A stretch of DNA of 64,000 nucleotides from Dissulfurispira thermophila (GTDB lineage: Bacteria > Nitrospirota > Thermodesulfovibrionia > Thermodesulfovibrionales > Dissulfurispiraceae): assembly GCF_014701235.1 (NCBI RefSeq), contig NZ_AP022873.1, positions 1,302,001 to 1,366,000 on the forward strand. Direction: 5' to 3'. The position numbers and the translations under genes are program-made. Within the stretch, counting starts at the first letter, position 1. Every line of letters begins with the position of its first letter. The notes under the pieces were generated by a model. The model made no database searches. It saw only the letters and a list, made by a program, of their open reading frames with translations, and was not told the origin of the DNA. Below are positions 1 through 64,000 of the stretch, in pieces.

Positions 1-732
1 AAATACTCTTTTTGCACCATTGTCCTTCAGGGCTTGAGCTGCCTGTGTTGTAGTCCCCGCAGTATCTATCATGTCATCAAGTATAATCGCATCTTTACCT
101 TTTACATCACCTATAACATGCATAACCTTTGAGACATTGGCAGCTTCTCGTCTTTTATCTACAATAGCCAATGAGGCATCCAGCCTTTTTGCGAAAGCCC
201 TTGCCCTTTCAACACCACCAGCATCAGGGGAGACTATAACAAGATTTTCGAAACTGCATTTTTTGATGTAATCCAGTAAAACAGGGGCAGCATACAGGTG
301 ATCAACAGGGATATTAAAAAAACCCTGTATCTGTGCTGCGTGTAAGTCAATAGTAAGCACCCTGTTTGTTCCTGCCGCGGTAAGCAGATCAGCCACGAGT
401 TTGGAAGATATTGGAACTCGGGGCTGCACCTTCCTATCTTGTCTTGCATAGCCGTAATAAGGTATTACTGCTGTTATTCTCCTTGCTGATGCTCTTTTCA
501 GGGCATCAATCAGGAGAAGAAGTTCCATTAAATTATGATTCACAGGAGCACATGTTGGTTGTATAACAAAAACATCATAACCTCTTACATTCTCGTTAAT
601 CTGCACCATTATCTCACCATCGCTGAATGAGGTCACTGTAGTGTCTGTCAAAGGCATACCAAAGTGCTCACTCACCTTAATAGCAAGAGGTCTATTTGCA
701 TTTCCTGTAATAAGTTTGACGCCGTTAGTCAT
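1..732 (-). CDS. prs: Ribose-phosphate pyrophosphokinase, 3' end outside window
   Basis: Cytoplasmic PRPP synthetase: transfers pyrophosphate from ATP to ribose 5-phosphate to make PRPP for purine, pyrimidine, His and NAD synthesis. I translated the minus strand from the ATG at 732: it begins [17 protein letters not shown] and contains the family's FSDGE segment, the catalytic flexible-loop sequence [10 protein letters not shown], the [11 protein letters not shown] segment and the PRPP-binding loop [10 protein letters not shown]. About 244 codons are present, against about 310 in the family, so the C-terminus lies left of base 1. An RBS-like GGAGGG sits just upstream. tRNA-Gln and ispE lie upstream on the same strand, an order common in bacteria, and nadC and purM elsewhere in the window use its product. 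Confidence 0.96.
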
Positions 733-759
733 CTTCCCTCCAGAGTTACTTTCATTTTA

Positions 760-831
760 CTGGGGCGCCAGGATTCGAACCTGGGAATGGCAGATCCAAA
801 ATCTGCTGACTTACCGCTTGTCGACGCCCCA
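760..831 (-). tRNA. tRNA-Gln (TTG anticodon)
   Basis: The minus strand folds as a tRNA. The acceptor stem TGGGGCG pairs with CGCCCCA, the anticodon stem GCAGA/TCTGC encloses the loop TTTTGGA with anticodon TTG, and the T arm carries GGTTCGAATCC. The discriminator is G, as in other tRNA-Gln, and the 5' U (TGGGG) is typical of bacterial tRNA-Gln. CCA is not encoded. It lies between prs and ispE on the same strand and could be co-transcribed with them. Confidence 0.95.
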
Positions 832-874
832 ATTTTAGCTCATAGATGCTAATTTAAAAGCCTTAAACCATGAG

Positions 875-1750
875 CTATGAGCTAATATATGTTTCTACAA
901 CTCTATTCCAATGTGATGAAAACTGCCTTGCTGCATTAGTAGCCTTTTCCCTGTCCTCGAAAAGACCGAATACAGTCGAGCCGCTACCGCTCATAATAGC
1001 CATTGATGCCCCTGCATTTAGCAATTTTCTTCTCAAGTCCTTAATAATAGGATATTTCTCCATCACAACTTCTTCAAAATCATTATGTGCACTGGACTTA
1101 AGAAGAGAAACATCTCCTGTCTTAAGGGCTTTATAAATTAACTGGATATTATTAAATTTATCCATAGTTTTTGTCAATTCTGTCTTTGTTTCTTGCGCCT
1201 TGCCCTTTGCCCCTAATCTTTCGTATGCCCATACTGTAGATATAGGTATCGCAGGCTTTACAAGCAGCAATGGATAAGATATATCCATCTCAAGCGGAGT
1301 CAAAATATCTCCCCTGCCTTCAACAATAGCCATTGGACAGTTGAAGAAAAAAGGCACATCAGACCCTATACTGCTTCCTATCTCCTTTAATTCATCTTTA
1401 TCCAAACCAAGTCCCCAGAGCTTATTTAATCCTATTAATGCATACGCTGCATCACTGCTGCCCCCACCAAGTCCCGCACCTGATGGAATATCTTTTTTCA
1501 GGACAATCCTTGCCCCATCTTTTATTTCAGCATAAGACTGCAGACTTTTAGCAGCCTTATAAACAAGATTATGCTCAGGCAGGATATTCATATTGGTAAT
1601 AAGTTCGATGGTATCAGAATGCTCAAAAGTCAGGGTATCATAAAGCCCTATACAATGCATCAATGAAAGGATATTATGATAGCCGTCTTCTCTTTTATCC
1701 AGTACATAGAGGGACCAATTTACCTTGGCTGGGGCCATCAGTTCAAACAT
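875..1750 (-). CDS. ispE: 4-diphosphocytidyl-2-C-methyl-D-erythritol kinase
   Basis: GHMP-family kinase that phosphorylates the 2-OH of CDP-methylerythritol in the MEP isoprenoid pathway in the cytoplasm. The 291-residue protein has the usual length. Its N-terminal FELMAPAKVNWSLYVLDKR carries the substrate-binding Lys/Asn region, IPSGAGLGGGSSDAAYAL is the GHMP ATP-binding loop, and IMSGSGSTVFGLF is the C-terminal glycine motif. The upstream TPR lipoprotein ends 13 bp away on the same strand and tRNA-Gln and prs follow, so a joint transcript is likely. Confidence 0.96.
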   Translation of the reverse strand: MFELMAPAKVNWSLYVLDKREDGYHNILSLMHCIGLYDTLTFEHSDTIELITNMNILPEHNLVYKAAKSLQSYAEIKDGARIVLKKDIPSGAGLGGGSSDAAYALIGLNKLWGLGLDKDELKEIGSSIGSDVPFFFNCPMAIVEGRGDILTPLEMDISYPLLLVKPAIPISTVWAYERLGAKGKAQETKTELTKTMDKFNNIQLIYKALKTGDVSLLKSSAHNDFEEVVMEKYPIIKDLRRKLLNAGASMAIMSGSGSTVFGLFEDREKATNAARQFSSHWNRVVETYISS

Positions 1751-1763
1751 ATAAATTAAATCT

Positions 1764-3500
1764 TCACTGCATTTTCTTGATTTTCTGTTTTACTGATTCT
1801 ATCTTTTTCTCAACCCTTTCTTTTAGACCTTCTTCCTTTTCGTGAAATTTCAGTGCCTCTGTCCATGCATCAATAGCTGCCTCATGATTGTCCATTGATT
1901 CATAAACATCACCGATATGTTCATGTAAAACAGGGTCATCCTTAACAATACCAACCGCCTTTTGGAGTGTCTTTAATGCCTCTTCCAGTCTGCCGAGTTT
2001 GAAATAAACCCAACCAAGACTGTCAATTATATATCCGCTGTCAGGTTTTAGTTCAAGTGCTCTACTTACAAGAGATAATGCCTCCTGAAGATTTATTCCT
2101 TTATCAGCATAACTGTATCCAAGATAGTTAAGGGCATCTGCATGATTTGGATTAAGCTCAATTGTGCGCTTTAAGTGCATCACCATATCATCAAATCGTC
2201 CCATTTTTTCATACGCAACTGCAAGATTAAAATGTAGTTCTTCATTATCACCAAACCGATTTAATCCTTCCTTCAACACAACCTCTGCCTTCGCATACTC
2301 TTTTGCCTGAATATGTGCATTGCCGAGATATACATAAATCTCGGGTTTTTGTTTCTCAAAACTTAATATCTCTTCATATACCTTTATGACATCAGCATAA
2401 CGATTCTGTCTCGAATAAATAAGTGCGAGGTTCAGAAATGCATTTATATTTTTGGGATCTAACGATATTATCTTCTTCAACTCCGCTACAGCCTCATCAT
2501 ACCTTTTCAACTCTGCAAGCACAATAGATAGGTAATATAATGAAACAATATCATTAGGTCGTGCTTCGAGAACTATCCTGAACTCTGATATAGCCTTATC
2601 ATAGTGTTTTTCCTGAAGATAAAGGAGTCCAAGCCTCTGGTGGACATCTATATTTTTAGGCGATTCTTTTAAAATTCCTTCAAGCTCTTTAATAGCCTTT
2701 GCAAATGATTTTTCTGTAAGGTACAGTTGTGCAAGCCTCTCTTTTGCAAATAGATTATGAGGATTAATAGTCAGAACCTGCTTATAATAATCCTCAGCAG
2801 CCTTCAAATCGCCTTTTATCTCTTTAACAATGCCTAAATTCAAATAAGCAGCATCAAAAGAGGGATTTATCTCTGTAATTTTTTTAAAAAACTCCTCTGC
2901 CTTATCATAATTCTTATTCTCCATGTTAATAGAACCCATATAATACATCGCCATAATATTATCGGGATCCTTTTTTAATAGAGAACTGAAAATAGCTACC
3001 GCCTTTTGAAATTCCCCTTTTGTAGCATAAAGGACTCCAAGGAAAAGTGATGCCTCATTTTTTTCAGGATTAATTTTAAGAATATTTTCGTAAACCCTTA
3101 TGGCATCGTCAACCCTTTTCTGTGAATTATAAAGCTCTCCAAGCAGCAAAAGGCCAGGCACATAATCTGGATGCTGAATAGCAACCTCTTCAAGTCTTGC
3201 AAGTGCTTCCTGAATTTTACCAAGTTTTACAAGCATAAAGCTGATCTGGGTTTTTAGATATGCAGATGAAGGATCAAACTTCAGTGCATTTATATAGTGG
3301 TCAAGGGCATCCTCCCATTTGCCTGTAATCTCTGCCTCGTACCCAAGTAAATATTCAAAATAAGCCTTTTCAGAATGTGAAACCACATCGTTTTCTGCAT
3401 TTAATACAGTCATCTGTTTATTCAGATTCTTGGAGAATCCCGAACAGGAAGCAGTAAATATAAACATAGATAAGAAAATAATAAGTGTCCTCATTTTCAT
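1764..3500 (-). CDS. TPR-repeat lipoprotein
   Basis: Probably exported and lipid-anchored: the N-terminus MKMRTLIIFLSMFIFTASC is a lipoprotein signal with the acceptor Cys at residue 19. The rest of the 578 residues is about a dozen or more tetratricopeptide repeats, recognisable from recurring units such as NAFLNLALIYSRQNRYADVI and ALNYLGYSYADKGINLQEAL, ending in a Lys-rich tail. TPR proteins act as scaffolds; the partner cannot be read from sequence. Similar proteins often precede ispE in related anaerobes (recollection, not searched). Encoded directly upstream of ispE. Confidence 0.88.
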   Translation of the reverse strand: MKMRTLIIFLSMFIFTASCSGFSKNLNKQMTVLNAENDVVSHSEKAYFEYLLGYEAEITGKWEDALDHYINALKFDPSSAYLKTQISFMLVKLGKIQEALARLEEVAIQHPDYVPGLLLLGELYNSQKRVDDAIRVYENILKINPEKNEASLFLGVLYATKGEFQKAVAIFSSLLKKDPDNIMAMYYMGSINMENKNYDKAEEFFKKITEINPSFDAAYLNLGIVKEIKGDLKAAEDYYKQVLTINPHNLFAKERLAQLYLTEKSFAKAIKELEGILKESPKNIDVHQRLGLLYLQEKHYDKAISEFRIVLEARPNDIVSLYYLSIVLAELKRYDEAVAELKKIISLDPKNINAFLNLALIYSRQNRYADVIKVYEEILSFEKQKPEIYVYLGNAHIQAKEYAKAEVVLKEGLNRFGDNEELHFNLAVAYEKMGRFDDMVMHLKRTIELNPNHADALNYLGYSYADKGINLQEALSLVSRALELKPDSGYIIDSLGWVYFKLGRLEEALKTLQKAVGIVKDDPVLHEHIGDVYESMDNHEAAIDAWTEALKFHEKEEGLKERVEKKIESVKQKIKKMQ

Positions 3501-3597
3501 GCTTAATTATGGCATAAAAGGCTTACAAATATAAAGCAAATAACACCCGAATGAATTTAGGCAACATGAAGTATTGGAATATTTCAAGAAAAACAAT

Positions 3598-3637
3598 AAA
3601 AAAGGAGTAATAGAGTTTTTTATTGCTCTATTACTCC
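3598..3637 (-). terminator. Rho-independent terminator after the Cys-rich peptide
   Basis: A perfect 12-bp inverted repeat, GGAGTAATAGAG at 3604-3615 with its complement at 3626-3637 around a 10-nt loop, is followed on the minus strand by TTTTTT. It lies 21 bp beyond the peptide stop codon and so closes the radical SAM-peptide transcription unit. Confidence 0.75.
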
Positions 3638-3658
3638 AGCACTTCATTACTCCTCTGA

Positions 3659-3721
3659 TTAGCAGGAACCCTTACACTTGCAAGTGGTCGCACCTTTTTT
3701 TGATACCTTTCTTATGACCAT
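3659..3721 (-). CDS. 20-residue Cys-rich peptide, putative RiPP precursor
   Basis: Small ORF translated by hand: MVIRKVSKKGATTCKCKGSC. The first 11 residues are basic, as in a short leader; the C-terminal TTCKCKGSC has three Cys (14, 16, 20) and Thr/Ser/Lys residues and would be the core. A strong RBS (GGGAGG, 8 nt before the ATG at 3721) supports translation; an in-frame GTG three codons earlier would place the RBS too close. The gene lies 52 bp downstream of a radical SAM/SPASM enzyme on the same strand and just before a terminator, the typical setting of a ribosomally made, radical-modified peptide. No protease or exporter gene is adjacent. Function is inferred from context and composition only. 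Confidence 0.7.
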   Translation of the reverse strand: MVIRKVSKKGATTCKCKGSC

Positions 3722-3773
3722 GTCAAGCACCTCCCTTTCTTAGGGATTAATCAAGACTTCATGCCTTGATATT

Positions 3774-4913
3774 TTATGATTTAATTATATCATATGCATA
3801 ACATTTGTAAAGGTCCCTCTTTCTATTGTCACCGGCGCGGAATCTGCAGCCACCTCTGCACTCATTGATGAACCCGCATAATGAATCAGAACATTCCATA
3901 TTTTCTAATCTCAAGGGTTTTATTTTTTTCCATGACCTTCTCAGCCCTTCATTGATATTTCCAACAGGTGTGTGTGAATAAAATGCGCACTTGCATATAT
4001 TCCCATTTGCAAGCACAGACATCAGATGGAGACCACATGCAAAACCTTCCCCACCACCATGTAATCCACTGCTAAAGCCATAATTAAGATACCTGCCAGC
4101 TATTTTCGGCGGGACAGAAAATATAGGGTTCAGTTCTAAATTACCAGAAACACATGGCACATCAACTGTCCAGTCTTTAATGCCAATCTTTCTGAATAAT
4201 TTATCCATCTCGTCAAATTCATCAAGGTTTCTGGCATGAATCATGGTAGCTATAGAGACTGTAATTCCTGCATTAATTGCTTCATAAATTTTTTGCATTA
4301 CTACCTTATATGTTCCCTTTCCTCTTATTGATTCATGCCCATTTTCCATACCATCAACACTAAACTGTATTTCATCAACATTAAGCCCCTTCAAAATCTT
4401 TGGATTTAACAAAAGACCATTTGTAAAAAGTATTTTTCTGAAATTATATTCAGGTAGTAAAAAATTTATTTCATCAAAATGGCTGTGAATCAAAGGCTCT
4501 CCACCGGTTATTAAAAGACGCAGCCCCTGCATCTCTTCGAATTCATCAAGCACTGTTTTTATCTCATAAATGGAGAGTTCATTACTTATAGGCTTGCCAA
4601 TATAACAATGTCTGCATCTGAGATTGCATTTATCAGTAATCTGAAGTTCAAGATACCTTAATGAAGGAACAGGAGACTTTGCAATCACAGGTCTTTTAGT
4701 GTTGACTACCTCTTTGGTTAATATCCCTTCTGAAAGGCAATAATCAATAAATTCTGTATCTACATCACCAATACACCCTTCAGGATGTGAACATTTTTTC
4801 AAAAACTCAAAGGCGTCACCATCCAACTCATAGAGTTCATCATTCTTTATATCATAAACTGATGGAGTCTCAAGCCATTTCAAGACAAACCACTTAGAAA
4901 GATAATATCTCAT
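3774..4913 (-). CDS. Radical SAM/SPASM peptide-maturase-like protein
   Basis: Radical SAM enzyme with the cluster motif CNLRCRHC (Cys 96, 100, 103) followed by GGEP (137-140), which binds SAM methionine. Residues 1-85 are a small N-terminal domain resembling the PqqD-like recognition fold of peptide maturases. From residue 254 on there are nine more Cys (254, 293, 307, 309, 341, 346, 352, 356, 371), including CGLH and CRGGCRF, which fit a SPASM domain holding auxiliary Fe-S clusters. SPASM proteins of this size (379 aa) usually install thioether, C-C or epimer modifications in short peptides; the 20-residue Cys-rich peptide just downstream is the obvious substrate. The gene is divergent from nagZ with 36 bp between starts. 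Exact subfamily not determined. Confidence 0.88.
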   Translation of the reverse strand: MRYYLSKWFVLKWLETPSVYDIKNDELYELDGDAFEFLKKCSHPEGCIGDVDTEFIDYCLSEGILTKEVVNTKRPVIAKSPVPSLRYLELQITDKCNLRCRHCYIGKPISNELSIYEIKTVLDEFEEMQGLRLLITGGEPLIHSHFDEINFLLPEYNFRKILFTNGLLLNPKILKGLNVDEIQFSVDGMENGHESIRGKGTYKVVMQKIYEAINAGITVSIATMIHARNLDEFDEMDKLFRKIGIKDWTVDVPCVSGNLELNPIFSVPPKIAGRYLNYGFSSGLHGGGEGFACGLHLMSVLANGNICKCAFYSHTPVGNINEGLRRSWKKIKPLRLENMECSDSLCGFINECRGGCRFRAGDNRKRDLYKCYAYDIIKS

Positions 4914-4949
4914 GGTTTATTTTAAAAAATTAACACGTATATTGTCTCC

Positions 4950-6458
4950 ATGCCTGCCAATCTGATAAACTCACATATGCTCAATACCATAAATTCTCTT
5001 GAAAAAAAACTCTATCAAATCATCATTAACAGACTCGATGGCGATAACATTCAATCAGAAAAATATCGAAATAAAATATTTAAGCTTGTTAAAAAAGGCA
5101 TTGGCGGCTTTATAATCTTTGGTGGAGAAAAAGAAGAAATAAGGAATTTTATCGCTGAATTGCAGACAGCATCAGAAATACCACTTTTTATTGCATCAGA
5201 TATAGAGCGTGGAGTCGGACAACAGATAAAAGGCGCAACTAATTTTCCATGCCAGATGGCGGTAGCTGCAGCTATAGATAAAAATAGACCTGAAGATATA
5301 TTGCTCCTCAACATGATAATACAATCCATAATAGATGAAGCTATAGATATTGGAATAAATCTGCCACTGATTCCTGTGATGGATGTAAACCAAAATCAGG
5401 ACAATCCCATAATATGCACAAGGGCTTTTTCTGATAATCCAGAAATAGTAACATGGTTTGGCTTGCATTACATAAAATTTATCGAGGACTCATGCCTAAT
5501 AAGCTGTCCAAAACACTTTCCAGGTCATGGAGACACCAAAGAAGACTCACATATCTCCCTTCCTGTTATAACAAAATCTAAAGATGATCTAATGAAAACA
5601 GACCTCATGCCTTTCATTAAATCAATCGAAATAGGTGTTAGCAGCATAATGATAGGACATCTTAAAGTAACGGCATTGGATTCAATGCCTGCAAGCTTGT
5701 CAAAGAAGATAATAACTGATGTATTAAAAAAAGAATTTGGCTTCAACGGTCTTGTAATCACAGATGCTCTGAATATGGGTGCCCTCAAAGACTACGGTAA
5801 TGTCCCGGTCGAATGCATAAATGCCGGCGTTGATATATTGCTCCATCCCGCTGATGCTAATATAACAGTTAAGGAATTATTATCAGCCATTAAGTCCAGA
5901 GAGATTAATGAAGGTCAGATTGACAGCGCATTAGAGCGCATAATCAGAGCAAAAAAAAGGTTTAACAATATCAAAAAAACAGATGTAAATTACAAAGCCC
6001 ATGCATTCATATCAGAACAAGTCTTTGATATGTCAATAACTCTGATGAAAAGTAAGCCAGATATATTACCGCTATCATCAAGCGATAAAGATACATATAT
6101 TACATTTGCAGGTGAGAACGAGATATATAAATCTTCATTATTGAAAAATCATTTCAATTCAGAATTAAATATTGCAAATCCTGAATTGCTGATCATTGCT
6201 ATATTCACAGATGTTTCAGCATGGAAAGGAAGTTCAGGAATAAGTGATAGAGAAAAGCAAAGGATAATAAGGCTTGTTAAACAAGCAAAGAAATCAATAG
6301 TCATCTCATTTGGAAGCCCATATGTCTTAAGGCACTTTAAAGATGCCAGTGTGCTCATTGCAGCCTATGAGCCTTCAGAACAGGCGCAAATGGCTGTAAT
6401 AAAATGCCTGAAAGGAGAGATAGACTCCAGTGGTAAACTGCCCATAATAATCTCATAA
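4950..6458 (+). CDS. nagZ: Beta-N-acetylhexosaminidase NagZ (GH3)
   Basis: Family 3 glycosidase that removes GlcNAc from GlcNAc-(anhydro)MurNAc during peptidoglycan recycling. KHFPGHGDTKEDSHISLP is the NagZ signature containing the Asp/His general acid dyad, and ITDALNMGAL carries the nucleophilic Asp. At 502 residues it has a C-terminal domain of about 150 residues beyond the catalytic barrel, as in Gram-positive NagZ, whereas E. coli NagZ has only the barrel (about 340). No signal peptide is evident, so it is probably cytoplasmic. The RBS for the ATG at 4950 is weak; a Met at codon 10 (4977) is an alternative. First gene of the rightward recycling genes nagZ-ampG-nagA. Confidence 0.93.
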   Translation: MPANLINSHMLNTINSLEKKLYQIIINRLDGDNIQSEKYRNKIFKLVKKGIGGFIIFGGEKEEIRNFIAELQTASEIPLFIASDIERGVGQQIKGATNFPCQMAVAAAIDKNRPEDILLLNMIIQSIIDEAIDIGINLPLIPVMDVNQNQDNPIICTRAFSDNPEIVTWFGLHYIKFIEDSCLISCPKHFPGHGDTKEDSHISLPVITKSKDDLMKTDLMPFIKSIEIGVSSIMIGHLKVTALDSMPASLSKKIITDVLKKEFGFNGLVITDALNMGALKDYGNVPVECINAGVDILLHPADANITVKELLSAIKSREINEGQIDSALERIIRAKKRFNNIKKTDVNYKAHAFISEQVFDMSITLMKSKPDILPLSSSDKDTYITFAGENEIYKSSLLKNHFNSELNIANPELLIIAIFTDVSAWKGSSGISDREKQRIIRLVKQAKKSIVISFGSPYVLRHFKDASVLIAAYEPSEQAQMAVIKCLKGEIDSSGKLPIIIS

Positions 6459-6517
6459 ATTTATTGTGCCTTTTCAAGATGTTCACAACTTGGTATTTTG
6501 TGGTAATATGGACTCCG

Positions 6518-6523
6518 TATAAT
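6518..6523 (+). promoter_or_regulatory. Candidate -10 element upstream of ampG
   Basis: A perfect TATAAT at 6518-6523 sits 37 bp before the ampG TTG start in the 102-bp gap after nagZ. No good -35 lies at 16-18 bp spacing, so the call is tentative; ampG could equally be read through from nagZ. Confidence 0.3.
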
Positions 6524-6560
6524 ACAGCAAAATACACTTATTTCTAACAAAGGATAGCAT

Positions 6561-7802
6561 TTGAACAAATTAGCTCCTTATTTGCAGGTATTCACCAGCA
6601 GGCGGATTGCAACAGTTACGCTCCTCGGGTTCGCATCAGGTCTTCCACTTGCTCTCACAAGCGGGACGCTTCAGGCGTGGATGGCTGTTGATGGCGTAGA
6701 TATAAAGACCATCGGCGTCTTTGCTCTTGTTGGACTTCCTTATACAATTAAATTCCTATGGTCTCCTATCATGGACAGATTTGTACCACCGTTTTTAGGA
6801 AGGCGCCGGGGGTGGATAATTATTGCGCAAATTGCATTAATCTCGGGCATAGCAGCAATGGCATTCAACTCACCAAAACAGGCACCCTTACTTATGGCTG
6901 TTCTTGCATTGACAGTAGCTTTTTCATCAGCATCACAGGATATAGTTATCGATGCATACCGCACTGATATATTGAGAGAAAAGGAGCGCGGCGCAGGAGC
7001 TGCTGTCTTTGTCATGGGCTATCGCATTGCAATGCTCATATCAGGTGCATTATCTCTTATTCTTTCTGATAATATAGGCTGGCATAATACTTATTTGCTT
7101 ATGGCCGGGTTAATGACAATCAGTCTCATTGCAACTTTTTTGGGACCTGAGCCTGAAGAGAAAATTATCCCTCCAAAGAGTCTTCACGAAGCGATCTGGG
7201 GACCATTAAAGGACTATTTTTCAAGACGCTCTGCTGTCATGCTACTGCTCCTGATCATTTTATACAAACTTGGAGATGCATATGCTGGGTCATTAACCAC
7301 TGCTTTCCTCATTAAAGGCGTGGGCTTTACACCAACAGATGTCGGCACTATCAATAAAGGACTTGGTCTCATATCGCTCATTGTAGGAGCAATGTTCGGA
7401 GGCGCATTAATGACAAGACTCGGTCTTTTCAAATCATTGTTATTTTTTGGTGCATTGCAGGCAGTATCTAACCTCTCATTTATGGTTTTGGCATGGATTG
7501 GAAAAAGTTATTGGATGCTGATTTTTGCAGTGGCATTCGAAAATCTTAGTGGAGGTATGGGAACATCAGCCTTTGTAGCACTCCTTATGAGTATGTGTAA
7601 TCAAAAGTATAGTGCAACACAGTATGCACTTCTTTCATCACTTGCTGCACTTGGAAGGATCTTTATTGCCCCCACATCAGGATTTTTAGTTTCAGCTATT
7701 GGCTGGTCATTATTCTTTTTTGTAACAACACTTGTGGCATTGCCGGGACTATGGCTGCTATGGTGCATGCGTCAGAGCATAGAAAATCTAAAACAGTATT
7801 GA
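6561..7802 (+). CDS. ampG: AmpG-like muropeptide permease (MFS)
   Basis: Inner-membrane major facilitator protein that imports GlcNAc-anhydroMurNAc (muro)peptides in exchange for protons. The 413 residues form about 12 hydrophobic segments, and the start is strikingly AmpG-like: LGFASGLPLALTSGTLQAWM, then FLWSPIMDRFVPPFLGRRRGW. The start is TTG at 6561, preceded by AAAGGA at 6549-6554; no ATG fits the conserved N-terminus. Between nagZ and nagA, it completes an import, cleavage and deacetylation series. Confidence 0.92.
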   Translation: MNKLAPYLQVFTSRRIATVTLLGFASGLPLALTSGTLQAWMAVDGVDIKTIGVFALVGLPYTIKFLWSPIMDRFVPPFLGRRRGWIIIAQIALISGIAAMAFNSPKQAPLLMAVLALTVAFSSASQDIVIDAYRTDILREKERGAGAAVFVMGYRIAMLISGALSLILSDNIGWHNTYLLMAGLMTISLIATFLGPEPEEKIIPPKSLHEAIWGPLKDYFSRRSAVMLLLLIILYKLGDAYAGSLTTAFLIKGVGFTPTDVGTINKGLGLISLIVGAMFGGALMTRLGLFKSLLFFGALQAVSNLSFMVLAWIGKSYWMLIFAVAFENLSGGMGTSAFVALLMSMCNQKYSATQYALLSSLAALGRIFIAPTSGFLVSAIGWSLFFFVTTLVALPGLWLLWCMRQSIENLKQY

Positions 7803-7850
7803 CAACAATGTGCATTTAGCACTAAATTTTAAACAGTTTGAATCCAACTC

Positions 7851-8732
7851 ATGATTATGACTAAAACTAAAATCATAGATATCCATATACACGGCATAAA
7901 CGGATATGATACAAGAACAACTGTTGAGGACCATATACTTCAAATAGCCGAGATAATGGGATCTCAAGGGATTTCAGAAATTATTCCAACTATATTTCCT
8001 GCCACAATAAATGTAATGAGAGCAAACCTCGCGGTAATAAAAAAAGCAATGGAGCTCCAGAAGACAGAGGACAGGAGTCAGAAAACAGAAGCAAAAATTA
8101 TTGGAGTACACCTCGAAGGACCATTTTTGAATCCCTTGAAGTGCGGTGCTTTGAATGCAATAACATTTATTGAGCCGTCAGAATATAATTTTAAAGAACT
8201 CATAGAAGGCTTTGAGGACATAATAAAAATAATCACTATTGCACCAGAGATAAATCATACTGCAAAACTGATTAAAAAAATAACTGATATGGGAATTATT
8301 GTAAGCATGGGACATTCAGATGCTACCTATGTCGAGGCAGAAGCAGGTTTTCATGCAGGGGCAAAGGGTATTACACATATATTCAATGCAATGAGGGGAT
8401 TTCATCACAGAGAATTAGGAATTGCAGGCTTTGGACTTTTGAATCAGGATATTTATATAGAGGTCATTGCAGACCCTTACCATTTACATCCGCAAACTCT
8501 CGAACTGATATTTAAAATAAAAAATCCAGAAAGGATTATTCTTATCTCTGACTCAGTAAAAGAGACAACACCATTTACAAAATATCAGGGGGTTACCAAT
8601 GCTCATGGCAAACTGTTAGGAGGCTGCATGACAATAGCAGAATCATCAAAAAGGCTTATTGAAATTGGATTTGATAAAGATATTATAATGAAGTGCATAA
8701 CAGAAAATCCTGAAAGATATTTAATACAATAA
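7851..8732 (+). CDS. nagA: N-acetylglucosamine-6-phosphate deacetylase, short form
   Basis: Amidohydrolase that would convert GlcNAc-6-P to GlcN-6-P for re-entry into wall synthesis. Seen: the metal-site motifs DIHIHGINGYDT, HLEGPFLNP, SMGHSDATY, HIFNAMRGFHHRE and LISDSV. The protein is only 293 residues against about 380 for E. coli NagA. It starts directly at the first barrel strand and ends soon after the barrel, so the beta-sandwich formed by both termini in the family is missing. A low-complexity insert, QKTEDRSQKTEA, encoded by the cagaagacag repeat at about 8059-8093, lies before HLEGP. A GlcNAc kinase is not seen nearby. Confidence 0.85.
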   Translation: MIMTKTKIIDIHIHGINGYDTRTTVEDHILQIAEIMGSQGISEIIPTIFPATINVMRANLAVIKKAMELQKTEDRSQKTEAKIIGVHLEGPFLNPLKCGALNAITFIEPSEYNFKELIEGFEDIIKIITIAPEINHTAKLIKKITDMGIIVSMGHSDATYVEAEAGFHAGAKGITHIFNAMRGFHHRELGIAGFGLLNQDIYIEVIADPYHLHPQTLELIFKIKNPERIILISDSVKETTPFTKYQGVTNAHGKLLGGCMTIAESSKRLIEIGFDKDIIMKCITENPERYLIQ

Positions 8733-8745
8733 CAGGTAATAAGTA

Positions 8746-10290
8746 ATGCGCACAATAAAAAGCTCAAATATCAAAGCCCAAAGCTCAAAGTTTGTGTCTG
8801 TCTCACATTCACAGATCCACTCACCTTTGGTTTTTGGCATGTGGATTTTCTTAGCCTCGTTACTCATTACTTTTTGCTCGTTACTTATGGGTTGCGCCAT
8901 TAATCCTGTCACAGGTCAAAGGGAATTGATGTTTGTATCTGAAAGGCAGGAGTTGGAAATGGGCAAAGAGCTATATCCAAATGCCTTGTGGGGCGACCTT
9001 GGTGGTGGAGGAGAATACAAAGACGAAAAACTCAAGGCTTATTTAAATGATATTGTAATGAAGATTCACAAAATTTCCCACAGACCCAATCTTCCTTTCC
9101 AGTTTGCAATTCAGAATAGTTCTGTTCCAAATGCATGGGCAATTCCCGGATATGTTGTGATTACAAGGGGACTGCTCGCGTCGCTTGATAATGAAGCAGA
9201 ATTTACCTTTGTCATGGGGCATGAAATAGGACATGTATCAGCAAGACACTCTGCACGACAAATAACATCAGGCATGCTGCTACAGGCAGGACTGGCAGCA
9301 GCAGGCATTGCAATGAGCGGAAAAAATTATTCTGATATAGCCTTAAATGTCGGCTCTGCAGCAGGTGGTCTCTTACTCCTGAAATATAGCAGGGATCACG
9401 AACTCGAGGCTGACAGACTCGGCATTATATATATGTCAAAACTTGGTTATAATCCACAGCATGCTATCAGTGCTCATAAAAATCTGGAAAAGGCCTCTCA
9501 GGAATATCTAAAATCTATTGGGAAAGAATCAAATGAAAGAAGCTTTTTTGAAGATTTACTTTCCACGCATCCAAGAACATCAGTAAGAATAGAAGAGATT
9601 CAGCATATGATAAATGAGATAAAACCTATTGCAATCACAGGCGATGGAACAAACAGGGAAAAATTTCAGACAGCAGTTGCAGAATTAAAAGACTTAAATA
9701 AAATCTATGTAGAATATTTTGATAAGGCAGTCAGGGAATTTGGAAAAAATAATATAGACGATGCTGATATTCTTGCATCAAAGGCAATTAAGGCAAATGC
9801 ATCACAACCTGCCTTCCATACACTTAAAGGATTCATAAGACTAAAGAGAAAGGATTACCACGAGGCAGAAAAATACTTTAATACCGCACTGAATCTCGAT
9901 AAAGACTATGAACCTGCGTTGAGGGGCATTGGTGCTATCAGATATTACAAGGGAGAGTATTCTGATGCAGCAGGATATTTAAAAAGAGGCATCTCACTTT
10001 TCCCACAAGATGTAATTGCACACTATTTTCTTGGTATGAGTTATTACAAGATGAAAATGTATAAAACAGCAATACCTCATCTGGACTTGTTTGCTGAAGT
10101 GCAGCCAAGACATCCGGAAATTCACGGTATACTTGGAATCTGTTATGAAAATATAAGTGATATCTACTCGGCATATAACGAATATATTATGCAGCTAAAG
10201 GTCAACCCTACAAATGAGATGGGCAGACTTGCTGCATCAAGAGTAGGTGTATTAAGACTGATTATCGAAGGTTCAAAAATTCGGCGATAA
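8746..10290 (+). CDS. M48 zinc metalloprotease with TPR repeats (BepA-like lipoprotein)
   Basis: Periplasmic-type M48 protease. HEIGH at residues 159-163 is the zinc/catalytic motif, and an Asp/Glu-rich YSRDHELEADRLG supplies the third ligand. The C-terminal 170 residues are TPR repeats, as in BepA/YfgC, which degrades misassembled outer-membrane proteins. The signal is a lipobox (LLMGC, Cys about 50) preceded by an unusually long N-terminus, MRTIKSSNIKAQSSKF..., encoded by AAGCTCAAAG- and GTTACTCATTACTC-type repeats. The true start could therefore be internal, for example the Met before WIFLASLL. It follows nagA by 13 bp and ends 2 bp from the convergent murU-amgK gene. Confidence 0.88.
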   Translation: MRTIKSSNIKAQSSKFVSVSHSQIHSPLVFGMWIFLASLLITFCSLLMGCAINPVTGQRELMFVSERQELEMGKELYPNALWGDLGGGGEYKDEKLKAYLNDIVMKIHKISHRPNLPFQFAIQNSSVPNAWAIPGYVVITRGLLASLDNEAEFTFVMGHEIGHVSARHSARQITSGMLLQAGLAAAGIAMSGKNYSDIALNVGSAAGGLLLLKYSRDHELEADRLGIIYMSKLGYNPQHAISAHKNLEKASQEYLKSIGKESNERSFFEDLLSTHPRTSVRIEEIQHMINEIKPIAITGDGTNREKFQTAVAELKDLNKIYVEYFDKAVREFGKNNIDDADILASKAIKANASQPAFHTLKGFIRLKRKDYHEAEKYFNTALNLDKDYEPALRGIGAIRYYKGEYSDAAGYLKRGISLFPQDVIAHYFLGMSYYKMKMYKTAIPHLDLFAEVQPRHPEIHGILGICYENISDIYSAYNEYIMQLKVNPTNEMGRLAASRVGVLRLIIEGSKIRR

Positions 10291-10291
10291 T

Positions 10292-12169
10292 CTAAAGCAT
10301 TTCTATAAGCCTAAGCAGCACAGGATATTCTTTCATGAACAATTTGCTATCTTCCTTCAATAATCTCAAGCCTTCAGGAATATGCTTCAAGAAATACTTC
10401 TTGCCCTTCACAATGGAAAGAAAGCCGTATGCGCCAAGTGCCTGCATGTGCCTCTGAATGCGGCATAAAAGAAGTGATTCCAAAAAATTATTTTCATAAA
10501 GCCTGTCTGCCATCTTATCTATATAATATTTAAGCAGTCTCTCTCGCATAGTTCCATCGAGTCTAAAATAAGGGTCCCATAATATTGATACAATATCATA
10601 TGCCGGAGGACCTATCCTTGCCCCCTGATAATCTATCAGCCTTGGAATGTCTCTTGTAATCATGATATTCTGTGACTGAAAATCTCGGTGGACTACTGTC
10701 TTTGGATAAGAATCTACCTTTTGCGCTAATCTATGAAGTTCTTCATTTAGTTCAGGCAGATTTTCAATTGTTATTCCTCTTACTAATTTCATAAACCTCT
10801 CAATAAAATAATCTGTTTCCCATCTGAAATGCTTATAATCAAAGACTCTTTCCTGAAGCAAAGGACATTCATTCAACCTGTTCATAGGTATTGTATGAAT
10901 ACTCACAAGAATATCTAAAACCCTTTGATACATTTTCTCTATATCCTTTTCAGATCTTCTGCACTTAAGCCATGAGTATAGAGAAAGATCGCCGAGGTCT
11001 TCAAATATAATACAGAGATTATCTTCATCAATGCCTATTATTTCCGGAACAGGAACGCCGTACCTTTTGAAAAATCTTGTGTACTCTATCTGCCTATGAA
11101 AATCAGAGTCACTTTGAGAATATTTGGCAATGACTACCGTGTCTGTCTTCTGTGTCCTGTGTTCTATCCTCTGTCTATAATACTTTCTGTCAGAACCTCC
11201 TGTGCCTATAAGAATTAATCCATTATCTTCTGAAACACCAAGCATTTCTGTCTCATTGAGTTTAATCTCAAAATCAGGACCAATTATACAGTTTGAGTAT
11301 TTTCCTCCTTTTGGCTTACTGCCTTCAAGCACAATGCAGTTTCTGAGAGATACTAACTCATTAAAAATACAGCCCTTCTCTATAACAACATAACCGTCAA
11401 TTTCTATATCAGGACAAACTTCAATCAATGGATGGATATATACTGTTTCTCCATCTGTTTTTAATGCATGGATTATTGAAGATGCGTAGGCCTGTGGTGT
11501 CCCTATATCATTCCAATAGCACCCAGTAAAATCCATTGCTTTCACCTTATATCCTGCCTTAGCTGCTGCAAGCCATGCAAATGTAGCATGTGAAACTCCT
11601 TCAGGTAAAAACCTGAGAATCTCTGGAGAATAGACTGCAATCCCTGTATATGCAGCTTTTCTGCCTGATGTCTCAGGATTAGGCATTGAAGTGCCAGGAT
11701 TTTCGACATCTATAACATATCCTCTTTCATCCAGAACAACATTGTTGTATCTCGGACAATCATGCATTGCAAGCGTTGCTATGTTGCCTTCTGAAAGATG
11801 TGTTTCAATCAAAAGTGAAAAGTCAATATCAGAAATAATGTCAGAATTATGCACGAGGAAGTGTCCATCTGAAAGAAATCTCTCTGCATTTTTTAATGCC
11901 CCTCCTGTGCCGAGTATCGGGTCCTCATAAAACAATTCAATGCGTTCCGAGAAAGTTGAATTTTTAACCCAATCTCCCAACATGTCAGCCTTATAGTGAA
12001 GGTTTATGCCTATTTTGCCCGATGATATAAGAGAGAATTTTTCAACAATGCCCTCTATTAATGGTTTCCCAATAATCGGGAGTAAGGGTTTTGGGATGTG
12101 ATTTGTAATAGGCCTGAGTCTTTCACCAAGACCTGCTGCAAGAATGAAGGCATTAAGCTTTTTAGTCAT
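10292..12169 (-). CDS. MurU-AmgK fusion: MurNAc-1-P uridylyltransferase plus amino-sugar kinase
   Basis: Two recycling enzymes in one chain of about 625 residues. The N-terminal 235 residues are a sugar nucleotidyltransferase (FILAAGLGERLRPITNHIPK, then KPLLPIIGKPL). A short left-handed beta-helix-like stretch (VVIEKGCIFNELVSLRN) follows, and from about residue 320 comes an APH-fold kinase with VVHRDFQSQN (catalytic Asp, Asn) and LIDYQGARIGPPAYD (Mg-binding Asp). In Pseudomonas, AmgK phosphorylates MurNAc at C1 and MurU makes UDP-MurNAc, bypassing early synthesis. I chose the ATG at 12169 (MTKKLNAF): it overlaps the namZ stop by 8 bp, suggesting coupling; an ATG at 12202 would add 11 residues. 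A repeat-derived segment (RIEHRTQKTD) marks the domain junction near 11141-11175. Sugar specificity is inferred from neighbours. Confidence 0.88.
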   Translation of the reverse strand: MTKKLNAFILAAGLGERLRPITNHIPKPLLPIIGKPLIEGIVEKFSLISSGKIGINLHYKADMLGDWVKNSTFSERIELFYEDPILGTGGALKNAERFLSDGHFLVHNSDIISDIDFSLLIETHLSEGNIATLAMHDCPRYNNVVLDERGYVIDVENPGTSMPNPETSGRKAAYTGIAVYSPEILRFLPEGVSHATFAWLAAAKAGYKVKAMDFTGCYWNDIGTPQAYASSIIHALKTDGETVYIHPLIEVCPDIEIDGYVVIEKGCIFNELVSLRNCIVLEGSKPKGGKYSNCIIGPDFEIKLNETEMLGVSEDNGLILIGTGGSDRKYYRQRIEHRTQKTDTVVIAKYSQSDSDFHRQIEYTRFFKRYGVPVPEIIGIDEDNLCIIFEDLGDLSLYSWLKCRRSEKDIEKMYQRVLDILVSIHTIPMNRLNECPLLQERVFDYKHFRWETDYFIERFMKLVRGITIENLPELNEELHRLAQKVDSYPKTVVHRDFQSQNIMITRDIPRLIDYQGARIGPPAYDIVSILWDPYFRLDGTMRERLLKYYIDKMADRLYENNFLESLLLCRIQRHMQALGAYGFLSIVKGKKYFLKHIPEGLRLLKEDSKLFMKEYPVLLRLIEML

Positions 12170-13343
12170 AAAGCAGATAGGACTTCCTTTTATTCTTTGC
12201 AAATAAATAACATTCCTCGTTCCACCACTCCTCCATCCTATCTAAAGCCATACCGTTTGCTATATCATTCCTGATCCTGTTGCTTCCAGCAAGAATATCT
12301 ATCGGCATTTTTTCTGTCTCATACTCATATGGAGGCTGTTTCCATTGGAATTCATCTGGATAAAGATCATGTATCGCCTTGATAATCGCAACCCCTGTCT
12401 TAAAGGGCTTGAATTTTTCTCTGTTGGTAACATGAATTTGTGCGCCTCCACAGAGCTTGCCCGCATACTTCTGAAATGTTGGCTGAAAATACATAGGTCT
12501 GAAAATTACTCCCTGCAATCTGAATTCATTAAGCCGTTTTATCAATGCATCAGGATCTATAAAAGGCGCTCCAAAAATCTCAAATGGTCTTGTCGTTCCC
12601 CTACCCTCGCTGAGCATAGTTCCTTCAACAAGACACATGCCAGGATATACAATGGCAGTGTCTAATGTCGGCATATTTGGTGACGGCAAAACCCACGGCA
12701 ATTTTGTATCATCAAACCACATTTTGCGATCCCATCCATTCATAGAAATGATGTAAAAATCTAATGATGGATAAAATTCATTCTTCAAATAATTGCCTAT
12801 CTCTCCAATGGTCATACCATGCCTCACAGGAAGAGGTCTTTGACCCACAAAAGATGAATACTTCATATCAAGCACAGGGCCTTCAACAATATGTCCCCCG
12901 ATAGGATTGGGTCTATCAAGAATAACAATTGATTTGTTATTCTCAAGGCTTGCTTGCATACAGAGTTCCATCGTCCATATAAATGTATAATATCGCGAGC
13001 CAACATCCTGTAAGTCTATCACAATAACATCAATATCTATCATCATTTCAGGTTCGGGTTTCCTTGTATGTCCATAAAGACTGTAAACAAGCAGTCCAGT
13101 CTTTTTATCTATAAATCCTTCCCATTCAATCATGTTGTCTTGTGTCTCACCTCTGATACCATGTTGAGGACCAAAGAATGCCTTTAACTGAAACTTATTA
13201 GATTTCGATGCAATATCTGCGGCGTGTTCAAGTCTTTTATTAATAGACGCAGGATGCACCACAAGACCTATCCTTGCGCCCTTCAATCTTTTAGGCCAAT
13301 GCTGCTCAATTCTATCTAATCCTGTTAATATCGATTTAGCCAT
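12162..13343 (-). CDS. namZ: DUF1343 protein, exo-beta-N-acetylmuramidase NamZ-like
   Basis: Matches the DUF1343 family: GLVVHPASIN, FFGPQHGIRGETQ, TGLLVYSLYGHTRKP, VIDLQDVGSRYYTFI, LDRPNPIGG and RHGMTIGEIGNYL in order, with a usual length of 393 residues. The characterised member, B. subtilis NamZ, removes MurNAc from non-reducing ends of peptidoglycan fragments. Unlike that secreted enzyme, no signal peptide is present here (MAKSILTGLDRIEQHW), so it probably acts in the cytoplasm on imported fragments. It is translationally coupled to the MurU-AmgK fusion, which would use free MurNAc. Confidence 0.88.
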   Translation of the reverse strand: MAKSILTGLDRIEQHWPKRLKGARIGLVVHPASINKRLEHAADIASKSNKFQLKAFFGPQHGIRGETQDNMIEWEGFIDKKTGLLVYSLYGHTRKPEPEMMIDIDVIVIDLQDVGSRYYTFIWTMELCMQASLENNKSIVILDRPNPIGGHIVEGPVLDMKYSSFVGQRPLPVRHGMTIGEIGNYLKNEFYPSLDFYIISMNGWDRKMWFDDTKLPWVLPSPNMPTLDTAIVYPGMCLVEGTMLSEGRGTTRPFEIFGAPFIDPDALIKRLNEFRLQGVIFRPMYFQPTFQKYAGKLCGGAQIHVTNREKFKPFKTGVAIIKAIHDLYPDEFQWKQPPYEYETEKMPIDILAGSNRIRNDIANGMALDRMEEWWNEECYLFAKNKRKSYLLYD

Positions 13344-13412
13344 ATAACAGTATCCAGTAATCGCATATTACACCATGACATTATATTAACATTTCTGCTA
13401 AAATTTTCTGCC

Positions 13413-14315
13413 ATGTTACTGCAGCAATTAATAAATGGTCTAACTCTGGGCGGTGTTTATGCCATTATAGCCATCGGCTATACAATGGTCTATGGAATAC
13501 TCGAACTCATTAACTTTGCTCATGGTGAGATATATATGCTCGGTGCATACTTAGGAATAATTTTTCTGAGCTTCTTTACAGTAATAGGTTTAACAGCAGT
13601 CAGCCTACCGCTTGCCTTCATTTTAACCATTATACTCACAGTAATCTTTTGCTCTGCTTATGGCTTTACAATCGAAAAAGTTGCATACAGACCATTGAGA
13701 AATGCACCAAGACTCAGCCCTTTGATAAGTGCAATTGGCGTATCTATCTTCTTACAAAACTATGTAATGCTCACACAGGGTGCTACAGATAAGGTCTTCC
13801 CGCACAGATTTGGAGAATCAGGCATCCAGTTTATGGATGTGAATATAACATATCTTCAGGTAATAATAATTAGTGTATCAGGACTGCTAATGTTTTCCCT
13901 TCATCTATTTATTCAAAAAACTCGTATAGGCAAGGCAATGAGAGCAACCGCACAGGACAAGACAATGGCAGCCCTTGTTGGAATAAATGTTGACAGCATA
14001 ATATCTGTCACCTTCCTTATCGGAGCAGGTCTTGCGGCAGTGGCAGGTGTCATGGTTGCTTCATACTATGGTCTTGTGAACTATTTCATTGGATATATTG
14101 CAGGAATCAAGGCATTTACAGCAGCAGTTTTGGGCGGTATCGGGAATATACCCGGTGCAATGCTGGGCGGTATAATACTCGGGCTTATGGAAAGTATTGG
14201 TGCGGCATATATATCCAGTGAATACAAGGATGCTTATGCATTTGTAATGCTCATCATTATTTTACTCATAAAACCAACAGGAATACTCGGAAAAGCAACA
14301 GAGGAAAAGGTATGA
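13413..14315 (+). CDS. livH: Branched-chain amino acid ABC transporter permease LivH
   Basis: Inner-membrane permease of a LivHMGF-type importer. 300 residues, about eight hydrophobic segments; LINGLTLGGVYAIIAIGYTM and ELINFAHGEIYMLGAY are the hallmark N-terminal segments, and AFTAAVLGGIGNIPGAMLGG is the coupling/EAA region. The stop overlaps the livM start by 4 bp (ATGA). Divergent from namZ with a 69-bp intergenic region. No LivJ/K binding protein gene is in the window, so specificity (Leu/Ile/Val, other amino acids or urea) is open. Confidence 0.93.
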   Translation: MLLQQLINGLTLGGVYAIIAIGYTMVYGILELINFAHGEIYMLGAYLGIIFLSFFTVIGLTAVSLPLAFILTIILTVIFCSAYGFTIEKVAYRPLRNAPRLSPLISAIGVSIFLQNYVMLTQGATDKVFPHRFGESGIQFMDVNITYLQVIIISVSGLLMFSLHLFIQKTRIGKAMRATAQDKTMAALVGINVDSIISVTFLIGAGLAAVAGVMVASYYGLVNYFIGYIAGIKAFTAAVLGGIGNIPGAMLGGIILGLMESIGAAYISSEYKDAYAFVMLIIILLIKPTGILGKATEEKV

Positions 14316-15439
14316 TTCCAAAGATTAAAAAAACTGATACCCGCTCGTCTTTCTTCATTGCTTTACTATCAGCCTTATTATTCCTTCCATTCAAAGGCAT
14401 AAAGCCTGCAGGTATAATGTTCATAAGCATTTTTATTTTATTATCTGCCATTTCTCTTTTAAAAAAGACAAAAGTTATCGATGTAATAAAAGCCATTCGC
14501 ATTCCTAAAATTGAGAGATTCAGGACATTTTCTGTTCCTGCAATGCTGATTTTATTTATGACCTTTCCTCTCATATTAAAGGACTATTATATCGATGTTC
14601 TAATAATGTCTGGGATATACATACTGCTTGCCCTTGGTTTAAACATCATAGTTGGCTTCACAGGACTCCTTAATTTAGGCTTTGCCGCCTTTTATGCCAT
14701 AGGCGCTTACACATATGCGATTTTCAATACAAAAGTAGGTCTTGGCTTCTGGGCGTCGCTACCAATTTCTGCATCATTTGCTGCGATTGCAGGGCTGTTG
14801 CTTGCAATACCCGCATTAAGGCTCAGAGGTGATTATTTAGCAATAGTAACACTTGGCTTCGGAGAGATTGTCCGTCTAATCCTGAACAATTGGGATAGTC
14901 TTACAAATGGCCCAAATGGCATAACAGGCATAGCCCGTCCTTTATTTGCAGGTTTTTCTCTTGCTCAGCTTAAATATTATTACTACCTCGTATTTATTAT
15001 TGTAATCTTCTCTATAGTGATAATCAGAAGAATAGAATTGTCAAGAATTGGAAGGGCATGGATAGCAATAAAAGAGAATGAAATCGCAGCATCTTCAATG
15101 GGAATAAATACCACAAAATATAAACTTTATGCCTTTACTTTTGGAACATTCTGGGCAGGGATAGCAGGGATATTATTCTCTGCAAAGATGCAATTTGTTT
15201 CACCAGAGAGTTTTACTTTTATGGAATCTATCTTAATCCTAAGCATGATTATACTCGGAGGAATAGGTAATACATACGGTGCGATCATAGGTGCATTTAT
15301 TCTTGTTATCCTGCCCGAAGTATTAAGGGAAGTCCAGTTATATAGAATGCTTATCCTCGGAATCGGCCTTGTCTTTCTTATGATATTCAGACCTCAGGGA
15401 ATATTAGGAGGAGCAAAAGGTGTATATTTTAGAGGTTAG
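14312..15439 (+). CDS. livM: Branched-chain amino acid ABC transporter permease LivM
   Basis: Second permease of the importer, 375 residues. After a variable N-terminus with two hydrophobic segments come LGLNIIVGFTGLLNLGFAAFYAIGAY, typical of LivM, and later LILSMIILGGIGNTYGAIIG, the loop contacting the ATPases. Overlaps livH by 4 bp and livG by 20 bp, so the four genes form one tightly packed operon. Confidence 0.93.
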   Translation: MIPKIKKTDTRSSFFIALLSALLFLPFKGIKPAGIMFISIFILLSAISLLKKTKVIDVIKAIRIPKIERFRTFSVPAMLILFMTFPLILKDYYIDVLIMSGIYILLALGLNIIVGFTGLLNLGFAAFYAIGAYTYAIFNTKVGLGFWASLPISASFAAIAGLLLAIPALRLRGDYLAIVTLGFGEIVRLILNNWDSLTNGPNGITGIARPLFAGFSLAQLKYYYYLVFIIVIFSIVIIRRIELSRIGRAWIAIKENEIAASSMGINTTKYKLYAFTFGTFWAGIAGILFSAKMQFVSPESFTFMESILILSMIILGGIGNTYGAIIGAFILVILPEVLREVQLYRMLILGIGLVFLMIFRPQGILGGAKGVYFRG

Positions 15440-16184
15440 ACAATTAACCAAACATTTCGGTGGTATCAAGGCAATAGAAGATGTAAGTTTCAAGATAAAA
15501 GAAGGAGATATAGTAAGCATTATAGGACCAAATGGTGCTGGAAAGACAACCCTTTTCAACTGCCTTACAGGGATAGCAATACCAACAAAAGGTAATATAT
15601 ATTTCATGAACATGGAAATATCAAACCTTCCTTCACACAGGATTGCAGAGTTAGGCATTGCAAGAACATTTCAGAATATAAGATTGTTTTCAGAAATGAC
15701 TGTACTGGAAAATGTCATGGTCTCTCAGCATACAAGGGTAAAGTATGGACTTATCAGCGCAATAATAAGGGGAGGTAATTACAGAAATAAAGAACAGATT
15801 ATAACAGAAAAGGCATTTGAATATTTAGAACTCGTTGGTCTCGAAAATTATGCAAACACTATGGCAAGCAATTTGCCGTATGGAAACCAGAGAAGACTCG
15901 AAATTGCAAGGGCACTGGCAACAGAGGCGAAAATAATCCTCCTTGATGAACCAACAGCCGGCATGAATCCAATAGAGACATCAGAAGTGATGTCTTTAAT
16001 TAAAAAAATCAAGGAGCTTGGAAAAACTATAATTCTGATAGAACACGACATGAGACTTGTAATGAATATATCTGATAGAGTAATTGTATTAGACCATGGT
16101 GTGAAGATTGCAGAAGGACCACCAGAGGATGTAAAAAATGACCCATTAGTAATAGAGGCATATTTGGGAAGGGAGATATATTAA
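15420..16184 (+). CDS. livG: Branched-chain amino acid ABC transporter ATPase LivG
   Basis: ABC ATPase of 254 residues: Walker A GPNGAGKTT, signature-equivalent NLPYGNQRRLEIARAL, Walker B IILLDEPTAGMNP, and the H-loop IEHDM. The LivG-type signature lacks the standard LSGGQ, as in the family. Start is GTG at 15420, with the RBS GGAGGAG inside the end of livM; the reading gives MYILEVRQLTKHFGG, the usual beginning. Confidence 0.93.
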   Translation: MYILEVRQLTKHFGGIKAIEDVSFKIKEGDIVSIIGPNGAGKTTLFNCLTGIAIPTKGNIYFMNMEISNLPSHRIAELGIARTFQNIRLFSEMTVLENVMVSQHTRVKYGLISAIIRGGNYRNKEQIITEKAFEYLELVGLENYANTMASNLPYGNQRRLEIARALATEAKIILLDEPTAGMNPIETSEVMSLIKKIKELGKTIILIEHDMRLVMNISDRVIVLDHGVKIAEGPPEDVKNDPLVIEAYLGREIY

Positions 16185-16199
16185 AACAAATACTTACAT

Positions 16200-16910
16200 A
16201 TGTTAAAGCTAACATCTATATACACATCATACGGTCATGTAAAGGCATTAAAGGGAATAAATATCGAAGTCAATAAAGGTGAAATAGTCTGTCTTATAGG
16301 TAACAATGGTGCAGGAAAAACAACAACCCTCCTTACTATTTCAGGAATAATAAAACCTGATTCAGGGGATATAATCTTCGAAGGAGAATCATTGAAAAAC
16401 CTTGCTCCGCATAATATTGTAAATAAAGGCATCTGCCATGTTCCTGAAGGAAGAAGGATTTTCCCGAGACTAACAGTGCTTGAAAATCTTGAAATGGGAG
16501 CATATCAAAAGTTTAAAGTTCAAAGTTCAAAATTTAAAGAAAAATTGGATGCAGTCTTTTCATTATTTCCTATATTGAAAGAAAGGGCAAAACAGATGGG
16601 TGGAACATTAAGCGGTGGAGAGCAGCAGATGCTTGCAATAGGGAGGGCATTAATGGCAGACCCAAAGCTCCTTCTCCTTGATGAGCCGTCATTAGGACTT
16701 GCACCCATAATGGTTAGTAAGATATTTAAGACGATTAGAGAAATAAACGAGGAAGGAGTTACAATCCTTCTTGTTGAACAAAATGCAAAGGCGGCATTGA
16801 GGCTCTCACACAGGGGCTATGTCCTTGAAAACGGTATAATCAAACTACACGGAAATGGCGAAGATCTTTTGTATAATGAAGATGTAAAAAATGCATATCT
16901 GGGAGAATAG
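16200..16910 (+). CDS. livF: Branched-chain amino acid ABC transporter ATPase LivF
   Basis: Partner ATPase of LivG, 236 residues: Walker A GNNGAGKTT, signature TLSGGEQQMLAIGRAL, Walker B LLLLDEPSLGL, and VEQNAK switch. A short low-complexity insert, KFKVQSSKFKEK, encoded by the AAGTTCAAAGTTCAAA repeat at 16508-16540, sits in the helical subdomain after LEMGAYQ, where other LivF have a slightly different length. Ends 4 bp from the convergent moeA. Confidence 0.93.
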   Translation: MLKLTSIYTSYGHVKALKGINIEVNKGEIVCLIGNNGAGKTTTLLTISGIIKPDSGDIIFEGESLKNLAPHNIVNKGICHVPEGRRIFPRLTVLENLEMGAYQKFKVQSSKFKEKLDAVFSLFPILKERAKQMGGTLSGGEQQMLAIGRALMADPKLLLLDEPSLGLAPIMVSKIFKTIREINEEGVTILLVEQNAKAALRLSHRGYVLENGIIKLHGNGEDLLYNEDVKNAYLGE

Positions 16911-16914
16911 TTTT

Positions 16915-18855
16915 TCATCCTTCAAAAATCACCTTCCCCATATCCCTTATATCATATCCTCCGAGTGATTCTACTGCCATTTTAAATTCCTCATCTTCTC
17001 TTAATATCTTGAGAATTATCCTTATCATTTCTGTATCCACAAATTCCACAGGAATAGCCAGATCATATCGTTCATTTGCAACAGGGATAAAATCTAAACC
17101 GAGGGCATTTGCAGAAGAATAGATTGCAAGACCTGTATCTGCAAGTCCTGTTAGCACAGCAGATGCAACCGCCATATGTGTATATTCCTCCCTGTCATAC
17201 CCCTTCACCGTGTATGGGTTGATTCCGAGATCTTTTAGATGTTTATCCAGCAAAAGCCTTGTGCCAGAGCCTCCTTGCCTGTTAATAAAAATCACATCAT
17301 CTCTTACAAGGTCTTTAAATCCTTTTATGCCCTTTGGATTGCCTTTTTTTACCAGAAGCCCCTGTTGTCGATAGGCAAGATTAACAAGAAGAATTTTTTT
17401 GTCAGAAAGTAATCTCTTCACAAATGGAATGTTATACTCACCTGACTGTTCATCTAAAAGATGTGTTCCTGCAAAATGGGCTTCACCCCTCTTTAATGCT
17501 ATTAAGCCTCCCATTGAGCCTACATGAGCAGATGATAAAGAAAATTTAGGATAATTCTTCTTTATGATATTCGCAAGGATATCAAGAGTATTATCATGAC
17601 TGCCTATGCATACTATCGTATTTTTAATATCATTTTTCTGTCTTATAAGCTCAACCTCGACCTGTGTCCCAACACTTAGTGCCTCTGTGTGTGCAGAAAT
17701 CCTTACAATACCATCAGCCCTGACAAGGGACATTAATAGACCTGCTCCCCTTCCAACAGGAGTTGCAATATACCTCTCATTAACAACACCGACCTTTACC
17801 CTTATAAACTCATCAACTCCCATAGGAGACGCTATCTGCCTTGAGATCGTTGCTTTTATCTTTTCATTCTCTTCTACTGCTATACCAAGAAATCTTGCAA
17901 TAACAGGCTTCACAAACAACTGAAATGTCAAATATGCAGAAACAGGATAGCCTGGGATACCGAATACAGGCTTATTATCAACAAAACCAACAATAAGAGG
18001 TTTACCGGGCTTTATGGAAATACCATTTATAATCACCTCTCCAAGTTCCTTTATGGCTGTCAATGTATAGTCTTCGGATCCCCTTCCTGATCCTGCATTA
18101 ATAAGAACAATATCTGATGTCTCCACTGCCATGCTTATGGACCTTTTAATTTCATCAAGTTTATCTTTAACAATAGGAAATCTAATGGCTTCAGCACCTG
18201 ATTCCTTCACAAGTCCTGAAAGAACCGAAGAATTATACTCTATTATTTCTGGTGGATTAGGTGGTCTATTCCTTACTACATCTGGTTCTATAATCTCTGT
18301 GCCTGTAGGTATAATCGAAACCAAAGGCCTTTTTCGTACAGACACCTCTGTATGCCCACTCGCAAGCATAGCTCCTATATCTACTGACCTTATCTTGTGG
18401 TTTTCAGGAACGATTAACTCAGTTGCCACAATATCTTCACCAATAGTTCTCACATGCTGATACGGAGTGACAGGCTGATAGATCTCAATATATTCTTCTC
18501 CTTGACCTGTAATAACATTCACATCCTCTATCATGACTACTGCATTAAATCCCTCTGGCATTGGGTCTCCTGTATCTACATATACAGCATCTTGCCCTAT
18601 TTTCAATAAACACGGTGACGCCTCAGAAGCACTAAATGTTTCAGCAAACCGCACTGCATATCCATCCATTGCAGCAGAATGATAGAAGGGAGATGAATAT
18701 CTTGCAAATATAGGCACTGCAGTTACTCTTCCCACTGATTCAGTAACATTTATAATTTCAGAAGAAAGACAATATAAACCCCTTGCGTCAAGATTATCGA
18801 AAAGGACTTTAGTTGCTTCTTCAAGAGAAAGGCTCTCAAGAAATACTTGTTTCAT
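16915..18855 (-). CDS. moeA: Molybdopterin molybdenumtransferase MoeA with C-terminal PBP-like domain
   Basis: Residues 1 to about 410 are MoeA, which inserts molybdate into adenylylated molybdopterin: AAMDGYAVR near the start, INAGSGRGSEDYT for pterin binding, PVFGIPGYPVSAYLTF near the domain end. The remaining 235 residues form a periplasmic-binding-protein-like domain (MGGLIALKRGEAHFAGTHLLD, FINRQGGSGTRLLLD) of the type found fused to MoeA or ModE in many anaerobes, thought to sense molybdate or tungstate in the cytoplasm. Directly upstream lies a remnant of fdhE, linked to Mo/W formate dehydrogenase maturation, in keeping with a molybdoenzyme role. Confidence 0.93.
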   Translation of the reverse strand: MKQVFLESLSLEEATKVLFDNLDARGLYCLSSEIINVTESVGRVTAVPIFARYSSPFYHSAAMDGYAVRFAETFSASEASPCLLKIGQDAVYVDTGDPMPEGFNAVVMIEDVNVITGQGEEYIEIYQPVTPYQHVRTIGEDIVATELIVPENHKIRSVDIGAMLASGHTEVSVRKRPLVSIIPTGTEIIEPDVVRNRPPNPPEIIEYNSSVLSGLVKESGAEAIRFPIVKDKLDEIKRSISMAVETSDIVLINAGSGRGSEDYTLTAIKELGEVIINGISIKPGKPLIVGFVDNKPVFGIPGYPVSAYLTFQLFVKPVIARFLGIAVEENEKIKATISRQIASPMGVDEFIRVKVGVVNERYIATPVGRGAGLLMSLVRADGIVRISAHTEALSVGTQVEVELIRQKNDIKNTIVCIGSHDNTLDILANIIKKNYPKFSLSSAHVGSMGGLIALKRGEAHFAGTHLLDEQSGEYNIPFVKRLLSDKKILLVNLAYRQQGLLVKKGNPKGIKGFKDLVRDDVIFINRQGGSGTRLLLDKHLKDLGINPYTVKGYDREEYTHMAVASAVLTGLADTGLAIYSSANALGLDFIPVANERYDLAIPVEFVDTEMIRIILKILREDEEFKMAVESLGGYDIRDMGKVIFEG

Positions 18856-18878
18856 ATTTTATGATATTCAAATCCTCA

Positions 18879-19201
18879 TTAAGTATTCAATATTCTTTTC
18901 ATTCCCAGTGGATTCGGTGAATTTCTTCTATAACCTTTATCCTGCGCGATAATATCCAGATGCAGACTGATGAGGTCAGAAATATCTGGATTAAGCTCGT
19001 TCATCAAGCCTGCCTCTATGGTCTTGATATAAGAGCCACATGCATCGCAGGTATCAATCCTGAAGTTCTTTTCATCCTCAATCATAATAATATTTAATTT
19101 TGATGTATCAGCATTAAGACAGACAGGACAGCCTATTCGTTTAAAATGTCCTGATGTCGCGCAAAAAGAGCAAAATATTCTTTGTATAAGATAAGGACTT
19201 T
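18879..19201 (-). pseudogene. fdhE: fdhE C-terminal remnant, cut by an insertion sequence
   Basis: Reading frame open from the IS boundary near 19201 to a stop at 18879 encodes a double zinc-ribbon region with RIFCSFCATSGHFKRIGC, PVC and DTCDACGSYIKTIE, typical of the C-terminal half of FdhE, the sulfurtransferase/chaperone needed for formate dehydrogenase. The first ATG, at 19085, would leave only 68 residues; homology extends upstream without a start codon and stops at the insertion sequence. The N-terminal two-thirds is not found on the far side of the IS (after 21863), so it has been lost. Probably non-functional. Confidence 0.75.
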
Positions 19202-19258
19202 TGCGACATTCCTCCTCTTCTAACGAAGTTTGTCAAGTATAAAGTTACAATCTGTTAA

Positions 19259-19436
19259 AGTTGTGGTGTTCTTCCAGCCTTTAGTCCCTTTATCTAACCT
19301 CTTTTGTTCTACGAGCCTTTACGCCCAACTTACCTTATGCAAATCTAAAGGGCGGTGGAAGTCGACCAAGCTGTTTCGTTCAGGCCTAATGCCTACGAGG
19401 TGCTGCGATCCTCCTTCCACCACAACTGTTTATTCC
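19259..19436 (-). ncRNA. Candidate bridge (seek) RNA region of the IS1111-like element
   Basis: 178 bp without a convincing gene between the transposase stop and the inverted repeat. It holds nested complementarity: GTTGTGGTG (19260-19268) with CACCACAAC (19418-19426), and GGTGGAAG (19354-19361) with CTTCCACC (19414-19421). IS1111-group elements are known to encode the guide RNA at this position, 3' of the recombinase. Structure and position support it; the guide loops were not assigned. Confidence 0.5.
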
Positions 19437-20723
19437 TTATGCCGCTAATGCCAATGCAGGCGCTTTAGCGGTAAACATTCTATTGTCTCTTAGCAGCGCA
19501 AATATCACTTTTATCAGTTTTATGGCCACCGCACATATCGCTTCTTTTTTCTTTAATGGCTGCCCAAATCGATTGCTGCTCTTTAACTTGCTATAATAAT
19601 ATTCACTGAAAAACTTGCTCCGATGTATAGCTCTCATGCTCATAAAATAGAGATATTTCCTCAGCATCCAGCGCCCCTTCTTTGATATCCTCTTTCTCCC
19701 TATGCTTTGTCCAGAATCGTTCTCCCGAGGATCATATCCAGCGTATTTGATTATCTGTTTAGGGCTCTTAAAGTTAGAAGGATTCCCCAGTTCTCCCAAA
19801 AACACTGCACAGGATAAAACTCCTACACCGGGAATCGACAGTATGTTCTTTGCACAGGGGACTTCTCCTAACAGTTTCTTCATCTCTTCCTCTATGTCTT
19901 TCAGTTGCGCCTCCGAACGCTTTACTTCCTCCAAATACATCTTTAATCTGTAACGATCTGCTATGCCTATCTGTTTAAGTCCAACTGTTTCTTTTGCTGC
20001 ATGGTAAAGCTCCGCAGCCTTCTTTGCTGCTGAGCCTTTGCGTCGTGTGCTCTTTGCTATAAGCTCTGTCAACTCCTTTTGTCCAAGCCTTTTTACGTCT
20101 TCGGGAAATGGACAGTTCTCCAGCACTGCCCATAAACCTTTAGACTTCATTGACCAGAAGATTCCATTTAGCTCAGGGAAATAATCATCTAATACTGCTC
20201 TCAATGCATGCTTTGAACCTGTGTTGTATCTCTGTATCCGTTCCCGTACATGGGCTAATGTCCTTAGTTGCCTAAATACGCCGTCTTCTATAACGGTGTC
20301 TATATACTTGCCCTCTCTCGTTATGTTGGCTATTGTTACCGCATCCCTGATGTCGCTCTTGGCCGAGGAACTTTCGTCAAGCTCTCTTTGATGTCTTAAC
20401 GCCGTTGTCCTGACAAACCTAACTTCATACCCCTTGTCTTTACCAAAATAAGCTATCTTCCTCCAATAATGTCCTGTCGGCTCCATGCCTATTAACACAT
20501 CCTTGAATCCTTTTTTCTTTTTCATCGCTTCTATTATCTTTGAGAAAAAGTTAAAACCTTTCCTGCTGTTGTATATACGGGAATACTTGCCCAATACCTC
20601 TCCGTCTTTGTTCATCAGACACATCGCATTAAATTCGTTCCCTATGTCCATCCCAATCACCAGTGTCGTCCTCTTTACTCTTTGACGCTTTGCTATCTGC
20701 TTGTTATAATTTTTCCCATGCAT
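19437..20723 (-). CDS. IS110-family (IS1111-group) transposase
   Basis: 428-residue recombinase. The N-terminal RuvC-like DEDD domain shows VIGMDIGNEF (Asp), GMEPTGHYW (Glu) and SSAKSDIRDA (Asp, Asp). The C-terminal domain has LSIPGVGVLSCAVFLGEL and the conserved ISKKGRWMLR, which carries the catalytic Ser. Length and motifs are complete, so the gene could be active. An RBS (AGGAGG) lies 8 nt before the ATG. Confidence 0.95.
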   Translation of the reverse strand: MHGKNYNKQIAKRQRVKRTTLVIGMDIGNEFNAMCLMNKDGEVLGKYSRIYNSRKGFNFFSKIIEAMKKKKGFKDVLIGMEPTGHYWRKIAYFGKDKGYEVRFVRTTALRHQRELDESSSAKSDIRDAVTIANITREGKYIDTVIEDGVFRQLRTLAHVRERIQRYNTGSKHALRAVLDDYFPELNGIFWSMKSKGLWAVLENCPFPEDVKRLGQKELTELIAKSTRRKGSAAKKAAELYHAAKETVGLKQIGIADRYRLKMYLEEVKRSEAQLKDIEEEMKKLLGEVPCAKNILSIPGVGVLSCAVFLGELGNPSNFKSPKQIIKYAGYDPRENDSGQSIGRKRISKKGRWMLRKYLYFMSMRAIHRSKFFSEYYYSKLKSSNRFGQPLKKKEAICAVAIKLIKVIFALLRDNRMFTAKAPALALAA

Positions 20724-20793
20724 GACAATTACCTCCTCTGTTAGGTTTTTCTTGGTCGATTACCTTAACAGATTGTAATTGTCATGCTCTACT

Positions 20794-21846
20794 TTAGCTC
20801 ACTCCCTTATAGTAAGCTTTTTCAATTATAAACTGTATAGGTGTTTTTTTGTTGAGTGATTTATGAATTCTTTTGGTATTATAGAAGATTAAGTAATCAG
20901 CAAGTTGTTGATGAAACAGCCTCTTATCATGAATGATGTCCACATGATTATCTATAAACTCTTCCTGTATGGTTCTGTTATATCTTTCTATGTGGGCATT
21001 GATTTTTGGACATCTGGGATAACTAAACAGATGAGGAATACCATCTTTCTTAAGCACTTTATCAAATTCTCCGAGGTTTTCAGAACCATTATCAGACTGC
21101 CAGACCTTTATTTCACAAGGATACACTGATTTAAACCTCTCATAGAAGTCTTTCATATTTCTGCTATTTAGTCTTTTATAGTTTAATGTCAAAGCAAATT
21201 TCCCTGTGGCATCTATGGCACTGTAAAAGTAATCTTTAATTCCATCTGTGATTCTTTCCACAGTATCAGATACTATATGCCCTAATTCTCCATGCCTTGG
21301 TGGATATTTCACCTTTGTCCTCTTCTGCCTGTCTTTACTGTTTTTAGCCCATTTGCTGTTAGGGTCATGATATATCCTGCCTGATTTCTGAAAGAAGAAG
21401 TTATGCCTTTTGATGATATTGCCTATAGTTGCTTCAGAAACTGTCTTTAATCCTCTATCTTTGCAGTATTCATCTAAAAGAGGCTTTATCTTTTCTTTCC
21501 CAAGTCTCGGATACCTTTCCCTTAATTTCCTTATAAAATCAATTATATCAAATGGTATCTCTGACTTCCTTGTTCTTTTAGGACGTGTGCTGTGCGGTAC
21601 TAATGCCTCAAGTCTTCCACCGTTTTCTTTTAGCCTCTTACGCCATTTGCTTATTAATTTCCTGTCAACCCCAAATGCTTCCTTTGTTGCTTCCTCCCCA
21701 TACTTCTCATAAAACTTGATAATCTTTAGTCTTTGCTGTGCAACTTCATTTTCCAAAAATCTTCTAAGGCTGGCAACCATACTCTGATACCTCCTCCAGC
21801 CTCGTATTCTACTAAAAATAGGGTACGCTTTTGTATAACAATCCAT
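20794..21846 (-). CDS. DDE transposase, IS481/IS3-like integrase core
   Basis: 350-residue transposase: an N-terminal helix-turn-helix (DRKLISKWRKRLKENG), a second HTH-like region (TIGNIIKRH), then an rve integrase core with the triad visible as IVSDTVERI, QSDNGSEN and NAHIERYNRTIQEEF. Translated from one frame without frameshifting, which favours IS481 over the classical two-frame IS3 arrangement; the family call is tentative. Looks intact. Confidence 0.88.
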   Translation of the reverse strand: MDCYTKAYPIFSRIRGWRRYQSMVASLRRFLENEVAQQRLKIIKFYEKYGEEATKEAFGVDRKLISKWRKRLKENGGRLEALVPHSTRPKRTRKSEIPFDIIDFIRKLRERYPRLGKEKIKPLLDEYCKDRGLKTVSEATIGNIIKRHNFFFQKSGRIYHDPNSKWAKNSKDRQKRTKVKYPPRHGELGHIVSDTVERITDGIKDYFYSAIDATGKFALTLNYKRLNSRNMKDFYERFKSVYPCEIKVWQSDNGSENLGEFDKVLKKDGIPHLFSYPRCPKINAHIERYNRTIQEEFIDNHVDIIHDKRLFHQQLADYLIFYNTKRIHKSLNKKTPIQFIIEKAYYKGVS

Positions 21847-21917
21847 TACTCCCTAATGTCGCATATATTTCTTATCTTTTCCAGGTTTTTTTAATAAAAG
21901 GTAAAATGCCAGGATTA

Positions 21918-22298
21918 TTATTTTGCCGAGGCCTCTTTAGCAGGAAAATCTATTATCTTTGTCTCGTCTTTTTGAATAATAGATCGACCTTCAAATATGC
22001 CACCTTCTGCAACAGAAAGCTTACTTGTATGAATATCGCCAAACAGCTTCCCGGTATGTTTAATCTCTACAAGCTCATCTGCGTTGACATTTCCCTCTAC
22101 AATGCCACCAATTACTACACACCGCGCCTTTATATCACCAGTAACAGAGGCTTTATCACCAAGAATAACAGAATCTGCAATAATGTTTCCTGTTATCTTT
22201 CCATCAATCCTTAGAGTTCCATTAGCTGTTATATCACCTTTAAATTCTGAATCAGAACCAATTAATGCCTCAAGCTTATTATTTTTTTTAAGAAACAT
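21918..22298 (-). CDS. Bactofilin
   Basis: Cytoskeletal bactofilin, 126 residues from the ATG at 22298. SDSEFKGDITANGTLRIDG begins the beta-helical core, and repeating short G-containing turns (GKITGNIIADSVILGDKASV) continue it; the tails are short. GGAGG 6 nt upstream fixes the start; an ATG at 22400 would add 34 unrelated residues overlapping the previous gene. Adjacent to an M23 peptidase, a pairing known from bactofilin-dependent cell-shape systems. Confidence 0.9.
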   Translation of the reverse strand: MFLKKNNKLEALIGSDSEFKGDITANGTLRIDGKITGNIIADSVILGDKASVTGDIKARCVVIGGIVEGNVNADELVEIKHTGKLFGDIHTSKLSVAEGGIFEGRSIIQKDETKIIDFPAKEASAK

Positions 22299-22348
22299 TT
22301 TTGCCTCCTTCAGTATAAAGTGGGCTTCGTCCCTCTTATGAAATTCAC

Positions 22349-23194
22349 CTAACCATTTTTGAGAAAATCTACTGGATTTACAGCCTTGCCATTGTGCCAT
22401 ACCTCGTAGTGCAAATGTGGTCCTGTAGTATTACCTGTAGAGCCTACATAAGCTATAGTATCTCCCCTTTTTACCTTTTGCCCTACTTTAACAGCTATTG
22501 AACTATTATGTGCATAAAATGTGGAATATCCAAAGCCATGCTCTACAACCACAAGATTACCATTACCAGCACTCCACCCTGCAAAGCTTACAATTCCATC
22601 AGCAGTAGCCCTTACAGGAGTGCCGGTAGCAGCAGAAATGTCAAGTCCTGAATGAAATTCTTGCCCTCCGTACCTCGGATTTTCTCTGGGGCCAAATTCT
22701 GATGTTATCCTTCCTATGACAGGCCATCCTTTTGGAGTTGAAATATATATATCTTTTTGATTCTTCAAGAATTGCTGAATTTCAGCAACCTTCTCAACTG
22801 TATTTTTTATCTGATCTTTTAATAAATCCATATCCAGAGAGCCAGCATCGTGTACATTGATCTGTGTATCTACATTTTCAAGTATCTTATCCCTGCTTTT
22901 AAAAGATAACAATCTCTTAAACTCTGCCTCTGCCTTTTCAAGTAAGGATATAGTTGTTCTAAGCTCTACAAACTGTCCCATGTAAAAATTCAACTTGCTT
23001 TTCATGTTGTAGTACTCAATAGTGTCTATAGCAATGGAAATCACATAAATAGAACCAACCAGCCATAATACAACTGATGACACAACACCAATGGATGGGA
23101 GTTTTACATTAATTGTCCGTTTGCTGTCATGAGGTATGAGCATTATAGTAACGGGAGTGAAAAGTCTTCTAATAAATCTTTTTAGTTTATACAT
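22349..23194 (-). CDS. M23 (LytM) peptidase, membrane-anchored
   Basis: Periplasmic metallopeptidase-like protein of 281 residues from the ATG at 23194 (MYKLKRFIRRLF), which has GGAGGAG upstream and overlaps the purM stop by 8 bp. One membrane segment near residues 35-55, a coiled-coil region (KAEAEFKRLLSFKSRD), then a LytM domain with EFHSGLDIS and PHLHYEVW zinc ligands. Likely cuts peptidoglycan cross-links; the bactofilin downstream may localise it. Confidence 0.92.
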   Translation of the reverse strand: MYKLKRFIRRLFTPVTIMLIPHDSKRTINVKLPSIGVVSSVVLWLVGSIYVISIAIDTIEYYNMKSKLNFYMGQFVELRTTISLLEKAEAEFKRLLSFKSRDKILENVDTQINVHDAGSLDMDLLKDQIKNTVEKVAEIQQFLKNQKDIYISTPKGWPVIGRITSEFGPRENPRYGGQEFHSGLDISAATGTPVRATADGIVSFAGWSAGNGNLVVVEHGFGYSTFYAHNSSIAVKVGQKVKRGDTIAYVGSTGNTTGPHLHYEVWHNGKAVNPVDFLKNG

Positions 23195-24218
23195 AGCGTA
23201 TCTTTTCTCCTCCTTTCTCAATAAATCCAATATGGTAAGCGTCAAATCCATATTGTTTTAAAACAGAAATTGAATGGACGGAATTTTCTTCAGGTAATAC
23301 TATAACATATCCTATGCCAAGATTAAAGGTTTTTTTCATATCATTGTCAGGGACATGACCAAGCCTTTTGATAATATTAAATATAGGCAGCACCGGCCAG
23401 GAATTCTCTGTTATTACTGCTGTAAGCCCGTTTTTTATTATTCTCGGCACATTACCCACAATTCCCCCACCTGTTATATGTGCCATCCCATGAATATCCA
23501 TTTTTTCCTTCAATGCATTAAATGCCTTCACATATATCCTCGTGGGCTTGAGTAGTTCCTCTCCAATTGTAGTGTCAAGCTCAGGTATGTGTGTATCAAT
23601 ATCGAATTTAGCCACATCGAAAAATACCTTTCTTGCAAGTGAATAACCATTGCTATGCAGACCACTCGATGCTAATCCTATGATAACATCTCCTTCTTTA
23701 ATCTTTGAGCCGTCTATGATCCTATCTTTATCCACAACTCCCACAGCAAAACCTGCAAGGTCATATTCTTCCTCTCCATAAAATCCAGGCATCTCTGCAG
23801 TCTCTCCACCAATCAAAGCGCATCCTGACTCTCTACAGCCTTCTACAATGCCTTTTACCACATCCTTTGCCTTTTCTGGTTTAAGTTTTCCTGTTGCAAG
23901 ATAATCAAGGAAAAACAAGGGTTCTGCACCAAGAGTGAGAATATCATTCACACACATTGCAACAAGGTCAATGCCAATTGTATCGTGCCTGTCCATCATA
24001 AATGCAATCTTTAATTTTGTCCCTACCCCGTCAGTGCCGCTCACAAGCACAGGCTCTTTATATTTTCCAACATCCAGTTTGAACAATGCACCAAACGAAC
24101 CTATATCTGTCATAACCTCCGGCCTAAATGTCTTTTTCACTAAAGGAGAGATGAGGCTAACAAACCTGTCGCCTTCGTCAATATCAACACCTGCCTTTTT
24201 GTATGTTAACTCTTCCAT
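23187..24218 (-). CDS. purM: Phosphoribosylformylglycinamidine cyclo-ligase
   Basis: AIR synthetase, fifth step of purine synthesis: closes the imidazole ring of FGAM using ATP. 343 residues, usual length. Motifs: YKKAGVDIDEGDRFV at the start, LVSGTDGVGTKLKIAF, GGETAEMPGFY, LASSGLHSNGYSLAR and ITGGGIVGN. nadC is 7 bp upstream on the same strand. Confidence 0.97.
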   Translation of the reverse strand: MEELTYKKAGVDIDEGDRFVSLISPLVKKTFRPEVMTDIGSFGALFKLDVGKYKEPVLVSGTDGVGTKLKIAFMMDRHDTIGIDLVAMCVNDILTLGAEPLFFLDYLATGKLKPEKAKDVVKGIVEGCRESGCALIGGETAEMPGFYGEEEYDLAGFAVGVVDKDRIIDGSKIKEGDVIIGLASSGLHSNGYSLARKVFFDVAKFDIDTHIPELDTTIGEELLKPTRIYVKAFNALKEKMDIHGMAHITGGGIVGNVPRIIKNGLTAVITENSWPVLPIFNIIKRLGHVPDNDMKKTFNLGIGYVIVLPEENSVHSISVLKQYGFDAYHIGFIEKGGEKIRYV

Positions 24219-24225
24219 ATCACCT

Positions 24226-25065
24226 CTAAACTATCTTCATGCTTATATCCACAGCCCTTGCAGAGTGAGTTAATGCACCGATAGATATTATATCAACTCC
24301 TGTCTCTGCAATGCTTCTGACATTTTCCATGCTTACATTTCCAGATGCCTCAACAATAGCTTTACCTTTCGCAATCTTTACCGCCTTTGCCATATCAAGT
24401 ATAGACATATTATCAAGCATAATGACATCAACTCCTGCATCCAATGCCTCTTTTAATTCATCTAAGTTTTTTACTTCTATTTCTATTTTAAGAAGGTGAT
24501 GTCCTTTTTTTGCCAGATCTATAGCCTTTTTTATACTACCTGCTATCTTTATATGATTGTCCTTAATTAAGATGCCATCGTAAAGTCCAAATCTGTGATT
24601 CACTCCACCGCCAATTCTAACGCCATATTTTTCCATAATACGCATTCCGGGCATGGTCTTTCTGGTATCAGCAATCTTTGCAGATAATCCCCCTATCTTT
24701 TTTACAAACTGATTTGTCATCGTAGCAATTCCAGATATTCGCTGAAGGATATTCAATGAAATTCTCTCTCCTGCAAGGAGACTCCTTGCTCTTCCTGAAA
24801 TTTTTGCAACTATACTACCTTTCTTAACATATGCACCTTCATCAAAAGATATTTGTATTGCAATATCAGGGTCTATTGCATTAAACACCTCTCTGACAAA
24901 AGGCATACCCGCAAGTATAAAATCTTCCTTTGCAATAATGTTGGCTCTTACTTTTTTTTCATCAGGGATAATCAAAAGAGATGTTATATCACCATGACCG
25001 ATATCTTCCTGAATGGCAATTCGGATCGTCTCCTTTAGCAGATAGGAATAATTCAACTCATCCAC
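24226..25065 (-). CDS. nadC: Nicotinate-nucleotide pyrophosphorylase (carboxylating)
   Basis: Quinolinate phosphoribosyltransferase of NAD synthesis, 279 residues. Motifs: EDIGHGDITS near the start, AGERISLNILQRISGIAT, ADTRKTMPGMR, GGGVNHRFGLYDGILIKDNH, EIEVKNLDEL, VDVIMLDNM and EASGNVSMENV. Uses PRPP. Between a hypothetical gene (4 bp upstream) and purM (7 bp downstream), so probably one operon. Confidence 0.97.
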   Translation of the reverse strand: MDELNYSYLLKETIRIAIQEDIGHGDITSLLIIPDEKKVRANIIAKEDFILAGMPFVREVFNAIDPDIAIQISFDEGAYVKKGSIVAKISGRARSLLAGERISLNILQRISGIATMTNQFVKKIGGLSAKIADTRKTMPGMRIMEKYGVRIGGGVNHRFGLYDGILIKDNHIKIAGSIKKAIDLAKKGHHLLKIEIEVKNLDELKEALDAGVDVIMLDNMSILDMAKAVKIAKGKAIVEASGNVSMENVRSIAETGVDIISIGALTHSARAVDISMKIV

Positions 25066-25069
25066 TCTC

Positions 25070-25552
25070 TTACCTCTTTTTAAAAATTGAAAACAATCCG
25101 AATATTCCTCCTGCTATGGCACCTATTGCAAGAGCAGAACGCCAATCAAGGAGTGTAGTCACATTGCCGTTTATATTTTTTCCTATCATAAGGATTGAGG
25201 TGCTATTGTTAGAGTTTATCTCTCTCGCGGCGATAATCCCAGCAGCACTTTTATTTACAGTAGTAGTATCTGCTGAAACAGCAACAGGTGCAAAAGAAAA
25301 ATTAAGATTAGTAGTATTTCCTGCTGTAAGGACACCTATACTCTGATTTAAAGAAAGATTTGTCCCCCGCATCAGCACAGCCGCGCCCTGTGTAACCTCA
25401 ACCCTATCTCCATCAATACTCAATGCACCAACCTGCTGTAGTTCGACATGACCTCCTTCAACTGACCTGACAGTGCTCTGTCTTATATTCATGAATTCTG
25501 CTTCGACTATACCAATGTTTTTATTCTCAATCTCTACACTCTCTTCTTCCAT
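25070..25552 (-). CDS. Unrecognised tail-anchored protein with beta-solenoid-like repeats
   Basis: 160 residues not assigned to a family. An acidic N-terminus (MEEESVEIENKNIG) is followed by about six imperfect units of 15-20 residues rich in alternating Val/Ile/Leu and Gly/Asn/Asp (VEGGHVELQQVGALSIDG, NLSLNQSIGVLTAG), suggestive of a beta-helix. A single C-terminal membrane segment (LAIGAIAGGIFGLFSIF) ends in Lys-Lys-Arg. Orientation is probably cytoplasmic with a C-terminal anchor. Encoded 4 bp before nadC; a link to NAD synthesis is not implied by sequence. Confidence 0.7.
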   Translation of the reverse strand: MEEESVEIENKNIGIVEAEFMNIRQSTVRSVEGGHVELQQVGALSIDGDRVEVTQGAAVLMRGTNLSLNQSIGVLTAGNTTNLNFSFAPVAVSADTTTVNKSAAGIIAAREINSNNSTSILMIGKNINGNVTTLLDWRSALAIGAIAGGIFGLFSIFKKR

Positions 25553-25644
25553 GATCTAACCCCCTTGTTTCTTAAATCCTCCTATTGAAAGATTTAAGTG
25601 TAATTGAATGTTTTTTTAATTCAGCTTAAATTTACCAAGCAAAT

Positions 25645-28467
25645 TTAAGTTATTGTCTTAAGTAGCTTTATGTTATCCTTTATTTTTGCCTTTTTATGTG
25701 CAAGGTCTTCAAACTTTGCTCTCTCCTTTTCAATAACAGCATAAGGAGCATTTTTAATAAAATCTTCATTAGAAAGTTTTTTCTCAACAACTGCTATTGC
25801 ATCGTCTATCTTCAATCTTTCTTTTTGGAGTCTTTCTATCTCTGCATTAACATTTATCAGTCCTTCTATCGGGATATATATCTCCATTTTATCCTTTACC
25901 GATACAGCAGACCCTTTTTCCTTCCTGATATCAGTGCTGATGTTTATATCTCTACATCTTGTCAATTTCATTATAGCATTGAGATTGTTCTTTAAAACAT
26001 CCTCGACCTCTTTTGATGAAGTCTTTATATCTGCCCTGATTTCCAAAGAAGGCGATATATTCAATTCACCTCTCACACTCCTTATGCCTGTAACTGCATT
26101 TATCACATAGTTCATTTTTTCTTCAGCATCAGGATATGTCATCAAATCTTCAGGATATGGAAATGTCATAATACTTTTGTCTTGTTCAAATACAGCAGTC
26201 CATAATTCTTCTGTGACAAATGGCATAAAAGGATGTAACAACCGAATAATATTTTCAAGCACAAAAAACAAACAGTTTATAACCGTTGCCTTTTCTTCAC
26301 TGCTTCCATGATAAAGCACGGGCTTTGTAAACTCTATATACCAGTCACAAAATTCATGCCATACAAATTGATATATGCTACTGGCAGCATCGTTGAATCT
26401 ATAATTTTCGAGATTTCTGTTTACCTCTTTTGCTGTAAATGCCAGCCTGCTTAAAATCCACCTGCTTGGAAGATCAAAATCCTTATCATGTCCGTGCAAC
26501 GGCTGTTTCATCCATAATTGCCCATTGTTTACAATAAATCTCGCTGCATTCCACAGCTTATTTATAAAGTATCTGTATCCCTCAACACGGTCCTCAGAAA
26601 ATCTCACATCTCTCCCTTGTGCAGCAAAGGCAGCAAGTGTAAATCTAAATGCATCCGCACCATATCTGTCTATCATGATAAGAGGGTCTATAACATTCCC
26701 TTTTGATTTGGACATCTTTTGCCCCTTTGAATCACGCACAAGTGCATGAATATATACATCTTTAAAAGGCACTTCATTCATGAATTTAAGTCCCATCATA
26801 ATCATCCGTGCAACCCAGAAAAAAAGTATGTCAAAGCCTGTAACAAGAACACTTGTAGGATAAAATGTCTTAAGGTCATCTGTCTCATCAGGCCATCCGA
26901 GGGTTGAAAAAGGCCATAATGCAGATGAAAACCATGTATCTAAAACATCAGGGTCGCGGATTATGTTTTTACTTCCACATTCAGGGCATTCCTTCAAATC
27001 ATTGCGACTGCAAATTGGTTTGACATTCTTTGATATCCTCATAATCTTAGAGTTTTTGATAATGTCTTCATGACTTATTCCCAGTCTTCTTAACTCAGAA
27101 TATATACCACCGTTAATCCTTAAATCATCACGAAAAACTATTGGTTCAAAAAATATATGCTCTATCATTTCCCCCTGTGGAGGCATACCATCTCTGCCTT
27201 TACAGTCAGGGCAATACCAGACAGGTATCTGATGTCCCCACCATATCTGCCTTGATATGCACCAGTCCTTTATATCCCTCATCCATGCAAAATAGTTATT
27301 TTCCCATTGTTCTGGAATTAGCCTTATTCTTTTCCCTTCTACTACTTTTACAGCCTCTTCTGATAAAGGTTTTATCTTCACATACCACTGGATAGTTAGC
27401 ATGGGCTCTATTATTGTCTTACATCTGTAGCAATGTCCGACAGAATGGTTGTGTCTCCTACTTCCATCAAGCAGTCCTAATTCCTGCAGATCTTCTAACA
27501 CCTTTTTCCTGCATACATACCTGTCAAGTCCTTTATATCTATCTCCTGCCTCCAAAGACATTCTGCCGTCTTCAGTTATCACACTTATTGCATTAAGATT
27601 GTGTCTTTTACCAATTGCCTCATCATTGAAATCATGGGCTGGCGTTACCTTTACTGCACCTGTTCCAAATGCAGGATCAACTGCAGTATCTGCAACTACA
27701 GGGATCTTCCTGCCTGTGAGAGGCAAATCAATTGTTTTGCCAATAAAATCCCTGTATCTCTCATCATCTGGATGCACTGCAACTGCTGTATCGCCAAGCA
27801 TTGTCTCAGGTCTGGTTGTCGAAACAGTAATATAGCCATTACCATCAGTAAGCGGATATTTTATGTCATACAGCCTACCTTCTATTTCTTCATATTCGAC
27901 TTCGAGATCAGACAGTGCAGTATGACATCTCGGACACCAGTTGATTAAACGATTGTCCCTGTATATAAGCCCTTCTTCAAAAAGCCTTACAAAAACTTCT
28001 CTGACAGCCCTTGATAATCCCTCATCTAAAGTAAATCTTTCCCTTGTCCAGTCACATGATGCACCTAACTTTTTAAGCTGATAGATTATCTTTCCGCCAT
28101 ATTCTGCCTTCCACTTCCAGACCCTCTCGATAAATGCATCCCTGCCAAGTTTATGTCTGTCTATCCCTTCTTTTGAAATCTCTCTCTCCACAACATTTTG
28201 TGTAGCAATACCAGCATGATCTGTGCCCGGCAGCCAGAGAACCTTATGTCCCAGCATCCTTTTCCATCTTACGAGAATGTCCTGAATCGTGACGTTTAGG
28301 GCATGACCCATGTGTAAAGAACCAGTAACATTGGGGGGTGGGATGACAATGCAGAAAGGGGATCTATCTGCTCTGGGATTAGGGCTGAAATATCCATTTT
28401 CTTCCCAGAAAATATACCACTTATCTTCTATATCTTTTGGACTGTAAGTTTTCTTTAATTCGACCAT
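25645..28467 (-). CDS. valS: Valyl-tRNA synthetase
   Basis: Class I aminoacyl-tRNA synthetase, 940 residues, usual length. PPPNVTGSLHMGHALN holds the HIGH motif, WLPGTDHAGIATQ is ValRS-specific, the editing domain contains TTRPETMLGDTAVAVHPDD, and KGQKMSKSKGNVIDP is the KMSKS loop. A C-terminal coiled coil (INAEIERLQKERLKID region) matches the ValRS tRNA-binding arm. Only 58 bp separate it from the upstream response regulator and no T-box is visible. Confidence 0.98.
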   Translation of the reverse strand: MVELKKTYSPKDIEDKWYIFWEENGYFSPNPRADRSPFCIVIPPPNVTGSLHMGHALNVTIQDILVRWKRMLGHKVLWLPGTDHAGIATQNVVEREISKEGIDRHKLGRDAFIERVWKWKAEYGGKIIYQLKKLGASCDWTRERFTLDEGLSRAVREVFVRLFEEGLIYRDNRLINWCPRCHTALSDLEVEYEEIEGRLYDIKYPLTDGNGYITVSTTRPETMLGDTAVAVHPDDERYRDFIGKTIDLPLTGRKIPVVADTAVDPAFGTGAVKVTPAHDFNDEAIGKRHNLNAISVITEDGRMSLEAGDRYKGLDRYVCRKKVLEDLQELGLLDGSRRHNHSVGHCYRCKTIIEPMLTIQWYVKIKPLSEEAVKVVEGKRIRLIPEQWENNYFAWMRDIKDWCISRQIWWGHQIPVWYCPDCKGRDGMPPQGEMIEHIFFEPIVFRDDLRINGGIYSELRRLGISHEDIIKNSKIMRISKNVKPICSRNDLKECPECGSKNIIRDPDVLDTWFSSALWPFSTLGWPDETDDLKTFYPTSVLVTGFDILFFWVARMIMMGLKFMNEVPFKDVYIHALVRDSKGQKMSKSKGNVIDPLIMIDRYGADAFRFTLAAFAAQGRDVRFSEDRVEGYRYFINKLWNAARFIVNNGQLWMKQPLHGHDKDFDLPSRWILSRLAFTAKEVNRNLENYRFNDAASSIYQFVWHEFCDWYIEFTKPVLYHGSSEEKATVINCLFFVLENIIRLLHPFMPFVTEELWTAVFEQDKSIMTFPYPEDLMTYPDAEEKMNYVINAVTGIRSVRGELNISPSLEIRADIKTSSKEVEDVLKNNLNAIMKLTRCRDINISTDIRKEKGSAVSVKDKMEIYIPIEGLINVNAEIERLQKERLKIDDAIAVVEKKLSNEDFIKNAPYAVIEKERAKFEDLAHKKAKIKDNIKLLKTIT

Positions 28468-28525
28468 GATTAAATTAAACGAATTTTTAAAGGCCTTGAG
28501 CCGTGCCTGACATATAGTAGAACTT

Positions 28526-29491
28526 TTAATTTATCTCTGAAGTAATCTTTTCTATCTCTCTTTTTATCAATGTCTCGGCAACTTCTGGAACAATCCTGTT
28601 TATTGCAGCTTCTATCTCTGCCCTCATCGATACAATCAGGTCTTTCATCAATTCCCTTGTTACATCCTCTATAATATGAGCAGCCATTGATGATACTGCC
28701 TGTTCAACCGACTCCTTTATTGCTGAAGATATCTGTGGTAATGCATCGCTAACTATTTGTCTTGATATTTTATCCTGCACAATTTCCGTTGACATTTCAG
28801 AAATCTGATCAGTCACAGATACTGATAATTGTTCCTTGATTTCTTTATCGTGAGCAATATTGTCTTTTCTTGGTTCATCTGTAGCTTCAGTTACAGTTTC
28901 AGTAATGGCTTTAGATAACTCAGCTTCAAATCCCTTTGCTTCATATTCCTCTTCTACCATAGCCTGCTCTTCTACCTTTTCCTCAATCACTGGTATCTCA
29001 TCATCCCATTTTGGCTCTTGCATCTGCGATTCAGGCAATGCAGCAGAGACATCTGAAACACTTGTTTCAGAGAGTAATCCTTCGTCATGAACTTCTTCTA
29101 TTTCAGTCTTTGCTACAGGCTCAACACTTTTGAGCAAAGCCTTTACCTTACTTATCAATTCCTGAGATTCAAATGGCTTAATAATAAAATCATCTGCATA
29201 AACAGATTTAGCATACTCTTCATCAAATGGTTCAAAAGCACCCGCAAGTAAAATCACAGGAATCATGGCTGTAGCCATGTCATTCTTTATCTTTTCACAG
29301 AGTTGATAGCCATTTAATTTTGGCATCTCAATATCCGCAAGGATAATGTCAGGTTTGAATGACTCTAATGCCTGAAGTGCCTGCTCTCCATCATTGAATG
29401 CCCTTATTTCAAAATCTTCTGGTGCAAGAACAAGCTCAACTACCTTTTGAATAGTAAGGCTGTCATCCGCTAATAGCAGTTTGTAAGGCAT
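28526..29491 (-). CDS. Response regulator with long helical C-terminal extension
   Basis: Residues 1-120 are a CheY-like receiver: acidic pocket LLLADDS, phospho-acceptor Asp in IILADIEMPKLNGYQL, and Lys in FIIKPFESQEL. Residues 125-321 form an acidic linker and then a mostly helical tail with heptad-like Val/Ile and Ala patterns (ISRQIVSDALPQISSAIKE). No DNA-binding or catalytic output domain is visible. Similar receiver-tail proteins occur with gliding or type IV pili signalling systems; no kinase is adjacent. Confidence 0.85.
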   Translation of the reverse strand: MPYKLLLADDSLTIQKVVELVLAPEDFEIRAFNDGEQALQALESFKPDIILADIEMPKLNGYQLCEKIKNDMATAMIPVILLAGAFEPFDEEYAKSVYADDFIIKPFESQELISKVKALLKSVEPVAKTEIEEVHDEGLLSETSVSDVSAALPESQMQEPKWDDEIPVIEEKVEEQAMVEEEYEAKGFEAELSKAITETVTEATDEPRKDNIAHDKEIKEQLSVSVTDQISEMSTEIVQDKISRQIVSDALPQISSAIKESVEQAVSSMAAHIIEDVTRELMKDLIVSMRAEIEAAINRIVPEVAETLIKREIEKITSEIN

Positions 29492-29565
29492 AATCCCCCT
29501 TTATCATACAAGTAAGTTTTGAGATTTGGGAAGTTATAAACTCTATAATTCTACAACCATGTTTG

Positions 29566-29937
29566 TCAAGCCTTTTTCTTACTCCTATAATCTTCTATTG
29601 CCTTTCTCAGGGCATCGGCACCGAGATTAGAGCAATGCATTTTCTGTGGTGGCAATCCACCAAGCTCCTGTGCAACTGCTTCTTTTGATATGCTTAATGC
29701 CTCATCAAGAGTCTTACCCTTTACCATTTCTGTAATCATGCTGCTAACAGCAATAGCAGCCCCACATCCAAATGTCCTGAATTTTGCATCAACAATTACA
29801 TCGTTTTCGACTTTTATAAACAACTGCATTGCATCCCCGCATGTAGGATTACCCTCCATACCTACACCATCTGCATCTGGAATCTCACCCACATTCCTTG
29901 GGTTCATAAAATGATCCATTACTTTTTGAGAATACAT
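29566..29937 (-). CDS. iscU: Fe-S cluster assembly scaffold IscU/NifU-like
   Basis: Scaffold on which Fe-S clusters form from sulfide and iron. 123 residues with the three ligand cysteines: GNPTCGDAMQLFI, RTFGCGAAIAVSS, and KMHCSNLGADALR, plus the early Asp-containing GNPTCGD. Follows iscS on the same strand, in an operon rrf2-tusA-iscS-iscU without hscA/hscB or iscA. Confidence 0.93.
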   Translation of the reverse strand: MYSQKVMDHFMNPRNVGEIPDADGVGMEGNPTCGDAMQLFIKVENDVIVDAKFRTFGCGAAIAVSSMITEMVKGKTLDEALSISKEAVAQELGGLPPQKMHCSNLGADALRKAIEDYRSKKKA

Positions 29938-30037
29938 ATCTCTAAAACCTCCTATTTTTAGTAGTCAATATTCAGCAGCCGGAATAACTCGTTACTCGCC
30001 ACTATTATATTTTATCCTAATTACTGGTAACTGGCTA

Positions 30038-31252
30038 CTATCTGTTGGTATAACATTTTTCTCCTTCACCGTGTTCCTCAAATCCCTTTGTGCCCCACCC
30101 TTTTGCAAAAGGAGACATTTCCCTCAACTTGCTGATAATCTGCGGGAACTCATTGATAAAATAATCCACATCTTCATCTGTGTTATCTTCGCCAAGACTG
30201 AATACTATAGAGCCCTGTGCAAGAGCCGATGGAATTCCCAGAGACAATAATATCGGAGATGATTTAAGTGCCTTAGAAGAACATGCAGAGCCGCTCGCTG
30301 CATATATACCTTTCATTGAGAGCATTAACAGCATTGCCTCTCCTTCGATGAATTCAACCACAAAACTTGCATGATGTGGCAATCTGGTCTCAGGATGCCC
30401 TGTGAGATACACATTTGGTATTTTAAGAACAGCATCTATTATTTTATTACGAAGTCTTTTGCAGTGTTCTATTCTGTTATACATCTTGCTCTTTGCAAGT
30501 TCTGCAGCCTTACCCATCCCAACTATGGCCGGGACATTCTCTGTACCTGCCCTTCTCCCACCCTCCTGAATGCCTCCATAAATAAGGGGAACTATTCTTA
30601 AACCTTCTCTTATATATAAGGCACCTGCTCCTTTTGGTCCATAAAATTGATGTGCTGCCATACTCAGAAGGTCAACACCAAGCTCTTTTACATCAATAGG
30701 GATATTTCCTGTTGATGCCACTGCATCGGTGTGAAATATTATATTTTTTTCTTTTGTTATTGATGCTATCTCTTTTATTGGCTCAATAGAGCCAATCTCA
30801 CTGCTTGCGTGAGCTACAGAAATAAGTATCGTTTCCTTTGTAATAGAGTCTTTAACAACATCAGGGTCTACAAGACCATACTTGTCAACCGGAAGATATG
30901 TAACAGCAAATCCGCTCTTTTCGAGAAATCTTGCTGAATTGAGAATAGAATGATGCTCTACCTTAGATACAATTATATGTTTGCCCTGATTCTGTTTTGC
31001 AAGGGCTATTCCTCTGAGGGCAAAATTATTTGCCTCTGCACCACTTGCAGTAAAAACTATAGTTGATGGCTTTGCATTTATCAATGATGCAACAGAGGTG
31101 CGGGCATTTTCTATAGCCTCACGGGCCCTAACTCCAAGATCATATACACTTAAAGGATTCCCAAATTCCTCCTTAAAATAAGGCATCATTGCACTGAGAA
31201 CCTCAGGATGTAAAGGATTTGTTGCAACATGGTCAAAATAACACTTTCTCAT
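30038..31252 (-). CDS. iscS: Cysteine desulfurase IscS/NifS-like, PLP lysine replaced by Gln
   Basis: 404-residue class V aminotransferase fold. VEHHSILNSARFL (active-site His), FHTDAVASTGNIPID (PLP Asp), SGSACSS (catalytic Cys loop). The segment that normally reads HKxYGPKG is AAHQFYGPKGAGALYI, so the Schiff-base Lys is Gln202 (codon CAA, 30647-30649), and the Gln usual in DAxQ is Ala179. A desulfurase without this lysine should not hold PLP covalently; Archaeoglobus IscS is a described example lacking it. It may serve as a scaffold partner for IscU with sulfide as sulfur source. The last residues (CYTNR) run into repeat sequence. Confidence 0.88.
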   Translation of the reverse strand: MRKCYFDHVATNPLHPEVLSAMMPYFKEEFGNPLSVYDLGVRAREAIENARTSVASLINAKPSTIVFTASGAEANNFALRGIALAKQNQGKHIIVSKVEHHSILNSARFLEKSGFAVTYLPVDKYGLVDPDVVKDSITKETILISVAHASSEIGSIEPIKEIASITKEKNIIFHTDAVASTGNIPIDVKELGVDLLSMAAHQFYGPKGAGALYIREGLRIVPLIYGGIQEGGRRAGTENVPAIVGMGKAAELAKSKMYNRIEHCKRLRNKIIDAVLKIPNVYLTGHPETRLPHHASFVVEFIEGEAMLLMLSMKGIYAASGSACSSKALKSSPILLSLGIPSALAQGSIVFSLGEDNTDEDVDYFINEFPQIISKLREMSPFAKGWGTKGFEEHGEGEKCYTNR

Positions 31253-31333
31253 AATTTGTCTCCTTTATCAGTTTATGAGTTGCTGAGCATATGACCAAAT
31301 AGATATAAAAGGTCATCACATTCACCCATCTAC

Positions 31334-31588
31334 TCATTTACTCGTAGTCTTTCTCACATAAAACTTGTAATAGTCTTCATCTTCATCAATTCCTAAAAAT
31401 TCATTTCCTGTCTTTTCACACCAATCAGGAATATCTTCGAGCGCACCATCATAATCAGTGAGTATTTCAAGCACCTGTCCTTTTTCAAGTCCCTTTATCA
31501 TCTCATCAAGCTTAAGCAAATGCATTGGACACATCATATAAACAATGTCTGCTGTTACATCTGCCTTTATATCATGGACAAACTTCAT
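31334..31588 (-). CDS. TusA/SirA-like sulfur carrier protein
   Basis: 84 residues with the TusA fold pattern. The Cys lies in VYMMCPMHLLKLDEMI, where the family has CPxP, so the second Pro is His. Ends with a typical strand region (YYKFYVRKT). Overlaps the end of the Rrf2 gene by 4 bp and precedes iscS, so it may hand sulfur to this Fe-S system. Classification rests on length and the Cys-Pro helix. Confidence 0.8.
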   Translation of the reverse strand: MKFVHDIKADVTADIVYMMCPMHLLKLDEMIKGLEKGQVLEILTDYDGALEDIPDWCEKTGNEFLGIDEDEDYYKFYVRKTTSK

Positions 31589-32094
31589 AATTTAAAGATT
31601 GCTAATTTTGGGCTTCTTATTTTTTTATTCCTTTGTTTGTTTGCCCTCTTAATACCTTGACTACTTGAATTTTTAAGCCCTTTATTGAAGTCTCCTGTTA
31701 TTAAATTCTTGAGGGTTATTGTTCTTAAAAATGCCTCCACCTGCTCACCGAGTGCCTTCCACAATAAATGCGTTACACAACTATCAACTCTCACACATCC
31801 TTCATCAGGGTCAAGACATGATGTAAGGGCAACAGGACCCTCTAACTCATTCAATATAGAGGCTATAGTTATACTTTCAGGACTCTCGTTCAATATATAA
31901 CCGCCCCCGGGTCCTTTTATACTCCTAATCAGTCCAGCCCTCCTGAGTTTATTGAGTATCTGCTCGAGATAAGCAATAGAAACATCCTGTCTTTCTGAAA
32001 TCTCTTTAATAGTTACAGGGGTTTTTGGATACCCCTTTGCTATCTCATACATTGCTCTGACACCATACTGCCCTTTTGTGGATAGTCTCAACAT
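31585..32094 (-). CDS. iscR: Rrf2-family regulator, IscR type
   Basis: 169-residue winged-helix regulator: MLRLSTKGQYGVRAMYEIA opens the Rrf2 domain, LRRAGLIRSIKGPGGGYIL is the wing. Three Cys in SCLDPDEGCVRVDSC have IscR-like spacing and could bind a [2Fe-2S] cluster. As first gene of the operon it probably autoregulates it in response to Fe-S status. The C-terminal 30 residues are Lys/Asn/Arg rich and variable. Confidence 0.88.
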   Translation of the reverse strand: MLRLSTKGQYGVRAMYEIAKGYPKTPVTIKEISERQDVSIAYLEQILNKLRRAGLIRSIKGPGGGYILNESPESITIASILNELEGPVALTSCLDPDEGCVRVDSCVTHLLWKALGEQVEAFLRTITLKNLITGDFNKGLKNSSSQGIKRANKQRNKKIRSPKLAIFKL

Positions 32095-32177
32095 GCTTAT
32101 ATGCTATAATACCCTACCATTTTTGTCAAGTATTACACCCTTAAAAAGACAGTAGGAAAACCTACTGCCTTTTTACA

Positions 32178-32840
32178 CTACCTTGCCTTTTCCTCAAACA
32201 ATTCTTCTTCCTGCTTGTTCTTCATCCTCTTGACAAGCTCTTCATATGAATTTGTTCGAATAATTTTATTGAATTGTGTCCTGTAATTATTTACAAGACT
32301 CACACCTTCTATCACTACATCATATACCTCCCACTTGCCATTTTTCCTGAGAAGTTTATAATCAATCGGTACCTCGACATTTCTTTTCGTAACTATCTTT
32401 GTATTGACCTCAGAATATTCACCTTCGATCTTTTCACCTATATATAATATTTTTTCATCTGTATAGCTTTCTATTTTTTTAATATAAGACCTTTCAAGTA
32501 GATCAGTATATAGAGGCACAAACTCCTTTCTTTCCTCAGGAGTTCTATTTCTCCAATGAAGTGCAAGAGACCTCTTTGCCATTTCCTCAAAATCAAATCT
32601 CTCTAAAACCGTCTTTCTTATCAATGCCCTACGTTCTTTAGTCTTTTCAGGCCGTTTAAGCTCTTTATTTTTCAGTATATCAAGCACCTTATCAACAGTC
32701 TGTTTGACCTGTTGTGTAGGGGTGTCGGCATATACATCAACAGCATGTATCAAGCAGATAACAGCAAACAGCCACAAAGACAGTAACGGGTAACAGATAA
32801 TAAGTTTTTTGAGTTTTAAATCTTGAATTTTGAATCTCAT
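32178..32840 (-). CDS. mlaC: MlaC-like phospholipid-binding periplasmic protein
   Basis: 220 residues, Tol_Tol_Ttg2 (MlaC) family: PTQQVKQTVDKVLDILKNKEL at the start of the mature protein, RFDFEEMAKRSLALHWRNRTPEERKEFVPLY in the core, and IDYKLLRKNGKWEVYDVVIEGVSLVNNYRTQF at the end (segments shortened). It shuttles phospholipid between the outer and inner membrane complexes. The signal peptide begins MRFKIQDLKLKKLIICYPLL, partly encoded by low-complexity repeat sequence (32775-32838). Last gene of the mla operon. Confidence 0.92.
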   Translation of the reverse strand: MRFKIQDLKLKKLIICYPLLSLWLFAVICLIHAVDVYADTPTQQVKQTVDKVLDILKNKELKRPEKTKERRALIRKTVLERFDFEEMAKRSLALHWRNRTPEERKEFVPLYTDLLERSYIKKIESYTDEKILYIGEKIEGEYSEVNTKIVTKRNVEVPIDYKLLRKNGKWEVYDVVIEGVSLVNNYRTQFNKIIRTNSYEELVKRMKNKQEEELFEEKAR

Positions 32841-32854
32841 GACCTCATAACCTC

Positions 32855-34285
32855 CTATTTTATCTCCTGAATGTCCATCCCTGTTGCATATAAAAGATTT
32901 GCAAATGACATCCTATGATTATATATTGAACGAATATTATTAGCCTTCATTTGAATATATGCCATTGCAGCATCTGCTACTTCCTTTGCATCACCTATTC
33001 CCATGTCAAAATTTGCTATTGCAGCAATAAGCCATTTCCTTGCATTCTTATATGCCTTTTCAGTTTCCACTATATTTTTCTCTGACTCTTTCATATCAAG
33101 ATAAGCCCTTCTCACTTGAAATGGTATAGCCTCATCAGCAAATCTTTTCTTTTCTATTAACTTATGATATTCAGCCCTTGCCTCTTTTACTCTGCCTTCT
33201 GTTATCCCAAAATCTATAGACCACTTAATGCCTATAAACACAGCACCATAAGCATGGTTAAGGGGATCATATATATACGGATTATCGACTTTGTCCCTGT
33301 TTGTTGCACCTGCTACAGATGCCTTTAACCCAACAAATAATTGTGGATAGTAATTACTCTTTTCTGCATCGATAAGGGCATTTCTTGCCTTTAGCCCTTC
33401 TTTAAGCTGAACAAATTCAGATCTAAACTCTATAGAATTTCTCATATAAACACTAACATCTTCGGGTATTTTTTTCTCAGGCGTCAGAGAAGTATCAGCA
33501 ATATCAAAATCAGTTCCTCTTGAAAATCCCATGCTTGTAAGTAACGCATCTTTTGCAAGGGCAATCCCTTTTTCTGTCTCATTCAAGTTCCTATCAACCT
33601 CTCCTAAAAATGTCCTCAGCTTAAATAAATTAATTTCATCAGCCCATGGAGAACCAATCTCAATCTGTTTTTCTGCCTTTTTTATCGATTCCACAAGATC
33701 ATCTTTTACTTCCAGAATAAGATTTCTCATATCCTTTGCCATAAGAATGCTGTAATACAACTCTTTTGTCCTTAAAATTATATCTGATGTTCTTTTATCA
33801 ACTCCCGCCTTTGCCACTCTTATACCGCTTGAGGCTGCCTGCTTAAAACTGCTTATTTTTCCAAATGTATATATAGGTTGAATCAATGTGACATCAGCAC
33901 TTCCAAATATTCCATTAATTGTTGTTGCTACAGATGTATTAATCGAAGGGCTTATATATTCCCTCTTTGCTTCAGGAGAAGGTCCTGCTATTGCAAGCAC
34001 CTCTATCTGAGGATAGGCTGCAGAATCTGCTTGCAGTTTCTTAGATTTATATACCTCTTCTTCATATCTTGATTCACCAATCTCCGGGCTCACTTCAACA
34101 GCCTTTTTTATACATTGGTCAAGGCTCAAGACAATCTTTTGATTGTCATTGGCATATGCAGTATCAATTAGCCAACCACCAATCATCAGCAGATAGAAAG
34201 ATAGTAACGAATAACTAATAACAAATAACGAATTTTTTTGACCCTTGACTTCTGATTTCTGACTTTTATCCCCTACCATTTTCAT
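32855..34285 (-). CDS. TolC-family outer membrane efflux protein
   Basis: 476 residues, OEP/TolC family: helical barrel repeats with IVLSLDQCIKKAVEVSPEIG at the mature start and ADVTLIQPIYTFGKISSFKQA, the characteristic beta-strand and tip segment. Forms trimeric outer-membrane channels. The N-terminus MKMVGDKSQKSEVKGQKN and the hydrophobic core LFVISYSLLSFYLLM derive from the repeats at 34184-34270. Encoded between mlaD (4-bp overlap) and mlaC, a position where other mla operons have no such gene, suggesting a role in lipid or hydrophobic-compound export. Confidence 0.92.
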   Translation of the reverse strand: MKMVGDKSQKSEVKGQKNSLFVISYSLLSFYLLMIGGWLIDTAYANDNQKIVLSLDQCIKKAVEVSPEIGESRYEEEVYKSKKLQADSAAYPQIEVLAIAGPSPEAKREYISPSINTSVATTINGIFGSADVTLIQPIYTFGKISSFKQAASSGIRVAKAGVDKRTSDIILRTKELYYSILMAKDMRNLILEVKDDLVESIKKAEKQIEIGSPWADEINLFKLRTFLGEVDRNLNETEKGIALAKDALLTSMGFSRGTDFDIADTSLTPEKKIPEDVSVYMRNSIEFRSEFVQLKEGLKARNALIDAEKSNYYPQLFVGLKASVAGATNRDKVDNPYIYDPLNHAYGAVFIGIKWSIDFGITEGRVKEARAEYHKLIEKKRFADEAIPFQVRRAYLDMKESEKNIVETEKAYKNARKWLIAAIANFDMGIGDAKEVADAAMAYIQMKANNIRSIYNHRMSFANLLYATGMDIQEIK

Positions 34286-34731
34286 ACACCTCCGAACACA
34301 TATTTGGAGATTAGTTCTTCAAGATCTACTGCTGATTCTGTCTCTCTTATTCTACCGCCATTCTGTATAAGTCTTTCAGAACCCCCTGGTGTTATTTGTA
34401 TATATTTTTCTCCAATGAGTCCCTTGGTTTTTATAGATGCTATAGCATCCTCTTGAAGCTTCACATCTTTATAAATTGTGATTTCCACCAGTGCCTGATA
34501 ATCATTATTAAGCCTGATGCTTTTAACCTTTCCAACTTCTACCCCTGCAATCTCAACAATAGAGCCTGATTTGATCCCACCTGCCTTTTGAAACTCTGCA
34601 TATACTGTATATCCACCCCCACCTATGACTTCGAGCCTGCCCAGCTTTATAGATATATACCCCAAAGCTAAAATGCCTATTAATACAAAAAAACCTACAG
34701 CAATTTCAAGGTCAAATCTTTTCATCATCAA
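34282..34731 (-). CDS. mlaD: MlaD-like MCE-domain protein
   Basis: 149 residues: one N-terminal membrane helix (VGFFVLIGILALGYISI), then one MCE domain with FQKAGGIKSGSIVEIAGVEVGKV and ASIKTKGLIGEKYIQITPGG. It forms the periplasmic hexameric ring of the Mla transporter. 6 bp after mlaF; overlaps tolC by 4 bp. Confidence 0.93.
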   Translation of the reverse strand: MMMKRFDLEIAVGFFVLIGILALGYISIKLGRLEVIGGGGYTVYAEFQKAGGIKSGSIVEIAGVEVGKVKSIRLNNDYQALVEITIYKDVKLQEDAIASIKTKGLIGEKYIQITPGGSERLIQNGGRIRETESAVDLEELISKYVFGGV

Positions 34732-34737
34732 ACTCCT

Positions 34738-35481
34738 TTAAGGTTTAAATGCTGGCACTTCCATACCAATTATAAACTGTCTTACTATTGGATTTAAAGA
34801 GTTTTTAATCTCATCTGGTGTCCCAACCTCTACTATCACTCCATTATGAAGCATCGCAACCCTGTCAGCAACATCAAATATCTCAGGAATATCATGGCTT
34901 ATTATCACTCCTGTAAAGCCGTATTTTTTATGGGTATCCATTATAAGTCTGTGGATAGAGTTTAAAATAATAGGGTCAAGCCCTGTGGTAGGCTCATCAA
35001 AAAATACAATCTTTGGTTCAGTTATCAAGGCACGGGCAAGTGCTACCCGCTTTCTCATACCTCCACTTATTTCAGCAGGATATTTTTTTTCCATTCCCCA
35101 TAAGCCTACATCCTCAAGTGCCTGCATAACCCTTTCATGAATCTCACTTTTGTCTGCCCTTGTCTTTTCCTTTAATGGAAAAGCTACATTTTCATACACT
35201 GTCATAGAGTCAAACAACGCCCCTCCCTGAAAAACAACTCCTAATCTCTCCCTTATTTTATCAAGTTCCTTTCCGCTGAGCTTTGTTATGTCAATGCCAT
35301 CTATAAGTATGCTTCCACTATCAGGTTTCAGGAGTCCTATGAGATGTTTTAATAAAACACTCTTACCTCCACCGCTTTTGCCAATTATAGCCATTAATTC
35401 CTTGTCAAAAATAGTGAGGTTTACACCTTCCAGCACCTTCTGGCTGCCGAATGATTTCTCGAGGTCTATAACTTCTATCAT
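34738..35481 (-). CDS. mlaF: MlaF-like ABC transporter ATPase
   Basis: 247 residues: Walker A GKSGGGKSVLLKH, Q-loop VFQGGALFDSM, signature EISGGMRKRVALARAL, Walker B IVFFDEPTTGLDP, H-loop ISHDI. GGGKS and SGGMRKR are typical of the MlaF/Ttg2A subfamily. Energises phospholipid transport with MlaE. No MlaB STAS gene is present. Confidence 0.94.
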   Translation of the reverse strand: MIEVIDLEKSFGSQKVLEGVNLTIFDKELMAIIGKSGGGKSVLLKHLIGLLKPDSGSILIDGIDITKLSGKELDKIRERLGVVFQGGALFDSMTVYENVAFPLKEKTRADKSEIHERVMQALEDVGLWGMEKKYPAEISGGMRKRVALARALITEPKIVFFDEPTTGLDPIILNSIHRLIMDTHKKYGFTGVIISHDIPEIFDVADRVAMLHNGVIVEVGTPDEIKNSLNPIVRQFIIGMEVPAFKP

Positions 35482-35493
35482 TACATTTACCTC

Positions 35494-36270
35494 TTACAGC
35501 AATACCGAGCCCAAGAAATAATCCCAAATAAGAATCAATACAGAAGACATGACAACCGCCTCTGTTGTTGCCTTGCTTACGCCTTCTGCTCCATATCCTG
35601 TATAAAAACCTTTATAGCAACATATCCATGAGACAATAATCCCAAAGCTTATTGATTTATATAATCCCTGCCTTATATCTTGCATTTCAACAAAAATCTG
35701 CATCTGAGAAAAATATGTCCCCTCACTCATACCAAGCAGTTTCACTGCTATTGCATATCCGCCGTATATGCCGATGACATCAAAAATAGCTGCAAGTAAT
35801 GGGAAAACCATTATGGCAGCAACTATATTTGGAACAATTAAATATCTCATAGGATTCAGTGCCATTGCAGTGAGTGCATCAATTTGTTCGCTGATTCTCA
35901 TTATGCCGATCTCAGCAGTAAGGGCAGATCCTGCCCTTCCTGTAACCATAAGCGCAGAAAGCACAGGACCAAGCTCTCTTATAAGACTTAATGCAATAGC
36001 TGGACCTAACAATGCCTCAGAGCCGAATTTTCTTAATGTATAAAATAACTGGAGAGCAAGCACCATCCCTGTAAATGAGCCTGTAAGAAGAATTATTATC
36101 ATAGATTTATTTCCGAAAAATCTTATCTGTTTCAGGAGTAGATTGAATTTAAAAGGAGGGATAAAAATAAAATAAAAGGCATGCATTAAAAATGTAGCCA
36201 TATGTCCCATTCTCCTGATGATAGAGACTGCCCACGAACCAAGTATTCTCAATAATTTTCCCATAGCCAT
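35494..36270 (-). CDS. mlaE: MlaE-like ABC transporter permease
   Basis: 258 residues, MlaE/permease family with five to six membrane segments: TGSFTGMVLALQLFYTLRKFG, GPVLSALMVTGRAGSALTAEIG and RISEQIDALTAMALNPMRYL, the family's conserved cytoplasmic loop. Start of the five-gene operon; upstream is an antitoxin-like gene 81 bp away. Confidence 0.94.
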   Translation of the reverse strand: MAMGKLLRILGSWAVSIIRRMGHMATFLMHAFYFIFIPPFKFNLLLKQIRFFGNKSMIIILLTGSFTGMVLALQLFYTLRKFGSEALLGPAIALSLIRELGPVLSALMVTGRAGSALTAEIGIMRISEQIDALTAMALNPMRYLIVPNIVAAIMVFPLLAAIFDVIGIYGGYAIAVKLLGMSEGTYFSQMQIFVEMQDIRQGLYKSISFGIIVSWICCYKGFYTGYGAEGVSKATTEAVVMSSVLILIWDYFLGSVLL

Positions 36271-36351
36271 TAATAATAAAAAATACCCGTAGTATTGTCA
36301 ATTCCCATGCATTCCTCAAAAATAATCTACCTGAAAGGGTATTGAGGAACC

Positions 36352-36588
36352 TCATACATTCTCTTTAACCTCAGACCACCTTTTAAACCGCCCTGCCTTG
36401 AAATCTTCATCACCTCTCATAATGCTGTTCAAAAAATCTTTATCTCTGAGAACTTCCTTCGTTGCTTCAAGTTCTTCTTTCGCCTTGAGATATGCAATAA
36501 AGTCAGCCACCTCTTTTTTGCTTTTTTTTGAGAGTCTTTCGAAATCGACAAAAATCTTTTCTACTTTAATAGTTGCTGTTTTACTCAT
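36352..36588 (-). CDS. Small antitoxin-like protein, orphan
   Basis: 78 residues, highly charged: an N-terminal strand (ATIKVEKIFVDFERL), a helix (SKKSKKEVADFIAYLKAKEELEATKEVL, shortened here in meaning), and a C-terminal DEDFKAGRFKRWSEVKENV, like the tail of RelB/DUF2281-type antitoxins that binds the toxin. The RBS AGGAAG is good. No toxin gene follows: the only downstream ORF overlaps mlaE out of frame and is not RelE-like. Probably an orphan. Confidence 0.6.
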   Translation of the reverse strand: MSKTATIKVEKIFVDFERLSKKSKKEVADFIAYLKAKEELEATKEVLRDKDFLNSIMRGDEDFKAGRFKRWSEVKENV

Positions 36589-36701
36589 ATCTTCCTCCCG
36601 TTAAAAATCTTTAAAAAACTATAATATAAAAAGGTAGTCTCCAAAGATATACGGCATTTCCTAAATCCGTAGTCAAAAATAGCACCTCCTACTTTACCGT
36701 T

Positions 36702-36765
36702 TTGTGGGTTTCACGAAATTAGTAATTCATTGATTTTATTGATTTATTTGACATGGCATTTTTAG
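36702..36765 (-). repeat. Dispersed 64-bp repeat, copy 1
   Basis: The reverse complement matches 55907-55970 at 59 of 64 positions by eye. It contains TCAAATAAATCAATAAAATC and ends in GAAACCCACAA. Intergenic, between the antitoxin-like gene and the DUF3800-like pseudogene. Confidence 0.85.
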
Positions 36766-36773
36766 CAGTTTAT

Positions 36774-36816
36774 CCCTCACCCTATCCCTCTTCCCAAAAG
36801 GGAGAGGGAATTTTTT
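36774..36816 (+). repeat. CCCTCACCC/GGGAGAGGGA hairpin repeat, terminator-like
   Basis: TCCCTCTTCCC (36785-36795), AAAA loop, GGGAGAGGGA (36800-36809), then ATTTTTT. A related copy lies inside the restriction-modification gene at about 39897-39937, where it is translated. The T run would make this copy a rho-independent terminator on the plus strand. Confidence 0.6.
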
Positions 36817-36841
36817 AATCTTGTGAAACCCTTTACCGTTT

Positions 36842-37540
36842 TTAATAGTCTAAGCATAACTGATTTGACATATCATCTTGATATTTAATTGGTCTTTTTG
36901 TATAAAACGCCGCAGGAACAGGGTTAGTGTAATGATATCCTTTCTTCTTATGGAAAAATCTTATCATTATTCTATAAGCATGTGCATAACGGCTATTTCT
37001 GTTTGCTGGTTCTTTGATCATTCGTTCAAATAGTGGTAAAAATATGTCAAGCAATTCCTTCTTATATTTAAATGTCTTACTATTTTTCTCTATCCCGTGT
37101 AGCATTGATTTGCACAGCCCTAAGAATAAATCGCATAATTGAATTATATTTGACTTTTTATCTTCTCTATGACTTTTGGGTAAAAAACCAATCTCGGTTG
37201 CTCTGGCTTCTATATCTTTTTTCCTCTTTGATTTTATAAATTACATGCCATGGGAAATACTTGTGACTTCTTTGCTGACCTTCCTCATGATAAATATTCA
37301 TCACAATAACATTGCTATTTGAGAAAAAGCATTTTAAAGCATAAAGAACTGCACTTCTGAAAAACCTGTTATATTTGGAATTAAATTCGTCTTCACTGCC
37401 AAAAAAGCTTTTATCCAGTTTGGAATTATTGATACCAAGCACATAAGCACAAAACCTTTCTTTGCTTTTATCAGGATTCAGGATATATTCAAGCCATCTT
37501 TTTGCAATATTTTTGGTGTCAATATCATTAACCTCAGACT
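36842..37540 (-). pseudogene. DUF3800-like gene, frameshifted and truncated
   Basis: Two frames together read as one protein: VNDIDTKNIAKRWLEYI, YNRFFRSAVLYALKCFF, HKYFPWHVIYKIK in the first frame (to 37167), then EIGFLPKSHREDKKSN and IIQLCDLFLGLC in the second (from about 37195 to 36842). The last part resembles the D-x-x-QLADL region of DUF3800 proteins. The first frame has a stop before any start near 37540, so the N-terminus is missing. Decayed gene; family call moderate. Confidence 0.6.
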
Positions 37541-37589
37541 AGTAAATTAAACGGTCATTTTTATTAAAGTATGGTGAATCTCTATCAAA

Positions 37590-37768
37590 AATGGGCGAAC
37601 CCGTGTGTTCGCCCATTTCATTGTGTTCACCCATTTTAGTTGTGTCACCCTGTAGGGGCGAACTTGCGTGTTCGCCCATTTTTGAATTATTTTCGCCCAT
37701 TTCATCAGGGCAGACACATAGGTCAGGGCAGACACGTAGGTCAGGGCAGACACGTAGGTCTGCCCCTA
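37590..37768. repeat. Block of hairpin and tandem repeats (GGGCGAAC and TCAGGGCAGACACGTAGG)
   Basis: Begins with an 11-bp perfect hairpin, AATGGGCGAAC/GTTCGCCCATT (37590-37600, 37607-37617); a second GGGCGAAC...GTTCGCCC pair follows near 37656-37679. Then come three tandem 18-bp units TCAGGGCAGACACRTAGG (37705-37722, 37723-37740, 37741-37758), closed by TCTGCCCCTAC, which pairs back to GGGCAGA. Between two decayed genes; any ORF here is an artefact of the repeats. Confidence 0.85.
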
Positions 37769-38122
37769 CTTATCTCCTTCCACTATCCTCACTTCCTCCT
37801 CACTCAATTCATACAGCAAATACACCAATTTGTCTATTTCATGCTCAAGGGCTTTCGTATCCGCCTGGGGATTTGATTTTTTGGCGGAAAGGATTTTATC
37901 CACCAATGCCTCGATTTGCGAAACGATGGGCTGGTTGGCGAGAGTGATGGGGGGAATGGGCATAATTTCAACATATTGATTCGATAATCTAAAACCTGTA
38001 AAACCATATTGATGAACAATCATAGAAACATATTCATAAATCAATTTAGAATTTAAAATAGCCATAATGTATTTAAGATTACTTCCTGTAAAAAAAAGCC
38101 ATACTATCAAGAATAAAAACAT
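37766..38122 (-). CDS. Type IIG restriction-modification enzyme, C-terminal fragment
   Basis: 118-residue frame continuing the enzyme encoded upstream: TGSNLKYIMAILNSKLIYEY, HQYGFTGFRLSNQYVEIMPI and PPI belong to a TaqI-type specificity domain, and an acidic tail follows. It is out of frame with the preceding fragment; the switch falls at the run of eight A (38090-38097). Alone it is not functional. Confidence 0.75.
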   Translation of the reverse strand: MFLFLIVWLFFTGSNLKYIMAILNSKLIYEYVSMIVHQYGFTGFRLSNQYVEIMPIPPITLANQPIVSQIEALVDKILSAKKSNPQADTKALEHEIDKLVYLLYELSEEEVRIVEGDK

Positions 38123-39338
38123 TTGGTTCTACTAAACAAAATGTCGGTTCTTGTGTAATTCGTTGCCACACCACCTTCTCCTTCTCAAACTCGGGGTAGT
38201 AGGTTGCTGCGGCACGTTGCATTGCATACCACTCATATCTTATACCAGTTTCTTCTTTATTTCTTTTTGAAAGTTGCTCTTTAAATTGTATTAAATGGTT
38301 ATAAACTGCGGGATATTGCTTTTTAAACTCCTTTTCTGCTTTTTCGCTTGCTCCTTGAATAGTTAAATCTTCATGCAAAGGAAAATGCCAAGGAATAAAT
38401 ATCACCCACAGCCCTGCCCACTCGTAGTAGTACCGCTTGATGTCTCTGCCTCGCAGGATTGGTTTGATTATGGCTTCGGTGCGTTTTCGTTCTGCTTCGT
38501 CCCTACAGTTTGATAGTATCTCATCCCGCTTCTCGGTGGTGATGATAAAGGCTTCGTTTAAGCCAGTTAAGACGCCTCGATAGATTTTTACATCCCACTC
38601 TTTCAACGGCTTTCCAATGCGCTCTATCTTTTCTTTCAGTCTTTGCTCAGCACTGCTTCCAATAAACCATGCATCTTTTGATAGATTGGTCAATATAACA
38701 CCACTTTCTTTTAACTGCTTTGCTATATCTATGCCATCTTCTTTCTTTAGTGTTACTGCACGCAAATTATTCTCATTCTTTGCCTTCTGTATGAGAAAGA
38801 TGTTTGTATCAACTGTGGCGCTTTCAAATATTCCCGGTCCTAAATCTATCAAGATTTTTGGGTTGTGCTTTGTAAAGAATTCTCTCAGTTTTTCTCCATA
38901 GCCTGCACGCATCCATTTGTTTGATGTGATGAGGCATAAGAAACCACCATCTTTTAACAGGTTTATCCCCTTTTCGTAAAAAAGAGTGTAAATGTCTCCA
39001 GTTCTTTGAAAGGTCTCGTATCTTTTGGGCTGATAGAGTCTTGCCAAAGCACCACCATTTTTTTGAAGCTGGATGTAAGGCGGATTGCCTATCACAATGT
39101 CATATCCATCATTTATCCCAAACATCCATTCTGGGTCAAACCAGTCTGCTGATTTGTTGGTATCATAGGGATTCCAGAGGGCAATCTTCTGTGTTATATC
39201 TCCTGCCATTCCCCCTTGAGAAAGGGTTGCTACGATGATTTTTCTTAATTCGGCATCTTTCTTTTTAATCCTCTCCTTTTCCTTTGTGTCTGTGGCAATA
39301 AAATACTGGTTTCTTATCTCCTTGAGTTCACCTTCCAA
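38079..39338 (-). CDS. Type IIG restriction-modification enzyme, middle fragment
   Basis: Frame with the methyltransferase motif IV NPPYIQLQKNGG (GNPPY binds the target adenine), LKDGGFLCLITSNKWMRAGYG, and the start of the specificity domain (LKEWDVKIYRGVLTGLNEAF, ILRGRDIKRYYYEW). The frame is open back to an in-frame TAG at 39372-39374 after which the N-terminal fragment ends, so the stop is a nonsense change rather than a gene boundary. It runs out at 38079 after the eight-A frameshift. Confidence 0.8.
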   Translation of the reverse strand: MEGELKEIRNQYFIATDTKEKERIKKKDAELRKIIVATLSQGGMAGDITQKIALWNPYDTNKSADWFDPEWMFGINDGYDIVIGNPPYIQLQKNGGALARLYQPKRYETFQRTGDIYTLFYEKGINLLKDGGFLCLITSNKWMRAGYGEKLREFFTKHNPKILIDLGPGIFESATVDTNIFLIQKAKNENNLRAVTLKKEDGIDIAKQLKESGVILTNLSKDAWFIGSSAEQRLKEKIERIGKPLKEWDVKIYRGVLTGLNEAFIITTEKRDEILSNCRDEAERKRTEAIIKPILRGRDIKRYYYEWAGLWVIFIPWHFPLHEDLTIQGASEKAEKEFKKQYPAVYNHLIQFKEQLSKRNKEETGIRYEWYAMQRAAATYYPEFEKEKVVWQRITQEPTFCLVEPNVFILDSMAFFYRK

Positions 39339-39371
39339 TCTTAATATATCCTGACTCGGAAGCTTTAATGA

Positions 39372-41309
39372 CTAAAATTGCTGAGGCATTGGCAGTCCAA
39401 TAAGTGTATTTGCTGACACAAACTTTGTCTCAAGATTGGGAAGTGGCTCTATGCCGAGATTCGGCTTTGTCCTGTCAACCCTTTCATCAACAAGCAAGGA
39501 TATGAAAAACCTCAGTTTTGCTATCTGTATGGCAATGGGCTGTATGTCAATGCCATAGATGCAGTTTTGGATAAGGTAAAGTTTTCTTCCATAGTCAAGC
39601 TCATTCAGGGCAAAGCTCTCCTCTATCCTCTCCTGTATCTCTTTTTTTAATTTAGGGTCTGATATATGCTCAACTGCCTTTATCTGCTCAGCCTTCCATT
39701 TTTCATTATGAGGGTCAAGCTTGTGGAGTATATGGACAAGGCTATGAAGCGCTCCCATTGGAAAGGCGCCTGAGCCAACAGCAGGGTCAAGGAGCTTGAG
39801 GTTGTTAATCGCATTAATCAAGGCATCAGTGGTCTTTTCATCAAAGGGGTTTTCGTCACTCTCATATGAAAAGAGTTGATTGAGGCTTTCTTCAAATTCT
39901 CCCTCACCCCTGCCCTCTCCCACAAGGAGAGAGAGAGTTTTCGGAGACACCTTTGTCCTAAGATACTCTTTAATGGACTCCCTCACCATGTAGTCCACAA
40001 TCTCCCTTGGTGTGTAATAACTGCCTGTTGCCTTTCTTGCTGTGGTTGCTGTCTCAGGATTATAGGAGGCGAGGAGGTTTTCAAATGCCCTTCCAAGAAG
40101 CTCAGGGTCAAGGGCAACTTCTTCGTCCACAGGTGTGTTTTCGTCTATGGTGAAGTTGTAGGAACTCAGGATATTTATGAGTCCTCTTACCCTTGCCTTT
40201 TTGTATCTTGCCTCACCGTAGTCATTGCTCAGGTCAACAGTCTGCTCTTCTGAAAAGAACAGGAAATTTGGTAGATGAGGCTGTTTATTTGGGTCATCAG
40301 AAAACCCATCTATGCGAATTTCTCTGTCTGTGTCATTTGATTCATCGTCTTTTCCTTTATCCAGACATTCAAAGAGACCACCATTTAAAAACGGGATGTC
40401 ATTAAATATCTCTTTCATCCTTTCAGGGTCTTTAAATAGGTTATGGTATCTGAAGTATGTATGATTCATATAGTCTTTGTTCAGATAGCCTTTGTATCTC
40501 TCTTGTCTTCGGAATTTCCTCTGGTCAATAGGTGTATTCAGTGTTGCAAAAAAGAGGTTCTGAAGGATTGCCTTGTAATATGTGCCCTCATTGTCAGAGA
40601 GGTCTTTTAAAATGCTGTTTAAAGACCCTTTATCAAAGAGTTCCTTCTTCACAATGCCCTTTTGCCTCATAAACCAGATAAATATCACACGGGTTATAAG
40701 CCTTATGAGGGCAATGTTTCTTCCGTTTGGCTCTGACTCTGCATCAGGAGGAAATCTTGCCTCTTTCAATGCCCAGAAATACCAGTTTGCAATCTCCTGA
40801 TAAAACTCCTTTGTGACCTTCTCAACAGAGAATGCCTCTTTTATTGCGGAAAGGCTTGAGAAGTCTCCATCTCCTATCCTCTGGAGGAATGTCTTGTTGG
40901 TCTCTTCAGGGCTTACAAAATAGGTATAGCGTTTGAAGTGGCTCCATTGCCTTTTTGTGCCAGTATAGTCTGTGTGAATCAATGAAAATCTGAATCTACC
41001 CTGTGAATCATAAAAGATAAATATCCCAGCGTCTGCATAACTCTCTTTGAGTATCTTTTTGCCCTTTTCATACTGTGCCTTTTTGCCTGAACGCTCGGTG
41101 AGGTCTCTATTGACCTTGAAGGCATAGATTATGAGCCTGTCAGTGGCATTAAAGGGTATCTCGCCAAGAAATAGGCAGTCTGTGAAGTCTTCATCATTGT
41201 ATTGAGGGGCTGGTTCATTAAAAGGCTTAAAAGAGCGGTTCTTTTGCCTGAAGAAGTGGATGAATTCTTCAGGGGAGAAGTTGTTGATTATGTCTTTTAA
41301 AGTCTCCAC
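39372..41309 (-). CDS. Type IIG restriction-modification enzyme, N-terminal fragment
   Basis: 645 residues of an Eco57I/PglX-like enzyme: an N-terminal nuclease-like domain (IIYAFKVNRDLTERSGKKAQ, IFIFYDSQGRFRFSLI), a helical connector, and the start of the methyltransferase (GSYYTPREIVDYM, motif I LLDPAVGSGAFPMGAL, IYGIDIQPIAIQIAKLRFF). It ends at an amber TAG where homology continues in frame. A repeat of the CCCTCACCC type is translated inside it as TLSLLVGEGRGEGEF. If the amber stop is read as written, a complete enzyme is not made. Confidence 0.88.
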   Translation of the reverse strand: METLKDIINNFSPEEFIHFFRQKNRSFKPFNEPAPQYNDEDFTDCLFLGEIPFNATDRLIIYAFKVNRDLTERSGKKAQYEKGKKILKESYADAGIFIFYDSQGRFRFSLIHTDYTGTKRQWSHFKRYTYFVSPEETNKTFLQRIGDGDFSSLSAIKEAFSVEKVTKEFYQEIANWYFWALKEARFPPDAESEPNGRNIALIRLITRVIFIWFMRQKGIVKKELFDKGSLNSILKDLSDNEGTYYKAILQNLFFATLNTPIDQRKFRRQERYKGYLNKDYMNHTYFRYHNLFKDPERMKEIFNDIPFLNGGLFECLDKGKDDESNDTDREIRIDGFSDDPNKQPHLPNFLFFSEEQTVDLSNDYGEARYKKARVRGLINILSSYNFTIDENTPVDEEVALDPELLGRAFENLLASYNPETATTARKATGSYYTPREIVDYMVRESIKEYLRTKVSPKTLSLLVGEGRGEGEFEESLNQLFSYESDENPFDEKTTDALINAINNLKLLDPAVGSGAFPMGALHSLVHILHKLDPHNEKWKAEQIKAVEHISDPKLKKEIQERIEESFALNELDYGRKLYLIQNCIYGIDIQPIAIQIAKLRFFISLLVDERVDRTKPNLGIEPLPNLETKFVSANTLIGLPMPQQF

Positions 41310-41540
41310 TGTTTCTTTGCTTCCTGTAAATTAACAGTAACAGATTTAGCTTCGCGTTGTCACCTCTCACATTAATCTGACTAAAAATCTCACGGTGTTT
41401 TGAATGTATCAAATTATTTTGACAATTATTCATATAACCATTAGGGAAAGATAAAGCTTGCTCATGGCATACCTTAATGCTGTGGATTTCCCTAAGCCAA
41501 CCTCTCTTATAACACATATCGCTCCTATATCTCATGGTCT

Positions 41541-42332
41541 TTACTTAGTTTGTTTCAAAGCCGTTACTTTTTCGCTTTTGTTAATATTAAAGAGCTTTGA
41601 AGCACTATCCATATTAACAAAAAACTCTAAATGTCCTGAGCTATTTATAAGACAGTAAAGGCTTTTGTTAGATGCCTGTGAGTAGTTCTTTACAGTCTGA
41701 ATGACCATACCTTTTATTTCAACCAAGAATTTTTCACCCAATGCATATAAATCAGTTCCTTTAATATTAGAAATTGCATTACCAAATCTATCTATATAAA
41801 TAATCTCTCCTGAAATTCTATTTCCTTCTATCTCTGGCAATGGAATTTTTATTTTCTTAAAATCATCGATTGAGTATCCAAATTCTTCTAATGCAATGCC
41901 CTTTGACAACCATGCAGCAACAGGAGCAAATATATCTCTGCCCTGGAAAGTCGGGCTATACTCAGAGAGCATGTATTTTTTTTCTTTTATATGAAAGACC
42001 TTTGATTTTTCTGCAAAAGACACCATATAAGAAAAAATTCCATTATCAGGACCTACAAAGTAGTGATTGTCTGCCTCGACAATAATTGGCCTCCTTTCAG
42101 AGCCGACACCCGGGTCAACTACTACAATATGAATAGTATTTGGTGGAAAATATTTATAACTTGAGGCAATAATAAATGCCCCTTCTTCTATGCTATGGGG
42201 CTTTATTCCATGAGTTATATCAACAAGTTTTACAGATGGGTTTATGGATAAAATAACACCCTTCATCTCGCCGACAAAAGGGTCTTTGTATCCGAAGTCT
42301 GTAGTAAGAGTAATTATCCGTTCATTGCTCAT
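41541..42332 (-). CDS. SAM hydroxide adenosyltransferase (DUF62 family)
   Basis: 263 residues: ITLTTDFGYKDPFVGEMKGVI at the start, VVVDPGVGSERRP and YFVGPDNGIFSYM in the N-terminal domain, YIDRFGNAISNIKG near the C-terminal domain; all match the family that hydrolyses S-adenosylmethionine to adenosine and methionine. Cytoplasmic; physiological role not settled. The start codon lies within repeat-like sequence downstream of pyrD (42325-42380). Confidence 0.9.
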   Translation of the reverse strand: MSNERIITLTTDFGYKDPFVGEMKGVILSINPSVKLVDITHGIKPHSIEEGAFIIASSYKYFPPNTIHIVVVDPGVGSERRPIIVEADNHYFVGPDNGIFSYMVSFAEKSKVFHIKEKKYMLSEYSPTFQGRDIFAPVAAWLSKGIALEEFGYSIDDFKKIKIPLPEIEGNRISGEIIYIDRFGNAISNIKGTDLYALGEKFLVEIKGMVIQTVKNYSQASNKSLYCLINSSGHLEFFVNMDSASKLFNINKSEKVTALKQTK

Positions 42333-42377
42333 CGTTTATTGTTCTTATTTTTACTATGAACCATTGACCATTAACTA

Positions 42378-43313
42378 TCAATCTGTCTTAAGGCTTCCGA
42401 TGATCTCATTTATATCTGAAAGCCTCTCCTCTATCATAAACTTTTCCAGCCCCTCTATTATTTCTATTGTCGCAGTTGGATTTATGAAGTTTGCAGTACC
42501 AATAGCAACAGCCCTTGCACCTGCAATTAAAAATTCAAGGGCATCACTGGTATTCATTATTCCCCCCATGCCTATAATAGGTATCTTCACTGCTTTATAT
42601 ACCTCCCATACCATCCTTACTGCTATTGGTCTTATTGCAGGTCCTGAGAGACCGCCTGTTTTATTTGCAAGCACAGGTCTCCGTTTCTTTATATCTATAA
42701 CCATGCCTGTCATGGTATTTATTAGAGATACTGCATCAGCACCTGAGTCCTCGGCAATCCTTGCCATAAGACTTATATCTGCAACATTAGGTGAAAGTTT
42801 GACTATCAATGGAAGACTTGTTGCCTTTCTTACAGCGGTCACAACTTGTCTCATTGTCACAGGATCTGTACCAAATACTATCCATCCTGCCTGTTTATTT
42901 GGACATGATATATTCATCTCAAGTCCATGAATACCATCGGCACTGCTTAGCTCCTGAGCAGCTTGCACATATTCGTCTATGCTGTCTCCAAAGAAATTTG
43001 CAATAACAGGCGTTTTAAAGTGTCTTAAAAATGGGAGTTTCTCCTCTATAAATGTCCTGACCCCTATATTCTGAAGTCCAATAGCATTGAGCATTCCCGC
43101 AGGTGTTTCTACAATTCTCGGAGTTGGATTTCCTTGTCTTGGCGTGATAGAAAGTCCTTTAACAACAATTGCTCCAAGCATATTTAAATCTAAAAATTCT
43201 GAATATTCCTCTCCATATCCAAATGTGCCTGATGCAGTCATAACAGGATTTTTTAGTTTCAAACCTGCAATATCCACCTCAATGTTTATATTATTTATTC
43301 CTCCTGATCCCAT
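42378..43313 (-). CDS. pyrD: Dihydroorotate dehydrogenase B, catalytic subunit
   Basis: FMN enzyme of pyrimidine synthesis oxidising dihydroorotate to orotate. 311 residues of class 1[28 protein letters not shown] (with the catalytic Cys), [35 protein letters not shown] and [19 protein letters not shown]. It abuts pyrK (1-bp overlap), its NAD-linked electron-transfer subunit. Confidence 0.96.
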
Positions 43314-44107
43314 TACTTCATTACTCCATTATTCCAGACAATTTCCCTTATCTCAAAGACAGGTCCTTCTTTGCAAACCCTTTTATAGCCCGAAACAGTT
43401 TTGACAACACACCCAATGCATGCACCCACACCACATGCCATGTGCTCCTCCAGAGAGATATAACACTTTGCTTTTTCTCCTACAACAATATGCAAAAGTT
43501 CTTTTAACATCGGTGAAGGGCCGCAGGCGTATATGAGTGATGAGTGATGAGTGATAAGTGATGAGTTTAAAAAACTTTTCAATAAATCCGTTACAGTTCC
43601 TCTATGCCCCTCGGAGCCGTCATCCGTTGCTACAAAGGATTCCTTTGAAAATGTTTTTGCCTCATCTATCATTACCAGTTCTTGTTTATTCCTTGCACCA
43701 TAGAAAAGATATGCCCTATTTTTAAATTTGGATAAAAGTGGAAATAATGAGGCAATTCCTATACCACCTGCAACTGCAATAAAATCACCTTCTGGTTCAG
43801 GATAACCATTTCCGAGCGGACCTATTACATCAATAATATCTCCTTTTTTGAGACTGGAAAGCAAAAGAGTGCCTTTGCCTCTTACCCTATAAAGAAAGCT
43901 CATCAACCCATCCTCATATCTAAAGATACTGAAGGGACGTTTCAAGAGAGGGTCGTATGTATTACCAGCCTGAAGCATATAGAATTGGCCTGGTACAGGA
44001 TTGGGGCGAGCATCAATTGCTATGCGTTCAGCTTCAATAGTTAATAATCTGAAATGGTTATTTAAGACACTATTTTCTAAAACTATTGCCTTAAAGTATC
44101 TATTCAT
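43313..44107 (-). CDS. pyrK: Dihydroorotate dehydrogenase electron transfer subunit
   Basis: 264-residue FAD and [2Fe-2S] protein that passes electrons from PyrD to NAD+. [22 protein letters not shown] binds FAD (motif RPFS), [14 protein letters not shown] the NAD domain, and [16 protein letters not shown] plus a later Cys holds the cluster. A repeat-encoded insert, [12 protein letters not shown] (43533-43566), sits before YACGPSPML, the NAD-binding end. Confidence 0.95.
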
Positions 44108-44131
44108 TATTTATGCTAAACGCTTGACGCA

Positions 44132-44605
44132 TTAGGCAAAACTAATTTCTATAATTTCGTATTCTATTGTCCTTGCAGGAGCTTTTACTACAGCAACATC
44201 ACCTACTTCCTTGCCAATAAGTGCCTTCCCAACAGGTGAGCTTATAGATATTTTCCCTGCTTTTACATCAGCTTCCTCAGGACCTACAAGTGTAAACTCA
44301 TACTCTGTATCAGCTTCTGTATCAATAACCTTTACCTTTGCACCAAATGCTACCCTTGACTGATTAATCTTCGCAGGGTCTATAACATCAGCCATTGCAA
44401 GTTTTGCCTGAAGTTCCTGAATACGGCCCTCTATAAAAGACTGTCTTTCCTTGGCCGCATGATATTCTGCATTTTCAGACAGGTCACCATGTGCCCTTGC
44501 CTCTGCTATATCCTGTATGTTCTTAGGTCTTTCTACCTTTAGAAGTCTATCAAGCTCATCTTTAAGTTTTTGATAACCCTCTGGCGTCATTGGAACACGA
44601 TTCAT
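44132..44605 (-). CDS. greA: Transcription elongation factor GreA
   Basis: 157 residues: MTPEGYQKLKDELDRLLKVERP, then EARAHGDLSENAEYHAAKERQ with the acidic coiled-coil tip (D, E) that stimulates RNA polymerase transcript cleavage, and the C-terminal ISSPVGKALIGKEVGD. Located 25 bp upstream of pyrK on the same strand. Confidence 0.96.
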   Translation of the reverse strand: MNRVPMTPEGYQKLKDELDRLLKVERPKNIQDIAEARAHGDLSENAEYHAAKERQSFIEGRIQELQAKLAMADVIDPAKINQSRVAFGAKVKVIDTEADTEYEFTLVGPEEADVKAGKISISSPVGKALIGKEVGDVAVVKAPARTIEYEIIEISFA

Positions 44606-44761
44606 TATAATTACATCCTCCTTTGAGTAGTCAGATTTTCCTAACTACTTATCATTGGTCACTAAATAAAATAACACTTTTACATTGATTTTTTCAAAAC
44701 TAACTGCTATCTACCTAATTTGAGCACTTTTATACAAAAGGAAAAGAAAGGCTAAGGCTGA

Positions 44762-44813
44762 AGAAAAAACAGGTTAAGGTTGAGAAAAGACTTTTTCTTC
44801 AACTTTAACCTGT
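44762..44813 (-). terminator. Rho-independent terminator after fliW
   Basis: Near-perfect inverted repeat, ACAGGTTAAGGTTGA (44769-44783) with TCAACTTTAACCTGT (44799-44813), extended by complementary A/T runs. On the minus strand GTTTTTTCTT follows. It lies 60 bp beyond the fliW stop and closes the flagellar operon. Confidence 0.75.
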
Positions 44814-44873
44814 CTTTAAGTCGCTGCACCTGCTTATATATCTCAGGACAAGAATGACTCAATTTAGGATCTA

Positions 44874-45302
44874 TTAATCATTAGCTGATGGAATAGAAGA
44901 CACAGGGACCCTGAAGGAATAACGATCATCGTCGAGAATTATCTGCATTGCCTTGAATTTTGATGTATTAACAACTATAGGGGCCTTTAAATTAGCATTC
45001 AACTGTCCTTCTGTAACATTTAAGATCACAAGTATAGCAGTGTCTAATGCATCTTTAATCTCTAAAAATTCTTCTATATCGTCTTCAATTGTAAGAGAAT
45101 AATCAGGAAAAAGCACAAATGGCTCTGCAACTATAAATGCAATGTCAGGGTCATCAACTGCATGAAGCCATTTTATTGGGTCTTTATAATCAAGTAAGAT
45201 GTACCTCTTTAAATGTGCAAAACCAGGAATGCCAAGTGGAAATTCAATTATCTTGCCTTCTTCTATTTCTATCTCGCCAAATCTTGTTGTATTTATCTTC
45301 AT
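44874..45302 (-). CDS. fliW: Flagellar assembly factor FliW
   Basis: 142 residues: [21 protein letters not shown] and [23 protein letters not shown], then VILNVTEG and [12 protein letters not shown]. FliW binds CsrA and flagellin, linking flagellin level to translation control. Overlaps csrA by 4 bp. Confidence 0.95.
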
Positions 45303-45547
45303 TTTATACCCAGAAAATCTTTAAGTTTGTCCATATCTAATTTTGCTGACTCAACATTCAATTGTTTTAATTTCTCGTAAAGTTCTTCTCTATAGATAGG
45401 AAGTTCTCGTGGGGCATCAATGCCAAGTTTTACAAAACCATTACCAATCTCGACAATTTTAATTTTTATATTGTCTCCAATGTTTAGTGTTTGATTCACT
45501 TTTCTTGTTAAAACAAGCATATTATCCTCACAGATGACAGAAAACAA
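45299..45547 (-). CDS. csrA: Carbon storage regulator CsrA
   Basis: 82-residue RNA-binding translational regulator. [20 protein letters not shown] is the family hallmark, so the true start is probably the ATG ten codons in (about 45520), preceded by GAGGAT; the upstream residues MFSVICEDN would not fit. [17 protein letters not shown] completes the RNA-binding strand and tail. It would bind GGA motifs in flagellin mRNA and is antagonised by FliW. Confidence 0.94.
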
Positions 45548-45604
45548 GGGTCATAAGACAAAAATAAAGCCCTTCTTATGTCTGTTTTCTGTTTTCTTCA
45601 TCTG

Positions 45605-47074
45605 TCATTTGATAAAGTCAAAGAGACTTGTTCTTAAAAAGTCTGATGAAGCCACACGCAAGCTCTCAAGTGCAGCCTGACTTTGTGCCAATTGTGTAGT
45701 CAGTTTTGGAATATCAGCATCTTGATCATTAGAAAGATATGTTTGCAAATCATTTTCCCGATTGTCCTGAAAGTTGAATTCTTGATCAAGCTTATTTAAT
45801 CTGGCTCCAACCTCTGCCTGCTGTTGATAAACCTTTTCTGCCACCTTATTAATATAATCAAGTGCCTTCTGTATTCTGCCTATATCATTCATTTCAAGAG
45901 ATACTTTCAAAAAATGTAGTACCCTCAATACATTGTTTTCATTGAGATAATTGTTATTAAAACTGTAATAGTTTGGATTCGATGTATCAATAATATAATT
46001 GTAATTCGCTATGCCATCTGCATCAAGTCTCATATTCGATTTTACAGGGTCATCCTGATAATCAGGATCAAACGAGAATCTGTTAAGGCCAGCACCAGCA
46101 CCATCGCTTATGGTCTGTGATACAACAATTTTAATTTTATCAGACTGACCAACAGGATTTGATGCAATAACTATTCTATAGTCAGGAGAGCTTGAAGTGC
46201 CAAAATTTATAATATTTGCCTTTACCCCTGCATTAGCAGCATTTATAGCATCACGCACATCGTTAAGCGAAGCACCTGCTGCTATATTAATTGTGATAGG
46301 TGTTGTGTCATTATCTCCAACTGTTATGGTTAAATCTCCTCCATTAGTTGTACCTGAATTGAGTGCTGTAGGGTCAGCCACTCCACCTCCGTTCCTTATA
46401 TGCAATGCAGATATTGGGTCTGCATCAGGTGGTGTCTCAGGCTCTCCTGTAAGAGGGTCATTTGTTGAATCAAAATTATAATTATATGAAGGCAAAATAG
46501 CATTCTGTGGATCAGTTGAATTTATTCGTTTAAAACTAAACAATTCACCTGCTGGGATATTTAATCCAATTTCTATTGTCTGACTTATGCTTACCTCAAA
46601 GATATTTGTATCAGCAACAAACTCACCTGTGTTGACATCAATAGGTGCAATATTTGATTTATATCCTGAAAATATGTATCTATCACCAACTTTTGTATTT
46701 GCAATACCAACAGCACTTTCAAATAAAACCCCGACCTCTTTTGCTATCATAAGCCTTGAATTTGCATCTGTTGTCCCTGTTGCTCCGCTCAGTGCAAGTT
46801 CTTTTGCCCTTGTTAAAATATCGTTCAACCTTGCAAACGAAGAATCTGCAGCATCAAGAAAACCTTTTGCTGAATCTATAGCCCTTTTATATTCACCTAT
46901 TGCTGAGATGCTTGTTGTATAGCCGAGAATTCTCGACATGGCTGTAGGGTCATCAGATGGGCGATTTATTTTCTTTTGTGTTGAAATCTGCTCACTTGCC
47001 TTAAATATAGTCTCCATATTCTTCTGCATATCAGAGAGAAATCTGTCATAGAACATTTTTGTTGTAATCCTCAT
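45605..47074 (-). CDS. flgL: Flagellar hook-associated protein FlgL (HAP3)
   Basis: Hook-filament junction protein. N-terminal MRITTKMFYDRFLSDMQKNM and C-terminal QAALESLRVASSDFLRTSLFDFIK are the flagellin-like D0/D1 helices. At 489 residues it is longer than the roughly 300 of E. coli because of a central insert that includes a Flagellin_IN-like segment (ITINIAAGASLNDVRDAINA). Exported by the flagellar T3SS, so no signal peptide. Followed by csrA and fliW. Confidence 0.94.
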   Translation of the reverse strand: MRITTKMFYDRFLSDMQKNMETIFKASEQISTQKKINRPSDDPTAMSRILGYTTSISAIGEYKRAIDSAKGFLDAADSSFARLNDILTRAKELALSGATGTTDANSRLMIAKEVGVLFESAVGIANTKVGDRYIFSGYKSNIAPIDVNTGEFVADTNIFEVSISQTIEIGLNIPAGELFSFKRINSTDPQNAILPSYNYNFDSTNDPLTGEPETPPDADPISALHIRNGGGVADPTALNSGTTNGGDLTITVGDNDTTPITINIAAGASLNDVRDAINAANAGVKANIINFGTSSSPDYRIVIASNPVGQSDKIKIVVSQTISDGAGAGLNRFSFDPDYQDDPVKSNMRLDADGIANYNYIIDTSNPNYYSFNNNYLNENNVLRVLHFLKVSLEMNDIGRIQKALDYINKVAEKVYQQQAEVGARLNKLDQEFNFQDNRENDLQTYLSNDQDADIPKLTTQLAQSQAALESLRVASSDFLRTSLFDFIK

Positions 47075-47151
47075 CTTATACCTCTCCAGTTAAGTTTAAA
47101 CTTGTTCAAAAATTGTAATCCCTAATTATTTATTGAATAGTCTCTAAGTTA

Positions 47152-49950
47152 TTACCTCGCCATATTTATAAGCGCATCAAGAAGGTCATTTCCAATGCTT
47201 ATCATCTTTGCAGCAGCCTCAAATGACTTCTGGTATTTGATAAGATTTGCAGCTTCCTCGTCAAGATTAACCCCTGATGCCTCTTGCCTTTTTCTCTCAA
47301 GTTCTTCTACTACAGTATTATGAAAGCTCTGACTTATCTTTGCTGATTGAGATTCTACACTGACATCAGTAACTATTGCACGATAATAGTCAATAGGACT
47401 ACTGCCTTTAACAAATCTACTTCCAGATAATGATGCAATCAATTTTGCATTACCATTGTCACCGGGTAAAACAGGATACACCGCATAATCGCTCGAATCA
47501 GTTCCTCCTCCTGATGTAATAATTGAATTAGAGTTAAAGCCAAAAACAGTTTCTGCTGTAGTGGTTGAATGTGTCCAGTCCATAATAATACTATTAGGAT
47601 TCCCTCCGTTATTAGCAATAGTATATGCCTTGGTATTAAAGTCATATGTAACAGTATATGTATATGAAGTGCCTGTATCAGCATTTTCCATAGCTTTTTT
47701 TAACACAAGTGCAAGCTCATCCCTTGTATATGTGCCGCTCGGAATAGTTATATTTATGTAATTATTCCCCCCATCTTCACTAAATCTAATAGTATTGTTT
47801 GAGTTATCTACAACAATAGAGCCTTCTCTGAGTTCATTAATGCTTTCAGCATATCCCCCGACAGGAATGCTGGAATCAGCATCAGAGGTAAAACCGAAAA
47901 GGTCTTCTGCTGTTGTCAAAGAATCTGTCCAGTTTATAATGATCTGATTAGGGTTAGGGTTTGTACCATTATTGAGTATTTTATACTTATTCGTTGTTGC
48001 ATCAAAAGTAATAGTATAGTTATAATTTGTGGCTCCATCAGCACCTTCAAGTGCTTGTTTAAGCACATCTGCAAGCCTTACCCTTGTGTATATCCCTGTT
48101 GGTATAGTAGCAGTTACATATGTTGCTCCGTTGTCTTCGCTAAACCTAATTGTATTATTTGAGTTGTTAACCTGAATATAGCCAGCCCCTACTTGAAAAT
48201 CGCTGGAGTCAGAAGCAGAAGGAGCAATGGAAGAGTTGGCTGCAAAGCCAAATACATCCTCTGCTGTGGTATTCTGATGTGTCCAGTCAAAGGTAATAGT
48301 GTTTCCCGACCCATTATTGATGATAAACTTTCTATTAATGCTATCATAAGAAACCGTCACACCAGCTACACCCAAATCCGTTTGCAACTGCGCTGCAAGA
48401 CCTGCCCATGTATATGTACCTGGAGTAATAGTTGTATTTACAAAACCTCCTCCTGCCCCATCGTCAAACCTGATTGTATTATTAGAACTATCTATAACTA
48501 TAGTATCGAGATATGTGGGTGGTATATCGCCTGTTGCTGCAGCTACTTTATTGGGATCTGAAATCGCCACTCCCATATTAGCAGCAGCATTAGCATAAGG
48601 CCGTATAGTGAATGTTTCAAAGGTTGGAGAAGTGGCTAATAAAGCAGCCTGTGTGCCATCTATCCTGACATCAATACCGTAAAACTTAAGTGTCCTTGTG
48701 TTTGCAACAGTGGTATCTATATTAATCTTTGTAGTATCAATAGTTGTCCATGTCTTCCCATCAGTAGATTCTCGAATGCGCCAATATATGCCTGTAGCCC
48801 CTTCTTGCTGATATTCAGCCTTTTCCGATGCAGATAAAGAAGTGTATTTTGTGGAGTCAATATAATCAATCTGGTACTGCTTTTCAAAATCTATCATATG
48901 AAGATTTGATATAGTCACATTAGCATCTGTAATAGACCCTCCTGATACACTGGAGTCTTTTGTTGTAAAAGGCGAGCTAATATTACTGAAAAAATAATTT
49001 CCTGTAGAGTTATCCAGACCGTAACCACTCCTATGATATTCATTAATTGTCAATGTCATATCAAGGGCAAAGGCATTCAATCTGTTCATATAATCAGGTA
49101 TTCCTGTTTCTCTTAAATCAATGTTTGTTTTTAGCTCTCCACTCGATATGTCATTAGTGATTTCTTTTGTCTCTCCGGGCAATGTTATATAAAAATGCAT
49201 ATTATTGTCTGTATCAGTCGAGACACTCATTGTATAAGTCTTTCCACCATCGATAATCGGCACTCCTCCTATTAAAATAGAATACCTGCCTACATTATCC
49301 TCAAATGTGCTTACTCTTACTATCTCATTAAGTCTCTCAACAAGAAGGTCTCTCTGGTCTTTTAAATCCAGCGCTCCCGGGGATGTGGAAATTTGCTCAT
49401 TTAAATCAGCTATTTTTTTTGCAATACTGTTAACTTCATCTACAAGACTTTGACTGCTTTTTAAAAGTTCTGTGCGCTCATCGTCCAATGATGAATAAGC
49501 CCTGCTTATCCTTGATGTGAGGTATTCAGCCTTTTTAATTAGCAGTGTCCGCTGTGCATATCCTTCAGGATTTTGCGATACCTCCTGCCATGCATTGAAA
49601 AAATCCGTGATAGCAGGACTTATTCCTGTGTCTGATGCTTCATTGAATATATTTTCTATCTTTAAAATAGCCTTTTGATACGCATCCCAGTAAGAGAAAT
49701 TAGATTGTTCGGTTCTTATCTGTAAAGTAGTAAACGCATCATACATTCTTTTTATTTCTGCAATATTGACTCCTCTACCTGTCATGCCAACAGAGGTTAT
49801 TGTTCCTGTTGGTATATTTTGAAATATAACATCCTGTCTTGTATAACCAGGTGTTGAGGCATTGGCAATATTGTGCGCAGTGGTATCAAGTGCTCTTCTT
49901 GTGGTTAGTAGGGCTGTCTTGCCAATGTCAAACAAACCGAGTACAGCCAT
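47152..49950 (-). CDS. flgK: Flagellar hook-associated protein FlgK (HAP1), enlarged
   Basis: 932 residues, far longer than E. coli FlgK (about 550). N-terminal ALLTTRRALDTTAHNIANASTPGYTRQD and C-terminal VNLDEEAANLIKYQKSFEAAAKMI (shortened) are the conserved helical ends. The middle holds three tandem modules of about 100 residues at approximately 479-575, 589-685 and 709-808, each beginning with a DNSNNTIRFSEDGG-like strand, passing GTYTRxxLA and ending WTHSTTTAExVFGF. They probably form extra surface domains on the hook-filament junction. Confidence 0.93.
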   Translation of the reverse strand: MAVLGLFDIGKTALLTTRRALDTTAHNIANASTPGYTRQDVIFQNIPTGTITSVGMTGRGVNIAEIKRMYDAFTTLQIRTEQSNFSYWDAYQKAILKIENIFNEASDTGISPAITDFFNAWQEVSQNPEGYAQRTLLIKKAEYLTSRISRAYSSLDDERTELLKSSQSLVDEVNSIAKKIADLNEQISTSPGALDLKDQRDLLVERLNEIVRVSTFEDNVGRYSILIGGVPIIDGGKTYTMSVSTDTDNNMHFYITLPGETKEITNDISSGELKTNIDLRETGIPDYMNRLNAFALDMTLTINEYHRSGYGLDNSTGNYFFSNISSPFTTKDSSVSGGSITDANVTISNLHMIDFEKQYQIDYIDSTKYTSLSASEKAEYQQEGATGIYWRIRESTDGKTWTTIDTTKINIDTTVANTRTLKFYGIDVRIDGTQAALLATSPTFETFTIRPYANAAANMGVAISDPNKVAAATGDIPPTYLDTIVIDSSNNTIRFDDGAGGGFVNTTITPGTYTWAGLAAQLQTDLGVAGVTVSYDSINRKFIINNGSGNTITFDWTHQNTTAEDVFGFAANSSIAPSASDSSDFQVGAGYIQVNNSNNTIRFSEDNGATYVTATIPTGIYTRVRLADVLKQALEGADGATNYNYTITFDATTNKYKILNNGTNPNPNQIIINWTDSLTTAEDLFGFTSDADSSIPVGGYAESINELREGSIVVDNSNNTIRFSEDGGNNYINITIPSGTYTRDELALVLKKAMENADTGTSYTYTVTYDFNTKAYTIANNGGNPNSIIMDWTHSTTTAETVFGFNSNSIITSGGGTDSSDYAVYPVLPGDNGNAKLIASLSGSRFVKGSSPIDYYRAIVTDVSVESQSAKISQSFHNTVVEELERKRQEASGVNLDEEAANLIKYQKSFEAAAKMISIGNDLLDALINMAR

Positions 49951-50388
49951 TTATGCCTCCACCGATATTTTCTGGCGTGGTGTCACATCAAAGTTATTAA
50001 GGAAATTATATGAGGTCTTTATATAATAAAGAGACTTCTCGATCAATATGCTGTTAAATTTGTTGAGTTCTGATATACTGTTAATTATTGATGTAAACCT
50101 TAATGCTATATCTGATAATCTCTCTCTGAAACTATCTTCTGCCATACCAGCAACTTCTGTTATAGTCTTGTTTTTAAAGCCAAGATTGTCGAGTATTTTT
50201 TCCCGTGCCTCATCGCATACTTTTATCTGTGTAGTTATAGCTTCTTTGTCATTCAATAGTTGTTCAAGTGCCTTTGGGTCAAGGCTTACTATAATGTCTT
50301 TTTCCTTCTGCAAAAGTTCAACTAATTGAGTACAGAGAGCAAATTCCCTCTCCAGCACATTGATTAAATCTTCATATAAGTGAGTCAA
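49951..50388 (-). CDS. flgN: Flagellar chaperone FlgN
   Basis: 145-residue helical protein of the FlgN type (LINVLEREFALCTQLVELLQ, LLNDKEAITTQIKVCDEAR). FlgN is the export chaperone for FlgK and FlgL, encoded immediately downstream. Overlaps flgM by 17 bp. Identified by both sequence pattern and position. Confidence 0.88.
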   Translation of the reverse strand: MTHLYEDLINVLEREFALCTQLVELLQKEKDIIVSLDPKALEQLLNDKEAITTQIKVCDEAREKILDNLGFKNKTITEVAGMAEDSFRERLSDIALRFTSIINSISELNKFNSILIEKSLYYIKTSYNFLNNFDVTPRQKISVEA

Positions 50389-50665
50389 CGATAGCCTCCT
50401 TCAAAAGTTTGCCTGCTACTGCCTCACCTTTGACATTATAGGTTCCGGCATTGATGGCATTTTTAATTTCATCTACACGGTCTGCTCGTATTTCAGGAAG
50501 TTTGCTGACCTCTACTTGAAGTCTGCTTATCTCTTTAGCCTTCTCTGAGACCGTTACCTGATCTTTGGATAAAACCTCCTCTGATCTTTCCCCACCTCTC
50601 TCTTTCGGCTTATCAGGTTTTTGTAAATTAGGTCCGACAACCTCGAGTTTGTCTGTAATTCTCAT
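50372..50665 (-). CDS. flgM: Anti-sigma-28 factor FlgM
   Basis: 97 residues: a disordered N-terminal half with Lys/Pro/Glu, then SEKAKEISRLQVEVSKLPEIRADRVDEIKNAI (shortened), the sigma-28-binding helices. It holds FliA inactive until the hook is finished and FlgM is exported. RBS AGGAGG upstream. Between flgJ and flgN. Confidence 0.92.
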   Translation of the reverse strand: MRITDKLEVVGPNLQKPDKPKERGGERSEEVLSKDQVTVSEKAKEISRLQVEVSKLPEIRADRVDEIKNAINAGTYNVKGEAVAGKLLKEAIVDSLI

Positions 50666-50737
50666 CTTTCTATCCTCCTTTTGTTTTTATAGGGCATATA
50701 AGCCATATATCTATATATCGGAGGATTTGACTAAAAA

Positions 50738-51421
50738 TTAACCAATCATACTCATTGGATCCACTGCCACACCATCTTTTCTTACTTCAAAATGCAGATG
50801 AGGCCCCGTAGATCTACCTGATGAGCCTGAAAGTGCTAAAATACTATTCTTATCAACAACATCTCCCGGTTTTACGAGATTTAATGAATTATGGGCATAT
50901 AAACTTGTCATGCCATTTCCATGATCTACAATTACAGCATTACCATATCCTGATAACTTCCCACTGAATACAACCCTGCCTGCTTGAGCAGCTTTTACAG
51001 GACTGCCCTCTGGTATAGCAATATCTACACCATTATGATGCCTTAACCTTCCATCAATTGGGTCATATCTCAGACCATATCCTGATGTCACCCTGCCATG
51101 AACAGGCAGATTGAGTTTTCCATCCCAGTGTATCTGGTTTTGGGATTTAGCATCTTGGATACCTGCTGTAGAAATCTTTGAAAAGAAATCGCCAACTCCA
51201 ATTCCTCTTTCTTCAGCAATAGATTTAGCAATTTCTGATGTTATATAAGGCATATATGTCGAAACAGTTCTGTCTTTGCCAAAAGATGTCTGTTCCATCA
51301 TTATCTTTAAAAACTCGTTCAAAAAAACAGTTTCTATCTGCTTTGCCATAACCTTATTCGTTGAACGTTCAGAGTCAAGCATTGAGGATTGATATTCAAG
51401 TGGTTGTAATTTAGGAATCAT
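50738..51421 (-). CDS. flgJ: FlgJ-type rod protein fused to an M23 peptidase
   Basis: 227 residues. Residues 20-85 match the FlgJ rod-binding domain (VFLNEFLKIMMEQTSFGKD). Instead of the glucosaminidase domain of enterobacterial FlgJ, the C-terminal 130 residues are a LytM/M23 peptidase with HHNGVDIAIPEGSP and PHLHFEVRKD, zinc ligands intact. It would cap the growing rod and cut peptidoglycan cross-links instead of glycan to let the rod through. Confidence 0.9.
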   Translation of the reverse strand: MIPKLQPLEYQSSMLDSERSTNKVMAKQIETVFLNEFLKIMMEQTSFGKDRTVSTYMPYITSEIAKSIAEERGIGVGDFFSKISTAGIQDAKSQNQIHWDGKLNLPVHGRVTSGYGLRYDPIDGRLRHHNGVDIAIPEGSPVKAAQAGRVVFSGKLSGYGNAVIVDHGNGMTSLYAHNSLNLVKPGDVVDKNSILALSGSSGRSTGPHLHFEVRKDGVAVDPMSMIG

Positions 51422-51473
51422 ATTAGTTCATTACCTCCTTTGACACATGACACTCAACACACTCTGCATGACA

Positions 51474-52682
51474 TTACATTATCACCAGTTCTGCTTTAAG
51501 GTTTCCTGATGCCTTTATTGCCTGTAAAATAGCTATTAAATCCTTTGGTGTTACTCCAAGTGCATTAAGAGCCTTTGCAAGTTCTCCTATTGTTGCACCC
51601 TTTACTTCGACAAGTGCTGCCTTTTTTTCTTCTGCCTTGACCTCTTTTTGTGGCACTACCACAGTCTCGGCTTTTTCAGGAGACAGCGGCGGTGGCTGTG
51701 AGACCTGATATTCAGTTTTTATCTCAATAGTTAAGCCTCCATGTGCAAGGGCAATAGGACTAATGGTTACATTTTCACCTATAACAATTGTGCCAGTCCT
51801 CTCATTGACAACTACTCTGGCAGGCGCATCAACATCAACATTTATAAGTTCTACTTTGGACATTAAATCCACTACCTTGCTTGCATAAATATCAGGCACT
51901 TTTATCGAGACAACAGAGGGACTCTCTGCCCTGGCAAAAACACCTCCAAGAGTCATATTAATTCTATCAGCAGTCTTTTTAGCAGTTGTAATGTCCGGAA
52001 CAGTCAATAAGAGATCGAGTCTGTTTTTGTCATTTAACTGCACTGGTACTTCCTTTTCTACAATTGCGCCATTTGGCACAGAACCAACATTCGGATGATT
52101 TTTAATTGCCTGTGCACCTGCCCCACCAGCAACAAAACCACCGATAGATACAGGTCCCTGAGCAACTGCATAGACATTTCCATCAGCACCTTTTAGTGGT
52201 GTCATTAAAAGCGTACCACCCTGAAGGCTCTTTGCATCACCTATAGAAGATACCTGTACATCAACTTTTGAACCGGGCTTTACCATTGTGGGCAGTTTTG
52301 CAGTAACTATAACTGCTGCAATATTCTTTGTCTTTCCTTTTATATCAGCAGCATTTACATTAATCCCCATTCTATTAAGCATGTTGGCAAAGGGTTGAAA
52401 TATATATGTTCCGTCCTTATCACCTGTTCCGTTGAGTCCCACGACGAGACCATATCCAATAAGTTCATTTTCCCTTACACCAGAAAATGTAGCTATGTCC
52501 TTAATGCGCTCTGCATGAACAGAAGACAGACAACAGAAGACAGACAACAGAAGACAGACAACAGAAGACAGACAACAAACTTTTATTTGGTGAATAGGTG
52601 AAAACTTTGACACCTTTAAAACCTTCACCGTCTTCTGAAAGACAGTTTGCCTTCTGACTTCTGATTTAACTAAAATGGCCAT
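51474..52682 (-). CDS. flgI: Flagellar P-ring protein FlgI
   Basis: Periplasmic P-ring protein, 402 residues: ERIKDIATFSGVRENELIGYGLVVGLNGTGDKDG (mature start, shortened), IKGKTKNIAAVIVTAKLP, VSIGGFVAGGAGAQAIKNHPNVG. The signal peptide is unusual: after MAILVKSEVRRQTVFQKTVK its hydrophobic core (CCLSSVVCLLLSVFCCLSSV) is encoded by a perfect four-copy 14-bp tandem repeat at 52519-52574. An acidic/Lys-rich insert (QKEVKAEEKKAALVEVKG) lies near the C-terminus. Start overlaps flgH by 13 bp. Confidence 0.94.
   Translation of the reverse strand: MAILVKSEVRRQTVFQKTVKVLKVSKFSPIHQIKVCCLSSVVCLLLSVFCCLSSVHAERIKDIATFSGVRENELIGYGLVVGLNGTGDKDGTYIFQPFANMLNRMGINVNAADIKGKTKNIAAVIVTAKLPTMVKPGSKVDVQVSSIGDAKSLQGGTLLMTPLKGADGNVYAVAQGPVSIGGFVAGGAGAQAIKNHPNVGSVPNGAIVEKEVPVQLNDKNRLDLLLTVPDITTAKKTADRINMTLGGVFARAESPSVVSIKVPDIYASKVVDLMSKVELINVDVDAPARVVVNERTGTIVIGENVTISPIALAHGGLTIEIKTEYQVSQPPPLSPEKAETVVVPQKEVKAEEKKAALVEVKGATIGELAKALNALGVTPKDLIAILQAIKASGNLKAELVIM
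52519..52574. repeat. 14-bp tandem repeat, four perfect copies, inside flgI
   Basis: ACAGAAGACAGACA repeated exactly four times (52519-52532, 52533-52546, 52547-52560, 52561-52574). Read on the minus strand as TGTCTGTCTTCTGT it encodes the FlgI signal-peptide core. Because 14 is not a multiple of 3, copies are read in successive frames, all open and rich in Leu, Ser, Val and Cys. Confidence 0.97.
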
Positions 52683-53440
52683 ATCTTATCTAAAAACCTC
52701 GCTAACCATCCCGGTGATTGTTTGTCATCTAATACACCGTCACCCACAAGATAAATCTGTGCATCAGCAACATATTGAGACAAAATCGTATTGTTTGATG
52801 AAACATCATCAGGCCTAACAATACCTCTAAATACCAGGATCTCTTTTTCGTTATTAACCAATATCTCCTTTCTCGACTCAAGCACCATATTCCCATTAGG
52901 TAAAACATCCACAACCTTTGCGGTAATTGTTGCTGTAAGTGTACCCTCTCTCGTTGTATCACCCTTGCCTGCAAAATCAGATTTGCCACTTCCTTTTACT
53001 GAAGGAGAAAATACATTTGTCCCTTTGTAGAAACCATTGACAATTGGAAGTTTCTGCACCCCGAAATCTGTATCCATTCCAAAAAAATTGCTTAAGCCGT
53101 AATCCGCAGATGAATCACGATTTGCACTTGTTGTTGCTTTTTTAGATGCAGCAGATTTCTCACTGACAAGTATTGTTACCAAATCATTAACCCGTTTTGC
53201 CTTTCTATCTTCAAAAAGAGATGCACCATCCTTCCACAGAGAGCCTTCAGATGAATACATCTCTTTTTGCTTTGTTTCTATATACCTCTGCGGCATTGGA
53301 GCTTCTTTTATCTCACGAGCCTCTTTCAAGCCAGAACTACAACCCGTAAGAACAGAGGACAAAACACAGAGGACAAAACACAGAGAACAGACTATTTTTT
53401 TCTGACTTCTATTTTTTGACTCTCGGCTTCTGACTTTCAT
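52670..53440 (-). CDS. flgH: Flagellar L-ring protein FlgH
   Basis: Outer-membrane L-ring lipoprotein. I chose the ATG at 53440, which overlaps the flgA stop in ATGA and has GAGGG upstream; the 53506 start would add 22 residues. Lipobox VLTGC, then SLWKDGASLFEDRKAKRVNDLVTILVSE, and VLPNGNMVLESRKEILVNNE (shortened). The signal peptide MKVRSRESKNRSQKK and the core IVCSLCFVLCVLSSV come from repeats at 53351-53425. Confidence 0.93.
   Translation of the reverse strand: MKVRSRESKNRSQKKIVCSLCFVLCVLSSVLTGCSSGLKEAREIKEAPMPQRYIETKQKEMYSSEGSLWKDGASLFEDRKAKRVNDLVTILVSEKSAASKKATTSANRDSSADYGLSNFFGMDTDFGVQKLPIVNGFYKGTNVFSPSVKGSGKSDFAGKGDTTREGTLTATITAKVVDVLPNGNMVLESRKEILVNNEKEILVFRGIVRPDDVSSNNTILSQYVADAQIYLVGDGVLDDKQSPGWLARFLDKIWPF
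53351..53425. repeat. Repeat-family sequence encoding the FlgH signal peptide
   Basis: AGGACAAAACACAG is tandemly repeated (starting near 53356 and 53370), continuing as AGAACAG, and TCTGACTTCT/TCTGACTTTC motifs flank it. Same family as in flgI, flgA, murU-amgK and nagA. Confidence 0.8.
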
Positions 53441-54177
53441 ATCTTCACCCTCACTGTATTCGGTGATATTAAGATTCCGCTCACTTCTTTTTTTGAGATA
53501 TCGCATAATACCCTGGCTGCACCTCCTATTATGGCATCACTTCTCAGTACCCCATGAGTTGATATAACAACACTATTTCCTTCAACCACAACTTCAACTT
53601 TTTGCCCTCTTTTAATGCTAACATTATCTGTCAGGTGATCTGCCCTTATAATAACCCCTTGCCCGATATTGGCTTTGAGAATTTTCCCCTGGATATCATT
53701 TCTGTTAAGCACAGCATTGGCAGGAATTTTTGAAGCCTTCTGTTTTATAGCATAAAAATCATCAGCACTTAAAATAGTGCCTTTTGAAAGTGAACGAAAG
53801 GTAATAAATACCTCATTTAAAACATCATAAGATACATCAACTGCTATATTTTTTCTGTTCAATCTCTTATCTATAAGACCAACTATGAAATTTACATTAT
53901 TTCGCCCAACATATCCATTCATCACAACAGCACTAATTTTATAGCCCTCTAAATTTTCTAAAGCATCTTTTCCTTCAAGTACTCTCAATCCAGTAATCTC
54001 TATGTCCTCAGAAATCGTATTTCTTAACTCCTTCACTATTGCCTGCTTGATATTGCCCATTAAGTCTTGCTGATTAGCCATTGCTGAAGTAGTCAGTAAC
54101 CAGAAAGATAATAACAAGCAATAAATGACAGGTGACAAGTAACGAATAATGAGTCTTTTAAACTTCTGACTTCTCAT
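53437..54177 (-). CDS. flgA: Flagellar P-ring assembly chaperone FlgA
   Basis: 246 residues with signal peptide, then a SAF domain: GTILSADDFYAIKQKASKIP, GKILKANIGQGVIIRADHLTD, and VEVVVEGNSVVIST with C-terminal ISPNTVRVKI. Periplasmic chaperone for FlgI. Its N-terminus MRSQKFKRLIIRYLSPVIYC derives from repeat sequence (54095-54180). Confidence 0.92.
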   Translation of the reverse strand: MRSQKFKRLIIRYLSPVIYCLLLSFWLLTTSAMANQQDLMGNIKQAIVKELRNTISEDIEITGLRVLEGKDALENLEGYKISAVVMNGYVGRNNVNFIVGLIDKRLNRKNIAVDVSYDVLNEVFITFRSLSKGTILSADDFYAIKQKASKIPANAVLNRNDIQGKILKANIGQGVIIRADHLTDNVSIKRGQKVEVVVEGNSVVISTHGVLRSDAIIGGAARVLCDISKKEVSGILISPNTVRVKI

Positions 54178-54180
54178 TTA

Positions 54181-54969
54181 TTATCTCCTCAATGCCGCAG
54201 CAGTCTGAAGCATCTCATCCGATGCCTGAACAGCCTTTGAATTAAGGTCATATGCCCTCTGTGCAATTATGAGATTTGCCAGTTCCTCAACAACATTGAC
54301 ATTGGACATTTCTAAAAATCCCTGATTTAAATTACCCCGCCCCTCTGTTCCTGGGGTGCCTGTAATAGCATCACCTGATGCATCTGTTGCAAGAAACAGA
54401 TTTTTTCCAATCGCCTGAAGTCCTGCTGGATTTATAAATCTTGCTGTCTCGATAGCTCCTATTTCAACAGGGGTGGTACTGCCTCCCTGAAGCACTGTTA
54501 CCCTGCCATCCGCAGCTATAGTAATCTTGGTTGCATCTGAAGGAATTGTAATTGAAGGCTCAAGTGGATAGCCATCTGATGTGACGATCCTTCCATCTCT
54601 GTCAAGTTTGAATGCCCCTGCCCTTGTATAAGCTACAGTCCCATCAGGCCTTGTAACCTGAAAAAATCCATCTCCTTCTATAACAAGGTCAAGGTCATTA
54701 CCTGTATTTATAAAGTCACCTTGTGTAAAAAGTTTCTGCACTGCAACAGGCTTTACACCAAGACCCACTTGAATTCCTGTTGGAATCTGCACCCCTTCTC
54801 CTGATGGTGCACCGGGAGCCTTTATTGTCTGGTACATTAAGTCTTGAAAATCAGCCCTGCCCCTTTTATAACCAACTGTATTCACATTTGCAAGGTTATT
54901 AGATATAACATCTACATTGAGAGATTGGGCATGCATTCCTGTTGCTGCTGTAAAAAGTGACCTAATCAT
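54181..54969 (-). CDS. flgG: Flagellar distal rod protein FlgG
   Basis: 262 residues, usual length: [20 protein letters not shown] and [28 protein letters not shown] at the start, [20 protein letters not shown] in the middle, [24 protein letters not shown] (shortened) at the end. Exported by the flagellar T3SS. flgG and flgF are tandem rod genes separated by 67 bp of repeat-like sequence. Confidence 0.96.
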
Positions 54970-55036
54970 AAAACCTCCATTGCTGAGTTATTAAAGACTT
55001 CCAATCACTTATTTAGTCATTCACTCAATTACTCTT

Positions 55037-55774
55037 TTATACTTTTGCTATCTCTGAAACAGTCCTCTGTGAAAGGTCCTCAAAGTTTTTAATAACCTTT
55101 TGGGCTGTTTCATATTGTCTTAAAGCAGTTATTATACCAACCATTTCTTGAATTGGATTTACATTTGACATCTCAATGCTGCCTTGCATTATTTCTCCCT
55201 TCGAAACACCTACCTCATTACCAAAAAACAACGAATCTCCGATATGCTCTATATTATTGAGATTTACGAGCTTAATCTTGCTTAAGATATTGCCATTCAC
55301 ATAAATATTCCCGTCAGGAGCTATATTTATATTGGCTGTATTTATGTTTTCTCCCACTATCCTGATCGGCTTATTTGCGGTGTCAAGCACCCTCTGTCCA
55401 TTGCCTGTAACAAGATATCCATCTTTATCCATACTAAAAGAGCCATTCCTGGTGTAATAAGTCTTGCCTTTCCCTTCAATTGCAAAGAAACCCTCTCCCT
55501 TGACTGCGAGATCAAGGGGATTTCCTGTGGTCTTTATGCTCCCTTCAGATGTGTCAATATTGTAAGAGCCAAAATAAGTCATTGCGCGGGCATCAGGATA
55601 AACAACATCTTGCATTTTTTGCGAAATACCTTCCAACAAAGGATAAAGACGAGAAGAAAAAGATGTCTTTTTGTATCCTACTGTGTTGACATTCGCCAAA
55701 TTATTGGCAACACTGTCCAGTTCTTGACTCCTCAGCACCGCTCCTGTCATCGCTATATACATACCCTTATACAT
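55037..55774 (-). CDS. flgF: Flagellar proximal rod protein FlgF
   Basis: 245 residues, FlgF-like basal-body rod protein: MYKGMYIAMTGAVLRSQELD and [19 protein letters not shown] at the start, GSIKTTGNPLDLAVKGEGFF, and a C-terminal MVGIITALRQYETAQKVIKN. The start ATG (55774) has no RBS and lies only 16 bp from a sigma-54-like promoter, so translation may begin leaderless or at one of two later Met. First gene of the flagellar operon. Confidence 0.92.
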   Translation of the reverse strand: MYKGMYIAMTGAVLRSQELDSVANNLANVNTVGYKKTSFSSRLYPLLEGISQKMQDVVYPDARAMTYFGSYNIDTSEGSIKTTGNPLDLAVKGEGFFAIEGKGKTYYTRNGSFSMDKDGYLVTGNGQRVLDTANKPIRIVGENINTANINIAPDGNIYVNGNILSKIKLVNLNNIEHIGDSLFFGNEVGVSKGEIMQGSIEMSNVNPIQEMVGIITALRQYETAQKVIKNFEDLSQRTVSEIAKV

Positions 55775-55789
55775 ATTGCAGATTAATCT

Positions 55790-55805
55790 TGCAATATTAA
55801 TGCCA
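55790..55805 (-). promoter_or_regulatory. Sigma-54 (-24/-12) promoter for the flagellar operon
   Basis: On the minus strand CTGGCATTAATATTGCA fits the consensus TGGCAC-N5-TTGCA with GG and GC exactly 12 bp apart; only the C of the -24 box is changed. RpoN commonly drives hook and basal-body genes. The predicted start of transcription would be about 5 nt before the flgF ATG. Confidence 0.55.
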
Positions 55806-55906
55806 GAATTTAAAAACAGGCAAAGATAGATGCAAAGGCAAATAAAGGAGATTTTTAGACATATAACTAATTGAAAATAAACGAAAATCTTGATAGGAGG
55901 GCAAGC

Positions 55907-55970
55907 CTAAAAATGCTATGTCAAATAAATCAATAAAATCAATGGATTAAGAATTTCTTGAAACCCACAA
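55907..55970 (+). repeat. Dispersed 64-bp repeat, copy 2
   Basis: Same element as at 36702-36765, in opposite orientation, with 5 differences in 64 bp. Lies in the 300-bp gap between flgF and the sensory cluster. No gene is visible in the rest of this gap (55806-56074). Confidence 0.85.
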
Positions 55971-56074
55971 TAAAGAGATAAAAAGGATGTTTAATTAATA
56001 AATAAGAGAGTTTCTCAACAGAAGGGGATTATAATAGCGTAATTGGTAGGAAAATTTTTCCTGCAGTAGGAAAA

Positions 56075-56308
56075 TTATGCCTCTATGTCTATGGTTTTTT
56101 CTATCTTTTCTTCAGTATTGCGTGGAAGTTCTTTCTTTTCTTTTGTTGTCTTTTTGGACTGTCTCACAATTCTTGTTTTGGGAAAGACATGGGGAATACC
56201 TATACCTCGTATGCCCAATATTCTATAAGGTTCTCTTATGCCTTCATCTGCTGCCATCTTAGTTTTATTATCGGGCAAAAGTTCAGTTTCTTTACTACAA
56301 TACTCCAT
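56075..56308 (-). CDS. Small basic hypothetical protein
   Basis: 77 residues, unrecognised. Charged, with a central Gly/Ile/Pro stretch (RILGIRGIGIPHVFPKTR) and a Lys/Glu-rich tail (KKTTKEKKELPRNTEEK). No signal or membrane segment. Its ATG overlaps the stop of the HDOD gene (TAATG), so it is translated from the same message if real. Confidence 0.5.
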   Translation of the reverse strand: MEYCSKETELLPDNKTKMAADEGIREPYRILGIRGIGIPHVFPKTRIVRQSKKTTKEKKELPRNTEEKIEKTIDIEA

Positions 56309-57150
56309 TATTCAAGAAGCTTAGCTTTTTGTTCGGTGTATGCCTTTTTTATCTTTTCCTGCAATTCGCTAAATTTTTCCTCTGATATACCAATGCGATC
56401 AAGCTCAATATTTGAAATATTCACAGGTCGTCTCAAACCAATGCCCATGTTCAGACAAACCGCGTCTGCTATTTTGATAATCTCACAGAATGTCTCAAAA
56501 TTACTGTCTTCAAAGGATGGAAATGTTTCAGCGTGATGGTATTCCATAACAACCTCAAGGTTTTTCGGCAATTTCCATTTTCGTGCAATAAGCCCACCAA
56601 CATTGCAGTGGTTAAATCCAAGCATATCATTCTCAACTTCTATAAAAGGCAGCCCCTCTTCATATACCCTTTCAACAATTACTGCATATCTTTCAGGCAA
56701 ACTATTATTAAGCACAGTCTTCCCAACATCATGTATCAAACCTGCTACAAGCGCTTCTTCTGATTGAACAAGCTTTGTCTCCATGGCAATTATAGATGCT
56801 GCAATAGAAACACCAAGACTGTGCTCCCACAACTTTTGTTCGAAAAGACCAAACTTCCTATGAATATCCTTTAATGACGCAGCAACAACAAGATTTTTCA
56901 TGGTATTAAAGCCAATAAGAACTATAGCTGTTGATACAGTATCTATACTTCTGCCTCTGCCGTAATATGGAGAATTAGCAATCCTCAGGAGCCTTGTGGA
57001 AAATGCCTGATCATGCGATATAATCTTTTCAAGTTCGTTTATAGAAGAGTAATCGCTCTGCATTAACTGCAAGACCTTCATTGCTACAGTAGGCAGGCTT
57101 GGAATATCTACAGTCTCTAAAATAATTTTTTCTAATGCATCTTCTTTCAC
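56308..57150 (-). CDS. HDOD domain protein
   Basis: 280 residues: ILETVDIPSLPTVAMKVLQLM and IISHDQAFSTRLLRIANSPYYG are the HDOD start, ALVAGLIHDVGKTVLNNSLP has an HD-type motif, and HNCVGGLIARKWKLP-like residues follow. HDOD proteins regulate signalling, often with c-di-GMP or response regulators; enzymatic activity is not established. 3 bp after the response regulator gene. Confidence 0.9.
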   Translation of the reverse strand: MKEDALEKIILETVDIPSLPTVAMKVLQLMQSDYSSINELEKIISHDQAFSTRLLRIANSPYYGRGRSIDTVSTAIVLIGFNTMKNLVVAASLKDIHRKFGLFEQKLWEHSLGVSIAASIIAMETKLVQSEEALVAGLIHDVGKTVLNNSLPERYAVIVERVYEEGLPFIEVENDMLGFNHCNVGGLIARKWKLPKNLEVVMEYHHAETFPSFEDSNFETFCEIIKIADAVCLNMGIGLRRPVNISNIELDRIGISEEKFSELQEKIKKAYTEQKAKLLE

Positions 57151-57153
57151 GAT

Positions 57154-57525
57154 TCAGCCATCCCCTTTCTCAAGTTCTTCAAGAGTATTTTTGAGCACAT
57201 CAAGTCTAAAGGGTTTGTTTATGACCTTTAAACCCTCATTCTTTACAAATTCATCAAGTCTCTCATTTACTACAGCACCTGTAACAATTATGAATCTTCT
57301 TGCAAGTTCGCTGTCCATGTCCTTTATTTTATAATATAGCTTATCTCCCATAATTCTGGGCATCATATAATCACAAAATACTGCCCAGTATTTATTTTCA
57401 AGCAATGCAGCCATTGCTTCTTCGCATGATAAAAATGCATCTACATCATATCCAATGCTACTTAGATATATCCTTATTAACTCTGCCACATCTGGCTCAT
57501 CATCCACAACAAGTATCTTTTTCAT
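57154..57525 (-). CDS. Single-domain response regulator
   Basis: CheY-like receiver, 123 residues from the ATG at 57525 (MKKILVVDDEPDVAELIRIYLSSIG, shortened); GGAGG 6 nt upstream favours this start over the ATG at 57537 that overlaps the kinase stop. Phospho-acceptor Asp in WAVFCDYMMPRIMG, Lys in VINKPFRLDVL. Partner of the kinase encoded just upstream. Confidence 0.9.
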   Translation of the reverse strand: MKKILVVDDEPDVAELIRIYLSSIGYDVDAFLSCEEAMAALLENKYWAVFCDYMMPRIMGDKLYYKIKDMDSELARRFIIVTGAVVNERLDEFVKNEGLKVINKPFRLDVLKNTLEELEKGDG

Positions 57526-57526
57526 C

Positions 57527-58945
57527 TCATCCTCCATACCGCTTAAAACTGATTATAACAGATAACCCATTATTTGTTACAAAATCAATATCCCCTCCAT
57601 AATTTTTTATCATTGAGTATGCTGTCGAAAGTCCCATACCGAGACGACCAAATTCCTTTGTTGTAAAAAAAGGTTCAACAAGTTTGTTTAACATATTCAC
57701 TGGCACTCCTTTACCCGTATCACTAATAGTGATTACAACATTACCACCCTGTATATTTGACCTCACTGTCAGAAGCCTCTTATCAGAATCTGCCATCGCC
57801 TCTATAGCATTAGCCGTAATATTGTAAAATGCCTTTATTATATCCTCCCGTGCCATTATAAACGGCTCCATCGCATCGAGGTCTATTTCCACAGACACGG
57901 CATTATTTTTAATCTCTCTGTGTAAAATAGAGAGGGTATTTTTAAGTGATTCATTAACAGATATCGGATGAATTGGCATTGTCCCAACACTTGCAAAATC
58001 CATGAGTATCTTCATCAGTTTGTTTATCCTCTCTGAAGCATCAAATATCTTCTTACAGGCATCTCTGAGTCTTTCCTCATCTGATAAACCAATATCAGAG
58101 GCAATCTGTGCATAACCACCTATTATCGCAAGTGGATTGTTTATCTCATGTGCAAGACCTGATATAAGCCTTCCAATCGCAGCCATCTTTTCTGATTCTC
58201 TAATCCTTTCTTGCATCTCTGCAACATCTGTAATATCCCTTATATCCTCAATAACAAACTGAATATTGCCATTTTTGTCTCTAAAGGGAGTGTACACTAT
58301 GTTGTGTATCTGCTTTATACCTTGCAATGTATGAACATGGGTTACACTCCTCTGAATGCCATCTCTATAGACATCGTCAAGATAACAAGACTCTCCTTTT
58401 TCACTACACTCTTTATCATATGAGTGAACTATCTGCCAGCATTTCTTTCCTATTACATCATTACGACCCAATCCTGTATCTTCCAAAAACTTCTCATTTG
58501 CCTCAACAATAGACTTATCTGGAGATATTATAAGCACATAATTAGATATGGAATCATAGAGTTGTTTAAAATAATTCTTGGCATCATCAAGTTCCTTTGT
58601 AAGCAGATTGATGTCTTTAGCCATTCTGTTAAATGAATCAGTAACTATCTGGAAATCCTCTATATCCACATCAGGCACTCTATAATCAAACTCACCTCTG
58701 GAAAATCTTTCTGCTGCTGTTACCAATTCCTTTAGAGGCTTTTCGGTTTTTAAAGCAAATATATAGGAGACAATAAAAGAAAAGACAATCAAAAGAAGTA
58801 TAAATCCCATGAAGAACAGCTTTAGTCCAAAAGGCTCTATCCCTTTTTCCTGCAGATAAACAGATATAATCGTGAACAGCATTACAGGAAGCACAGCAAG
58901 ACAAGCAGACGCAATAAATAGTCTATTGAACAAATTTCTCCTCAT
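57527..58945 (-). CDS. Membrane histidine kinase, HAMP-PAS
   Basis: 472 residues from the ATG at 58945 (overlapping ATGA with the previous gene). Two membrane helices with almost no periplasmic loop (residues 9-28 and 40-62), HAMP (EKPLKELVTAAERFSRGEFD), a PAS domain (NYVLIISPDKSIVEANEKFLEDTGL), phospho-acceptor His in GLAHEINNPLAIIGGYAQI, and ATP lid motifs (YNITANAIEAM, ISDTGKGVP, GMGLSTAYSMI). Ligand unknown; PAS Cys residues (KKCWQIVHSYDKECSEKGESC) are notable. Confidence 0.92.
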   Translation of the reverse strand: MRRNLFNRLFIASACLAVLPVMLFTIISVYLQEKGIEPFGLKLFFMGFILLLIVFSFIVSYIFALKTEKPLKELVTAAERFSRGEFDYRVPDVDIEDFQIVTDSFNRMAKDINLLTKELDDAKNYFKQLYDSISNYVLIISPDKSIVEANEKFLEDTGLGRNDVIGKKCWQIVHSYDKECSEKGESCYLDDVYRDGIQRSVTHVHTLQGIKQIHNIVYTPFRDKNGNIQFVIEDIRDITDVAEMQERIRESEKMAAIGRLISGLAHEINNPLAIIGGYAQIASDIGLSDEERLRDACKKIFDASERINKLMKILMDFASVGTMPIHPISVNESLKNTLSILHREIKNNAVSVEIDLDAMEPFIMAREDIIKAFYNITANAIEAMADSDKRLLTVRSNIQGGNVVITISDTGKGVPVNMLNKLVEPFFTTKEFGRLGMGLSTAYSMIKNYGGDIDFVTNNGLSVIISFKRYGG

Positions 58946-59553
58946 TCCCACCTCATGGAAAATCCCAGCATCAATATCAAAAAGCCCGCAGGTCTGATAA
59001 TATGCCCTGCCATCCACGGAAATGATCTAACATCCGCAGGGAAGAATAGAAATGCAGAACTTATTGCAATAAGGAAAAAGCCAATTGTTATAGCGCCATC
59101 ATGCCTTTTTTTATTTCGGAGATATTCTGATAAATATATGACAGCTAAAAGAGATGATAAAAACGCTGTAGGCATCCAGAGTGAAAACCTTGTCTTAAAA
59201 AAATCAACCATCATACTATTTGACAAAAACAATATAGTCAATATGACAAAAAATATCAAAGGTATGTATTTCTTGACCCTGCTTCCTTTTCTTACGAATG
59301 GAGATATAAGTATAGAGGCAAACCCTGTAAGATAACCCATAAGAGAACTATATAAAAGACCTTGAACCTCACCCAATACATGTCCTATGACATGAATTGC
59401 ACTGCTTATTGAAAGGATAAAGAAACCCTCTGCAGTCATAAAATAAATGCTGTCAGGAGACTGCCTGTGCCTTTTTGCCATTACATACGCAATTACAAGA
59501 CAGGAAATACTGACAGTAATCTCTTCTATATTATGATAAACATAGCCATTCAT
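58942..59553 (-). CDS. Six-helix membrane protein of unknown function
   Basis: 203 residues with about six hydrophobic helices (ISCLVIAYVMAKRHR, IFFVILTILFLSN, LIMLGFSMRWE at the end). Resembles the integral sensor domains (MASE-type) attached to other kinases, but here it is a separate protein. 4-bp overlap with the kinase suggests a joint membrane sensor. No catalytic motif. Confidence 0.6.
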   Translation of the reverse strand: MNGYVYHNIEEITVSISCLVIAYVMAKRHRQSPDSIYFMTAEGFFILSISSAIHVIGHVLGEVQGLLYSSLMGYLTGFASILISPFVRKGSRVKKYIPLIFFVILTILFLSNSMMVDFFKTRFSLWMPTAFLSSLLAVIYLSEYLRNKKRHDGAITIGFFLIAISSAFLFFPADVRSFPWMAGHIIRPAGFLILMLGFSMRWE

Positions 59554-59565
59554 AACATAATTATA

Positions 59566-60837
59566 TCACTCCATAAGTCCTTTGACAGCAGCATACTCTT
59601 CGCCTGCCCTCAACTGTGCCTCAATTCTTACATAATCAAGATGTCTGAAGTATGTGCTTGCCAGATCTACAATGCTTTTATCGAGGCTGTTGTTTTTAGC
59701 CATATCTTCAATTACTTTCAAGGCATTTTCTCCTGACATCCCCTTTCTGTAAGGTCTATCTTCTGTAATTGCAGTAAATACATCAGCCACTGCCATAATC
59801 CTCGAACCAATTGGTAATTCATTGCCTCTTATATGAAATGGATAGCCGCCTCCGTCCATTCGCTCATGATGAAATGATGCCCATGTATTTATAATTTCAA
59901 GACCTGATATTGCCTCGAGTATTCTGTAAGAGTGATAGACATGGCTCTTCATAACATTAAACTCTTCATCAGAAAGCCTTGCTGGTTTTTCGATTATCTC
60001 TGAAGGAATGGCAAGCTTGCCAATATCATGGAGATACCCGGCAATCCTCATCATTTCGCATTCTAAATCAGAAAAACCTGCCATCTGTGCCAGCAGTGCT
60101 GCTACTGCACTGACGCCTGCTGAATGAACTGCTGTAAATCTGCTTCTATAATCTATGATATGGCTGAAGAGCCGGGCGGTTTTAAGAAGCCCTTCTGCGT
60201 TGAGTTCTACATCAGGGAGGACATTTCTATCATAAATTATCTGGTCAACCTCAGGAGATGCTGCATCCAGCCAGAAATACTCTTTCTGTGACAATTCTTC
60301 AAATGCCTTTACTACATCAGGCATAAACATGCTGCCTGCCTTTGCCTTAATGATATCTGAAATTTCCCTGCCCTGATTGAGTATATATTTTTGTCTATCT
60401 ATAAGCACCTCTATTCTGTCAGATAGATGTATAATATGAGAGCCGATATGAACTTCCTCGCCTTCGAAATATGCACCCCTGCCATCTGCCCATGGCATGT
60501 GATGGTATCTGATAATCTTTGCAACATCAGGGAGCAAATCAAAACCTGTATTCTTCAAGATAAGGTATCCTTTTTCTGCATGAGATTGTGGGTTCTTTAT
60601 CTCGAAATCCAGAGTGGTGAGCCTATCTTTTAGAGAAAATGCACCAATATCATGCAGTGTTGATGCCACAAATATATTTGCTACTTCATTGTGAGGCATT
60701 CCATAGTGTCTTGCTATTTCACTTGCTATAATAGCCACGCGAATGTGATGACTCATCATCGCTGGATTAATAAAATCCAGTGCCTTTGAAAATGAGAGTA
60801 TAAGGTCAGAGAGTTTTATCCTGATATTTCCTATCAC
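59566..60837 (-). CDS. Tandem HD/HD-GYP phosphodiesterase-like protein
   Basis: Two HD modules. The first (VASTLHDIGAF, IIRYHHMPWADGRG) keeps the HD but not the GYP; the second (GYLHDIGKLAIPSEI, SFHHERMDGGGYPFHIRG, VADVFTAITEDRPYR) has HD and a GGGYP variant of the GYP motif. HD-GYP domains hydrolyse c-di-GMP. I chose the GTG at 60837, after the upstream MCP stop; an ATG at 60894 would overlap the MCP by 53 bp. Suggests c-di-GMP control of motility. Confidence 0.86.
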   Translation of the reverse strand: MIGNIRIKLSDLILSFSKALDFINPAMMSHHIRVAIIASEIARHYGMPHNEVANIFVASTLHDIGAFSLKDRLTTLDFEIKNPQSHAEKGYLILKNTGFDLLPDVAKIIRYHHMPWADGRGAYFEGEEVHIGSHIIHLSDRIEVLIDRQKYILNQGREISDIIKAKAGSMFMPDVVKAFEELSQKEYFWLDAASPEVDQIIYDRNVLPDVELNAEGLLKTARLFSHIIDYRSRFTAVHSAGVSAVAALLAQMAGFSDLECEMMRIAGYLHDIGKLAIPSEIIEKPARLSDEEFNVMKSHVYHSYRILEAISGLEIINTWASFHHERMDGGGYPFHIRGNELPIGSRIMAVADVFTAITEDRPYRKGMSGENALKVIEDMAKNNSLDKSIVDLASTYFRHLDYVRIEAQLRAGEEYAAVKGLME

Positions 60838-60841
60838 GATT

Positions 60842-62818
60842 TTATTGTGCCTCTGTTTCAAGCCTGCCCAAGATAGAAATAATTTCATCAACAAGCTTTA
60901 TCAGGTCTGTTATATATGCCTTTACTAATTCTTTATCTCCTCGTTGAGCTGCTTCATATGCCTTAAGCCCAAGCTCATGCAGTTTCTTGTGAGAATGCTC
61001 TACATCTCTAAATGCATCAAGGTTTCCAAAGAATTCCATTCCTTCTCCGTAATACCATTTACCCATTCTTGATTTGTCTGCATGGAGTTCGTCAATATTC
61101 ATAGATATATCATGTCCATCAATTAAATCCATAATTCTGTAAAGCCATAACACATAGTCTGCCTTGGCAATACCTATCTTCAGTTTTGGGTCGTAGAAAC
61201 CATCGAGCAGTCTCAAAAATTCCTTTGCATTGACACCGAATTTATTGAAAGAGGATGTCATCTCTTTTACTGCTTTAGAACTCTCTTTTGCATCCTCTGC
61301 TATGCTCATAAGATTAGTGGAGATCTCTGTTACAGTAGCAGACTGCTCTTCTGTTGCAGTAACAATCTGGTGCACCATATCCGCAACCCTCTGGAAACTG
61401 CTGTGTATTTCTGCAAAAGATTCATTAAGCCTCTGTGCTATATCAGCAGTTGCTTTTACTTTATCGACAGCTACATTCATCATGTCTGTTGCATCCACAG
61501 TACCCGCATGAATCGAACTCAAGATATTGTTTATCTCTGATGTTGCATTTGCTGTCCGCTGAGCGAGTTTTCTCACCTCATCTGCAACAACGGCAAATCC
61601 CCTGCCCTGCTCTCCTGCCCTTGCTGCCTCTATTGCCGCATTCAGGGCAAGGAGGTTTGTCTGGTCTGCTATATCTTTTATCATAACAACTATCTCGTCT
61701 ATCTTTTTTGAAAATTCTGATAGATCCCTGACCTTATCAGATGCCAGTTCTATCTGCGTTTTTACACCATCTATAGATGAAACGGTTTCATCTATCATCC
61801 CTTTCCCTTTGAGTGATACATTCATTGCATTTTCTGATGCCTGAGACGCTATATTGATATTTCTTGCTATATCTCCTATTGTAGATGACATCTCTTCTGT
61901 TGCAGTTGCAGCAGTAGTAGTTCTTTCAAGGTCTTTATCCACTCTCTGCGATACTTCTTTTCCATATAGCGTAAGGCTTGCAGCATCTTTGAGGATATTG
62001 ACAGTCTTATTTGCCACATCGCGCATGACATATCGCATCTTTTTTATTATGTTAGTTACATCATTAGCTACCTTCCCAAATTCATCACCTGTTTTTGATT
62101 CAACCCTGACAGTCAGGTCTCCACTGGCGACCTTTTCTGCTGAATAGCTTATGTTATGCAGTACACCTACTACATATTTGTTTATAAACCAGAATGACAC
62201 TACAAAGGCTATAGAAAATACCACTGTAATAATAGCTATAACAGTGGTCATTGTTGTCTTTATCTCTTTACTTATGGTCTCTGCATCCTGAACAAACTGT
62301 TTTCTCGAAGAATCTATAATCTCATTGGCAATACCCATAAATGCCCTTGACCTCTCTGCCTGAACAGTTCCAAGAATATTCATCGCCTCATTGACCCTTC
62401 CTGATTTTACAAGAGGTATGAGTTCTTTAAACATGGTATCTCTAAAGGGAATCCATGTTTTTTCTATTTCTGTTATCTTATCCTTATATGCACCTTGTTT
62501 AAGTTTTGATAGGTTTTCATCACTCTTTTCAGAATAAAATGAAATAACGCCTTCCTGATTTTCCCAGATATCAGGGTCTTTTGCTATTGCCATTCTCAAA
62601 AACGCCGCCCTGATTCCATTAATATCTGCCTTGAGTTGTGTGATCAACTGAATATCATTGCTCATGGCATTCATGGCATCGTATCGTGCCTTGACCTTGA
62701 AAAAATTAATGCCTATGAGGCCTATTATGCCTAATATCAATAGGCTCATAAAGACATATCCCATCAATACCTTTTTCTTCAGGCCGATGGAAAGCAAACG
62801 GTTAATCAATTCTCTCAT
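60842..62818 (-). CDS. Methyl-accepting chemotaxis protein with 4HB and CZB-like domains
   Basis: 658 residues: membrane helix 1 ([20 protein letters not shown]), a four-helix-bundle periplasmic sensor, helix 2 ([19 protein letters not shown]), HAMP, then the signalling tip [24 protein letters not shown]. The C-terminal 130 residues resemble a CZB zinc-binding domain ([21 protein letters not shown]), but the Cys of CxxGxW is Ser and the first His (KADYVLW) is Tyr. It ends near the start of the HD-GYP gene. Confidence 0.9.
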
Positions 62819-62834
62819 GCAATCTCCTCCATTT

Positions 62835-63710
62835 TTAGAATCTAACCATCTTGTTTATTTCTACATTAACCTTTGCAACAGTAGAAAACACCTTGTGTGC
62901 TTCTTCAAGAGTTGATACAACAAGAGAAACCCTCTTTGTCACATCTGTAAGCACCTGACTCTGTTCTTCAATAGCTGAAGACAGGTTGTTTACAGAATCT
63001 CCAACCCTGTCAGAAAGCACCTTTGTATTTTCAAATGTTGATCTTATAGATTTTATATCATGCTCAAATGCAGTGATAATCTCAGAAATCTTATCAACCT
63101 CACTAACTGCAGCGATAACTTTATCTTTCAAATCCTCCAATATATCTGCAATATCCTTTGTAAGCTTCTCTGTTTTCTGTGCTAACTTTCTCACCTCATC
63201 TGCAACAACAGCAAATCCCCTGCCCTTGTCACCAACCCTTGCTGCCTCTATTGCCGCATTAAGGGCAAGCAGATTTGTCTGATCTGCTATATCAGAAATA
63301 GATACAACGATATTGCCAATGTTTTCCGTTGCTGCACCTAAATTCTGGATATTATTGACAACTTCTGTAACCTTCTCCTGCTGTTTTGATATGTCCTCAA
63401 CCCTTTTGCCAAGCTCTTCATCAAGCGTATCATTTTGTTTTACCATGTCCTGAACCTGTGTATTTATAGATGACACATTTGCGGACATATCCCTTATTGT
63501 TGCATCAATTTCTTCTATTGCTGTAGCAACAGATGTAGTCTCATCTTTTATCCTACCAAAATTACTATCTATCAAACTCATGGTATTAGTAATAGTAGAG
63601 CCTAAAAGAGTGGATTTAATGAGCCCTGTGGAAATATTTTGTATTACAGGCAAAAGATTATCCTGTGCTACAACTTGCTGTTCTTTCCTTGCAAAAATCT
63701 TGAATGCCAT
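62835..63710 (-). CDS. Soluble methyl-accepting chemotaxis protein
   Basis: 291 residues without membrane segments: [18 protein letters not shown], a helical coiled coil, and the tip [20 protein letters not shown] followed by [16 protein letters not shown]. No sensory domain of its own, so it likely depends on a partner protein. The next gene upstream is an ODP-like metallo-beta-lactamase protein; such pairs sense oxygen in Treponema denticola. Confidence 0.9.
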
Positions 63711-63728
63711 TATTCCTCCTCACTCAAA

Positions 63729-63796
63729 GTTCATCGCTAATAGCTAATCATTCATTGTTGATTATTCATCGTTACTATAAACAATGACCGATGAAC
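63729..63796. repeat. Repeat-type hairpin between the ODP-like gene and the soluble MCP
   Basis: GTTCATCG (63729-63736) pairs with CGATGAAC (63789-63796); between them are ATTCATTGTTGATTATTCATCG-type direct repeats (shortened). Same low-complexity family as between pyrD and the SAM hydrolase gene. Nothing else is visible in 63711-63865. Confidence 0.6.
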
Positions 63797-63865
63797 TGAA
63801 TTAAATCTTATCGCATTCATAAGGCTTTGAGGCATACCTGCCATCATAGCCTTGCATAATTCGGG

Positions 63866-64000
63866 TTAATATATCTCATTTATAATGTCAGAACCGCACC
63901 TGAGTCCTGAAAACCAATCCCAGAACCTCTTTACATGCTCTTTTTTAAATATTGCTCCGTGCTGTGGGGCAATCATTTCTATATCATACTTTAATACCTT
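63866..64000 (-). CDS. ODP/flavodiiron-like metallo-beta-lactamase protein, C-terminal end only
   Basis: 44 codons and the stop at 63866 were read by hand: KVLKYDIEMIAPQHGAIFKK continuing EHVKRFWDWFSGLRCGSDII. IAPQHG followed by FWxWF and a CGxD end is the C-terminal pattern of FprA/ODP-type MBL proteins with a di-iron site; PQHG holds a metal ligand. The rest lies outside the window. Same strand as the soluble MCP, 155 bp upstream. Confidence 0.7.
   Translation of the reverse strand, partial: KVLKYDIEMIAPQHGAIFKKEHVKRFWDWFSGLRCGSDIINEIY

Follow-up and report, generated by a model that had tools for sequence, protein, structure and literature searches.

A cysteine-rich peptide of 20 residues and an RRE-radical SAM-SPASM enzyme are co-inherited in Nitrospirota, even where their genes are unlinked. 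The explanation that best fits the whole is a minimal two-gene RiPP-type system, in which the enzyme matures the peptide into a cellular product, and we consider it likely. The window, by which we mean the whole stretch of 64,000 nucleotides that was analysed, comes from a complete genome consisting of a single 2.37-Mb contig. The original prediction had described there a minimal RiPP-like unit, made of a radical SAM/SPASM enzyme and a tiny Cys-rich precursor, and had proposed a comparison with geopeptides. The observation of enzyme, peptide and terminator is real, and conservation of the pair throughout the phylum is the decisive evidence for the RiPP-like unit; the geopeptide part does not stand, and the pair is phylum-wide rather than a local oddity. 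The RRE, the promoter inside the enzyme gene and peptide-enzyme pairs lying far apart had not been mentioned in that prediction. The locus has the following elements:

3659 to 3721, minus strand: 20-residue candidate precursor peptide MVIRKVSKKGATTCKCKGSC (ATG at 3721; leader of about residues 1-12, core TCKCKGSC)
3728 to 3736, minus strand: ribosome-binding site of the peptide gene, AGGGAGGTG
3774 to 4913, minus strand: RRE-radical SAM-SPASM enzyme, a putative peptide maturase (379-residue open reading frame; Pfam Radical_SAM 77.9 bits; AF2 model)

Both genes were found as predicted. The tiny gene with a strong ribosome-binding site encodes a sequence identical to the one first written down, and the enzyme has C96, C100 and C103 followed by nine cysteines from C254 onward. 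The gap between the stop codon of the enzyme and the ATG of the peptide is 52 nucleotides (3774 versus 3721, both on the minus strand). The two strands of the window contain 2172 reading frames of 12-40 codons, and this peptide alone ends in CxCxxxC.

The enzyme was then divided into three regions:

4662 to 4913, minus strand: RiPP recognition element-like domain, residues 1-84 (folded alone; Foldseek)
4605 to 4628, minus strand: CNLRCRHC radical SAM [4Fe-4S] motif with C96, C100 and C103, invariant in 55 homologues
3801 to 4037, minus strand: SPASM domain with C293, C309, C341, C346, C352, C356 and C371, all seven invariant in the 55 homologues

It possesses both the radical SAM CxxxCxxC and the seven-cysteine SPASM pattern (C-x10-G-x4-C ... 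C-x4-C-x5-C-x3-C ... C), with x4 rather than x2 spacing in the first Cys pair of the second SPASM block. Pfam SPASM was matched at E<0.1 by just 5 of the 55 members. An AF2 model of the enzyme (mean pLDDT 92.4) retrieved SkfB, CteB and SuiB as the top solved structures in Foldseek, and a sequence comparison likewise ranked SkfB first among solved relatives (E 1e-14). When residues 1-84 were modelled in isolation (pLDDT 86.9), the leading matches were the TbiB1 lasso RRE with its leader peptide (prob 0.99), SuiB, a LynD-type heterocyclase, lasso B1 and CteB. Each of these matches is modest (E 0.03 and above), yet nearly all of the leading ones are RREs; the domain had no sequence-level match in the PDB. 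The known role of an RRE is leader binding, and the fold match of the isolated domain points to such an element here. Judged from these models, the enzyme has the architecture of a peptide maturase.

Next, we examined conservation of the peptide. In a scan of the window genome and its relatives that required CxC only, and so imposed nothing else of the core motif, the same 20-residue peptide adjoined 33 of 45 enzyme loci, just downstream. Outside the order it again adjoins the enzyme at most loci, and nearly all members are 20 residues long with three cysteines. Across 74 distinct coding sequences, C14, K15, C16, K17, S19 and C20 are constant at the protein level and encoded by varying codons (TGC/TGT, AAA/AAG and others), an invariance that is partly ascertained for C14, K15, C16, K17 and C20 because the wide scans fixed those residues in their core pattern and left T13, I3, K5 and K8 free. 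The pN/pS ratio is 0.064 for the core (residues 13-20) versus 0.39 for the leader (residues 2-12), in which I3 never varies and 71 of the 74 sequences have K at position 5. The CKCK-x-S-C core is almost invariant, and the variants CKCKNSC and CKCKESC were found in several enzyme-positive genomes that had no exact match. Two other pattern matches, CKCKSCC (G029) and CKCKCCC (f2), were rejected as spurious, with a missing start codon or a different sequence. Some genomes have two copies of the peptide gene: G154 (G154:C26:6031 and 7576), G112, G156 and G196.

A conserved small Cys-rich frame near homologues of the enzyme, which the original prediction had named as its check, is present in frame, and changes in its core are almost all synonymous. 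The probability that it is a chance frame or a regulatory leader peptide, as a short ORF close to a terminator could be, is negligible: the core is held through synonymous change, the start codon and Shine-Dalgarno sequence are conserved across the peptide genes, and the peptide recurs at unlinked places with unrelated genes downstream. For a chance ORF, core conservation and recurrence already amount to a refutation.

The pair recurs through the order Thermodesulfovibrionales and in other classes of Nitrospirota, with enzyme homologues 44-82% identical across the phylum. Among 177 genomes of the order, 112 had both partners, 8 the enzyme only, 11 the peptide only and 46 neither, these counts and their significance values ignoring the relatedness of the genomes. 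With looser patterns and a spurious match removed, the numbers became about 114, 6, 10 and 47, respectively, and several of the leftover single-partner genomes are incomplete or truncated at contig ends. A reversed control pattern gave 0 matches in the same genome scan. In the part of the phylum sample outside the order, we found the enzyme in 25 genomes; every one of the 18 exact peptide matches belonged to this set. Exact and looser patterns detected no CKCK-type peptide in four genomes with the enzyme (G063, G065 and G066 of genus g40, and G174); in the g40 genomes the substrate has possibly diverged, and would then inform on the core. Three genomes at least 97% complete (G043, G109 and G154) have the peptide with the enzyme undetected, which may reflect loss of the enzyme, its replacement by another or a gap in the assembly. 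Three enzyme copies contain an in-frame stop or frame break (G241:C85, G112:C18 and G074:C173) and are possibly pseudogenes or assembly errors.

Linkage was found to be labile. Among the 112 genomes with both partners, 71 have them linked and 41 have them unlinked or on different contigs, and the state changed at least 8 times on the enzyme tree. The same tree requires 19 changes of family label versus a minimum of 17, and descent of the enzyme is mostly vertical. One family from another class (f25) is nested within the order, which on this quick tree is likely a single transfer. An exact-word scan reaching beyond the phylum returned only Nitrospirota records and one MAG matching a same-genus genome. 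A mobile origin was rejected, no full-length enzyme relative being found on plasmids.

We further analysed the signals that flank the peptide gene:

3784 to 3811, minus strand: predicted extended -10 sigma-70 promoter TTTACA-N16-TATAAT within the final codons of the enzyme gene (11 of 12 matches)
3732 to 3746, minus strand: predicted hairpin UCCCU-AAGAA-AGGGA, its 3' arm overlapping the Shine-Dalgarno sequence (weak alone, z -0.2)
3598 to 3637, minus strand: intrinsic terminator with a perfect 12-bp stem, 10-nt loop and T tract (MFE -18.2 kcal/mol, z -3.6)

A promoter scoring at least 10.5 precedes 57% of peptide genes; among shuffled sequences, 0.06% reach that score. Of 53 linked homologues, 34 have the promoter at the 3' end of the enzyme gene, and 32 have a motif near the C-terminus, built around Y-[DG]-I-[IM], that spans the codons of the -10 element; among unlinked homologues the figure is 0 of 16 for each. 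This distribution suggests that the tail of the enzyme was probably shaped by the promoter of its neighbour, and lost once the neighbour left. Of 80 loci, 48 have a GG-pairing hairpin at the equivalent position; shuffling the upstream part gave a mean of 14.7 and a maximum of 23. The perfect 12-bp terminator of the original prediction is formed by 3637-3626 and 3615-3604, followed by TTTTTT; its 10-nt loop exceeds the 8-nt limit of a consensus scanner, which therefore overlooked it. Terminator-like hairpins within 90 nt past the peptide stop were found at 54 of 80 loci versus 0 of 80 shuffled. With its predicted promoter, hairpin and terminator, the peptide gene reads as a self-contained transcription unit.

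The commonest gene order is enzyme, peptide, TPR lipoprotein and ispE, and elsewhere the neighbours, judged by eye from sequence, are unrelated: trehalose-6-P synthase, UvrC, GpsA, HD-GYP, cytochrome c and SOD. In the window the TPR lipoprotein and ispE come after the peptide at 875-3500 on the minus strand, and where the enzyme or the peptide has moved off, the remaining partner often still adjoins this pair. Divergent from the system, at 4950-8732 on the plus strand, lie a GH3 glycosidase (NagZ-like), an AmpG-like-looking MFS transporter and an amidohydrolase (possibly NagA-like), likely a peptidoglycan-recycling cluster. Since neighbours outside the common order are so varied and unrelated, a functional partner gene at the loci was rejected. 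A link to sulfur metabolism (dsrA) or CO dehydrogenase (CODH) was rejected also: neither tracks the system. Almost every genome of the order has them, yet some genomes with the system lack them, so that both are uninformative.

Among the neighbours of the system loci, including those of unlinked peptide genes, we found no recurring protease, exporter or immunity gene, in agreement with the earlier remark that an exporter and a protease are absent. This bears on what the product might be. Antimicrobial RiPPs tend toward diversification. The peptide is short, cationic and Cys-rich, and SkfB, the closest solved structure, is a sactisynthase; a secreted antimicrobial or signalling sactipeptide is nonetheless very improbable, given a core nearly invariant between classes and inherited vertically at loci that lack export, protease and immunity genes. 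A role in warfare is probably not that of the product.

A small cofactor carved from the peptide, as in PQQ or mycofactocin synthesis, with general proteases breaking down the leader, would agree with a nearly invariant core retained vertically throughout the phylum and unlinked to any transporter or immunity gene, and the size range of PqqA includes 20-residue precursors. We consider it rather unlikely: the companion genes (MftB/PqqD, further enzymes and dehydrogenases) are not co-located at the loci, where neighbours are varied housekeeping genes; no dependent enzyme was found, and dsrA and CODH do not track the system; and the core retains three cysteines rather than residues for carving out. 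The peptide could also be a small metal- or Fe-S-binding protein, with the enzyme acting elsewhere or using it as an activator or cofactor-delivery partner. The CxCxxxC ending and two lysines could bind metal, no protease is present, and the peptide has its own predicted promoter and is often unlinked. Against this, the enzyme has an RRE-like domain, its closest folds are peptide maturases, and the conserved basic leader would be left without need, which together make this reading improbable.

For the favoured two-gene maturation system, we propose the following course. A strong promoter of its own would drive expression of the peptide, the RRE of the enzyme would capture the basic N-terminal part (M-x-I-K/R-K-V-x-K), and the C-terminal core T-C-K-C-K-x-S-C would enter the radical SAM active site. 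On the model of CteB, at least one Cys sulfur (C14, C16 or C20) would bind the open auxiliary SPASM cluster. The bound Cys would then form a thioether with a neighbouring residue, the kind of linkage known from sactipeptides and ranthipeptides; alternatively, a different core residue would be altered. That the peptide is the substrate of the enzyme is very probable, thioether chemistry has about an even chance, and a housekeeping role is somewhat favoured. The product would be a conserved cellular peptide, either a cofactor or one with redox or metal activity, comparable to the SCIFF peptides that are near-universal in clostridia; its near-invariance and vertical retention speak for such a role, as has been argued for those peptides. 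Only tentatively do we put forward a narrower reading: that Nitrospirota widely retain, by vertical inheritance, a peptide cofactor or a redox or metal peptide that one enzyme makes from the 20-residue precursor, with substrate and enzyme as separate genetic units and the substrate promoter within the C-terminal codons of the enzyme.

These results add an apparently undescribed precursor/maturase family that gene finders will probably overlook; the open PMC library has almost no RiPP literature on this phylum. The 41 unlinked cases imply that RiPP mining restricted to adjacent genes misses partners. A core that hardly varies and is passed on vertically suggests a basic role in the cell, as has been suspected for SCIFF peptides, and if some hosts are culturable, the intracellular role of conserved radical SAM peptides becomes testable.

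Finally, we compared the system with known ones. NCBIfam and Pfam place the enzyme only in the generic radical SAM superfamily, no NCBIfam equivalog scores it above cut-off (best 83 bits versus 650, WgkB), and the peptides match no NCBIfam or Pfam family. Geopeptides are likewise an in-silico class of radical SAM enzyme and short peptide; membership was rejected, as TIGR04280 scores the enzyme at 21.8 bits versus a cut-off of 400. GeoRSP, mycofactocin and PqqE maturases share the radical SAM core and act as SPASM maturases of short peptides, but their equivalog cut-offs are far from reached and their partner genes are absent nearby. Streptide SuiA-SuiB resembles the system in its RRE-radical SAM-SPASM fold (TM 0.71) and short precursor; SuiB, however, forms a Lys-Trp C-C bond, and the precursor here has no Trp. 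The skf genes form a larger operon that includes transport and immunity. The SkfA precursor is unrelated, and TIGR04403 gives the window enzyme 55 bits versus a cut-off of 300; SkfB is the closest solved enzyme by sequence and fold and carries an N-terminal RRE (PMC8326336). In CteB, a substrate Cys has been proposed to bind the open auxiliary cluster and the leader forms a strand on the RRE, and the clade-wide presence of SCIFF peptides in clostridia has been used to argue against an antimicrobial role (PMC8326336). The SCIFF (ranthipeptide) system CteA-CteB, too, pairs a Cys-rich precursor with an RRE-radical SAM-SPASM enzyme and is found throughout much of a clade. It differs in its precursor of about 45 residues with 6 Cys, versus 20 residues with 3 Cys here, which places our peptide outside SCIFF, in its clostridial rather than Nitrospirota hosts, and in an enzyme that, although among the top fold matches, is just 19% identical in the fold alignment. 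The core sequence is printed in no paper of the open PMC library and no description of the system was found there, so that, within the open-access literature, this precursor/maturase family is apparently undescribed. An encoded precursor conserved with its enzyme, together with the modelled fold, suggests that it belongs to the known kind of RRE-radical SAM-SPASM RiPP.

Follow-up and report, generated by a model that had tools for sequence, protein, structure and literature searches.

The window, a stretch of 64,000 nucleotides (G000:C1:1302001-1366000) within a complete genome of 2.37 Mb, carries a minus-strand operon in the order iscR, tusA-like, misS and nifU, where misS stands here and below for a desulfurase-like gene whose PLP site is lost, called the dead form (Table 1). 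The relatives of this genome are Nitrospirota, for the most part of the class Thermodesulfovibrionia. An earlier note on this DNA had placed an IscR-type regulator and a TusA-like protein with a CPMH motif in the operon, and gene calls and profile matches bear both out; nifU, which lies beyond the span covered by that note, also belongs to it. The regulator scored 141.5 bits against NCBIfam IscR, under the cut-off of 207.6, and its ligand pattern SC-x7-C-x5-C-x2-H resembles that of E. coli IscR. The TusA-like protein has Cys20 within CPMH and a second conserved cysteine, Cys57 ('WC'), and the motif and both cysteines are invariant across 109 aligned CPMH TusA-like proteins. With CPMH the window protein departs from the CPxP motif of the TusA family, the form in other lineages being CPMP. 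The NifU ligand residues (IscU C37/D39/C63/H105/C106) are kept throughout, or almost throughout, a set of about 147 NifU sequences. Against the NCBIfam equivalog for NifS (TIGR03402, cut-off 530.75), the desulfurase-like protein scored 495.5 bits, and a Lys-type paralogue from the same genome also remained under the cut-off at 421.8 bits. The operon is flanked by a response regulator gene and mlaC. No gene for IscA, HscA, HscB or ferredoxin (Fdx) adjoins it among the ORFs between 24226 and 37442, so that its layout is that of a minimal (MIS-like) system.

Table 1. Genes of the operon and residues of the desulfurase-like protein, in window positions
Feature	Position	Strand	Remarks
IscR-type Rrf2 regulator	31585-32094	-	first gene of the operon; Pfam Rrf2 133 bits
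TusA-like sulfur carrier, CPMH	31334-31588	-	Pfam TusA 72.7 bits (cut-off 28.6)
IscS/NifS-type (MisS-like) protein, PLP site lost	30038-31252	-	404 aa; Pfam Aminotran_5 262.6 bits
NifU-type (IscU/MisU-like) scaffold, ligand residues complete	29566-29937	-	TIGR03419 207.5 bits (cut-off 187.9)
Gln202 for PLP Schiff-base Lys (E. coli IscS K206)	30647-30649	-	codon CAA (ttg on + strand)
Ser151 for IscS Asn155	30800-30802	-	alignment with E. coli IscS
Ala179 (in DAVAST) for IscS Gln183	30716-30718	-	alignment with E. coli IscS
Val350 for IscS Arg354 (substrate carboxylate)	30203-30205	-	alignment with E. coli IscS
Cys324, retained sulfur-carrying Cys (IscS C328)	30281-30283	-	invariant in 152/152 dead and 27/27 Lys-type homologues
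Cys400 in flexible C-terminal tail	30053-30055	-	lineage-specific gain

Gln in place of the PLP lysine, Ala in place of the conserved Gln in DAVAST and an intact Cys loop SGSACSS had been read from the window before, and all three readings stood. The extent of the loss had been set too small, as the equivalents of Asn155, Arg354, Thr76 and Ser203 are altered too, the latter two to Ala. The equivalents of IscS His104, Asp180, His205, Thr243 and Cys328 are kept. Asn155, Gln183, Lys206 and Arg354, invariant in 27/27 Lys-and-Arg-type homologues, are replaced together in the window protein, and a single-residue oddity is ruled out by several active-site positions being altered at once. Arg354 is found in none of 152 dead homologues and Gln183 is changed to Ala in 130 of them, while the equivalents of Cys328, His104 and Asp180 are present in all 152. 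Since a pattern selecting Gln at position 206 supplied many of the dead sequences, the share of Gln is biased, but the joint loss of Arg354 is not. In E. coli IscS, the exchange K206A, H104Q or Q183E abolished desulfurase activity (PMC9978102). Judging by these replacements, the window protein is very probably no longer a cysteine desulfurase, and we infer that the activity would be lost in the test tube. Four members of the dead clade (L053, L054, L060 and L065) keep Lys206, lack Arg354 and have Thr243 changed to Ala; from their sequences they could be intermediates or a re-use of the site. A series of PDB entries (9wep, 9wer, 9wew, 9wf8, 9wfb, 9wfe and 9wfy) follows one cysteine desulfurase through a stepwise series of alterations, among them Arg354 to Val and replacements of Gln183 that resemble those fixed by nature in the dead clade.

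A decaying gene or a sequencing error might lie behind the change from Lys to Gln, given that AAA and CAA are one base apart. The codon in the window is CAA, not AAA, and all 29 orthologues from other genomes read HQF at the Lys site, as the alignment with homologues suggested by the earlier note brought out. Among the 120 contigs listed with the HQFYGPKG pattern, which come from many projects, Gln is encoded by CAG in 100 and by CAA in 20. Compared with congeners, the dead desulfurase had Ka/Ks ratios of 0.04-0.07, while those of NifU were 0.01-0.02 and those of TusA 0.03-0.06; Ks is near saturation, and these ratios are therefore approximate, though far below 1. The dead gene is thus under strong purifying selection. 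With the orthologues, the two codons and the Ka/Ks of 0.04-0.07 taken together, an error or a pseudogene is ruled out, and the chance that we attach to it is negligible.

The residues that remain raise a different question. As His104, Asp180 and Thr243 are conserved among the dead forms, and His205 mostly so, some PLP-like ligand may still bind, and PLP or PMP may sit in the site without a covalent bond. The protein might even still be a PLP enzyme that works without the lysine, using another base or another substrate, and the Lys-less A. fulgidus structure has indeed been described as containing PLP (PMC9769115). We consider this very improbable, as Arg354, Asn155 and Gln183 are lost as well, position 206 drifts over many residue types among the dead forms, and one relative reads SGPALGAPKG.

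The AlphaFold2 model of the dead desulfurase had a pLDDT of 88. The loop carrying Cys324 fell under 50, consistent with a Cys on a mobile loop. The best fold matches in the PDB were A. fulgidus IscS 4hvk (the best), 4r5f and 4eb5, with rmsd of 1.5-1.7 A. The comparison with A. fulgidus IscS drawn in the earlier note was thereby strengthened, as that protein has the same set of lost residues and is the best fold match (1.6 A). Going by the title of a 2015 paper by Pagnier, A. fulgidus IscS reportedly has a Cys ligand role. The C-terminal tail of the window protein is disordered and ends in a Cys motif (KCYTG or similar). A Cys lies within the last 14 residues of 91 of 107 close orthologues; among the other dead forms this holds for 1 of 39, and among Lys-type forms in other contexts for 8 of 25. 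Because the C-terminal segment of E. coli IscS is part of the IscU interface (PMC2854127), the tail Cys400 may act at NifU, which we note as a lead only.

We further examined how widely the dead form is distributed. Among the matches listed, the Gln form occurs in Nitrospirota, Schekmanbacteria, Aminicenantes, Chloroflexota, Aquicultoria, Eisenbacteria and, within Thermodesulfobacteriota, in Syntrophus and relatives and in Caldimicrobium; MAG contigs can be misbinned, so that single records are weak evidence of distribution. In 247 genomes sampled from the phylum of a Syntrophobacterales bacterium (G224), 23 of the 29 best readable profile matches were dead, a share that is not a phylum frequency because the profile was built from dead forms. 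The residue pairs at positions 205-206 in these 23 were NQ, NP, SQ, ST, IS, PA and others, and the match that reads SGPALGAPKG has an intact GSAC loop and an adjoining CPMH TusA-like gene. One syntrophic deltaproteobacterial MAG (G222; L275 and L283) carries two different dead MisS, with no Lys-type copy found in its 1.9 Mb assembly. In a tree of 53 representatives, calculated with the active-site columns masked, the bacterial dead forms fell in one branch (96/87), with A. fulgidus IscS outside it and the Lys/Arg-type PDB sequence 9wep weakly nested inside. A constrained clade of all dead bacterial forms was not rejected (AU p 0.074), nor was a clade of these with A. fulgidus IscS (AU p 0.103), which lies outside in the tree. 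These sequences point to one or few ancient losses of the active site as the likely history.

The dead gene does not travel alone. Of 104 dead loci, 98 have a TusA-like gene on the same strand at a distance of no more than 1.3 kb, compared with 0 of 22 Lys-type loci, and a NifU gene is linked in 94 of the 104. In the phylogenetic test the TusA linkage amounts to one independent contrast; the counts are thus ruled out as independent events, and Fisher values for the linkage are not independent-event statistics. Six of the 104 dead loci lack an adjoining TusA, and several more Thermodesulfobacteriota dead loci, seen with short flanks only, are without TusA beside them. The link has survived different gene orders across lineages: in Thermodesulfovibrionia tusA lies upstream and encodes CPMH, and elsewhere it lies downstream of nifU and encodes CPMP or CPIP. 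CPMH is the form of the Thermodesulfovibrionia lineage and some others, and was rejected as a mark of the dead state, as CPMP, CPIP and CPLP stand beside dead desulfurases in other lineages. The orders are nfu-dsrE-misS-nifU-tusA in Schekmanbacteria (L119, nifU seen as a downstream match), misS-nifU-dsrE-tusA in Thermodesulfobacteriota (L331) and nfu-misS-nifU-tusA-nadA in Aminicenantes (L122). The Nfu-type proteins in two of these clusters (Pfam NifU, C-terminal domain) are encoded at L119:1253-1471 and L122:5168-5428. An apparent NifS-TusA fusion in L323 was dismissed, as its frame of 887 aa is a chance frame and tusA lies in another. The window's genome encodes seven TusA-like proteins in all, and a second one with CPMH (G000:C1:896090-896296, L246) has an argininosuccinate synthase-like gene close by and lies apart from Fe-S genes. 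Of the residues that make the TusA contact in E. coli, the dead MisS keeps only a part, with Asp52 changed to Glu and Trp45 lost.

We also looked at the other Fe-S systems of these genomes. In a set of 60 relatives, a genome that carries the dead gene typically has a single NifU_N gene, that of the operon; the additional NifU genes mostly encode the nif type of about 280 aa, and several genomes have them next to Lys-type NifS genes. In 16 genomes with a completeness of 90% or more, the dead gene is accompanied by the operon's NifU_N as the only one (G002, G017, G029, G031, G032, G033, G036, G038, G043, G044, G047, G050, G054, G055, G056 and G059, of which G044 is a single contig), and none of these 16 has a SufB/SmsB match. 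Across families, f10 lacks both the dead gene and NifU and has SmsCB, and f11 has SmsCB and a nif-type NifU without the dead gene. SmsB-like genes (>150 bits) were found in 2 of 45 genomes with the dead gene versus 4 of 6 without, counted in genomes at least 90% complete and with kinship ignored. In view of the sole NifU_N and the exchange with SmsCB across families, the operon looks like a housekeeping Fe-S system standing in for SmsCB, and these anaerobes probably rely mainly on it for Fe-S assembly. In the window's genome a full SUF or SMS is ruled out, since the only match there is a short SufB/D-like protein of 315 aa (about 70 bits) with no adjacent SufC; as this protein is present, we do not claim the operon as the only system there. 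The SufB/D-like gene stands in a row (G000:C1:1965500-1971900; L244:5026-11419) with a YeeE/TsuA-type sulfur transporter, a TusA-like protein (CPAC), a histidine kinase, an NtrC-type regulator and a rhodanese, which is possibly a second sulfur-trafficking locus. In one Thermodesulfobacteriota genome (G362), a second, divergent NifU_N gene lies directly downstream of nifU in the dead-MisS operon (L325:3323-3739).

The desulfurase machinery is lost, yet the gene is conserved and travels with a sulfur-carrier gene, so the cells probably take cluster sulfur from elsewhere. Building on the loss of catalytic residues, the conservation of the Cys loop and the scaffold, the purifying selection, the linkage and the replacement of SmsCB, we propose that the window protein would be a catalytically dead MisS subunit of a minimal Fe-S assembly system, serving as a platform for TusA and NifU; for this reading as a whole, belief and doubt are evenly balanced. 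The dead MisS dimer would still bind the scaffold NifU and keep the mobile Cys324 loop. A persulfide on the TusA-like protein would be passed to Cys324, acting as a relay or a ligand, or straight to NifU when the two proteins sit together on the dead MisS, and the cluster would then be built on NifU. Inorganic sulfane sulfur, sulfide chemistry or a separate Lys-type desulfurase would supply the sulfur, rather than cysteine in the dead site. The earlier note had suggested sulfide or a TusA-like carrier as the supply, which fits the data, and the link to TusA is stronger than could be known from the window alone; we infer the route itself, with TusA as donor, the direction of flow and the original source. 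Taken on its own, the TusA-fed route is roughly a toss-up. Because E. coli TusA receives sulfur from IscS, the proposed reverse flow has, to our knowledge, no direct precedent. The single phylogenetic contrast, the dead loci without an adjoining TusA, the partly kept TusA contacts and the retained His104, Asp180, Thr243 and His205 also weigh against the proposal. In its favour are the dsrA gene of the window's genome and the ability of E. coli IscS to bind IscU and TusA simultaneously (PMC11302665). In sulfur oxidisers, DsrE and TusA proteins pass sulfur along (PMC4175335). With somewhat more doubt than belief, we extend the proposal to large groups of anaerobes, in which a desulfurase-dead minimal system would be fed from inorganic sulfur by a TusA-like relay, in places DsrE and TusA, bypassing cysteine and using TusA in the direction opposite to that in E. 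coli.

The main rival to the TusA-fed route is a direct supply of sulfide on the Archaeoglobus model, in which the dead MisS would be a structural partner giving the loop Cys as a ligand to the cluster forming on NifU, and the TusA-like protein would do something else. A. fulgidus IscS, which shares these losses, is devoid of desulfurase activity and lends a Cys as ligand to the [2Fe-2S] cluster that IscU carries (PMC7585200), an E. coli iscS mutant can be rescued by sulfide in a way that depends on IscU (PMC13015791), and sulfide feeds the archaeal SMS (PMC12192291). Moreover, the window's genome encodes dsrA (532.6 bits, over the cut-off), so its organism handles sulfite and sulfide. We nonetheless regard direct supply as unlikely, since it leaves the tight and repeated linkage with TusA, sometimes with DsrE, unexplained. 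Alternatively, cysteine could still be the source, with a Lys-type desulfurase passing sulfur to the TusA-like protein and on to NifU on the dead MisS platform. The search for a second, Lys-containing desulfurase did turn one up in the window's genome (G000:C1:1862013-1863131), most relatives also have a Lys- and Arg-containing desulfurase, and sulfur transfer from IscS to TusA is established in E. coli (PMC2854127). This gene is set between rapZ/rpoN-type and ATP synthase genes and has no Fe-S gene in its neighbourhood, and one relative (G003, 98% complete, 160 contigs) has the dead gene only, which makes this source improbable.

Recent papers describe SMS as the one known Fe-S system that does not include a cysteine desulfurase (PMC11559095). 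The dead-MisS operon would be a MIS-like system that has lost desulfurase activity throughout a bacterial lineage and also outside it; in many genomes no other scaffold system can be recognised, and many MAG genes annotated as cysteine desulfurase are probably misannotated. Lys-less IscS is already known in archaea, with Archaeoglobus IscS as the precedent, and forms of MisS without the Lys may already figure in the published MIS phylogeny (Garcia et al. 2022). Against the literature searched, which covered few subscription journals, several points appear new: how widely the form occurs in bacteria, the loss of Arg354 together with Gln183 and Asn155, the linkage to TusA and DsrE, the alternation with SmsCB, and a C-terminal Cys specific to the lineage.

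Among known systems, A. fulgidus IscS (4eb5, 4hvk; the sequence used is that of 4eb5, identical over 382 residues) likewise lacks the PLP Lys and Arg354, has Ala for Gln183 and keeps the loop Cys and an IscU-type partner; it reads A183, D206, S243 and L354 at the IscS positions, and differs in having Asp (D199) instead of Gln for the Lys, in having lost His205 too and in keeping Thr76 and Ser203. Methanosarcina acetivorans IscS1 also lacks the catalytic lysine and adjoins IscU (PMC7585200), but is archaeal and biochemically uncharacterised. E. coli IscS has the same fold, and its dimer can hold TusA and IscU together (PMC11302665); there, in contrast, the sulfur originates from IscS and TusA accepts it for tRNA thiolation. 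The operon lacks the IscA, HscA, HscB and Fdx of the ISC system. It shares with MIS (MisS-MisU) the two-gene core of IscS/NifS and IscU homologues without IscA, HscAB and ferredoxin genes; the MIS desulfurase is described as active (PMC12192291, PMC11559095), whereas that of the window operon is dead by its sequence, and the window operon adds TusA-like and IscR-type genes. Like SMS (SmsC-SmsB), which uses sulfide as its source (PMC12192291), it would assemble Fe-S clusters without a dedicated cysteine desulfurase, but on an unrelated scaffold, and in families f10 and f11 SMS takes the place that the dead-MisS operon has in the window's lineage.
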